Below, piece by piece: positions 1-35,018 of a stretch of DNA of 35,018 bases. Origin of the DNA: a virus; the IMG/VR virus record IMGVR_UViG_3300005471_000038, positions 1 to 35,018 of that record, one strand, 5' to 3'. The stretch's first letter is position 1; the number at the start of each line of letters is the position of its first letter. Both the position numbers and the translations under genes were made by a program. The notes beneath the pieces are model-generated. The model worked only from the letters and a program-made list of their open reading frames with translations, was not told where the DNA came from and ran no database searches.

Positions 1-1
1 C

Positions 2-325
2 CCCATCGGTCGCGCGTTTGCGAGTGGTACAAGTAACTTACAGGTCCAGGGCGAGGGCAAAGTGATTCGTGTTCTGGCGGACGATCGAGACGGTTCGCGA
101 CATCAACGATTCATCGTTCAGCTTGCGTCGGGACAGACCTTACTGATCACTCACAACATCGACATCGTCCCGCGAATCGTCGGACTAAAAGCAGGCGACA
201 GCGTCCGCTTCAACGGCGAATATGTCTGGAACGACGAAGGCGGGGTCATCCATTGGACGCACCATGACCCGCAAGGTCGGCATGTCGCAGGTTGGGTAAT
301 TCACGATGGCAAGACCTATAAATAA
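2..325 (+). CDS. DUF3465 family protein, 5' end outside window
   Basis: The frame is open from base 2, so the gene begins before the window; the GTG at 62 is internal. The residues before it (ending LQVQGEGK) match the usual lead-in of the family. The core SRHQRFIVQLASGQTLL, the stretch GEYVWNDEGGVIHWTHHDP and the ending GRHVAGWVIHDGKTY are the conserved DUF3465 signature. The family is small, normally exported, of unknown function, with a predicted OB-like beta fold (recalled, not tested). Any signal peptide would lie off the left edge. It is followed by 485 bases without a gene and then the integration module, so it is either a cargo gene at the far end of the phage genome or flanking DNA. 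The family call is firm; the function is unknown. Confidence 0.85.
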   Translation, partial: PIGRAFASGTSNLQVQGEGKVIRVLADDRDGSRHQRFIVQLASGQTLLITHNIDIVPRIVGLKAGDSVRFNGEYVWNDEGGVIHWTHHDPQGRHVAGWVIHDGKTYK

Positions 326-442
326 TTCATGGCACGCCGTCAGGAGTGAAGCGACCAGGGAAATTCATTAGGTGGCCAGCACGCCTTCTACCCTTTGCCA
401 CCGACAGTATCACGACGGAATTCAAAGAGCCTGCCGCAAGGG

Positions 443-476
443 TGTTGTGAGTTACACACACCTGTTGTGAATGACA
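443..476. repeat. Pair of 14-bp direct repeats, 20-bp period
   Basis: TGTTGTGAGTTACA (443-456) and TGTTGTGAATGACA (463-476) match at 12 of 14 positions and start exactly 20 bp apart, about two helical turns. The core GTTGTGA also occurs on the other strand at 2264-2270 beside the attachment site. The 8-mer CACACCTG at 457-464 recurs at 2248-2255. They may be integrase or excisionase arm sites, or a repressor operator; this is inference. Confidence 0.4.
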
Positions 477-563
477 TACAACCGCTCTGTGCGCTCGGAA
501 AAGTGCACGGCCGTTTACCTGTATCGCGCCAGAGATTCGTTTGTAAAGGAAGGCTGCTGTGGC

Positions 564-600
564 GGCAAGCGAGTGCCTTGGATCTTGAGCACTCGTTGCC
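564..600. repeat. Imperfect hairpin, 12-bp arms
   Basis: GGCAAGCGAGTGC (564-576) and GCACTCGTTGCC (589-600) are complementary apart from one bulged G, enclosing a 12-base loop. No T-tract follows, so it is not an intrinsic terminator. The left arm, read on the minus strand, shares 14 of 17 bases with 1007-1023 at the end of the excisionase-like gene. Function unknown. Confidence 0.35.
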
Positions 601-753
601 CTGTTTCCAACACTTAAGGGAACACTGCCGGTGATTCAATTGATCGGAACTCACTAAACTCAATATCCATGTAGCACTATTTATTATCACGTCAGCAGAC
701 CTATACCTCTTTCATTACATACGGCACGAACCTTGAATAACTAGTCATTTATG

Positions 754-782
754 CCGATTCGGACCGGGATGGTCCTAATCGG
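754..782. promoter_or_regulatory. Inverted repeat upstream of excisionase-like gene, candidate operator
   Basis: CCGATTCGGACC (754-765) and GGTCCTAATCGG (771-782) form arms of 12 bases with a single C/T mismatch around a 5-base spacer. The dyad ends 28 bases before the ATG at 811. Its position and symmetry fit an operator for a dimeric regulator of the xis-int pair. No T-tract follows, which argues against a terminator. Confidence 0.45.
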
Positions 783-810
783 ATTACGTCTTAGTCTCTG
801 AGGTTTAGCA

Positions 811-1014
811 ATGAGTACAAATCGAGCTAGCACTAATGAGGTACGTCCGAAGTTTCTCAATGTAAAGGAACTTGCGGAGCTGCTGCGGATCAAAACAAGA
901 ACAGTTTATGAAATGGTCAGTCAGGGACGAATACCTTATCGCAAAGCAGGCGATAGGACCATCTTCTTGCTTGATGAAATTTTGGAATGGACACGACCCA
1001 ATGCGAAGCGCTAG
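811..1014 (+). CDS. Excisionase-like helix-turn-helix protein
   Basis: A 67-residue protein whose core (FLNVKELAELLRIKTRTVY, then the wing GRIPYRKAGDRTIFLLDEI) is the HTH_17/MerR-type winged helix of the excisionase and DNA-binding family. It lies 50 bases upstream of the integrase on the same strand, the usual place for a recombination directionality factor. The ATG at 811 follows a weak AGGT. A 12-bp dyad lies just upstream. Xis would bend attachment-site DNA to favour excision; it could instead be a small transcription regulator, since this fold serves both roles and the sequence cannot separate them. Confidence 0.75.
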   Translation: MSTNRASTNEVRPKFLNVKELAELLRIKTRTVYEMVSQGRIPYRKAGDRTIFLLDEILEWTRPNAKR

Positions 1015-1064
1015 CATGCCGCCATTCCTCAAACGGGCTGCGATCCGCAGAGAGGAATAGACCG

Positions 1065-2168
1065 ATGTCAGTTTTCAAAAGGGGTAGCAAGTGGTGCTAC
1101 GACTTCTGGGTCAACGGCAGGCGCTATCGCGGTTCGATCCCAGAAGCCCGCGTTAAGGCGCAAGCCGAACGCGCCGAACACGCAATTCGTGATCAAGTGT
1201 ATGAAGGTACTTACGGTGCACCGAAAACTCCCGCTCCGTTGCTGCGGGATTTCATCACCGACACCTTCCTACCTTGGTCTAAGGTTAACAAACGAACGTG
1301 GGTACATGATGAGTTTCGCTCACGTCCACTGATTAAGGCACTAGGCAGCAAACCAATGGATGAGATTTCGCCGATTCTGATTGAGAAGTACAAGCGGGAT
1401 CGACGTGCATCCAAAACAGCACGAGGCGGCGAGCGTGCACCTTCCACGGTCAATCGAGAGCTGGAGTTGCTTTCAAAGGTTTTCTCGTTAGCCATCGACC
1501 AGGGATTAACGATTTCGAATCCCTGCCGAAAAGTAAAACGCTTTCGTGAAGACAATGAGCGTAACCGCTATCTGTCGGACCAAGAAGAAGCACGACTGCT
1601 ATCCGTCCTCACTGGACCAAGAGCAGATCTGCGTCCGGTCGTTATTCTGGCAATTCACACGGGCATGCGACGCGGTGAACTGTTGAGTTTGCGTTGGGCG
1701 AACGTTGATTTTGAGCGTGGTCTAATTCACGTGATGAACTCTCAGCGCGAGCAAACTAAATCAGGCCACAGCCGAAGCATTCCGATGAATGGTATCGCGA
1801 GAAGGGAATTACTCGGTTTGCACCGCGAAACCGGTCATACCGAGTACGTCTTTTTCAACGATAAAACTAAGAAGCCACGAACCGATCTCAAGAACGGGTT
1901 TGGCACTGCTTGTGTTATTGCAGGTCTCGACGACTTTCGGTTTCATGATCTGCGACACACAGCCGCGACCAGGCTCGCCGACGCCGGCACTAACACTCGA
2001 GAGATCATGGCGATACTTGGCCATCGCTGTATTCAAACATCTGCGCGTTACACTCACGCCACGGATGACGGTTTGAGACGTGCAATGGAAGCGCTTGCGC
2101 AACGGCAAACGCGGACCGACACAAAAGTCCCCACAATAGCAAAAGAGCGGCAGATGCCTGCCGCCTAA
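1065..2168 (+). CDS. int: Tyrosine recombinase, phage integrase
   Basis: A 367-residue protein from the ATG at 1065, chosen because AGAGGAA lies 8 bases upstream; an in-frame start at 987 would overlap the excisionase gene and adds unrelated residues. The N-terminal arm-binding region (MSVFKRGSKWCYDFWVNGRR) precedes a SAM-like core-binding domain (about 57-160) and the catalytic domain. The full catalytic set is visible: R202 in HTGMRRGEL, K232 in TKSG, H294 and R297 in FHDLRHTAA, H320 in LGH and nucleophile Y329 in ARYTHA. The enzyme should be active. It ends 14 bases before the tRNA-Met fragment at 2183, so that fragment is the expected attachment core of this enzyme. Confidence 0.96.
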   Translation: MSVFKRGSKWCYDFWVNGRRYRGSIPEARVKAQAERAEHAIRDQVYEGTYGAPKTPAPLLRDFITDTFLPWSKVNKRTWVHDEFRSRPLIKALGSKPMDEISPILIEKYKRDRRASKTARGGERAPSTVNRELELLSKVFSLAIDQGLTISNPCRKVKRFREDNERNRYLSDQEEARLLSVLTGPRADLRPVVILAIHTGMRRGELLSLRWANVDFERGLIHVMNSQREQTKSGHSRSIPMNGIARRELLGLHRETGHTEYVFFNDKTKKPRTDLKNGFGTACVIAGLDDFRFHDLRHTAATRLADAGTNTREIMAILGHRCIQTSARYTHATDDGLRRAMEALAQRQTRTDTKVPTIAKERQMPAA

Positions 2169-2182
2169 GTTATTGATTTTAT

Positions 2183-2229
2183 TGGTAGCGGGGGGCGGGA
2201 TCGAACCGCCGACCTTGGGGTTATGAATC
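2183..2229 (-). other. Attachment-site core: 3' half of tRNA-Met(CAU)
   Basis: Read on the minus strand this is a tRNA 3' half: anticodon loop TTCATAA (CAU at 2223-2225), stem strand CCCCA, variable loop AGGTC, a perfect T arm GGCGG-TTCGATC-CCGCC, acceptor strand CCCCGCT, discriminator A and encoded CCA (2183-2185). Identity to a tRNA stops at the 5' side of the anticodon loop: the bases that should be the anticodon 5' stem do not pair, and no D arm follows. It is therefore a fragment, not a functional gene. Tyrosine integrases commonly use the anticodon-loop to 3'-end segment of tRNA genes as the att core. Its place between integrase and phage genes fits attP. Confidence 0.85.
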
Positions 2230-2303
2230 GATAGTTCTGTCTTACATCACACCTGAATAAGCCTCACAACCTAATAAAACAGCGAACGGGTTGCAGTCTA
2301 AAT

Positions 2304-2329
2304 AGCCGCTTAAAGCGTCGTTTGCGGCT
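2304..2329. repeat. Small inverted repeat in leader region
   Basis: AGCCGC (2304-2309) and GCGGCT (2324-2329) are perfectly complementary around a 14-base spacer, with an overlapping CGCTT/AAGCG dyad. It lies in the 206-base gap between the attachment core and the first early gene. No T-tract follows. It may be an operator or arm site; the evidence is weak. Confidence 0.25.
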
Positions 2330-2435
2330 CATGTGGTTAATGGACTGTGGCAGATTTGTGGCAAGCGTTTCGGCCCGATTGGTTTCCAACGAGCACAGGG
2401 CGGGACATATTTTTCATTCAAAGGAGAAAGCGTTC

Positions 2436-2759
2436 ATGAGCAGCAATTCTAAGTACATAGCAGTCGCAAAGTTCTACGTCTCTTCGGTCCAGAAGACGGG
2501 CCATCCCGACTTTCAGACTGGGGATCCGGTTACTGATGGTATTCGTGTTGAGCTTCAGCCGGTGCCGTACAAGCACGATGATCCAACGCACGAAAATTCC
2601 AAGTTCTGGCATGCGAGTCCATCTGGAAAGATGGAGTTGTATATCCAGAATCCCAATTTGTTCGATGCCTTTCGCGTTGGCGAAGAGATCTATCTGCCAA
2701 TGATGGCGGCAAAGAACGTAACGCTTGAACAGGTCAGTGGAGCGCTGAACTCAATCTAA
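2436..2759 (+). CDS. Small conserved phage protein, unknown function
   Basis: A 107-residue protein starting at the ATG at 2436, which has AAGGAGA at 2421-2427; the longer in-frame start at 2322 has no such site. The body is beta-rich: AKFYVSSVQKT, VELQPVPYKHDD, NSKFWHASPSGKMELYI, then FRVGEEIYLPM. The pattern of a strand, then FW-ATPSGK-E, then a hydrophobic G-E-Y-L motif recalls small proteins of unknown function from phage early operons, but I cannot name a family. It is the first gene right of the attachment core and precedes the HerA-like ATPase by 86 bases, so it probably shares its promoter. Confidence 0.75.
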   Translation: MSSNSKYIAVAKFYVSSVQKTGHPDFQTGDPVTDGIRVELQPVPYKHDDPTHENSKFWHASPSGKMELYIQNPNLFDAFRVGEEIYLPMMAAKNVTLEQVSGALNSI

Positions 2760-2814
2760 AGCGCTAAAGAGGTCGGGCCGAAGGTTGCGGCACAACACTT
2801 CAGCCCGTTCAGTT

Positions 2815-2842
2815 CAGGAGAATAGAGCAGGACAGGAGAATA
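2815..2842 (+). promoter_or_regulatory. Duplicated Shine-Dalgarno before the HerA-like gene
   Basis: The 10-mer CAGGAGAATA occurs twice, at 2815-2824 and 2833-2842, 18 bp apart. The second copy sits at working distance from the GTG at 2846; the first has no start codon near it. It may be a small tandem duplication or a ribosome standby site. Confidence 0.45.
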
Positions 2843-2845
2843 CCA

Positions 2846-4645
2846 GTGGCGACACGTTTAATTTTCCCTGAAGAGATCCTTACACAGCACTTGGTTGTGC
2901 TGGGCAAGACCGGAGCTGGTAAGTCTTCGGCGCTCCGGCACATCGTTGAGCACTTACTCAGTCAAAAGAAGCGCGTCTGCATCATCGATCCAAAAGGCGA
3001 CTGGAATGGTCTGAAGGTTTCGGCAGATGGCAAAGGACCGGGATTCCCGGTAATCCTGTTTGGCGACTTCAAAGAGACCGCAGGCAAGCCGATTCCTCCC
3101 GATGTTCCGCTCAATGAATACTCAGGCAAGCACATTGCCGAACTGGTTACGAGCGGCAATCGACCGTGCGTCGTCGGGCTCCGCGGCTGGACGCAGGGAG
3201 GGATGCACAAGTTTTGGACCGACTTCGCCTCGTCACTCTTCAACGCCAAAGGCGGCGAATTCTATTTGGTGGTTGATGAGGTTCACAACTTTGCGCCAAA
3301 GGGCAAAGTGATGAGTCCCGACGTCGGCATGTCGCTGCACTGGACCAACCGACTGATTAACGAAGGCCGCGGACTCGGATTGATAAATCTCATTGCATCG
3401 CAGCGACCGCAGAAAGTTCACAATGACACGCTCGACGCATGCGAGACGTTGGTTGCGATGCGTATTGCGCACCCGGCGGCGCGCGCGTCTGTCGAAGAGT
3501 GGCTCCAAGGGGCTGGCAGTAAAGAAGTCGCACGCGAGATCCTTAACAACCTGGCGGGCATGAAACGCGGTGAAGCTTATGTGTGGTCACCGGAGGCAGG
3601 CTTTGGACCAGAGCGCATCATGTTCCCGATGTTTACTACGTTCGATTCGTTTGCGCCGCCACAGCTTCAGACGAAGGTGAGCACGAAAGATTGGGGCAGC
3701 GTCGATCTTGAAGTAGTCAAAGAGAAACTTGCGAGCGTTATCGAAAAAGAGAAAGCCAATGATCCAAAAGAGATTCGCAAAAAATACGAAGCGCAGATAA
3801 CAGAACTAAAGAAACAGCTCAACACCAAGACTCCAGCGTCAACCAAGACAGTCGAGACAATCAAAGAAGTCGAAAAGCCGATACTCAAAGACGCGCAGAT
3901 TAAACGCATGGAGACCGTCACGCAGAAACTCATCAAAGCGGACGATCGGCTGTTCGACTTCCTCCAGGAGTTCAACCTAAAACTACGAAGTGAATTAGGA
4001 AACGCGGCGCGCGATATCGCAGTGTCACTTCAAAAGCTCCGCACGAACGGACACAAGTCTGCCGTACCAACGTCCTCGCAGATTCCGAGAGCGTTACCCA
4101 GGCGAGCAGTCCCTTCGGTTCAGGCACCGCACTCAAACGGCGACGTGACCGGTATCACCGGAGGCGCGTTTCGCATTCTTCAGGTGTTAGCCTCCAAGCC
4201 TGAATTAAAACTCACCAAGCCACAGCTCGGCACATTAGCCAAGATGAAGCACACCGGCGGTTCATTCGGTACCTATATGAGCCGTCTCCGTTCGGCTGGC
4301 CTTGTCGTCGACGACGGCAAGTATGTGCAAATCAGCGAAGCGGGCATTGAGCATATCGGGGCGGACCGTCTGCCCGAGCCATTGTCGAGCGAAGAGGTTC
4401 TTCAGCAATGGCTCAACACTCCAGCGATTAGCGGGGGCGCGGCAAAAATGCTGGAGACTCTCTTCCGTTTACGTCGCAGTGGCGAAGGGCTTTCACGCGC
4501 CGATCTTGCCAAAGCGGTTGACATGGAAGCGTCAGGCGGGAGTTTCGGCACTTACCTGTCGCGATTGAGATCCAACGGACTGATTCAAGAAGACGCTGGC
4601 GTGATTTACGCCTCAGATACTCTTTTCATTAATGAGCAACTATGA
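2846..4645 (+). CDS. HerA/DUF87-type ATPase with two winged-helix repeats
   Basis: A 599-residue protein; the GTG at 2846 is supported by AGGAGAA just upstream. The P-loop GKTGAGKS (20-27), the strand VCIIDPKGDW (44-53), Walker B LVVDE (141-145) and the downstream NEGRGLGLINLIASQRP (172-188) are the layout of the HerA/FtsK-like DNA translocase superfamily, whose members form hexameric rings that pump DNA. A charged coiled-coil segment follows (about 285-345). The C-terminus holds two similar winged-helix units (about 439-500 and 530-595), each with SGGSFGTY-SRLRS-GL. No NurA nuclease or SIR2 partner is adjacent. A role in phage DNA recombination, segregation or counter-defence is possible; none can be chosen from sequence. 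Confidence 0.85.
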   Translation: MATRLIFPEEILTQHLVVLGKTGAGKSSALRHIVEHLLSQKKRVCIIDPKGDWNGLKVSADGKGPGFPVILFGDFKETAGKPIPPDVPLNEYSGKHIAELVTSGNRPCVVGLRGWTQGGMHKFWTDFASSLFNAKGGEFYLVVDEVHNFAPKGKVMSPDVGMSLHWTNRLINEGRGLGLINLIASQRPQKVHNDTLDACETLVAMRIAHPAARASVEEWLQGAGSKEVAREILNNLAGMKRGEAYVWSPEAGFGPERIMFPMFTTFDSFAPPQLQTKVSTKDWGSVDLEVVKEKLASVIEKEKANDPKEIRKKYEAQITELKKQLNTKTPASTKTVETIKEVEKPILKDAQIKRMETVTQKLIKADDRLFDFLQEFNLKLRSELGNAARDIAVSLQKLRTNGHKSAVPTSSQIPRALPRRAVPSVQAPHSNGDVTGITGGAFRILQVLASKPELKLTKPQLGTLAKMKHTGGSFGTYMSRLRSAGLVVDDGKYVQISEAGIEHIGADRLPEPLSSEEVLQQWLNTPAISGGAAKMLETLFRLRRSGEGLSRADLAKAVDMEASGGSFGTYLSRLRSNGLIQEDAGVIYASDTLFINEQL

Positions 4646-4690
4646 ACCGCGACGAACTAACCGACTACTCGGAAAGAGAGAAATGAATCC

Positions 4691-4951
4691 TTGAGCCACT
4701 CTCGAAAACGAATAATGCAGACAATGCGGCGCAAGGCCCGCCAACGAACTAAGACGGTAAAACAGCAGGCACAGGATGATAAATATTGGGCTTGTGGTCG
4801 CAAGGTTGTGTACTCGACTGAGGATGAGGCTCAGCAGATTGCGAGTAAGCTGGGCCACGTGGTTTACAGATGCGAGCACGGAGATCATTGGCATACCGCA
4901 CATACGCCCGGAAGCTCGCGGTTCAATAGTCGCAAAGCTCTAGCCGCGTAA
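4691..4951 (+). CDS. Small basic Zn-binding-like protein
   Basis: An 86-residue protein, strongly basic at the N-terminus (SRKRIMQTMRRKARQR). The C-terminal half, KVVYSTEDEAQQIASKLG then VYRCEHGDHWH, follows the pattern of small phage and mobile-element proteins that end in Y-C-x2-C-x2-WH-L. Here the second cysteine is replaced, leaving C35, C61, H63, H66 and H68 as possible metal ligands. The start is uncertain: TTG at 4691 follows a purine-rich GGAAAGAGAG, and ATG at 4715 lacks an SD. It probably binds nucleic acid; function unknown. Confidence 0.65.
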   Translation: MSHSRKRIMQTMRRKARQRTKTVKQQAQDDKYWACGRKVVYSTEDEAQQIASKLGHVVYRCEHGDHWHTAHTPGSSRFNSRKALAA

Positions 4952-5004
4952 GTTTTTTATCTGCTTTGTGCTTGTTATGAAATGGAGAGGAAGGGAGAGA
5001 AAAG

Positions 5005-5664
5005 GTGAAAGCGAGAATCTTGGCTGAGTACTATAGAGACGCGGGCAGCTTCGTCACCAAAGAACAGAGCCGCTATTCGCTGGACACTATACGAATTGAG
5101 CCCGAGAAGGGCGTCGTTATCATCGCAACGGACGGCCACACGTTGGGCGTGTTCCATGATCAAGACGGCGAATGCCCGGCAGAAGGAATCATGCTTCGAT
5201 TCGATAGTTATCTTGCTGAGATGTGCGGCAAACAAAGGACGCTGGAAGTCAACGACGACGGTTCAGCGTCGCTGCTCAACCGAGGCCGGGAGGACGTTCG
5301 ATTCAGCCGCATTGAGTCGGACGGGTCTTTCCCGAACTGGCGCGCCGTTCTGCCGAAGTGGACACCTGACATTGAACGTAGCGATTACAACCCTGAATAC
5401 ATTGAGCGTTGCGCGAAGCTGTGCGGCGCTGCTTACCCACACCTCGCCATCTGGAGCGGAACGGAGATCAAACACGCCGAAGACGGGCCGATAGTAATCC
5501 GTCCATACGAGCGCGATGATTGTTTTTTTCTCGTGATGCCGATGCGCCGAAATGAAGATCTGGAGTGGCCCGAACTACTGGACGCGCTCAAGCCCCACAC
5601 CGATATCACCGAACCATCGGCGCAGGCAGAAACCGAACCGTTAGCAGAACCAGCAAACGCGTAA
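5005..5664 (+). CDS. DnaN-like sliding clamp, two-domain phage form
   Basis: A 219-residue protein; GTG at 5005 follows a purine-rich GGAAGGGAGAG. Three beta-clamp landmarks appear in order: ATDGHTLGVF (41-50), as in the middle domain of bacterial DnaN; SFPNWRAVLP (108-117), as at the junction to the last domain; and LVMPMRR (176-182), matching the extreme end of DnaN. At about 220 residues it corresponds to two clamp domains rather than three and is close in size to T4 gp45. An acidic tail (190-219) follows. A clamp encircles DNA and tethers partner proteins. No polymerase or clamp loader is in the window, so it would use host loader or polymerase, or serve nucleases or transcription. The RuvC-like gene starts 3 bases after its stop. 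Confidence 0.8.
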   Translation: MKARILAEYYRDAGSFVTKEQSRYSLDTIRIEPEKGVVIIATDGHTLGVFHDQDGECPAEGIMLRFDSYLAEMCGKQRTLEVNDDGSASLLNRGREDVRFSRIESDGSFPNWRAVLPKWTPDIERSDYNPEYIERCAKLCGAAYPHLAIWSGTEIKHAEDGPIVIRPYERDDCFFLVMPMRRNEDLEWPELLDALKPHTDITEPSAQAETEPLAEPANA

Positions 5665-5667
5665 CCA

Positions 5668-6306
5668 ATGATCATCGTTGGCATAGATCCGGGATTGAGC
5701 GGTGGCATCGCAAAGCTAAAGCAGGATGGACCACGTTGGTTGCCGTCCGCGATCAGCATGCCCGAGACCGAGAAGGACATCAGCGATCACCTGTGGTCCA
5801 TCTACGCCGAAGCACAGAACGAAGAGATTGAAGTGTTGGCATTCATCGAAAAGGTTCATGCGATGCCAGCAACGCGACAGTACAAAGACGCTAACCAGGT
5901 CCGGAACATCGCAATGAAGATCGCGGGGCATTACGACGCGCAGCTAATTCAAAAGTTGACGGATCTTGGACTGGATAAAGTTACGGTTACGGTGCAGGGC
6001 GCGACTGGCACGTTCACATTTGCGAAAGGTTACGGCTTCCTCCGCGGGTGTCTTGTGACAATTGGAATTCCGTTTGAAGACGTAGCACCGCAGACGTGGC
6101 AGAAGCTTCTAGACTGTCGAACCGGCGGCAACAAGAATGTGAGTAAGTCAAAAGCTCAGCAGTTGTTTCCAACGATGCGCATCACGCACAAGATTGCGGA
6201 TTCGTTACTACTGGCTGAGTACGGCCGTCGCGTGCGATTGGGCCTAAGTGCTGGAGCGTTGTTTGAGTCACAAGAGAAACCGATGCCGTGGGAGGTCAGA
6301 CCTTAA
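5668..6306 (+). CDS. RuvC-like Holliday junction resolvase, phage type
   Basis: A 212-residue protein of the RNase H-like fold. GIDPGLSGG (5-13) carries the first catalytic Asp (D7), AFIEKVHAMP (58-67) the Glu (E61), TFTFAKGYGFLRG (115-127) and VAPQTWQK (139-146) are core motifs, and HKIADSLLLAEYGRR (174-188) carries the last Asp (D178). RuvC-type enzymes cut four-way junctions; phages use them to resolve recombination or branched DNA before packaging. About 45 residues (68-112) are inserted between the VHAMP and TFTF motifs, which usually lie much closer. The gene is tightly coupled to the clamp gene upstream. Confidence 0.88.
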   Translation: MIIVGIDPGLSGGIAKLKQDGPRWLPSAISMPETEKDISDHLWSIYAEAQNEEIEVLAFIEKVHAMPATRQYKDANQVRNIAMKIAGHYDAQLIQKLTDLGLDKVTVTVQGATGTFTFAKGYGFLRGCLVTIGIPFEDVAPQTWQKLLDCRTGGNKNVSKSKAQQLFPTMRITHKIADSLLLAEYGRRVRLGLSAGALFESQEKPMPWEVRP

Positions 6307-6311
6307 CGAAA

Positions 6312-6581
6312 ATGCCCGCAGAAATCATTGACGAATTCACGCGTATGGGTGTCTCGCGGCAGCGCAAATACCAAATGCGCAAGCGCAAGCAGGGCAAGTG
6401 CGTAATCTGCGGAGATCCGGCAGTGACAGCTTTTCACTGTGAGGCACATCGACAACAGAACAACGTGATTAGCCGCGAATCAATGCGAAAGAGGCATGGT
6501 CTAAAGCGACGCTTCGAGAGCGCGGAGAGCTATCAATTCCAATCACCGGCGAGCTCCCACACGCCAAGTAATCCAACCTGA
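6312..6581 (+). CDS. Small Zn-finger-like protein
   Basis: An 89-residue protein from ATG 6312; a GTG at 6288 would extend it into the resolvase gene. A basic stretch (RQRKYQMRKRKQGK) leads into CVICGDPAVTAFHCEAH, a C-x2-C-x8-C-x2-H metal site, followed by another basic segment. Short proteins of this form are common in phage early regions and are not assigned a function. GGAGG at 6290-6294 is rather far from ATG 6312, so the exact start is unsure. Nucleic acid binding is likely. Confidence 0.7.
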   Translation: MPAEIIDEFTRMGVSRQRKYQMRKRKQGKCVICGDPAVTAFHCEAHRQQNNVISRESMRKRHGLKRRFESAESYQFQSPASSHTPSNPT

Positions 6582-6598
6582 AACGTGGGAGTAAACAT

Positions 6599-6886
6599 TT
6601 GGCTTCTATCCCCCAGGCACGCACGCTCAGAGCACTGCAACAAAAATCTATCGGCGCGCTGAAAGCAGCGGGATATGTTTGCTCGCCGGCGCCGAAGTTG
6701 TCACCTTTTGAAGTTGTAGCATTCTGTGCTTCTGACGTAGTGCTAGTCCAATTAGCCATCAACGATTGGCCCGACGCCGAAGAGTTGAAGGCAATGAAGT
6801 TGTTTCCCGCGCCACGCAACACTCGAAAACTCATCCACCTCTGGCGCAAATACGCGCGCACGCCTGATATCAAGGAGATTCGATAG
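6599..6886 (+). CDS. PD-(D/E)XK-like (Hjc-type) protein with degenerate active site
   Basis: A 95-residue protein, TTG start at 6599 behind GTGGGAG. The order helix (RTLRALQQKSIGALKAAGY), strand PFEVVAFCASD, strand VVLVQLAINDWP, then a Pro-rich segment before a C-terminal KLIHLWRKYAR matches small Holliday-junction-resolvase-like nucleases of phages and archaea, which normally read PFD-VA and LIQVK. Here the Asp is Glu (PFEVV) and the essential Lys is Ala (QLA), so catalysis is doubtful. It may be an inactive binding subunit. The stop codon abuts the next start (TAGATG). Confidence 0.6.
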   Translation: MASIPQARTLRALQQKSIGALKAAGYVCSPAPKLSPFEVVAFCASDVVLVQLAINDWPDAEELKAMKLFPAPRNTRKLIHLWRKYARTPDIKEIR

Positions 6887-7900
6887 ATGACAGCCTTAAT
6901 GACGCGACCGCCTGAAAGTCTGGCGCCAACAGTTGATCCTCACTTTGCAATAGATGAAGACGGAATGCCGGTGTATCTCGGAGAAACGGAAGACGAGATC
7001 GGACAGGACTGGGATGACACGGCCAGCGCGTTAGAAAAAGAGCATTGGAAGCTCGCCGCGATCGCGGCAACGATAGCCACGAAATACGGCGAGAACAATA
7101 TCGGATCATTCGCACAAGAACACGGCACAAGTGCCCGGTGGATTCGCGATCTGGCGAACAGCTACCGAACTTTCCAATTTGGAAGACGAGTTCCAAATCT
7201 GTCTATTTCACATCATATTTGCGCTTTAAAGGCAACAAATCCTGTCCGAGCGGCAAAGATTGCGCATGACCGCAATTATTCAATCCGAGAATTCAAAGCA
7301 TGGATTTATGCAGGCGAGGGGCGCAACGGAGGGCGTCTCGAGCGAAACGCTCCGCAGGAGTTACTGCCGACTCAGAGCGCGAACGATCAGCCAATTCAAA
7401 TCACAGTTGAGGCCGAAGATCCGGACAGCGAAGACGACGTCTTAATCGAAGATGAAGAGCTCGACGCCGAGGAAAGGCAAACTCTTTTTGCGGACCTGGA
7501 ATTGATCATGCGGATGTGCAAGGTGGTGCGCTCAAAACTGAAAACGAAGTACGCCGCGCGCTACATAGATAACCTGGAACAGGAAACAAATTGGGAGATT
7601 GAGCGACTCACCCAAAAGCCCAGCTCAATGTCTGAGCGCGTATTGGCCTATATAAAGGGAGGCTGCTGGCTACCAGACGAATTACTGAAGCGCGCTCGGC
7701 TGAACAGCAAAGAAGAGTTGAACAGGATATGTCGGAGCCTCGAAAGCGCGGGTCATATTAAATGGTCGCGAGAGCGAAAGCGTCAACACGGTACGGCGCC
7801 GGCGATGTGGATGCCCGCAGACATGCCAGACGGCGACGAATTCAATGTGGAACGTGCGGCGCATGAACTGGCAGTTGAATACGACGAAGAACACTACTAA
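6887..7900 (+). CDS. HTH regulator, ParB/KorB-like helices plus C-terminal winged helix
   Basis: A 337-residue protein. Residues about 53-140 (LAAIAATIATKYGENNI, then FAQEHGTSARWIRDLANSYR, then HHICALKATNP) resemble the helical DNA-binding segment that phages and plasmids share with ParB/KorB-type proteins. A very acidic linker follows (about 176-200). The C-terminal part (about 245-300, SERVLAYIKGGCWLPDELLKR then ICRSLESAGHIKW) looks like a winged helix. It is the last gene of the early operon, directly after the nuclease-like gene. Control of replication or of the early-to-late switch is plausible but unproven. Confidence 0.7.
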   Translation: MTALMTRPPESLAPTVDPHFAIDEDGMPVYLGETEDEIGQDWDDTASALEKEHWKLAAIAATIATKYGENNIGSFAQEHGTSARWIRDLANSYRTFQFGRRVPNLSISHHICALKATNPVRAAKIAHDRNYSIREFKAWIYAGEGRNGGRLERNAPQELLPTQSANDQPIQITVEAEDPDSEDDVLIEDEELDAEERQTLFADLELIMRMCKVVRSKLKTKYAARYIDNLEQETNWEIERLTQKPSSMSERVLAYIKGGCWLPDELLKRARLNSKEELNRICRSLESAGHIKWSRERKRQHGTAPAMWMPADMPDGDEFNVERAAHELAVEYDEEHY

Positions 7901-7948
7901 ATAACGTCCAATCACGGCGTACTATCCATTTTGCCCCGAGGGGTAATT

Positions 7949-8038
7949 TTGACAGAAACGGAGCAGCACATAGAAGCTATGGTAACTAAAAAAGGTGGAA
8001 AGAAGGCCGGGAACCGAGGGGGCCGCGAAGAAGGATAA
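7949..8038 (+). CDS. Possible 29-residue basic micro-protein
   Basis: A short frame from TTG 7949 with GAGGGG 6-11 bases upstream. It encodes MTETEQHIEAM followed by a Lys/Gly/Arg-rich tail (VTKKGGKKAGNRGGREEG). TTG starts are used elsewhere in this genome, and the frame fills the gap between the early operon and its terminator. The same bases contain TTGACA (7949-7954) with a possible TAGAAG 16 bases downstream, so this may instead be a promoter. Coding status is uncertain. Confidence 0.3.
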   Translation: MTETEQHIEAMVTKKGGKKAGNRGGREEG

Positions 8039-8081
8039 ACGATCCAACCAACAGGCTACAGTAACGTGTCTTCTGCGAATT

Positions 8082-8118
8082 GAGTCGAGCTCGCAAGCGC
8101 TCGGCTCTTTTCAATTTT
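8082..8118 (+). terminator. Intrinsic terminator closing the early operon
   Basis: GAGTCGAGC (8082-8090) pairs with GCTCGGCTC (8099-8107), a 9-bp stem with one G-U wobble and an 8-base loop, followed by TTTTCAATTTT (8108-8118). Flanking AATT bases could extend the stem, so it may also work on the minus strand. It separates the early genes from the envelope and structural block. Confidence 0.7.
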
Positions 8119-8201
8119 GCCCGCCAAAAACCTAATTCCAAGACATTCGTTACCCTAACGCCCGTGCTTGCAAGTGTTCTTTCTTTCGAGAGGATTGTGA
8201 A

Positions 8202-8837
8202 ATGAAAACATTCAGACGGTTTTACAGGGAAACAAGCCTTGGCCTCATGCTCTCAGTGTTGCTCAGCTTTCCGGCAACGATGACGTGGGGCACTCAACTA
8301 ACGCTGACAGTTGGCGTAACCGGAATGATGGCACTAGCGGGAAGTCAGACCGCCTGCGATCCTGACACGCTTGAGAAACTCAACACGACGCTCAATCAAG
8401 TTGCCCACTCGCTGGAGGCGGCAGTCGATACGAACGGGAGACTCTACGAAGCTGGCGCTTATGGCGTAAAGGGAAGCCCTAGCGCGATTGAAATGCGCCG
8501 CCGAGTTGCGACCGTGATCCACGATTCAAACGAGTACTTGATTCAGGCGCTCGATATCGCCAAGACGCTGACAAAGGAGACTTTCGAGGGCAGCAAATTG
8601 CTAATACTCGAAAAACTCTCCCTCGCGGCCACTGGTCTCCGCGTCGGGCACCAGACAGTCGATCTGGTTTTGCAGTCCGTGGCGACGCTCATCAACCAAG
8701 CCGTAGCGATCGCGCAGTTGTTCAAAGCCAGCGATGTGAATCACATGGACCGCATCATCTCGTCGTTTGACAAACATTTGAAAGCGTTCGCGCACATCAG
8801 AGAGACCAGCTCTGGACTGGAGGTATTTGCCGAATGA
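8202..8837 (+). CDS. Exported or membrane-anchored helical protein, unknown
   Basis: A 211-residue protein with AGAGGA before ATG 8202. The N-terminus has a basic start (MKTFRRFYRE) and two hydrophobic stretches (13-27 and about 33-48), then AC at 51-52, which could be a poor lipobox, followed by a soluble helical body with many Leu, Ala and Ile. The body (LEKLNTTLNQVAHSLEAAV, then TVIHDSNEYLIQALDIAKTL) resembles no enzyme I know. It overlaps the next gene by 4 bases (ATGA). It is first in a run of envelope-directed proteins and may act in lysis or superinfection exclusion; this is inference from position. Confidence 0.65.
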   Translation: MKTFRRFYRETSLGLMLSVLLSFPATMTWGTQLTLTVGVTGMMALAGSQTACDPDTLEKLNTTLNQVAHSLEAAVDTNGRLYEAGAYGVKGSPSAIEMRRRVATVIHDSNEYLIQALDIAKTLTKETFEGSKLLILEKLSLAATGLRVGHQTVDLVLQSVATLINQAVAIAQLFKASDVNHMDRIISSFDKHLKAFAHIRETSSGLEVFAE

Positions 8838-9070
8838 GCACGCCAAACACATCAACCAGCAAGATCGATCTATTGCTGAAAATCCTTCAAACCACAAACG
8901 CTGTGGAGCCAGTGGCAGCACAGACTGTCGCCGGGCTCATCAGCATCATCAAGGGCGGACGGTCCACTGGAAAGACCGACGAAGAAATCAAGGCTGAAGC
9001 TGCGGATTCAGACGCGACGGCGCTTCGCACCAGAGGCAAGTCCGAGCTTCAGATGGGAAATCAGGCGTAA
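8834..9070 (+). CDS. Small phage protein, unknown
   Basis: A 78-residue protein starting inside the stop of the upstream gene (ATGA), so translation is coupled. A helix (KIDLLLKILQTTNAVEPVAAQTVAGLI is the region, residues 10-38) with amphipathic to weakly hydrophobic character is followed by KGGRSTGKTDEEIKAEA and a polar tail. The TGKT sequence is not a convincing P-loop in so short a protein. The layout resembles small proteins often found beside phage membrane proteins. Function unknown. Confidence 0.6.
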   Translation: MSTPNTSTSKIDLLLKILQTTNAVEPVAAQTVAGLISIIKGGRSTGKTDEEIKAEAADSDATALRTRGKSELQMGNQA

Positions 9071-9081
9071 CGAGGTGTGTA

Positions 9082-9255
9082 ATGCCAGATGAAATCACCG
9101 AACTTGAGACAGTAGTAGTACGCACTAATGAAGCGGGGTCAATGCGCTGGAATAGCATAACGCACGACTTCAAGGTGACCGAACTGAACACAGACGGCGA
9201 CATGATGTTGGATGTGCGACCAAAACCAGACAGATCAGTTGAGCAAGGAAGTTGA
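9082..9255 (+). CDS. 57-residue acidic protein, unknown
   Basis: A short frame from ATG 9082 with GAGGTG 6-11 bases upstream and only 11 bases after the preceding stop. It encodes MPDEITELETVVVRTNEAG, then MRWNSITHDFKVTELNTDG, then MMLDVRPKPDRSVEQGS. The alternating polar and hydrophobic pattern is like a small beta protein. Spacing and SD fit the operon. No family recognised. Confidence 0.55.
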   Translation: MPDEITELETVVVRTNEAGSMRWNSITHDFKVTELNTDGDMMLDVRPKPDRSVEQGS

Positions 9256-9334
9256 CCGCGGCGCTGAGCCGAGCGGAAGGTTTATAAACTGCAACCGCTA
9301 AGTTGGGCACGGTTCCGTGCGGAGAAATAAGTGA

Positions 9335-9745
9335 TTGAAGCCCGTTTGCTCCCACACTCCGGGTCAAAGGATCAAAGCTTTATTGCTTGCGCCGGCAATG
9401 GGCCCGGCCGAAATCAATGCGGCGATGTACATGTTGGCGTTTTCGATCCCCCTGCTTCGAATCGGCCTTCTCACGCAGTCTCCCACCTACGCGCAGATGG
9501 CCAAGATGGCCCCCGGCTGGCTATGGGGATCTGGCCTATGTTGTCTAGCCTTATGCCGAATTTGCACGGTAATTTACGGGTCATACAACCTCCGTCTCGG
9601 AGCAACGATGGCGTCAATCTTCATGTGGTTCCTGTTGTTTCTGAGCTTTCTGTTGGCCCAAGCATGGCATCCGGGCGTGACGGTATTCGCAACCTGGACA
9701 GTACTCGAAACGTGGACGCTGTTTCGCATTCAACGATCACCTTAA
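9335..9745 (+). CDS. Multi-pass membrane protein, candidate holin
   Basis: A 136-residue protein with four predicted membrane segments: about 27-45 (MYMLAFSIPLLRIGLL), 61-80 (WLWGSGLCCLALCRICTVIY), 90-109 (ATMASIFMWFLLFLSFLLA) and 113-130. The TTG at 9335 is 10 bases after GGAGA; a GTG at 9331 opens a different frame that gives an implausible protein. Its stop overlaps the next ATG (TAATG). Two adjacent small membrane proteins in a phage suggest a holin or lysis role, but no endolysin gene is in the window, so the function is open. Confidence 0.65.
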   Translation: MKPVCSHTPGQRIKALLLAPAMGPAEINAAMYMLAFSIPLLRIGLLTQSPTYAQMAKMAPGWLWGSGLCCLALCRICTVIYGSYNLRLGATMASIFMWFLLFLSFLLAQAWHPGVTVFATWTVLETWTLFRIQRSP

Positions 9746-10161
9746 TGCCTCTCTCACTGTTGATTAAGTTGATCCCGTTGGCGGGCATGGCCGGGGGGTT
9801 CGTGGCCTTCGCAGAAGGCGGGCGGATCATTGACATCTTGATTAGCATCGGCGGCTCGAGCACCTTCATTGGGCTGATAGGGTTGGTCAAATATTTGGTC
9901 GATCGGAACGACAAGCGCCGTGCCGATCTGGTGGCGTTATCAAGGACCGACACGCAACTGACTCTCGAGAGAGAGAAGCTACTTGATGCGCAGACCGTGG
10001 CTTTCCTGAAACAGTCAGAAGAATTTTACGCGTTTCGCGATAAGGAAAAACAAGCTGTAATCGATCTGCAGCGAGCAACGATTGAGGACAGGAACAAAAC
10101 AATCGAACACCAACAAACGGTAATAGCCGCTCAGGCGGCACAGCTGCAGCGTGCTAAATAA
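9745..10161 (+). CDS. Membrane protein with C-terminal coiled coil
   Basis: A 138-residue protein from ATG 9745, which overlaps the upstream stop; the longer reading from 9331 crosses the preceding gene in another frame and is rejected. Two hydrophobic segments (about 3-22 and 29-52) lead to KYLVDRNDKRR and then a long charged coiled coil (about 63-138) rich in Glu, Gln and Lys. Membrane anchor plus coiled coil recalls inner spanins or holin accessory proteins. Coupling to the upstream membrane protein suggests they work together. Confidence 0.65.
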   Translation: MPLSLLIKLIPLAGMAGGFVAFAEGGRIIDILISIGGSSTFIGLIGLVKYLVDRNDKRRADLVALSRTDTQLTLEREKLLDAQTVAFLKQSEEFYAFRDKEKQAVIDLQRATIEDRNKTIEHQQTVIAAQAAQLQRAK

Positions 10162-10200
10162 ATGATGAACTCACTACTAACAATTATTCAGAACTAACAA

Positions 10201-11004
10201 ATGCAAGTTGCCATCTCGCCGCCATTTGCTTCCGTGCCGCCACCGCTCATCAGGCGTTACGCACAGCCGCGAAAGTTATCAACGCGGCGCGGGCGAGCGA
10301 AAGCAGAACAGAACGCATGGTGCATATCCTGTCAGCGGCCAATGGCGCGACACGGGAAGAATTTCTACTGTGCGACCTGTCATGTAGCGACGAGGATGGC
10401 GAGCGCGGGGATCCGAATCGCGACTTGCGCCACGCCGATCGCGAGTGCTGAAGCGAAGCCCTGGTGCTTGAGTTGTCGAAAGCCCTTCAGGCGATGCGGG
10501 GGAGAGCGATTCCGATGCCCTGGCTGTAACATATCGATCAGGGGTCACAAGGATAGACGAAAGCTTTCGCCCGCAAAGGAGCGCGAGATTGTCGGCCTGA
10601 TTCAGGCCGGCCATACCAACAAAGATATTGCGCTAAAGGCGCATTGCTTCCACCAAACGGTGGCGAGATTGAGAGCGGGTGTTCAGGCGCGATTATGCGA
10701 GTGCGGCGGATTGTTTCATCACAAGAGCAAGTGCAAGAAGCGACCGGGCTGGCAGTCAATGGTGCAGGAACGACGTTCGACGTTCGACGACTTGCTGGTG
10801 AGAGTAAATCGGAGAATACCCCGCGGGCTTGATGAAGAGGTGAGAGCAGAAGTGGCCCAACAAATGTTGGCTGACATAGCTCAGCTCATCGATGACACGC
10901 TAAGCAAGTCGCAGGAGTACATCCGGCGGTACAAGAAGCAGTATCCGTTTCAGCTTTATTCGCTTGATGCAAATCGCACTTTTGCCGAGAGGTTGGTTGG
11001 ATGA
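10201..11004 (+). CDS. Zn-ribbon / HTH regulator with sigma-like C-terminus
   Basis: A 267-residue protein. Two zinc ribbons are clear: C41-x2-C44, C57-x2-C60 and C89-x2-C92, C106-x2-C109. An HTH follows (about 123-158, LSPAKEREIVGLIQAGHTNKDIALKA), then a third Cys/His cluster (C166, C168, H173, H174, C178). The C-terminal region (VNRRIPRGLDEEVRAEVAQQ, 202-221, ending YSLDANRTFAERLVG) recalls a phage protein group related to sigma-70 region 2, where the motif reads R-P-x-LP-x2-VR-D-V-Q. I infer a transcription regulator, possibly for late genes. There is no SD before ATG 10201. It overlaps the next gene by 4 bases. Confidence 0.6.
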   Translation: MQVAISPPFASVPPPLIRRYAQPRKLSTRRGRAKAEQNAWCISCQRPMARHGKNFYCATCHVATRMASAGIRIATCATPIASAEAKPWCLSCRKPFRRCGGERFRCPGCNISIRGHKDRRKLSPAKEREIVGLIQAGHTNKDIALKAHCFHQTVARLRAGVQARLCECGGLFHHKSKCKKRPGWQSMVQERRSTFDDLLVRVNRRIPRGLDEEVRAEVAQQMLADIAQLIDDTLSKSQEYIRRYKKQYPFQLYSLDANRTFAERLVG

Positions 11005-11618
11005 ACAAGAAAGCCAAATCAGGAATTGCAATCGGCATTTTGGCCGTCGGAGGCGGGATGTATTCACTGCTCCGCCAGGACTCGCCTGTTGAACTGCGGC
11101 CATCACCCCAAGCGGTTAAAACAGCCAGCCCGCCACTCACCGAAGCCACGGAGGAAATCACAGAGTCTCCGCTTGATGCTCCGGCGCCAAAACGAGCGCT
11201 GCGTGCGGCGGGTTCATCTGCAATCACGGCGGCGAGCTCAGAGACACAGCCGGAGTGCAATGCGGTCTTTGAAGCAACGGGCCCCGTTGTTAACGGATCG
11301 GATTACTCTGCTCAGTTCAAGTGGACACACGGCGTGCCGACTAATGCTCCATGCTGGAAGGATCTCTATGCTGCAGCAATTGGCGATGACATAAACAACC
11401 TAACATTCATCAGTGCAGATCGCTCAACCGGTCTCGCCAGCGAAGACCACGTGCGAGTTTTCTTCACGCCCTTGCCGTCTCCGTCTCCCAGCCCTTCAGC
11501 GACGCCCAGTCCGACTCCTGCTACTTTACCGGTATGTAAATCAGGACAGAGGATCGGAAGCTCGCCGACCTGTAGATGTCTGGCTGGGACGCTTGGTAAT
11601 TCAGGGAAGTGTAGGTGA
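11001..11618 (+). CDS. Signal-anchored protein with Pro-rich linker and Cys-rich end
   Basis: A 205-residue protein starting inside the upstream stop (ATGA). Residues 7-25 (SGIAIGILAVGGGMYSLL) are a signal or anchor segment after a basic start. A low-complexity Pro/Ala/Thr/Glu region follows (about 28-80), then a small domain with two cysteines (ECNAVFEATGPVVNGSDYSA, then APCWKDLY), a Ser/Pro linker (about 157-175, SPSPSPSATPSPTP) and a compact Cys-rich tail with 4 Cys (CKSGQRIG, TCRCLAGT, GKCR). The design is that of a cell-surface or periplasmic protein. It is not recognisable as a virion gene; a lysogenic-conversion or exclusion role is speculation. Confidence 0.65.
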   Translation: MNKKAKSGIAIGILAVGGGMYSLLRQDSPVELRPSPQAVKTASPPLTEATEEITESPLDAPAPKRALRAAGSSAITAASSETQPECNAVFEATGPVVNGSDYSAQFKWTHGVPTNAPCWKDLYAAAIGDDINNLTFISADRSTGLASEDHVRVFFTPLPSPSPSPSATPSPTPATLPVCKSGQRIGSSPTCRCLAGTLGNSGKCR

Positions 11619-11660
11619 TGGTTGGATAAACACCTCTTCGTGAAGAAATAACCTCTTGGT

Positions 11661-12335
11661 ATGCAGTGCGCAGCGAAATCAAAACGTAGCGGGAACCAAT
11701 GCCGACGCCGAGCAATGCGCGGTAAAAAGGTGTGCATGATGCACGGCGGAAAGTCCCGTGTTGGCGCGATGCACCCACGATTCACGCACGGCCTATATTC
11801 AAAATATCTGCCAACACGTTTTGCCCAACTGTTTCAATCCCTCGAAGGTAAAGACCTCCTTGACCTAACCGAAGACATCAAGCTGTTGAACGCGCGTCTG
11901 ATGGACATCGCGAAGCGCGTCGATTCGGGCGAATCGGGGGAACTATGGAAGCAGGCGCTCGAACTGTTCGGTCGCGCGAGAGAGGCCTATGCGCTTGGTG
12001 ATGGAGAAGCGCCAGATCTGCTCAATGAACTGGGCGACTTGTTGAGCCGCGGCGCGGCAGACTGGGACGCGTGGGAAAAGATTGAGGAAATCGTTGTAAA
12101 GAAGACGAAAGTCGTAGAGTCGCAGCGCAAGCGAGCAGTTGAGGCACATGAGATGCTCGCCGCACAGGACGCAAGAGCGATGATGAGAGCGATTACAGAA
12201 GGCTTAAAGCGCGCCGTTGAAGAGCATGTCACAGACCCTGAAGTCAAACGAAAGATTTTCGTCGCTGCCTCAAGTGAGTTTGCGCGACTCGTTAATCCAG
12301 GACGTGTCGAGTTGGTTTCAGCCGCCAACAACTGA
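11661..12335 (+). CDS. Terminase small subunit candidate with HGG Zn motif
   Basis: A 224-residue protein. The N-terminus C3, C14, then VCMMHGGKS (C25, H28) and FTHGLYSKYLP is the HGG-type metal-binding segment often found in proteins encoded directly upstream of phage large terminases. The rest is helical and charged (about 60-210), suited to oligomerisation and DNA binding. It overlaps the terminase ATPase gene by about 32 bases. The small-subunit role (recognising the packaging site) is inferred mainly from position and architecture. Confidence 0.65.
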   Translation: MQCAAKSKRSGNQCRRRAMRGKKVCMMHGGKSRVGAMHPRFTHGLYSKYLPTRFAQLFQSLEGKDLLDLTEDIKLLNARLMDIAKRVDSGESGELWKQALELFGRAREAYALGDGEAPDLLNELGDLLSRGAADWDAWEKIEEIVVKKTKVVESQRKRAVEAHEMLAAQDARAMMRAITEGLKRAVEEHVTDPEVKRKIFVAASSEFARLVNPGRVELVSAANN

Positions 12336-13833
12336 AGTCGAGCACGACCCGGATTTAGCAGTACTCATTGAAAGCCCGACAATTCAATGGGCACTACAGA
12401 AAATCTACGGGCCGAATAATCCGGGCATAATCTTTCTTCAGACTGCCAGGCTTTACGGTGTCCCTGAAGACGCGCTAAAGCGCTTTCTCGCGGCGGGCTA
12501 CGTTCCCCAACCAAAACAACTCGAGTTTCACGGGGCCGCGCGCTCGTGCGACAAGCCTGATGGACCAAATCGTATCGGCATCGGTGGCGCGCGTGGTGGC
12601 GCTAAGTCGCACGGCGTTTTGGCACAGATGGTCATTGATGACTGCCAGCGCATGCGCGGATTGAAGTATCTGTTTCTGCGAAAGGTGTTGAAAGCCGCGC
12701 GCGAGAGCTTTGATGATCTGCGGCGCAAGGTGCTGATGGGAGTTGAACACGATTACTCGCGCACCGAAGGTCTCTTGGTGGTTACCCGGACGGATAGCCG
12801 CGTAATCTTGGGCCACTATCGCAATGAGAGCGATATCGACGCCTACCTGGGCATTGAATACGACGGCGTCGGAGTGGAAGAATCGACGCAGTTATCTGAG
12901 GGTAAGCGAAGTGATATATCATCTTGCGTTCGAACTTCCAAGCCTGGTTGGCGACCTCGCGAATACGACACCACAAACCCAGGCGGAATTGGCCATCAAT
13001 GGTTCAAGCGCCACTTCATAGAGCCACACCGAAAGAAAACAGAAACGTCGACCCGCTTTATTCCCTCGACGCACAAAGACAACGTCTTTCTCAATCCGGA
13101 ATACAGCAAAACACTCGATGGTTTACCGGGCTGGAAGCGTCGGGCGTGGCGTGATGGCGACTGGGAGATTGCTGCGGGCCAGTTTTTCTCAACATGGCAC
13201 CACGAATCGATCGTCAAACAGAACCTCCGCGTTATACCCGGCACTCCAGTCTGGTGCTCACTTGATTACGGTTTCCAGCACCCCACGGTCTGTCACCTGT
13301 TTAATGAGCATGACGGGAAAATCAGGATCATTGACGAATGGTGGAAACAAAAGGCTCTGGTTGCCCAAAACGCCGCCGGCATCAAGGCCATGCTCAGCCG
13401 TCACGGACTAGAGATCGAAGACCTTACGGTGTTTGTCGCTGGGCATGACGTTTTTGCGACCCGCGGGAACGCTTCGGAAAAAACAATCGCTAAAGAATAC
13501 GAAGATGAAGGGATTGAGTTAACTCGGGCCAACATAGATCGCGTCAACGGTGCTAGTCGCTTGCTGAAACTTTTAGGCGATCCGCTCGCTGACGAGAACG
13601 TTGAGCCCGAGATCGAGATTTCGGATCGCTGCGTGAGATTGATTGAATGCCTGCCACAGATGCAACATGACCCGCACAGACCGGAGGACGTGTTAAAGGT
13701 AAACGTCGATGAAGACGGGAACGGCGGGGATGATCCATATGATTCCGCTCGTTACGGAGTGATGAAAACGCATGAGCTCCTGATCGTTCCCCCAATAACC
13801 ATTTCACAAGATAACCCTTGGCTGATTAGTTAG
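12304..13833 (+). CDS. terL: Terminase large subunit
   Basis: A 509-residue protein if GTG 12304 is the start; in-frame TTG 12217 and ATG 12226 would overlap the upstream gene by over 100 bases. The ATPase half has the P-loop GGARGGAKS (about 95-103) and, in place of the usual DE, a Walker B-like VGVEEST (about 190-195). The nuclease half has WCSLDYGF with the first metal-binding Asp, VFVAGHDVFA with a second, and DDPYDSARYG near the end with the last acidic cluster. The enzyme pumps DNA into the prohead and cuts it. It lies between the candidate small subunit and the portal, as expected. Confidence 0.93.
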   Translation: MSSWFQPPTTEVEHDPDLAVLIESPTIQWALQKIYGPNNPGIIFLQTARLYGVPEDALKRFLAAGYVPQPKQLEFHGAARSCDKPDGPNRIGIGGARGGAKSHGVLAQMVIDDCQRMRGLKYLFLRKVLKAARESFDDLRRKVLMGVEHDYSRTEGLLVVTRTDSRVILGHYRNESDIDAYLGIEYDGVGVEESTQLSEGKRSDISSCVRTSKPGWRPREYDTTNPGGIGHQWFKRHFIEPHRKKTETSTRFIPSTHKDNVFLNPEYSKTLDGLPGWKRRAWRDGDWEIAAGQFFSTWHHESIVKQNLRVIPGTPVWCSLDYGFQHPTVCHLFNEHDGKIRIIDEWWKQKALVAQNAAGIKAMLSRHGLEIEDLTVFVAGHDVFATRGNASEKTIAKEYEDEGIELTRANIDRVNGASRLLKLLGDPLADENVEPEIEISDRCVRLIECLPQMQHDPHRPEDVLKVNVDEDGNGGDDPYDSARYGVMKTHELLIVPPITISQDNPWLIS

Positions 13834-13915
13834 ATCGCTGGCGGAAAGACTGCCGATTTTCCTGATTGGTTAGTGCTCGCAAAATAAAGACGACATTCCT
13901 GCTACGTTCTCACGC

Positions 13916-15322
13916 GTGGCACGTCCGAAACCAGCCAAAGTCGAACCCCTAAGTCGCCCATCGAATACTTTCACTGAGATCGGCGTAACCGGTCTGGTCC
14001 AATACTCTGGCTACGTTCAAGAAGAATTCTTAACCGAGCTTAAGGGCATCCGATGGCGGCGCATTGTTCGGGAAATGGTGAACAACGATCCGATTGTTGC
14101 CGCGATGCTCTTCGCGATTGAGTATCTCTGCCGTCAAGTCACATGGGGATGGAAACCAGCCGGAGAAGGTAAAGACGCTCAAGACAAAGCCTCACATGAA
14201 TTCGCCGAACAGTGCTGGCAGGACATGTCCCAGGCGATTAGCGATCTGATTGCTGAGATCCTTTCGTTTGTGCCGTGGGGCTGGTCCTACTTCGAGATCG
14301 TCTACAAACAACGTCAGGGAGAGCAGCGAGAGCCAGGCAAGGCCAGTAAGTTTGACGACAACAAAGTCGGCTGGCGCAAGCTCGCAATCCGTGGTCAAGA
14401 GTCGCTTTTAAGTTGGGACTTCGACGAAGAGGGCGGCGTGCAGGCCATGAAGCAAATGGCCGCGCCAAAGTTCGAGACCAAGCTGATTGATATCGAAAAG
14501 GCGCTGCTCTTTCGGACCTCGACGCACAAAAACAATCCGGAAGGCCGCAGCCTGCTCCGCAGTGCATACCGTCCGTGGTATTTCAAGAAGAACATTGAAA
14601 ACTTCGAAGCGATCGGGATTGAGAGGTACCTCGCGGGACTCCCGGTTATCACGGCACCGGCAAGGATCCTGTCGAAAAACGCAAGCGACGATGAAAAAGA
14701 GCTGGCAGAGTATCTTCGCAGGATGGCGACTACCATTCGCATGAATGAAATGGGCGGTGTCCTTATGCCGTCAGACCCGCATAAGGACACCACGATCCCC
14801 GCGTTCAGCTTATCGCTGCTGAATGGCGGCGCTCGCAATGACGCCAAAACCCGCGAAACTATTGAAGGGAAGAACCAAGAGATCCTGATGTCCACAATGG
14901 CGGATCTCTTGATGGTTGGTCACCAGAAAGTTGGATCCTTCGCACTTGTAGATAAGAAAGCAGATTTGTTCACTGAGGGACTCGGATCGTTTCTCGATAC
15001 GATCGCAGAGGTGATTAACCGTCACGCCACGCCCCGGTTGATGAGACTTAACGGAATGCCTCCCGCGTCGGCACCACGTCTCGAGCATGGCTCGGTACAA
15101 AAATTGTCACTGAAAGAACTGTCAGAAATCCTCGGCTCTGGTCAAAACATCTTCACGCCGCGAGAAGTCGCGCACCTGATTGAGCGAGCTGGTTTGCCAA
15201 AACGCAGTGAAGAAGAGATCGCGAAGGAAGAAGGCCGGCGCGAAGAGAGGCGCAATCAGCCGCCTTCAGTAAACGGCGGGAAAAATAATCCTGAAGACTC
15301 TGATACAAGCAACGACCAATGA
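13916..15322 (+). CDS. Portal protein, DUF935 / Mu gp29-like
   Basis: A 468-residue protein, GTG start at 13916 with no clear SD. The N-terminal motif RRIVREMVNNDPIVAAMLFAI and following CRQVTWGWKPAG are typical of the DUF935-like portal group; FVPWGWSYFEIVYKQR and NPEGRSLLRSAYRPWYFK are further portal hallmarks. The C-terminus is highly charged (EEIAKEEGRREERRNQPP). Portals form a 12-subunit ring at one head vertex, through which terminase packs DNA. It follows the terminase and overlaps the protease gene by 4 bases (ATGA). Confidence 0.9.
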   Translation: MARPKPAKVEPLSRPSNTFTEIGVTGLVQYSGYVQEEFLTELKGIRWRRIVREMVNNDPIVAAMLFAIEYLCRQVTWGWKPAGEGKDAQDKASHEFAEQCWQDMSQAISDLIAEILSFVPWGWSYFEIVYKQRQGEQREPGKASKFDDNKVGWRKLAIRGQESLLSWDFDEEGGVQAMKQMAAPKFETKLIDIEKALLFRTSTHKNNPEGRSLLRSAYRPWYFKKNIENFEAIGIERYLAGLPVITAPARILSKNASDDEKELAEYLRRMATTIRMNEMGGVLMPSDPHKDTTIPAFSLSLLNGGARNDAKTRETIEGKNQEILMSTMADLLMVGHQKVGSFALVDKKADLFTEGLGSFLDTIAEVINRHATPRLMRLNGMPPASAPRLEHGSVQKLSLKELSEILGSGQNIFTPREVAHLIERAGLPKRSEEEIAKEEGRREERRNQPPSVNGGKNNPEDSDTSNDQ

Positions 15323-16845
15323 AACACCGCCTCTTCGATTTCTACGCCTCCAAGACTTGGGCCATCCTGCCAGAGTCGCTGCAGGAGATGTACGACATCT
15401 ACCGCACCGCAATTGAGCGGAAAGCTTTAGACGTCGACTTTGATCCTGAAGCGGTTTCAGCCAGGACAGGAACAAAACTTGACAACACCCGGCGAGTAGA
15501 GATTCGAGGCGATGGCGTAGCAGTTATCCCGGTAATGGGCCCGATCTTTGGCAGGGCAAATCTCTTTACTGAGATCAGCGGCGCAACCTCCATTGAGATG
15601 CTCGCGAAGGACTTCAACGAAGCCCGTGAGAATCCCCGAGTCAAGTCAATCATCCTGCACATCAACTCTCCTGGTGGTGAAGTCGACGGAACCTCAGAAT
15701 TTGCTCAACACGTCTTCGATACTCGCGGTGAAAAGCCGGTAATTGCTTATGCCAGCCATCTTATGTGCAGCGCCGCGTATTGGATTGGTAGTGCTGCCGG
15801 TGAAATAGTGGCAGACGAAACCGCTTCGCTTGGCTCGATAGGCGTGGTTGGCAGCGTGAGCGTTGACAAAGACAAGAAATCAATTCAATTCGTATCCTCG
15901 CAGTCACCAAACAAACGCCCCGATCCGGAAAGCGAAAGGGGCCGATCGCAGATCCAGCGGCACATTGACGATCTTGCGGAAGTATTTATTGACACCGTAG
16001 CGCGTAATCGTGGATGGACCGCCGAGCAGGTAGTTGAGAAGGGCGATTCAGGAAACATCCAGGCGGGCAGACGCGCTGTTGCATCAGGTCTCGCGGATCG
16101 TCTCGGCTCGTTGGAAGGGCTGATCTCCGAGCTTTCCAACCAACAGATTCGTGACGAAAAAATAAAAAAACAGAAAATGCTACAAACACCCGGCGCTGAA
16201 TTAAACGCCGACTCTCAGACCATAGGAGCTAACGAAATGGCCGAAGAAAAGGAAAAGACTCCCGACAAAGCTACGACCGATCCGCCAAAGGCAGACGGAG
16301 GGAATGCAAAAGCCGAAACCGCCGCGGACAAACCGACTGACGCCAACGTTGCTGAGGTCGAGCAGTTAAGGGCAGACAAGGCCAAGGCTGAACAGGAAGC
16401 AGAAGCGAAGGCTGGGGAGTTAGCCGCGGAAAAAGCAAAGGCCGAAGGTCTGGAGAAACGCGTGGCCTTGATGGAAAAGAAGGATCGTGATACTCGATTC
16501 GGGTCACTCGCGAAAGACTGGTCGGGAGAAAAGTCATTTCATCTCGACATGCTGGAACACCTCGCCACGTCTGAGAGAGACGGCGAACAGTCGCCGCGAT
16601 TCAAGGCTTACGTGACGCAGCAAAATGCGGTCGCGGAGCAGTTGAGGCAATCGGGACTGTTCAAAGAGATCGGATCTTCTGGTCCTGCCGAAGGCAGCGC
16701 AGAGGCAGCGATTCAAGCTAAAGCTGACGCAATCAGAACCGCTAACCCGAAGCTGACAAAAGAGCAGGCCTGGGATCAAGCCTGGACCGCGAACCCCGAT
16801 CTTCAAAGCCAATATCGCAATGAAGAGCGTATTAGCAATAACTAG
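15319..16845 (+). CDS. S49-family capsid protease fused to scaffold domain
   Basis: A 508-residue protein. The S49 (SppA / lambda C) fold is marked by AVIPVMGPIFG (68-78), ILHINSPGGEVDG (112-124), CSAAYWIGSAA (150-160) with probable nucleophile S151, and ASLGSIGVVGS (169-179); K199 in SPNKRP may be the paired Lys. From about 307 the chain becomes a Lys/Glu/Ala-rich coiled coil (307-410) and an assembly-like tail, typical of a scaffold. The protease would remove scaffold and trim capsid protein during maturation. A separate in-frame start at 16237 with a strong SD can make the scaffold alone. Confidence 0.9.
   Translation: MKHRLFDFYASKTWAILPESLQEMYDIYRTAIERKALDVDFDPEAVSARTGTKLDNTRRVEIRGDGVAVIPVMGPIFGRANLFTEISGATSIEMLAKDFNEARENPRVKSIILHINSPGGEVDGTSEFAQHVFDTRGEKPVIAYASHLMCSAAYWIGSAAGEIVADETASLGSIGVVGSVSVDKDKKSIQFVSSQSPNKRPDPESERGRSQIQRHIDDLAEVFIDTVARNRGWTAEQVVEKGDSGNIQAGRRAVASGLADRLGSLEGLISELSNQQIRDEKIKKQKMLQTPGAELNADSQTIGANEMAEEKEKTPDKATTDPPKADGGNAKAETAADKPTDANVAEVEQLRADKAKAEQEAEAKAGELAAEKAKAEGLEKRVALMEKKDRDTRFGSLAKDWSGEKSFHLDMLEHLATSERDGEQSPRFKAYVTQQNAVAEQLRQSGLFKEIGSSGPAEGSAEAAIQAKADAIRTANPKLTKEQAWDQAWTANPDLQSQYRNEERISNN
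16224..16239 (+). promoter_or_regulatory. Internal ribosome binding site for nested scaffold
   Basis: AGGAG at 16224-16228 is followed 8 bases later by ATG 16237, in the same frame as the protease gene. It lies exactly where the protease domain ends and the scaffold-like coiled coil begins. Confidence 0.7.
16237..16845 (+). CDS. Nested capsid scaffold protein (in-frame internal start)
   Basis: Internal initiation at ATG 16237, residue 307 of the protease, would give a 202-residue protein beginning MAEEKEKTPDKATT. It is Lys/Glu/Ala-rich with a predicted coiled coil to about residue 105, then a C-terminal part (YVTQQNAVAEQLRQSGLFKE, ending ANPDLQSQYRNEERISNN). This is the lambda C / Nu3 plan, where the scaffold is made in excess from an internal start within the protease gene. 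The SD is far better than expected by chance inside a coding sequence. Expression is inferred, not shown. Confidence 0.65.
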   Translation: MAEEKEKTPDKATTDPPKADGGNAKAETAADKPTDANVAEVEQLRADKAKAEQEAEAKAGELAAEKAKAEGLEKRVALMEKKDRDTRFGSLAKDWSGEKSFHLDMLEHLATSERDGEQSPRFKAYVTQQNAVAEQLRQSGLFKEIGSSGPAEGSAEAAIQAKADAIRTANPKLTKEQAWDQAWTANPDLQSQYRNEERISNN

Positions 16846-16881
16846 TATTTGCCCGAGCCACAGTTAAGGAGATCCCGCACA

Positions 16882-17262
16882 ATGGTCGAAGGACAGCAAC
16901 CGCTTTGTAGTAGCCCCACAGCGGGCGGCACAATCGCCCAATACAAGTACGTCAAATACTCCGGAGACAATACGGTGATTGAGTGTTCTGGCGTAACTGA
17001 TAAACCTTGCGGCGTGTCACAAGAAGACGCCGTGTCTGGCGGAACTCTGAAGGTCTGCCATATCGGGGAGACGAAGCTGCAAGGTGATGCTGACTTGACC
17101 GCCGGCGACTCGATTGGAACCTCGGCAGACGGCCAGGCCGCAGCTTATACCGCAGCCGACACCACGAAACACATCAACGGTCTTGTGAAGGCCGGGAACG
17201 GCGCCGCGGGCGGCATTATCACCGCGCTCATTAGCTGTGTGAGTAGCCGGACACTGGCGTAA
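16882..17262 (+). CDS. Head decoration protein, DUF2190 / gpD-like
   Basis: A 126-residue protein from ATG 16882, which has AAGGAGAT 10 bases upstream; an upstream TTG at 16849 lacks a site. The repeating beta pattern KYVKYSGDNTVIECSGVTD, then PCGVSQEDAVSGGTLKVC, then GDADLTAGDSIGTSADGQA and INGLVKAGNGAAGG is that of DUF2190-like capsid decoration proteins, which stabilise the expanded shell. It sits between scaffold and major capsid genes, matching lambda gpD. Confidence 0.75.
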   Translation: MVEGQQPLCSSPTAGGTIAQYKYVKYSGDNTVIECSGVTDKPCGVSQEDAVSGGTLKVCHIGETKLQGDADLTAGDSIGTSADGQAAAYTAADTTKHINGLVKAGNGAAGGIITALISCVSSRTLA

Positions 17263-17265
17263 TGA

Positions 17266-17505
17266 ATGGCGCTTGAAGGCTTAACCCCTGTGCGCTGCCC
17301 GGCGAGTCGTCACTTGCTGTTCAACGCATCGTTCACCGGATCGGTGGAAATTAGATGTCGTTGCGGTCGTAACGTTGAAGTTGTCGACGGACAAACGACA
17401 CGAATCGTTGAAACCCAACCCCAGAGGCCAGAAGCCATGAGCTCAGAGCCCTTCAATTCGAGAGGACTTGGCTCATGCAACCAACCCAGTCGCAGGTTCA
17501 CGTAG
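17266..17505 (+). CDS. Com-like zinc-ribbon protein 1
   Basis: A 79-residue protein. The segment VRCPASRHLLFNASFTG then VEIRCRCGRNVEVV follows the Mu Com plan (RC-x2-C ... L ... IRC-x2-C), but with one metal cysteine replaced (C11-x2-S) and C-x-C at the second pair, so zinc binding may be altered. Its 3' end overlaps the start of the major capsid gene by 31 bases, much as Mu com overlaps mom. Mu Com is an RNA-binding translational activator that opens a hairpin over the mom start. A hairpin covering the capsid start codon lies inside this gene (17436-17477). Confidence 0.6.
   Translation: MALEGLTPVRCPASRHLLFNASFTGSVEIRCRCGRNVEVVDGQTTRIVETQPQRPEAMSSEPFNSRGLGSCNQPSRRFT
17436..17477 (+). promoter_or_regulatory. 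RNA hairpin covering the major capsid start codon
   Basis: CATGAGC (17436-17442) is exactly complementary to GCTCATG (17471-17477), whose last three bases are the capsid ATG. The 28-base loop contains the SD AGAGGA (17461-17466). An alternative 5-bp pairing, GAGCC (17446-17450) with GGCTC (17470-17474), also masks the region. Ribosomes finishing the Com-like gene would unwind it. Confidence 0.45.
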
Positions 17506-18434
17506 ACCGGCCACTAACTAACGCGTCGACTGCCTACATGCAGTCGAATGACAAGTTCATCGCTACGAGAGTCGCGCCAATAGTGCCGGTCGACAAACAG
17601 ACCGACAAAATCACGGTCTACAATAAAAACGACTTTCTCCGTGACGAAGCGCAGAAGCGCGCCGATGGCGCCGAATCGGCAGGGTCTGGCTACGGTCTCA
17701 ACACAACCGGGTATTCCTGTGATGTGTTCGCGTTACACAAAGACATTGGACCGCAGATGCGCGCGAACTGCGACTCTCACATCGATCCTGATCGTGACGC
17801 AACTCTCTGGCTAACGCAGCGAATGTTACTCCGCCAGGAGGTCCAGTGGGTTGATGATGCGTTTAAGACCGGAGTATGGGCCAACGATGTCACGCCAACT
17901 ACTCTGTGGTCTGACTATACAGGCTCAGATCCGATTGAGGATAACGAGGACGGCAAGGAAGCCATTCTGAAAGTTACCGGACAAGAAGCCAACAAAGCCG
18001 TGTACGGCTACAAGGTTTTTCGGAAGCTTAAGAACCATCCGGACATTCTCGATCGCATCAAGTACACCACTGGAGTGACCGGGCGAACTGTCACGCCGCA
18101 ACTGCTCGCGGCAATGATGGATCTTGACGAAGTTCTGATCGCGAAATCAATCAAAGCCACCAACAACGAGGGCGAGACGGCCGCTTATGACTTTGTGCAC
18201 GGCAAGCACGGCCTCTTGCTTCACGTGGCTCCGAATCCCGGTCTCCTGGTTCCGTCTGCTTGTTACACCTTATCGTGGCGCGAAATCAGCCAAGGCATGG
18301 GAGCCGACATCGCGATAACGCGCGAGCTCGTTCCGCTCACAAACGGCGCCATCCGCGTTGAGTCACAAGTGGCGTTCGACAATAAGATTCTCGGAACGGA
18401 CCTCGGATACTTTTTCAATGGGGCAGTGGCGTAA
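17475..18434 (+). CDS. Major capsid protein
   Basis: A 319-residue protein; AGAGGA precedes ATG 17475. Features seen in many siphovirus capsid proteins are the early FIATRVAPIVPVDKQTDKI, the YGLNTTGYSCDVFALHKDIG segment, LLRQEVQWVDDAFKTGVWAN and a C-terminal beta stretch ending NKILGTDLGYFFNGAVA. An HK97-type fold is expected but not demonstrable by eye. It is flanked by decoration, scaffold and connector genes, which supports the call strongly. Translation may be governed by the upstream Com-like gene and the start-codon hairpin. Confidence 0.85.
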   Translation: MQPTQSQVHVDRPLTNASTAYMQSNDKFIATRVAPIVPVDKQTDKITVYNKNDFLRDEAQKRADGAESAGSGYGLNTTGYSCDVFALHKDIGPQMRANCDSHIDPDRDATLWLTQRMLLRQEVQWVDDAFKTGVWANDVTPTTLWSDYTGSDPIEDNEDGKEAILKVTGQEANKAVYGYKVFRKLKNHPDILDRIKYTTGVTGRTVTPQLLAAMMDLDEVLIAKSIKATNNEGETAAYDFVHGKHGLLLHVAPNPGLLVPSACYTLSWREISQGMGADIAITRELVPLTNGAIRVESQVAFDNKILGTDLGYFFNGAVA

Positions 18435-18439
18435 GCCGA

Positions 18440-18793
18440 ATGAGTAGACCAAGACACTACGCACGTCGCCCGCATCAGTATTTGCACATTAAGTGCGATC
18501 GAGGGCAAGTGCTGGATCTCAGAGGAACTAAGAATGACGAGAAGCTTTTGCGTCTTGGCTATATCGCGGAAGTTCCAAAGGATACTGTTTTGAAAGAGTG
18601 TGCTCGCCTGTGCGGAGCGTGGTTTATAGACGAGCAAACCCGCAATGAGCACTTTGAAAAGCGACACCTTAAGCAGTCGTTGCCGATCGGAGAGCAGGAA
18701 GTCGCTGACAGTCAGCGGGATGAGATGCTGGAACAATTAGCTCCGGTTTACATGGACAGAACCAAGGCATCTATTGAGAACAGAGGTTTTTGA
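18440..18793 (+). CDS. Small head-region protein with Cys/His cluster
   Basis: A 117-residue protein 5 bases after the capsid stop. The N-terminus is Arg/His-rich (MSRPRHYARRPHQYLHIKC). A cluster ECARLCGAWFIDEQ then EHFEKRHLK has C-x3-C followed by two His, like a single zinc finger. A helical, acidic C-terminus follows. I recognise no family. Position suggests a role in head completion or a regulator carried with the head genes. Confidence 0.6.
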   Translation: MSRPRHYARRPHQYLHIKCDRGQVLDLRGTKNDEKLLRLGYIAEVPKDTVLKECARLCGAWFIDEQTRNEHFEKRHLKQSLPIGEQEVADSQRDEMLEQLAPVYMDRTKASIENRGF

Positions 18794-18803
18794 TGGAGGG
18801 AAA

Positions 18804-18977
18804 ATGGATCAGCAATCTATAGAGGACTATTGCCGTGACAATGGCGTTCCCTTCAAACGAGAAGGCGAACGCGTCAGAGTAATGGACAAAACTTTGCTAC
18901 CCAAGGCCATGCGTGAGGCTTGTGATGAGAGAGGCTTCGTGATAACCACTGCGGCGACTTCTGAGGTGCGAAAATGA
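18804..18977 (+). CDS. 57-residue head-region protein, unknown
   Basis: The start at ATG 18804 is chosen because GGAGGGAAA lies directly upstream; a TTG at 18774 would overlap the preceding gene. The protein (MDQQSIEDYCRDNGVPFKRE, then VRVMDKTLLPKAMREACDER) looks like a small helix-loop-helix domain. Its stop overlaps the next ATG (ATGA). No family assigned. Confidence 0.55.
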   Translation: MDQQSIEDYCRDNGVPFKREGERVRVMDKTLLPKAMREACDERGFVITTAATSEVRK

Positions 18978-19288
18978 AGACACACGTCGTACTTAAGAAA
19001 CTTCCAGGACCAAACGGCACGGAATTCCCGCGAGGCACAGAGGTCGACGCATCGGAATGGCGCAACGCACCCCTGTTAGTTGAGCAGCGTTACCTCAAGC
19101 CAATTGATGCAGTCGCAGAACCTGACGAGCAGACGCAGCTCGCTGCAAGCTTCGCCCAGCAGGTTATTCAAATCGTCAAACAAGACATTCTTGACGGCGG
19201 CGAATTGTATGAAGTATTGAGAGCGCGCTTCCAGACGCCAGTAGAAATATCCGTACAATCGAAGGGCCGCAGGGCAAATCAATCCTAA
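18974..19288 (+). CDS. Head-region protein, possible connector accessory
   Basis: A 104-residue protein translationally coupled to the upstream gene. The first half (THVVLKKLPGPNGTEFPRGT then VDASEWRNAPLLVEQRYLKP) has the shape of a small beta domain seen in phage proteins that name a target position (RY-L-P ending). The second half is helical. Function unknown; it lies among capsid and connector genes. Confidence 0.55.
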   Translation: MKTHVVLKKLPGPNGTEFPRGTEVDASEWRNAPLLVEQRYLKPIDAVAEPDEQTQLAASFAQQVIQIVKQDILDGGELYEVLRARFQTPVEISVQSKGRRANQS

Positions 19289-19291
19289 TGG

Positions 19292-19305
19292 GCGCGTACC
19301 CGCGC
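19292..19305 (+). repeat. Short GC hairpin before an SD
   Basis: GCGCG (19292-19296) pairs with CGCGC (19301-19305) around a TACC tetraloop, directly before AAGGAG and the start at 19321. It could protect or delimit the mRNA. Evidence is limited to the perfect short stem. Confidence 0.3.
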
Positions 19306-19320
19306 ATGTGAAGGAGATCC

Positions 19321-19845
19321 ATGAATCAGGGCACTAAAGGTAAATTCAAAGTTGGTACTCTCGTTGCTGCGGCCATCCAACTCGCAGGCACCGCTCTTTC
19401 ATTCACTGCCGCGCAGTTCAATCAGATCATGGCGGCGTTCGGTACGGTGTCGTTTGATCGCGGCGTCAAGACAGCCGTTGTATCACTTACCGGCGCGGCG
19501 ATTCATGCGGGCACAGGCGGAGTAGTAGCCTGGCAGAATCCGGAAGCCGGCTCAATCCTTGTGTTGCGCGTTGTTCTAAACCTAACGACCGTAGCCACTG
19601 GAGCATGCACGCTTGATGTTGGAGTCACACCCACGAGCGCGACTACCACGAGCGATACATTGCTCGACGGCGTTGATGCCAATGCCGCGATCGGCGTCTT
19701 TGACAGCATGGACCCTCTGCTCGACACATCCGCAAATGCCCACGCCCAACTGCTGGCGTCCGGTAAGTGGGTAACGATCGACGAGAAGACCGGAGACGCA
19801 ACCGGACTTGTTGCGAAACTGTACATCCAGTACATCGTGATCTAA
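19321..19845 (+). CDS. Beta-rich structural protein A (head decoration/fibre-like)
   Basis: A 174-residue protein with AAGGAGAT before ATG 19321. It is rich in Ala, Thr, Val and Gly with alternating strands (VVAWQNPEAGSILVLRVVLN, then LDVGVTPTSATTTSDTLLDG, then LYIQYIVI). The middle resembles the jelly-roll-like structural proteins often encoded between capsid and connector genes. It overlaps the next gene (TAATG). A virion surface role is inferred from composition and place. Confidence 0.55.
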   Translation: MNQGTKGKFKVGTLVAAAIQLAGTALSFTAAQFNQIMAAFGTVSFDRGVKTAVVSLTGAAIHAGTGGVVAWQNPEAGSILVLRVVLNLTTVATGACTLDVGVTPTSATTTSDTLLDGVDANAAIGVFDSMDPLLDTSANAHAQLLASGKWVTIDEKTGDATGLVAKLYIQYIVI

Positions 19846-20282
19846 TGGCAGCCTTAACTTTAGTAGCATCAGGAGCGAAAACGGCCAGCGGTAACTCTGG
19901 CTCGCTCACGCCGTTTGGTTCAAAGGTTGGCAAGCTCAAAGCAGCCATCTTTCAATTGGCGGTATCGGCTGCCGCTACTGAGTCAGGCGACCTGTTGGAT
20001 GTTTACGTTCAGCACTCTCCCGATGACGGCACGACGTGGGATGACTTCATTCACTTCACGCAAGTGTTAGGTAACGGCGGTGCCAAGAAGTACATCGCGA
20101 CATGGCTTCGAGACGTTACACCCGAGAGTGAGATTAAAGCGCCGGCAGACGCCGCGCTTGCAGCAGGAGTTTTACAGGGTCCAATCGCTCCCCTGCTCCG
20201 TGTTAAATGGGTAATCGTTGATGCGAGCACTCAGAACGCGAGCTTTACCTTAAGCTTGGTTGTGAATCCGATCTACGGGTGA
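19845..20282 (+). CDS. Beta-rich structural protein B
   Basis: A 145-residue protein from ATG 19845, which overlaps the upstream stop; an earlier in-frame start at 19767 reads through the previous gene and adds an unlikely Arg-rich stretch. The body (LTLVASGAKTASGNSGSLTP, then DVYVQHSPDDGTTWDDFIHF, ending LSLVVNPIYG) has strand-turn patterns of virion proteins, and its VQHSPDDGTTWDDFI segment is common in small phage structural proteins. It is paired with the preceding gene; the two may form one surface complex. Confidence 0.6.
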   Translation: MAALTLVASGAKTASGNSGSLTPFGSKVGKLKAAIFQLAVSAAATESGDLLDVYVQHSPDDGTTWDDFIHFTQVLGNGGAKKYIATWLRDVTPESEIKAPADAALAAGVLQGPIAPLLRVKWVIVDASTQNASFTLSLVVNPIYG

Positions 20283-20289
20283 TCTTTGA

Positions 20290-20676
20290 ATGGCGCTAAC
20301 CGGACCTCAGAAAGTTACAGTCGCGGAGATCACCTACGAGACTTACGCCAAGATCGACGGTCTCGCAAGTTCTTTGAATTCAGATCAGGAAACATCCATT
20401 GTCGCAGACATAGCCACATGGAACGAGATCCGAAATAAACCGCACATTAGGCTAAAGGGCGGGCGCGACGGCGAAGATCTTAACTACGATCGACTGCTGG
20501 AGGCAATCACGATTCGAGTGCGAGGGGCGTTTGGTCTGCCCCCGTTACCGCCAGCGCTTTGTCCGTTAGGGGACGTGTTTGCCGGTGGCATTTCACGGTC
20601 CGATGCTGATGCCCGCAACGCTGACAGCGATCGTCCCCGGTCGGTGTTTACAACCGATCTGCATAGCGTGTGCTGA
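20290..20676 (+). CDS. Head-tail connector candidate
   Basis: A 128-residue protein. The N-terminal two-thirds are helical (VTVAEITYETYAKIDGLAS, then IVADIATWNEIRNKPHIRL), followed by DRLLEAITIRVRGAFGLPP and a polar C-terminus. Size, helical nature and place between capsid and tail genes suit an adaptor protein. Stop and next start overlap (TGATG). Confidence 0.5.
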   Translation: MALTGPQKVTVAEITYETYAKIDGLASSLNSDQETSIVADIATWNEIRNKPHIRLKGGRDGEDLNYDRLLEAITIRVRGAFGLPPLPPALCPLGDVFAGGISRSDADARNADSDRPRSVFTTDLHSVC

Positions 20677-21044
20677 TGGCTACAGTAGGCATAGATCTCG
20701 CGACGGCGCGCGCAACCATTTTTGATGAACACCGCGCGATCTTTGGTCCATCAGGTTCTTTAAAAATCCTTAGCGGACCCCAGCATGCGGCCACCGAAGC
20801 CACTTATACGACGGGATGGAAGTTTCCGCGAAAAGAGTATGACGATCTTGCGAACGGAACAAAGTATCGGAAACTGCACGTTGCCGATCCAGATGGCACA
20901 CGCAAGCCAAAGCTAAAGGCAATGACGGCAATCCAGGTTGATAGCGTGATTCACAAGATCGCTTCAAAGGATCCGCACCTACAGGCAAACGGCGGCGTGC
21001 CGGTTTATGAGATCAGGGTGTCGCCGACCGGGGAACAGGTATGA
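20676..21044 (+). CDS. Head-completion protein candidate
   Basis: A 122-residue protein from ATG 20676, in the TGATG overlap; a GTG at 20670 would add only two residues. It begins MATVGIDLATARATIFDEHR and continues into a mixed alpha/beta domain (WKFPRKEYDDLANGTKYRKL). It ends in an ATGA overlap with the next gene. I recognise no named family; location suggests a head-tail joining role. Confidence 0.5.
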   Translation: MATVGIDLATARATIFDEHRAIFGPSGSLKILSGPQHAATEATYTTGWKFPRKEYDDLANGTKYRKLHVADPDGTRKPKLKAMTAIQVDSVIHKIASKDPHLQANGGVPVYEIRVSPTGEQV

Positions 21045-21475
21045 GCGAGTTCGTTCAGGTTCAGCCTCCCAAGATTCTATTTAACTTCCGCAGCGTAATC
21101 GAAGACTTGCGCGACGAGATCATCGGAGAAGCCGCGCCGATACTCCGACGTGAAGAGGAGGCCAGCATTAGAGCAAGGTGGTACCGGCTAGGCCGAACAC
21201 TCAGATCCTTGCACGAAGAAATGGCGATGGAACCGGGCCGGCGGGTTTATCGGTTATTCCCCACTGCGCCACACGCGATCTTTGGAGAGTTCGGTACGGG
21301 CAGACGCGGAGCCGCAACGGGTCAGCCTGCTCCACGTGGTTGGAAATACGGCGACAAGCCCGGCATGGAAGCCCGTCGCTACTCAAGGATTGCGGTTGAG
21401 ATAGCTCGGCCAAAAGTGATTCAGGCTGCGCAAGAAATCGCGAGAAGATTTGCGAAGAATGTAACGGTGAAATGA
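21041..21475 (+). CDS. HK97 gp10-like tail completion protein
   Basis: A 144-residue protein. The N-terminal helices (VIEDLRDEIIGEAAPILRRE) lead to a compact beta part with HAIFGEFGTGRRG and a C-terminal helix (VIQAAQEIARRFAKN). The sequence -F-E-FGTG- followed by Pro and Gly residues and a final helix is the classic pattern of HK97 gp10-like and related minor tail proteins. It overlaps both neighbours by 4 bases. Confidence 0.65.
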   Translation: MSEFVQVQPPKILFNFRSVIEDLRDEIIGEAAPILRREEEASIRARWYRLGRTLRSLHEEMAMEPGRRVYRLFPTAPHAIFGEFGTGRRGAATGQPAPRGWKYGDKPGMEARRYSRIAVEIARPKVIQAAQEIARRFAKNVTVK

Positions 21476-22080
21476 GTGGCCCAACAGCAAACGAGATCAA
21501 GACGCAATTAAAAACGCTACTCACGCCGGTGATTGGGACCGGCGGCACATACAAGACACTGATCCTTGACTACATGGCGATGGCGTTTACGACAGGTGAG
21601 CCTGAAGACGCAACGGTGATTCAGTCTTCACTCGATACTGCGACAACGCAGGGCGGCGATACAGTCAAGCGGATTAACTGCCTGATGATTACTGAGGACG
21701 GATTCGGACAGGCGCCGGCGCAAAAGGATTCGACGCGACTCGAGACACGACCACGGGGCAAAAACATCGTAACGCGCAAGTTCCTGCTCACTTCGATTTA
21801 CCAATTCGGCAAAGTTGGTCAGAACGATCCAAACGTAACCGTAAGTGAGAATGTACACTCAGCCATCAACGAGGCTATCAGAACAGAATTGAACAAGAAT
21901 CCAAAACTTGGCTTTGCGGTAGTTGGGGTGAACGGAGTGGCCGGACCGGGAGCGTTCATTGAAGGGCACGACGGCCTGCAAAATCCGAGACCATACCTTG
22001 ACGGTTTTGGCGGGACGGCTTGCCATGTTTCTGTAATGCCGTTGACCGTAAGAGTTAATGAAGCACTGGAAGGGAACTAA
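21472..22080 (+). CDS. Tail terminator candidate
   Basis: A 202-residue protein. Order in the genome (after gp10-like, before tail tube) and an alpha/beta composition fit tail terminator proteins, which cap the tail tube and set the head joint. Notable segments are KTQLKTLLTPVIGTGGTYKT, LLTSIYQFGKVGQNDPNVTV and CHVSVMPLTVRVNEALEGN, the last a closing strand typical of the fold. The family is not certain. It ends one base before the next start. Confidence 0.5.
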   Translation: MSGPTANEIKTQLKTLLTPVIGTGGTYKTLILDYMAMAFTTGEPEDATVIQSSLDTATTQGGDTVKRINCLMITEDGFGQAPAQKDSTRLETRPRGKNIVTRKFLLTSIYQFGKVGQNDPNVTVSENVHSAINEAIRTELNKNPKLGFAVVGVNGVAGPGAFIEGHDGLQNPRPYLDGFGGTACHVSVMPLTVRVNEALEGN

Positions 22081-22081
22081 G

Positions 22082-22699
22082 ATGAACCTAAGTGAAGCCA
22101 TCATGATCGGAAGATCTCTCAGGCCGGAAACGCATCAAGGCGAGATGTTTTCACGTCTTGCAAACCTCGACACGCTCGGCTCAGACGTGTGGGGCGCGGC
22201 ATCTGAAGCAGTTCACTCGCAGGTTGCTAAACGAGACTGGACTGAGGGGACTTTAAGCGCAGACCGCGAGTACGCATCCCACATCCTCGAAAAATACTTT
22301 AGCCGCTACTGGCGAATGCCTGCAATTTGTCCCGGAGCCAAGCCCCTCTCGCTCACTGAGGGCGGCGGTCGAGTCATTAACGCCAGGGGCGAATATAAGA
22401 TCGAGGGCGAACGCGAGCGGATCATCGGCACTCTTACCACGGCTTGCCGTGAGGTTGTTTCCCTGGGCCAGTTGATTGGGCATATGTTCTACGTCCACAA
22501 CTGGACCAGCCATGAATGCGCGCAAGCAGTGAAGTGGTATGAAGAAATGAAGCAGCCAATTATGCCAGCAACGTTTTTCGACCATCATCAGGAAGAGTCG
22601 GTGCGCCGATCAATTGCCCAACAGGTAGTGCGCGACGCGCGTCAGCGTGAGATTCAACGACATCAGCGAGTCTCGAGTCACAGAGTTTACGGTCACTAA
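22082..22699 (+). CDS. Conserved phage protein of the tail region, unknown
   Basis: A 205-residue protein from ATG 22082, preceded by GGAAGG. The opening LSEAIMIGRSLRPETHQG and the segment LGSDVWGAASEAVHSQV recall a small protein type that begins L-EAI-G in many phages and contains a CALGAA-like turn; here the related cysteines are largely absent. The remainder has KWYEEMKQPIMPATFFDHHQ and a basic, His-rich tail. Function unknown. Confidence 0.5.
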   Translation: MNLSEAIMIGRSLRPETHQGEMFSRLANLDTLGSDVWGAASEAVHSQVAKRDWTEGTLSADREYASHILEKYFSRYWRMPAICPGAKPLSLTEGGGRVINARGEYKIEGERERIIGTLTTACREVVSLGQLIGHMFYVHNWTSHECAQAVKWYEEMKQPIMPATFFDHHQEESVRRSIAQQVVRDARQREIQRHQRVSSHRVYGH

Positions 22700-22713
22700 T
22701 CAGGAGGTCATCA

Positions 22714-23469
22714 ATGCCGCTCTTCAGTGGTCAAGGCCCAGTGTTTCACGCCGAGCGAGACGGATCCGGCAACCCGGTTAACTTCGCCTGGTTTGGTAAT
22801 TCACCAGATGCAACGCTCGGCCTGTCAACCGAGACACTCACGCACAAAGAGTCGTACACGGGCAATCGGACAACGGACGCTCGAATTATTACAGAGTTGA
22901 CGGCGACCATCGCAATCACCGTGGACGATTTCAAGGAAGCGAACATGGCGATCGTTTCCTATGGCACCGCGGCTGCAGTCTCTGGCGGTGCCGTGACAGG
23001 CGAAGCCGTGCTCTCGACTGTGCCGGTAGTCGGCGAGCGTTACGCCTTGAAAGCCACGGGGCGTGTCTCTGCCGTGACCCTGTACGGCAACGCGGTTTCA
23101 ATCTCTAATACCAAGTACTCAATTGACGCCTCTGGCGTGATTGTGTTTAGCGACGTTTCAGGGATCGCCGCACCGATTACCGCGGACTACACAAATGCGG
23201 CATCTCGACAGGTCGGTGTGTTCAAAACAGCTCCGCCAGAGAAGCACATCCGGATCGACGGTTACAATACGGCTCGGACGGTCAGCGGTGATTTTGAGCG
23301 AGTCGTTGCTGAGGCATTCAAGACGCGACTCGATCCCCTGGAGAATCTCGGCTTGATTAATGACGAATTTGGAACTGCCGTGGTCAATGGTTCGGTTCTA
23401 GTGGACACGACAAAGGCCGCAGCCGCCGCGACGGGCCAATTTGCCCGATTCATCTACTTCGATGCGTAA
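22714..23469 (+). CDS. Major tail (tube) protein
   Basis: A 251-residue protein; a strong AGGAGG precedes ATG 22714. It is beta-rich throughout: WFGNSPDATLGLSTETLTHK, RIITELTATIAITVDDFKEA, YALKATGRVSAVTLYGNAV, and a closing VNGSVLVDTTKAAAAATGQ. The early strand-plus-helix plan (G...TE-L...DD-F-...N) matches tail tube proteins of siphoviruses. It lies just upstream of the G/GT chaperones, as in lambda. The strong SD fits high expression. Confidence 0.75.
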   Translation: MPLFSGQGPVFHAERDGSGNPVNFAWFGNSPDATLGLSTETLTHKESYTGNRTTDARIITELTATIAITVDDFKEANMAIVSYGTAAAVSGGAVTGEAVLSTVPVVGERYALKATGRVSAVTLYGNAVSISNTKYSIDASGVIVFSDVSGIAAPITADYTNAASRQVGVFKTAPPEKHIRIDGYNTARTVSGDFERVVAEAFKTRLDPLENLGLINDEFGTAVVNGSVLVDTTKAAAAATGQFARFIYFDA

Positions 23470-23481
23470 GGGAGAACACCG

Positions 23482-23796
23482 ATGCCGCAGTACGAGAAAC
23501 GAGACAATGACGGGAAGCTGGTCGAGACGATTACCGTTACCGAGGAAGTCCTAAAACAGGATCCTTATGCTGTGGTCAAGTTCCGCTCAGGGGAGAAAGA
23601 CGCTCAGCCGCCAACTGCACCCGAGGGCTACGATTACATTGCGAGGATGGATGGTGATCCCGACGTGCCCGTGTCCGGTGTGAGCGTTTTCATCTTTGCA
23701 AAGAAGGACGCGTACACGCGCGAGAGGCCGGCGGTGATGGGAGTGAAGCCCGCAGCATCGGGAACTAAGCCCGAGACTCCAGTGGAGGCCAAATAA
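23482..23796 (+). CDS. Small tail-region protein
   Basis: A 104-residue protein with GGGAGAA before ATG 23482. It is charged and Pro-rich (KFRSGEKDAQPPTAPEGYDY, RPAVMGVKPAASGTKPETPV) with a short beta core (VSVFIFAKKDAYTR). It is placed between the tail tube and the G-type chaperone. I assign no family. Confidence 0.55.
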   Translation: MPQYEKRDNDGKLVETITVTEEVLKQDPYAVVKFRSGEKDAQPPTAPEGYDYIARMDGDPDVPVSGVSVFIFAKKDAYTRERPAVMGVKPAASGTKPETPVEAK

Positions 23797-23797
23797 G

Positions 23798-24316
23798 GTG
23801 GAAGCCGCAACCCAAGATCAAGTCTCAACGCGCCGCGATCAACGTTCGACAGCCGATCAAGCGAGCGAGCTGCAGAACCTTGCGAATATTCCTGTGACCG
23901 TTCCGGCGTTCGGCCGGGAGTACCAAATCTCTCGATTCAGCATTCACCAACTGGCCCAGGCGATGACATATCTCGGTCCGTTGCAATATGTGGTGCAGCA
24001 GTTCGCTGACAGACGTGAGGGGATATCGCAGGGCGAGATCGTTAGTATCGTGCTTGGCGCTTTGTCGATATCGGGTGAGTCGGTAATTGGGCTGATCTCC
24101 GTTGCGACCACCGAACCGATCGAGTGGATTGGCGCGCAGAAAGACGAACTCGCCGCGCTCGAGCTGCTCACGGCTACTATCGAAAAGAACACGCATTTTT
24201 TTTCCCAAGAGAACATCGAGAGGTACAAGGCGCTGCTCGGAAGGCTTCAGGCCGCGATCCCGGCGCTCTCTGGTCTTACGTCAACACCCTCGTCCAGCAC
24301 GGACACGACTACCTAA
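23798..24316 (+). CDS. Tail assembly chaperone G-like (zero-frame product)
   Basis: A 172-residue protein, GTG start at 23798 behind AAGG. Mostly helical: VPAFGREYQISRFSIHQLAQ, then VVQQFADRREGISQGEIVSI, then ELAALELLTATIEKNTHFFS. Position directly before the tape measure and after the tail tube identifies it as the G-type chaperone, which coats the tape measure during tail assembly. A U8 slippery run lies in codons 133-136. The zero-frame end (LSGLTSTPSSSTDTTT) is low complexity. Confidence 0.75.
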   Translation: MEAATQDQVSTRRDQRSTADQASELQNLANIPVTVPAFGREYQISRFSIHQLAQAMTYLGPLQYVVQQFADRREGISQGEIVSIVLGALSISGESVIGLISVATTEPIEWIGAQKDELAALELLTATIEKNTHFFSQENIERYKALLGRLQAAIPALSGLTSTPSSSTDTTT

Positions 24317-24696
24317 CAATTCTCCATCACTACACGTGGGATCACCTCACCAGATTCCTACGAGATATCGATGCGCAGCGACGACGCGATCGAATTCTCG
24401 GAATCTATGACCGGCGCATTGCACAAGCCGCCGATAAAGGCTTCAAGGAAGCGACTCGACGGCTTCGCGAAGAGGACCGACTCATCCGGATCAACGAGGC
24501 AAGGCTAGAAGGACGTCGATATCAGGAACCCTCTACAGAGCAAGAGCAAGCCGCTTTTGATGCTCAACAACACGAGTACTTCAGCGACTGGAGCGCGGGC
24601 GAGCAGGAGCGATTTAAGGGCCAGCAGTCTGCATTGTGGGCTTTGATTCCAGAGAAACACAGAGCAAAGGCAGAAAGATTTGCACGAGGACACTGA
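23798..24696 (+). CDS. Tail assembly chaperone GT-like (frameshifted product)
   Basis: A -1 shift at the U8 run gives about 135 residues of the G-like part joined to 164 residues read to 24696, near 299 in all. The added part (LTILHHYTWDHLTRFLRDID, IYDRRIAQAADKGFKEATRR, QHEYFSDWSAGEQERFKGQ) is helical and charged, and the HHYTWD-LT start matches T-type domains. This frame has no good start of its own. A G/GT pair before the tape measure is a near-universal siphovirus arrangement; GT recruits tail tube protein. The frame between 24205 and about 24265 is Arg-rich, so the precise slip point could be later. Confidence 0.7.
24196..24203 (+). promoter_or_regulatory. Programmed -1 frameshift site (U8)
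   Basis: Eight T residues, 24196-24203. In the G-like frame they read T TTT TTT, a perfect X XXY YYZ heptamer (CAT TTT TTT TCC). A slip of one base back enters the frame that is open from 24079 to 24696 and encodes the T-like domain. Confidence 0.75.
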
Positions 24697-24698
24697 AG

Positions 24699-24887
24699 AT
24701 GCTGATTGATGCTCGTTGCTATAACTGCAATCACTTCCTCTGCCAGATAAGCCATAACCTGGTGGGCGTGGTCAGATTAAAATGCTCGCGCTGCAAAAAG
24801 CTGAACGACATCTCACTCGCGACCGTCCTCAAACAAACAACTTCTGATAAGATGAAGACACCTGCCACAGTGAGCACCCGCGCGTAG
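24699..24887 (+). CDS. Com-like zinc-ribbon protein 2
   Basis: A 62-residue protein from ATG 24699 with GAGGA 8 bases upstream. ARCYNCNHFLCQISHN then VRLKCSRCKKLNDI has the full C7-x2-C10 ... C29-x2-C32 zinc ribbon and closely follows Mu Com (RC-NCN-LL ... IRCPRCK), including its length. Com proteins bind RNA and open a hairpin that hides a start site. A 7-bp hairpin masking the tape measure SD begins 21 bases after this gene ends. No mom-like modification gene is present, so the natural target may be the tape measure mRNA. Confidence 0.75.
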   Translation: MLIDARCYNCNHFLCQISHNLVGVVRLKCSRCKKLNDISLATVLKQTTSDKMKTPATVSTRA

Positions 24888-24907
24888 TATCGCCAGAGAG
24901 CCGAGTG

Positions 24908-24926
24908 GAAATCCAAAGAGGATTTC
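24908..24926 (+). promoter_or_regulatory. RNA hairpin masking the tape measure SD
   Basis: GAAATCC (24908-24914) pairs perfectly with GGATTTC (24920-24926) around a 5-base AAAGA loop. The SD AGAGGA (24917-24922) lies partly in the loop and partly in the right arm, 10 bases before the TTG at 24933. The structure and the TTG start should both lower translation. Confidence 0.5.
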
Positions 24927-24932
24927 TATCGG

Positions 24933-27900
24933 TTGTCAACACCTGAATCAAAGATCGTAATCGCAATTGAAACGCTGCTTAGAGGGCTACCCAAGGCAGA
25001 GCGAGATCTCGATCGATTCACTAAGAAGCTGCAGAACACCGCGAACGTTAAGCCTCGCGACACCGCGCAAAGTTTTTCACGAGCAACCCAGGGCGCAGAA
25101 AAACAGGCTCAGGCGTTTCGAAAACTTCAACTCGCATCCGCAGAACTGGACGCGCGACAGAAACGCCTTGAGGCGTCGCAACTGCGCAATGCAAACGCGA
25201 TGGAGCGTGCTCGCCTAGCGGCGGCGCGTCTCGAACGGCAAAAGCTGAGCCTCTCCCGTTCATCCGGAACTCTTGAGAAGTCACTCGGGAAGATCGGAAC
25301 GACACTAAACCGGGCTGGCAGCGGTCTCCAGTCGTTTGGACGGACCTTGTCGGTCGCCTTAACAGCGCCGCTCGCTGCTCTTGGTATCGTCGCGGTTGAT
25401 TCAGCGAAGGACATTGATGCCGAAGTCAATACGCTAAAAGCCTTCACGGGCGGTGCTGAAGCGGCGGAAGTACGGTTACAAGAACTGATCAAAACCGCCG
25501 GACAAACACCTGGACTGACAACATCGCTCGGATTGATGTTGGATTCTCAGTTACGCCTCGCGAAAGTAACGGTCAGCACGATCGATAAAGTCCTACCTGC
25601 CATCGGACGGTTGAATGCGGTCCAGCAAATAGAAGACCCGGCGCGATTTTCTCAAAACCTTGTTCAGTTAGTGTCGCAGAACTTTGAACGCACCGACCTC
25701 AAGGAGCTTGTCGGACAGTCACCGGTTGCTGGCCAGATCATCGCGGAGCTGCTCAACGTTGATTCTCCGGTCAACGCAAAGGCAGTTCGCGAGTCAGCGA
25801 AGAAGATGGGCCTCACAACCACAGACGCATTCTTTACTGCGTTTGCTGAGGCGGCCTCGCGAAATCAGGCGCTTAACAATGTTACTGAATCAATTGGCTC
25901 GCAACTCGCCAAACAAGCGGATCGGTTGACGTTCGCACTGCGACCTTTGGGGCTCGCGATCCTGAACGCGATCACGCCGGCGATAAACGCGCTCATCCCG
26001 GTTGTTGAAAAACTTAGCAATGGCTTTGCGAATTTACCCCAACCAGGACAACAGGCCTTGTTGGTGATCGGTGGTCTCGCGGCGTTGCTTGGACCAGCGT
26101 TGGTTCTCATTGGCGGACTTGTGACCGGGCTGGGAAGTTTGGCGGGGGCCATTGGCGTCGTCGCCTCCGTCATAGGCACAATCGGACTGCCGGCGCTCGC
26201 CGCATTGATCGGAGGGGTAGTAGCGATCATCGGTGAGTGGGTCGCGATCCTCGCGGCATTGGGTCTTGCCTGGAAAACGAATTTCCTCAACATAAGAGGA
26301 CTCGTTACATCGGCGGCAGCGGCGGTGTTGAGCGCCTTTCAACGCATCCGCGCAGTTATCCAGGAAGCTGTCCAGCGCATTCTTCCGGATCTCCAGTCAA
26401 TCACCGCAAAAGTGCTCGGATTCATCACCGCAGCGTGGGAGAGGTACGGGAAGTCCGTCGTCGAGGTCATCAGTAAGAGCTTTGAGGTCATCACCCGAAC
26501 CGTCGAAGCATTTTTGCGCTTCTTTGGGAACGTTGTCGATCTTATTGTGAAATTAATCGACGGAGACTGGCGTGGCGCGTGGAGGGCCTTTTCGCGAATC
26601 ATCATCAACGCGCTCGACAGCCTGTCCGAATTTTTCTCGAAAGCGATTCAGATAATCGATCGTGGCATGAAAACTATGGTCGCGTTCATTATCCGTCAGG
26701 CATTTGCGTTTGCGGATGCTGGCGCCTCTTTGGCCTCGCGTCTCATCCTTTCTTTGGCAGCGACCTTCATCGCGGGCTCGCCTCAAATCTCCGATGCTCT
26801 ATCGAAGATGATTCTGCTGGCTGCGGCAGATGTAGCACTTGGACCAGCAGCCGGAATCATACGCACCCGCTTAATTGCAGAAATGCGAAAAGCCGCGGCA
26901 GAAGGGTTGGCAGTTGGCGCTGGTAGCGCCGCTTTGGACACCGCCAACCTTGGCCCCAACGTGGGACCAAGTGCCGGGATCTTCCGCCAAAAGAGTGGAC
27001 GTGGAGCCGGGGGATCGTCGGACGGCAAGGGAGACAAACAGGCCGCGAATGCTCTCAGAAAGGCACAGAAAGAACTAGCCAAAGCACAGACAGAATTCGC
27101 CGACACTGAGGCCCAGAATCGGATTGCCCTCACACGCGCCGGCATCGAGCAACAGCTTGCGTTAACTCAAGATGGGCTAAATCGAGAATCCGAAGCACTG
27201 AAAAATAGTTTTGATGAACGTACCGCGTCGGTCCGGAAGTATTTCGAAGAACGTAAACGTTTGGAAGAAGCGCAGATTGATGCTGAGCTCGCCAAAGAAA
27301 AAGGCCTGAGCCGTGCACTCGACGAAGAATTCGCCGAACGTCGCAAGCAAATCCAGCGCGAATTTACCGATGTCGTTGAGGAAATCAATCGAGATCCAAA
27401 ACTAAAGGGACGCGCGAAAGAGATTGCGCTTCAGACGGCAGAGCAGGAAAAGCAAACCAAGCTCGCCAAAGAGTTTAATGATTGGGAAACGCAGGGCGCC
27501 GAAATCAGCACGCGTATTCTCCTGCTTCAAAAGAAGCGTAAGGATGTCGCGACTGATCTCACCCGTGAGGAACGGAACCTACTTAAAGAAATCGGGAAAC
27601 AAGAAACCGAGTTATCGGCCGAATTACTTGACGAACAAGGAAGCACGGCAGACGCCGCGGCTATAAGGCTCAGACAGCGATTCAAAGACACAATCGAAGA
27701 ATTGCGGGTTGATGTTTCCGGGCTCACGCCTGAATTGCAAGCAGCCTTTAATAATGTCGACATATCAACCCTGCGTGCTCACCTGGAAGAACTACCTCAG
27801 CCCGTAAGAGATCTGCTTGAACTGCTCGACATCGCTTCAAAGCGCGCGGTTATTCAGCAACAGAGTGTCGACGTCGAGCGAACGCTTGCTGAATTGAGAC

Positions 27901-29078
27901 TTCACGAAACAACGATCCAAAACAAGGTGCTGGATGGCGTTGTGAGTGAGAAGGACGCAAGAGCGGCGATCCTCGCGATTCAGGGTCTCACCCGAGATCG
28001 CCTGCTTGACACTCTCCAAGCGCAACTCCAACTCGCAGAATCCACCAAAGGTCAAGAAGACGAGGCATTACGCATCCGAGCACAGATTCAGGAAGTGCAG
28101 CGTCTTGGCGCGGTGATCGATGGCGTCGGACAGCAAATTAATCAGGATTTGTTTTCGGATATCGAGCAGGGCTTCGAAGGGATCTTCCAGAATGCTCGGC
28201 GCGGATTTGATGGTCTGAAAGACGCCGCTATCTCTTTTGGTGAGTCACTTCTAAATACACTCAACAAGATTGCCGCGCAAAGCATTACGGACAAACTGGA
28301 GGGCATTTTCAAACCAGCGGCGGGCGATACCAAAGGAACCCCCGGAGGTTTTCTCTCTAAACTGTTCGGACTCCAACCGAAGGTCGCTGATACCACAGCG
28401 GCAACTGCGCTCGCAAGCGCCGGAACGGCCGCCGGAACCGCGCTCACCACCGGCGGCACAGCAGCAGCGACAGCGTTAACCACGAGCAGTGCCATGGCAT
28501 CGACAACGTGGCTTTCGAGTGTCGCCACCTCTGCCGCGTCTTTCGCGTCTTCGATTATCGCGGCTGGGGCCGCGTTTGCCGCGAGTGTGGCGGCGGGGGC
28601 AGGGGCGCAAGCAGTGGGCGGGCTGGGCAGCGCTTTCGCTGCGGCCACAGGAATATTTCCAGCCGTTCCCGGCGGCATGGGCCATATCGTAGAGGGCGGC
28701 TATCCAGAAGCGGTCTTAACGACAGATCCGAAACATGCCGCACGGCAGTTTGAGATCCTGAAGTCCTACCTGGCTCAAACAAAAGGATTGTTCGGTCGCA
28801 TGCCCAGTTTTGCAGCGGGCGGTTTCATTACACCCCGACAAGCGGAAATGGATTTGCTCGGATCCGTCATGCGTTCTCCTTCGCACATCGACGCTTTGCC
28901 TCATGCGGCCCTCGCCCACGCCGGCGGACGATCGTCCGAGATTCGTTTGCGACAAATCTTGACCACTGAAAATTTAGTTCCGGAATTCCTGAATAGTCCG
29001 GAAGGAGAAACCATTATCAAAACGCACTTGATGAAAAACCAGCATTTGATCAGTCGATTAGCAAACAGGAGAAGTTAA
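24933..29078 (+). CDS. Tape measure protein
   Basis: A 1381-residue protein, TTG start with AGAGGA inside a hairpin. The N-terminus (SKIVIAIETLLRGLPKAERD) is typical of tape measures. Coiled coil covers about 30-110 and 700-1070. A hydrophobic block at about 370-450 (LLVIGGLAALLGPALVLIGG) may insert in the host membrane during DNA entry. An Ala/Thr-rich low-complexity stretch (about 1150-1230) precedes a conserved end with GIFPAVPGGMGHIVEGGYPE. Length sets tail length: at the usual 0.15 nm per residue this gives roughly 200 nm. It follows the GT chaperones and a Com-like gene. Confidence 0.93.
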   Translation: MSTPESKIVIAIETLLRGLPKAERDLDRFTKKLQNTANVKPRDTAQSFSRATQGAEKQAQAFRKLQLASAELDARQKRLEASQLRNANAMERARLAAARLERQKLSLSRSSGTLEKSLGKIGTTLNRAGSGLQSFGRTLSVALTAPLAALGIVAVDSAKDIDAEVNTLKAFTGGAEAAEVRLQELIKTAGQTPGLTTSLGLMLDSQLRLAKVTVSTIDKVLPAIGRLNAVQQIEDPARFSQNLVQLVSQNFERTDLKELVGQSPVAGQIIAELLNVDSPVNAKAVRESAKKMGLTTTDAFFTAFAEAASRNQALNNVTESIGSQLAKQADRLTFALRPLGLAILNAITPAINALIPVVEKLSNGFANLPQPGQQALLVIGGLAALLGPALVLIGGLVTGLGSLAGAIGVVASVIGTIGLPALAALIGGVVAIIGEWVAILAALGLAWKTNFLNIRGLVTSAAAAVLSAFQRIRAVIQEAVQRILPDLQSITAKVLGFITAAWERYGKSVVEVISKSFEVITRTVEAFLRFFGNVVDLIVKLIDGDWRGAWRAFSRIIINALDSLSEFFSKAIQIIDRGMKTMVAFIIRQAFAFADAGASLASRLILSLAATFIAGSPQISDALSKMILLAAADVALGPAAGIIRTRLIAEMRKAAAEGLAVGAGSAALDTANLGPNVGPSAGIFRQKSGRGAGGSSDGKGDKQAANALRKAQKELAKAQTEFADTEAQNRIALTRAGIEQQLALTQDGLNRESEALKNSFDERTASVRKYFEERKRLEEAQIDAELAKEKGLSRALDEEFAERRKQIQREFTDVVEEINRDPKLKGRAKEIALQTAEQEKQTKLAKEFNDWETQGAEISTRILLLQKKRKDVATDLTREERNLLKEIGKQETELSAELLDEQGSTADAAAIRLRQRFKDTIEELRVDVSGLTPELQAAFNNVDISTLRAHLEELPQPVRDLLELLDIASKRAVIQQQSVDVERTLAELRLHETTIQNKVLDGVVSEKDARAAILAIQGLTRDRLLDTLQAQLQLAESTKGQEDEALRIRAQIQEVQRLGAVIDGVGQQINQDLFSDIEQGFEGIFQNARRGFDGLKDAAISFGESLLNTLNKIAAQSITDKLEGIFKPAAGDTKGTPGGFLSKLFGLQPKVADTTAATALASAGTAAGTALTTGGTAAATALTTSSAMASTTWLSSVATSAASFASSIIAAGAAFAASVAAGAGAQAVGGLGSAFAAATGIFPAVPGGMGHIVEGGYPEAVLTTDPKHAARQFEILKSYLAQTKGLFGRMPSFAAGGFITPRQAEMDLLGSVMRSPSHIDALPHAALAHAGGRSSEIRLRQILTTENLVPEFLNSPEGETIIKTHLMKNQHLISRLANRRS

Positions 29079-29079
29079 G

Positions 29080-29490
29080 GTGCCCGGATTTATAGGATTC
29101 AGCGTAGCCAGCGAGATCTACGACTTTCTTTACAACGGTGTCGCGATCGATATCGAAGCCGATCTCTACATGCGTTTGCTGGTCGAGCCATCAAGCAGAG
29201 CGGGCGGCGGAACCGAGACAAATTACGATGGTTATGAGCGCTACACAATCACTCGAGACGGATCGGTCTTCGCCGCCACGGTGAACGGGAGAATTGCTAA
29301 TTCAGCTCTCATTGAATATCCGTCGCCCAGCACACTTGGAAACGGGAACCTTGTGTTTTTCGACATCGTCGACACTCCATCAGGAGCATTCACAAAAATC
29401 TATAACGGAGGTCCGATTCTGCCCGCAAAGGTGGTCCAGGTCGGCAAGGCTCCGAAGTTCTCATCGGGCAAGCTTGTATTCACTCTCTAA
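29080..29490 (+). CDS. Tail-tip-region beta protein
   Basis: A 136-residue protein, GTG at 29080 with AGGAG just upstream. It opens FIGFSVASEIYDFLYNG, continues with ADLYMRLLVEPSSRAGGG, NYDGYERYTITRDGSVF, ALIEYPSPSTLGNG, LVFFDIVDTPSGAF and ends KFSSGKLVFTL. This order (N-terminal helix ending FG, then LYVGL, Y-RV, F-AT, G-L-F) is a widespread small phage structural family that places strands L-V, I-F and L-L at fixed points. It lies where lambda M or GTA gp12 is found. A tail-tip or fibre-attachment role is likely. Confidence 0.6.
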   Translation: MPGFIGFSVASEIYDFLYNGVAIDIEADLYMRLLVEPSSRAGGGTETNYDGYERYTITRDGSVFAATVNGRIANSALIEYPSPSTLGNGNLVFFDIVDTPSGAFTKIYNGGPILPAKVVQVGKAPKFSSGKLVFTL

Positions 29491-30306
29491 ATGGTAGCGA
29501 CTGGCGAACAACTCAACTTTCTTTATCGCTTCGAAACGCCATCGGGCGCGTTCACTTATTCTGACGTGGCAGAAAACCAAGATTACAACGGAGAAACCTA
29601 TCGCTACATTCAGATCGAACACACCAGCCCAACGTATTCCGAGGAAGCCGAAGACGCGGAGATTGACATAACAATTCACGAGAATAACGAAGTCGCGACT
29701 CTGTTTGTGCTGGGCCCGCCGCCTTACCCGATCAAGATCACGATTTACGAGTTCGATCGTGAGTCGGAAGCAGCGACTATCAACTACAAGGGCTGGGTAG
29801 TGCGACCGTCATTTGATCTCTCCAGTTCGACAGTCTCATTCCACTGCAAGACGGTTTGGCTTTTCTTCGAACGTGAATCGATAAGCGATTCCCTGTCGGC
29901 ACTTTCCAGGTATTCGGTTTTCGATCCACGTTCAGGTGTCGACATGGAAAGTTACCGCGTTGGCATTACGATCACCTCGCTGAACGATCAGCGCGACGTG
30001 CTTATCGTTTCGGGTATCACAGAACTTGATGATTGGTTTGCGGGCGGAATGATCGTCGCGCCAGATGGCGACAAGAGAACCATCATCGAGCACAAAACGA
30101 TCTCGGGAAATAAAACCCTTACTTTGAGCGCGGCCTTTCCGCGTTTCACCTTAGACGCGGGATTTTCTGCCGATATTTATCCGGGCGACGATCTCACCTA
30201 TGAGACGTGGGCGAACAAATACCAAGCCGACACAAACAACGGTGAAAATCACGGCGGCTGGCAATACACCCCGAACGTCGATCCGGCCGTGCGGGGTGTC
30301 ATCTGA
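29491..30306 (+). CDS. DUF2163 / BR0599-like tail hub protein lacking C-terminal Cys
   Basis: A 271-residue protein. The beta core (LNFLYRFETPSGAFTYSDVA, YIQIEHTSPTYSEEAEDAEI, IYEFDRESEAATINYKGWV) matches the DUF2163 / lambda gpL group that forms the distal tail ring. The C-terminal part ends NHGGWQYTPNVDP, equivalent to NFGGFPYIPG-DP in BR0599 domains. In that family, cysteines just before this motif coordinate an Fe-S cluster; here the positions read DLTYETWANKY with no Cys. It overlaps the next gene (TGATG). Confidence 0.7.
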   Translation: MVATGEQLNFLYRFETPSGAFTYSDVAENQDYNGETYRYIQIEHTSPTYSEEAEDAEIDITIHENNEVATLFVLGPPPYPIKITIYEFDRESEAATINYKGWVVRPSFDLSSSTVSFHCKTVWLFFERESISDSLSALSRYSVFDPRSGVDMESYRVGITITSLNDQRDVLIVSGITELDDWFAGGMIVAPDGDKRTIIEHKTISGNKTLTLSAAFPRFTLDAGFSADIYPGDDLTYETWANKYQADTNNGENHGGWQYTPNVDPAVRGVI

Positions 30307-32225
30307 TGTTTGTTCAACTCGCATTGTTGGCGGCGCAAATGTGGTTGGGCGAACTGACTCGCACGCGGCCAAAGAAAACGACTTTCGAAGAGTTTGTCCA
30401 GAATAACGCCCCCAACGAAGCGCGACCAATTCCTTACCTCGCCGGCACTGAAGAAATCACCCCGCAGAGAATCTGGTTTGGAGACTACAAGCAAAGAGCG
30501 GTCGAGAGAGACTCGCGCTGGACAGATTATCTATGGGCGGGCCTGTCCGCGGCCATCCTGGACACCATTACCGTCGCTTACCGTTCGTACATCGGTGAAG
30601 TGTTTCTGCTTTGCTACGGACCGGATACTCACATCGATCAAATCTTTATCCGGGATCGGATTATGTACAACGGGAATGGCGCCGACAACGCCGGCGGCGG
30701 GTTCCTGCTTGACGATCCGCAGGCATGGGGCGGTGACCAGCCTCCAGGTGAAGGCGGAGAATACTGCTGGATTGATGTCACTCGAGGAAATTACACGGAT
30801 CACGCAAACGCATATCTCCAGTCTTTGTTAGTAACAGCGCCGAACAAATTGCAATCACTGCACGGAATTTCGTGTCTCGTGAAACGCGGCTTCTCTGGCT
30901 TTACGGAATCCGGCTACTTCGACGCAGGCGGAGTTGGACACCAACCCGCGTTGAAAGAGTGGAAGGTAGTTGGTCGACGTCAGCCGAATAATCTACTCAC
31001 CGGCTTTCACAAGATCGGCAAAAACGCCAATCCAATGGAGGTCTACTACGAACATACCACGTCACAGGATTACGGAGCTCGCTGTCCGATTGAAGAAATA
31101 AACATATCGTCATGGCAAGCGGTCGCGGTTCAGTTGGCGGAGGAAGAGTTAGGGTGGTCCGGCAAGATTGAAAACGCTACATCACCCCGTGAAGTGTGCC
31201 GAAACATCGAGGAACAGTGCGATCTTATTGTAGATCCGTCGCCGTCGCTCGGACTCACCGCGAGACTGATTCGACGCGACTACTCTTTCGGTTCACTGCC
31301 GATCCTCAGTCGTGACGTGATCGCAAAAGAGGCGCGAGTCGTCTATCTACCCGGCACTTACGAGGACACGATTAATAAAGTAAGTGTCACTTTCGGAGAT
31401 CAAAACAATAACTTCAAACAACGGCCGGCGGTCTACATCGATCCAGCAAATCAGGTTATCCAGGGCGGGCGCATCGTACCGCGAACAAATGAATACGTCG
31501 GAGTAGCCGACTCGACGTTGGGAAACATGCTCGCGACTCGCGACGGCCGGGCGCTCGCTGTCCCGCGCGGCCCGATGCAAGTACCTGTCCTTCCGTCCTT
31601 CGGCCGGCTTCGCTATCGAGGCGAAGTGATAAGGTTTGAATGGACCAACCCGACATTCTCACTCGTGATGCGAGTGCAGAAAGTCCGCAAGCCTTCCTCT
31701 CACGTTCCCACTTATGCGCTCGATCTGATCGAAGATCAGTTCGCGACCGGAGCCCGCACCTTTGGAGAGCCAGGCGCGACGTCACACGGAGATCCGGGCG
31801 AAGCTTTGAACACGGCGCCACCAAGTGCGAGCTGGAATAGCGCGGAGTTTTTACCAGACGGACTAACCCTCACCGCGCTGGAATTGAACGGTGGCTCGGT
31901 GGGCATGTTCATCACGGGCGGAATAGTCTTCGGTTCATATGGGCCGGGAGGTCAGTACGCGAGAATTTACGTTACTGAACCGGGAGGATCGCAAACTCTC
32001 TCTCCGATCAGACTGGCGCCAGATGCGAATAACAAAGCGGAGTTTCAGTGGCCAGCCTTAACAGTTGGCGAATATGAGTTTTGTATCGAAACGTATTCAC
32101 TGCGTAGTGTTACGAACGCGGTGAAAGTCTGCGCATCGATCATTGTTACTGAAATCGATCTCCGGCTACTTGAAGACGGCACAACCCGACTGCTTGAGGA
32201 TGGAACCGCGAGAATAACGGAGTAG
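30306..32225 (+). CDS. Tail tip / central hub protein (J-like)
   Basis: A 639-residue protein. The opening RPKKTTFEEFVQNNAPNEAR and the AILDTITVAYRSYIGEVFLL segment set up a hub domain. Residues about 270-450 (IEEINISSWQAVAVQLAEEE, then REVCRNIEEQCDLIVDPSPS, then SVTFGDQNNNFKQRP) match the putative tail protein domain of J-type hubs, with FGD-N-FK as its turn. An Ig-like beta domain lies near the end, followed by a tandem RLLEDGT repeat. It connects tail tube to receptor-binding parts. A preceding NlpC/P60 peptidase gene, usual in lambda and GTA, is absent. Confidence 0.75.
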   Translation: MFVQLALLAAQMWLGELTRTRPKKTTFEEFVQNNAPNEARPIPYLAGTEEITPQRIWFGDYKQRAVERDSRWTDYLWAGLSAAILDTITVAYRSYIGEVFLLCYGPDTHIDQIFIRDRIMYNGNGADNAGGGFLLDDPQAWGGDQPPGEGGEYCWIDVTRGNYTDHANAYLQSLLVTAPNKLQSLHGISCLVKRGFSGFTESGYFDAGGVGHQPALKEWKVVGRRQPNNLLTGFHKIGKNANPMEVYYEHTTSQDYGARCPIEEINISSWQAVAVQLAEEELGWSGKIENATSPREVCRNIEEQCDLIVDPSPSLGLTARLIRRDYSFGSLPILSRDVIAKEARVVYLPGTYEDTINKVSVTFGDQNNNFKQRPAVYIDPANQVIQGGRIVPRTNEYVGVADSTLGNMLATRDGRALAVPRGPMQVPVLPSFGRLRYRGEVIRFEWTNPTFSLVMRVQKVRKPSSHVPTYALDLIEDQFATGARTFGEPGATSHGDPGEALNTAPPSASWNSAEFLPDGLTLTALELNGGSVGMFITGGIVFGSYGPGGQYARIYVTEPGGSQTLSPIRLAPDANNKAEFQWPALTVGEYEFCIETYSLRSVTNAVKVCASIIVTEIDLRLLEDGTTRLLEDGTARITE

Positions 32226-32227
32226 CG

Positions 32228-34177
32228 ATGGCAGCTTTTCAGGAAACGGTTGATAGTCTTACGCCCACTGAATGGTGGCGCTTAGATGCGCTTTCGGGGT
32301 CCGTTATGGCCAGCAGCGCGACGGGCGGCACTGACGGGACGCACTTTCCGGAAGCGGAGTTCGGACGCCCGTCGCCAGTCGAAACAGATCCGTCATCTTG
32401 GGCCATGGGCAAAGGGGTCGGAATCGCCACGGCTCCAGCTCCTGCAATGAACTGGTCCTATGGAGGCTTTCTCTTCACAAATCCCGCTGCAGATGCGTTT
32501 TTGCTCTGTCGCAGTGGTCAGCTTGGGTTGGGCGGCGGGAATTTCATTGTGTGGGATGCCGGGCAAGGCAGAATTCGCGGACACGCTGCCAATGGCGCTA
32601 CGTCTATTGAGTTAAGTTTCTTCGCAGAGCCTGCAACGTGGTATTGGGTAATGCTGTCACGAAACGGCACCGTCGTAAATTTCTATATTAACGAGTTGCT
32701 TGCCGATCAAGACGTGGCCTTCGACTCTGGCGCAATGGCCGGTGGCTGGGTTAATGGTGGTCAGTTTATTCCTGATGGTACGTGGAAGGTCGGGTGCGGG
32801 GGAGATACAGGTAATTTCGCCAATGGTGGAGACGGCATAGATGAGCCGATGGTGTTTGATTATCCACTTAACTTGGCGCAATCGACTCTTATTTATGAGA
32901 GCGCGATCAACGCGATTCTCCTAAACGCTGCCAGTAACGTTATCCCCACAGCGATCGCAGATGGGGCCGACGAGCCGGATCCCATTCAGTTTCCTTTTCG
33001 TCATAATTGGGCAGACGATTTGATCGAAAGGATCTCATTCAAAACCGACATATCTCAAGCAATTAGCGGTCCCGAAGAGGCAAAACAAGCTAGACCGAAA
33101 CCCCGTCGGGAAATCGAACTTAACCAAATGCTCCGCGATAACTCAGAGCGCCGTGCGTTGCGCGCGAAACTTTGGGCTAATCAACACGTCAAATGGTTCA
33201 TTCCAATCCTTGAGGATCGTGAAATCATCGCGTCACTCTCAAGTGGCGCAACCAGCATCCCGGTGACCACGGCTTGCAAAGATTATGAGGTCGGCGGATT
33301 CGTCCAGATCCGTCAGCTAAATAATGCCGGGCAGATAACCAAATCCGAAACTATTGAGATTCTAAGCTTCGACGGTAATTCGGTCGAGCCGTTGACACCT
33401 ACTGAGAACGATTACGCGGGTCACGCGGAGGTTTGTCCGGCGCGCCGCGGCTACATCAACGTATCTTCACCACGCGGGCAGACTGCGGAAGTCGAAGATC
33501 TTGTTATTACAGCTCGGCTGCTTGCCGAAGACGAAAAGACTACGCCGAACCGAATCACAGCATTCACCCCGGCTGAAATCTATAAAGACTATGAAGTTTT
33601 CAAGGAGTCAACGTGGCAGCCAAATGACTGGAGCGAGCAACGGGAATATGACATCGAGCGAGATGTGGTCGAAGCAGATTCTGAGTCAGGAGTATTTGGT
33701 CTCGAGTCCGATACGCCTGGCGCACAAGAATCATTTAGTTACCGGATCTGGATTAAAGGCCGAGAGTTGAACGCGTCATTCCTCGGCTGGTATTACGAAC
33801 GTGCGGGTGCATTCAAATATCTGTGGGTACCGTCAATGCAGCGAGATTTTGAGCCGGTCTCGATTAGCACAAACCACGTTACGGTTGTCGATCACGCTTA
33901 CTCCGAGAACTACGTACTGGCGGACGCGAGACGTTATATCGTGTTTGTCTATAACAACGCTTCTATGGTCTACCGCAAAGTAACAGGGTTTCAGATCAGC
34001 GGCGCAAATGAAGTTCTCACTCTCGACGCAAACGCCCCAACGTTAACTAATTTGCGCTCACTGTCTTTGTTGAAGTTCTGCAGGCTGGATGCTGACACGC
34101 TTGAGATTGCAAAACGAACCGATGATCTATGGGTTTATCAATGGAGGTTCAGGGAGTTACTTGAATCACCGGATTAA
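32228..34177 (+). CDS. LamG-containing tail adhesin
   Basis: A 649-residue protein. Residues about 10-235 look like a LamG / concanavalin-type jelly roll: LTPTEWWRLDALSGSVMASS, GGFLFTNPAADAFLLCRSGQ, WYWVMLSRNGTVVNFYINE and GIDEPMVFDYPLNLAQSTLI. This fold binds sugars. The second part (about 260-650) has FPFRHNWADDLIERISFKTD, DRAL-like helices (NSERRALRAKLWANQHVKWF) and tail-protein strands (WKVGCG, GYINVSSPRGQTAEVEDLVI). Such tail proteins occur in several siphoviruses. A surface-glycan receptor role is inferred. Confidence 0.65.
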   Translation: MAAFQETVDSLTPTEWWRLDALSGSVMASSATGGTDGTHFPEAEFGRPSPVETDPSSWAMGKGVGIATAPAPAMNWSYGGFLFTNPAADAFLLCRSGQLGLGGGNFIVWDAGQGRIRGHAANGATSIELSFFAEPATWYWVMLSRNGTVVNFYINELLADQDVAFDSGAMAGGWVNGGQFIPDGTWKVGCGGDTGNFANGGDGIDEPMVFDYPLNLAQSTLIYESAINAILLNAASNVIPTAIADGADEPDPIQFPFRHNWADDLIERISFKTDISQAISGPEEAKQARPKPRREIELNQMLRDNSERRALRAKLWANQHVKWFIPILEDREIIASLSSGATSIPVTTACKDYEVGGFVQIRQLNNAGQITKSETIEILSFDGNSVEPLTPTENDYAGHAEVCPARRGYINVSSPRGQTAEVEDLVITARLLAEDEKTTPNRITAFTPAEIYKDYEVFKESTWQPNDWSEQREYDIERDVVEADSESGVFGLESDTPGAQESFSYRIWIKGRELNASFLGWYYERAGAFKYLWVPSMQRDFEPVSISTNHVTVVDHAYSENYVLADARRYIVFVYNNASMVYRKVTGFQISGANEVLTLDANAPTLTNLRSLSLLKFCRLDADTLEIAKRTDDLWVYQWRFRELLESPD

Positions 34178-34192
34178 AACTGAGGAACCAAT

Positions 34193-34600
34193 ATGGCAAG
34201 CAAGATTTCAGGACTATCAGAGCTAACAACGCCAGCCAACGACGATCAGATTGAGATCGTTGACAAGAGCGATACGTCCATTTCCCCAACCGGCCGAAAT
34301 AAATGGATCAGCAAGCCCAATCTTATACGCCTCACGGTCGCCATAAAAACCACAGACTACACAACGACGGATGATGACGATGTTCTATTCCTGAATGCGG
34401 CTACCGACAAAACGCTCTCACTAATCGCGGGCGCATCGCGCGGAGTAGGTCGCCCCTACTACGTTAAAAATATTAACTCGGGCGTGTGGGCCATCGATCC
34501 GAACGGGGCTGAAACAATCGACGGTGCCGCAACCCTGAACCTGGCCGAACGCGATAAGGCCATAATTCACTGGACCGGCACAGCATGGGAGACTTTCTAA
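34193..34600 (+). CDS. Tail fibre-like protein
   Basis: A 135-residue protein with GAGGAA before ATG 34193. The opening KISGLSELTTPANDDQIEIV is a common start of phage fibre and spike proteins, where a short helix or strand anchors to the tail. The rest is a beta repeat unit (AIKTTDYTTTDDDDVLFLNA, then KTLSLIAGASRGVGRPYYVK, VWAIDPNGAETIDGAATLNL, IIHWTGTAWETF) also seen in the next gene. The stop overlaps the next ATG (TAATG), so the two proteins are probably made together. Confidence 0.75.
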   Translation: MASKISGLSELTTPANDDQIEIVDKSDTSISPTGRNKWISKPNLIRLTVAIKTTDYTTTDDDDVLFLNAATDKTLSLIAGASRGVGRPYYVKNINSGVWAIDPNGAETIDGAATLNLAERDKAIIHWTGTAWETF

Positions 34601-35018
34601 TGAAACGATTTCTTGTACTTCTAATTCTCTGCGTTACTCTTTGCGCATTTCCATGCGCATCAATCGGGCAGATCCAAAAGACTGCCGACATAGGCACGGT
34701 CAATTCTCAAACCGGCACAAGCTATACGCTTGTATTTTCCGATCGTGGCAAGCTCGTCACGTTCAGCAACGCGTCCTCCATAGCAGTCACGCTGCCACAA
34801 GCCACGGCCGGCGGAAACTTCCGATCGGGCTGGACCACGTTTGCCTATAATCTCGGGGCGGGCACGGTAACGATCACGCCGACAACCTCAACGATCAACG
34901 GCGCGGCATCGATCACACTCGCAACCGGTGAGGGTGCAACGATCTTCAGCAACGGCACCAACTATCTTGCGCTCAGAACAAGTGTAGCGGTGGGCGGCGG
35001 GGGCGGCATCGGAACGGT
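34600..35018 (+). CDS. Signal-peptide fibre-like protein, 3' end outside window
   Basis: Open to the right edge, with 139 complete codons in the window. The N-terminus MKRFLVLLILCVTLCAFPC is a clear signal peptide (basic start, hydrophobic core); cleavage probably falls near ASIGQ. The mature part carries a typical fibre beta unit: TSYTLVFSDRGKLVTFSNAS, then TLPQATAGGNF, then GAGTVTITPTTSTINGAAS and IFSNGTNYLAL, followed by a Gly-rich linker at the edge. A secretory signal on a virion fibre is unusual. It could be a fibre with an odd N-terminus or a secreted or envelope protein with the same fold. Confidence 0.75.
   Translation, partial: MKRFLVLLILCVTLCAFPCASIGQIQKTADIGTVNSQTGTSYTLVFSDRGKLVTFSNASSIAVTLPQATAGGNFRSGWTTFAYNLGAGTVTITPTTSTINGAASITLATGEGATIFSNGTNYLALRTSVAVGGGGGIGT

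Follow-up and report, generated by a model that had tools for sequence, protein, structure and literature searches.

The tail tape measure gene of this virus is probably controlled by a translational switch of the Com/TIS type, in which the switch of phage Mu has been retargeted to an essential structural gene; we put the probability of this reading at roughly 0.77. The analysis covered the whole 35,018-nucleotide stretch of viral DNA (hereafter the window) and related contigs. Three elements of such a switch are found: the regulator gene adjoins its putative target in all nine loci that carry it, the start of the target is sequestered, and a Com-type motif lies at or beside the sequestering stem. 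The initial annotation of the window had proposed that a Com-like protein governs the tape measure gene, and the comparison supports this, for the boxes and the hairpin are present in every locus with com and both are missing from two close relatives without it. These sequence data give good support to control of tape measure translation by Com. The features concerned are given in Table 1.

Table 1. Positions in the window of genes, RNA structures and sequence motifs related to the proposed switch.
Feature	Position	Strand	Basis
Com-like gene, degenerate (copy 1), 5' of the major capsid gene and overlapping it	17266..17505	+	phrog_13819, E 0.0065
Stem-loop with the capsid ATG in the stem	17437..17476	+	opening cost 13.8 kcal/mol, ranking third against 162 controls
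Chaperone for tail assembly: gpG at 23798-24316, probably extended to 24696 by a -1 frameshift	23798..24696	+	phrog_1442
com-like gene (copy 2), 62-aa Cys4 zinc-finger protein	24699..24887	+	ORF, profile matches, conserved cysteines
Distal Com-type box GAGCACC, 3' end of com (RNA sense)	24872..24878	+	box-pair pattern scan
Proximal Com-type box GAGAGCC; GCC pairs with the start-codon strand	24896..24902	+	fits SELEX motif GAGNNCC (PMC6483171)
Translation-inhibition-type stem-loop masking the Shine-Dalgarno sequence AGAGGA (24917-24922) and the first two bases of TTG	24896..24937	+	folding
Tail tape measure protein gene, TTG start, 1381 aa	24933..29078	+	phrog_1533, E 3.7e-19; other tape measure families

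The proposed regulator is encoded between the tail chaperone and the tape measure gene by an open reading frame that runs from an ATG at 24699 to a TAG stop at 24885-24887, and its 62 residues include two CxxC knuckles. It is matched by PHROG 6417, a 'translational regulator' (E 8e-7), and an alignment of eight tape-measure-linked Coms matches a reference profile built from 12 Coms (Mu, B3 and other phages) with P 97.35% and E 1.6e-11 (HHalign). Against Zn_ribbon_Com (PF10122) of Pfam the protein scores 17.2 bits, under the curated cut-off of 22.9. It had been credited with the full Com pattern; kinship with Com stands, membership at the level of Pfam does not. Because it falls below the Pfam cut-off, yet its kinship is supported by PHROG 6417 and HHalign, we file the protein, on sequence, as a divergent relative of Com, below Pfam-grade membership. 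The zinc cysteines (C7, C10, C29 and C32) and a fifth cysteine, C15, are invariant among the nine tape-measure-linked homologues; the second knuckle is longer by two residues in the Coms of contigs L029 and L034. The AlphaFold model has a pLDDT of 70 overall and of about 82 over residues 1-40, where the two-knuckle fold is predicted with moderate confidence, and the tail is of low confidence. A Foldseek search with this model returned no significant match.

The TTG assigned as start of the tape measure gene was confirmed: it aligns with the MADDTTRLII start of relatives, and no earlier ATG, GTG or TTG occurs in the tape measure frame between the com stop and the TTG. In L031 an in-frame GTG lies upstream of the ATG used as the tape measure start. 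Readthrough from com, or an in-frame fusion of the two genes, was considered and rejected: the two are in the same frame in the window (with the TAG between them), and in different frames in L022, L023 and L024. Further upstream, the tail chaperone gene carries a slippery heptamer (T_TTT_TTT / T_TTT_TTC) in the correct frame at 24196-24202 of the window (7482-7488 of L022); with the open -1 frame that follows to 24696, this is probably a programmed frameshift of the gpG/gpGT type.

The perfect 7-bp hairpin (GAAATCC-AAAGA-GGATTTC, 24908-24926) reported in the initial annotation is present exactly as described, at roughly half the true length of the structure; it is the top of a longer stem (24896-24937) in which AGCCGA.TGGAAATCC pairs with GGATTTCTATCGGTT. 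The folding energy of the long stem is -23.0 kcal/mol (z -3.87), with none of 200 shuffled sequences as good, and the leader stretch [-45,+12) around the tape measure start has a z of -5.15. The hairpin had been said to trap AGAGGA, which is true of the GGA, located in the stem, and not of the AGA, located in the loop; pairing also extends to the first two bases of the TTG. At 19.4 kcal/mol, the cost of opening this ribosome site is above that of all 162 control gene starts drawn from the window and related contigs (median 6.1 kcal/mol). A transcription terminator was rejected as a reading of the hairpin: no U-run follows it.

Protein searches with com copy 2 and with the N-terminus of the tape measure protein gave no matches among viral contigs and nothing but a weak match to a Com of Chuche among cultured phages; profile searches of genome contigs with capsid and Com alignments gave no matches. 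The comparison therefore rests on viral contigs reached by searches in which the queries were the major tail protein and Com alignments. Eight further contigs with com were found in this way (L022, L023, L024, L028, L029, L031, L032 and L034), and the nine leaders, which fall into six divergent groups, amount to about six independent cases. In all nine, com is directly 5' of the tape measure gene; this adjacency is kept in L022 and L023, where other DNA is inserted between the chaperone and com. com is missing from L033 and L036, whose tail modules are closely related; in both, the last part of the upstream frame and the tape measure start overlap. In a tree of tail proteins the phages lacking com form one well-supported branch inside the same group (the deeper branching order is not supported).

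The cost of opening the start region ranges from 11.7 to 19.4 kcal/mol across the nine loci with com, each within the top 5% of the 162 controls, against 6.7 and 7.5 kcal/mol for L033 and L036, which have neither a Com-type box nor the hairpin. Loss of the hairpin from relatives that keep com had been named as a finding that would tell against the proposal; every relative with com keeps a start hairpin. Comparison of the leaders shows conservation of the hairpin in structure and not in sequence. The window and L022/L023 have a long stem with UUG at its end; L029 has a perfect 8-bp hairpin (GCCAUAGC-guccu-GCUAUGGC) with AUG inside; AUG is also inside the stem of L032 (GCCAUUGG-acuuaa-CCAAUGGC); the stem of L031 is UGCCGG-auacaa-CCGGCA-UGGC and that of L034 is ACGUCGGAA..UUUCGACGU-AUG. 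Between the window and L022, six stem pairs are unchanged, three have changes in both partners, three in one partner, and one is broken. The weaker hairpins (L024, L028 and L034) have shuffle z values of only -1.4 to -1.9.

Strong folding of a tape measure start is also found elsewhere. The starts in phages B3 (19.0 kcal/mol), JBD67 (15.2 kcal/mol) and SM1 (16.1 kcal/mol) are strongly folded without the pair of boxes described below, and start occlusion alone is therefore not specific to com; folding is ordinary at the tape measure starts of DMS3, VW-6B, DLP5, phiSHP3 and Bhz63. The three folded starts are what might be expected if the hairpin merely lowered translation of the tape measure gene and had nothing to do with Com, but box and hairpin occur together in all loci with com and are absent from the two close relatives without it, which makes this explanation distinctly unlikely.

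The RNA motif recognized by Com is known from two sources: SELEX with a Mu-like Com yielded GAGNNCC, in two copies (PMC6483171), and the 19-nt Com site of Mu itself is GAAUGCC-UGC-GAGCAUCCC (PMC6483171). GAGNNCC was taken a priori from the publication; the broadened form GARNGYC was set after inspection of the data. GAGNNCC occurs in seven of the nine leaders with com; among the leaders used for comparison it is in 6 of 194 controls and is absent from all four tape measure leaders without com. For GARNGCC, which covers the box of Mu, the corresponding figures are 8/9, 1/194 and 0/4. All nine leaders contain two boxes, 20-30 nt apart, with the distal box at the com stop codon and the proximal box at the foot of the stem; the distal box is GAGCACC, GAGCGCC, GAGCAUC or GAACGUC. 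The leader of L029 (519-740) has exactly the two half-sites of Mu, GAGCAUC and GAAUGCC, in reversed order. A tandem pair GAG.[ACG]CC..GARNGCC within 30 nt is found just once on the + strand of the 35-kb window, in the tape measure leader, and a scan of the + strand of 112 kb of com-containing sequence located the box-pair pattern in the tape measure leader at 8/8 loci and in three other places.

In all nine leaders positions between -9 and +4 of the tape measure start are the pairing partners of the GYC in the proximal box, and because this box pairs with the start-codon strand, binding of Com and masking of the start are, on paper, mutually exclusive. One possibility is that Com is irrelevant here and that ribosomes finishing com unfold the hairpin in cis and re-initiate at the tape measure gene. 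The com stop lies just 26-34 nt 5' of the start in L029, L031, L032 and L034, near enough to disturb the stem, and the overlapping stop and start of L033 and L036 represent coupling to the chaperone frame. In L024 and L028, however, the com stop is 63-68 nt upstream, well clear of a stem that is nonetheless kept, and coupling leaves unexplained the conserved boxes that match the known RNA motif of Com. As a full account, coupling in cis is unlikely; it could make a contribution in the loci with a spacing of 26-34 nt, and not in L024 and L028.

A tape measure protein is required in few copies. It could be argued from this that Com is a repressor, its binding to the boxes stabilising the closed leader and so holding the protein to a few copies per virion. 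The proximal box, however, is part of the masking stem, and binding to a single-stranded or small-hairpin site should therefore compete with masking; moreover, the Com of Mu activates, and it binds a duplexed motif weakly (PMC6483171). We assign repression only a small probability and, by analogy with Mu, favor activation of tape measure translation by Com.

Under activation, the switch would operate as follows. In unbound mRNA the leader would fold, with the tape measure start codon, the Shine-Dalgarno sequence or both locked in the stem. Com, made from the gene just 5', would bind both GARNNYC boxes. The 5' arm of the stem has the GCC of the proximal box at its base, and bound Com would prevent the stem from forming or reopen it, allowing ribosomes to initiate at the tape measure gene. 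The ruler protein would be made only once Com, encoded right after the tail chaperone, had accumulated; since com lies 3' of the chaperone gene, synthesis of the ruler would wait for both chaperone and Com. We infer that this Com binds this leader RNA. The purpose may be the timing or dosage of the tape measure protein relative to its chaperone, and the control of virion stoichiometry suggested in the initial annotation would likewise be a conceivable purpose.

In Mu, Com binds a site beside the stem that holds the mom start, thereby freeing the start (PMC6483171). The tape measure loci share with com-mom a small zinc-finger protein of the Cys4 type and the same family, whose gene lies immediately 5' of the target, a target start codon in a stem, and half-sites of the GAAUGCC and GAGCAUC type whose C-rich end touches the masking stem (PMC6483171). 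They differ in that the target is a virion component, the tape measure protein, rather than a DNA modification function; in that the stem of Mu is inside the overlapping com frame, whereas the tape measure stems are intergenic or at the com stop; and in the spacing of the boxes, which is 3 nt in Mu and 20-30 nt in the tape measure leaders. The locus is not a mom operon, where the target is mom: here com adjoins the tape measure gene. The window had been described as having no mom gene, and indeed a search for relatives of Mom drew a blank in the records, possibly incomplete, of the window and of five relatives. Nor was a D12 methylase (PF02086) found beside com; two sub-threshold matches, in the L022 and L031 records, are far from it.

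A second known arrangement is the cassette of com with dam or another methylase gene (B3, Phipami28, Mana, AP3, Smp131 and others), which resembles the tape measure loci in having com beside its target and GARNGCC in the target leader, and differs in that the target is a DNA methyltransferase. Among cultured phages, 14 leaders of genes downstream of com were compared (methylases, mom and some unknown genes), and GARNGCC is present in 12. One or more such boxes were seen in the com-downstream leaders of L054, L055, L073-L076, L079, L080, L082 and L021, and many of these leaders have a stem over the start. A GARNGCC box, often with a start stem, is thus a possible general rule for Com targets, as judged from these leaders.

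The com-dam cassette of phage B3 (L054, 4992-6023) is flanked by the tail chaperone and tape measure genes, a position identical to that of com in the tape-measure-linked loci; a 14-bp hairpin precedes the B3 tape measure start, whose leader has no Com boxes. The position of this cassette suggests how com may have come to precede the tape measure gene. It also fits the idea that com and the leader are relics of a com-methylase cassette that has lost its methylase and now has no function, as does the fact that in cultured phages com mostly precedes methylase or mom genes. A relic, however, would not account for the incorporation of the tape measure gene's own start region into a stem in nine of nine leaders, for two divergent architectures that achieve this (a TTG ending a long stem versus an ATG inside a perfect 8-bp stem), or for compensatory stem changes and intact zinc cysteines. 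We regard a relic as highly improbable.

That Com-like genes precede genes other than mom is already known. In Pseudomonas they are found before bacteriocin and lysis genes, their general role being described as unexplored (PMC6240691), and before a levansucrase gene (PMC3899960). These cases are alike in that the neighbor is not mom (PMC6240691, PMC3899960); they differ in that the neighbors are cargo genes, whereas here the neighbor is an essential virion gene and box and stem are conserved across a group of phages. In P. syringae a stop codon introduced into the com upstream of lscB left levan visibly unaffected (PMC3899960), and a neighboring com is therefore no proof of regulation. Control of a tape measure gene in trans by a dedicated RNA-binding protein, Com included, was not found in the literature searched, which contained few subscription journals.

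The initial annotation proposed a control system with two targets, each Com-like gene being upstream of a structural gene with a folded start. The tape measure part is supported by the comparison above; the capsid part comes from a single genome. Copy 1 falls short of a full Com: its match to the Com profile has P 55% and E 1.2e-4 (HHalign), and its finger is not intact (CPAS.. and RCRC), the second cysteine being missing and CxC standing in place of CxxC. In relatives it was not found, save as a match to their com copy 2. The capsid start is nonetheless unusually folded, at 13.8 kcal/mol versus 2.6-9.4 kcal/mol in 14 capsid relatives with no com gene seen there; in the flanks examined, these capsid-only relatives have no Com-like gene beside the capsid gene. 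A pair GAGGCC-A-GAAGCC, unique in the window, lies at 17424-17436, 5' of the capsid stem-loop, this form of the box being a variant that was chosen post hoc. On sequence grounds the capsid gene is a possible target of Com.

A broader reading is that Coms are general, transplantable activators that act through a bipartite GARNNYC box on a start-codon stem, that in this group of phages they have been wired into virion assembly, with the tape measure protein made only after chaperone and Com, and that in the window phage a second, diverged Com acts likewise on the major capsid protein. In this full form the proposal is tentative and on balance doubtful. If control of the tape measure gene by Com is real, the com module of Mu, hitherto treated as a DNA-modification curiosity, would be an RNA switch that is portable and that has been redirected in evolution to a structural gene of essential function, and there would be a sequence rule for Com targets: two GARNNYC boxes, the second overlapping the start-codon stem. 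The rule could then be applied to the com genes linked to bacteriocin and levansucrase genes, including those with the unexplored role (PMC6240691).

Two minor observations concern other genes. An unrelated contig, L053, contains a 47-aa Com-like open reading frame (4983-5126) before a terminase-type gene; it was rejected as a further case of start masking, the hairpin there being terminator-like and not a start-masking stem. In the window itself, positions 10201-11004 encode a protein of 267 aa that contains several CxxC knuckles and weakly matches the DNA-binding family phrog_664 (E 2e-4).
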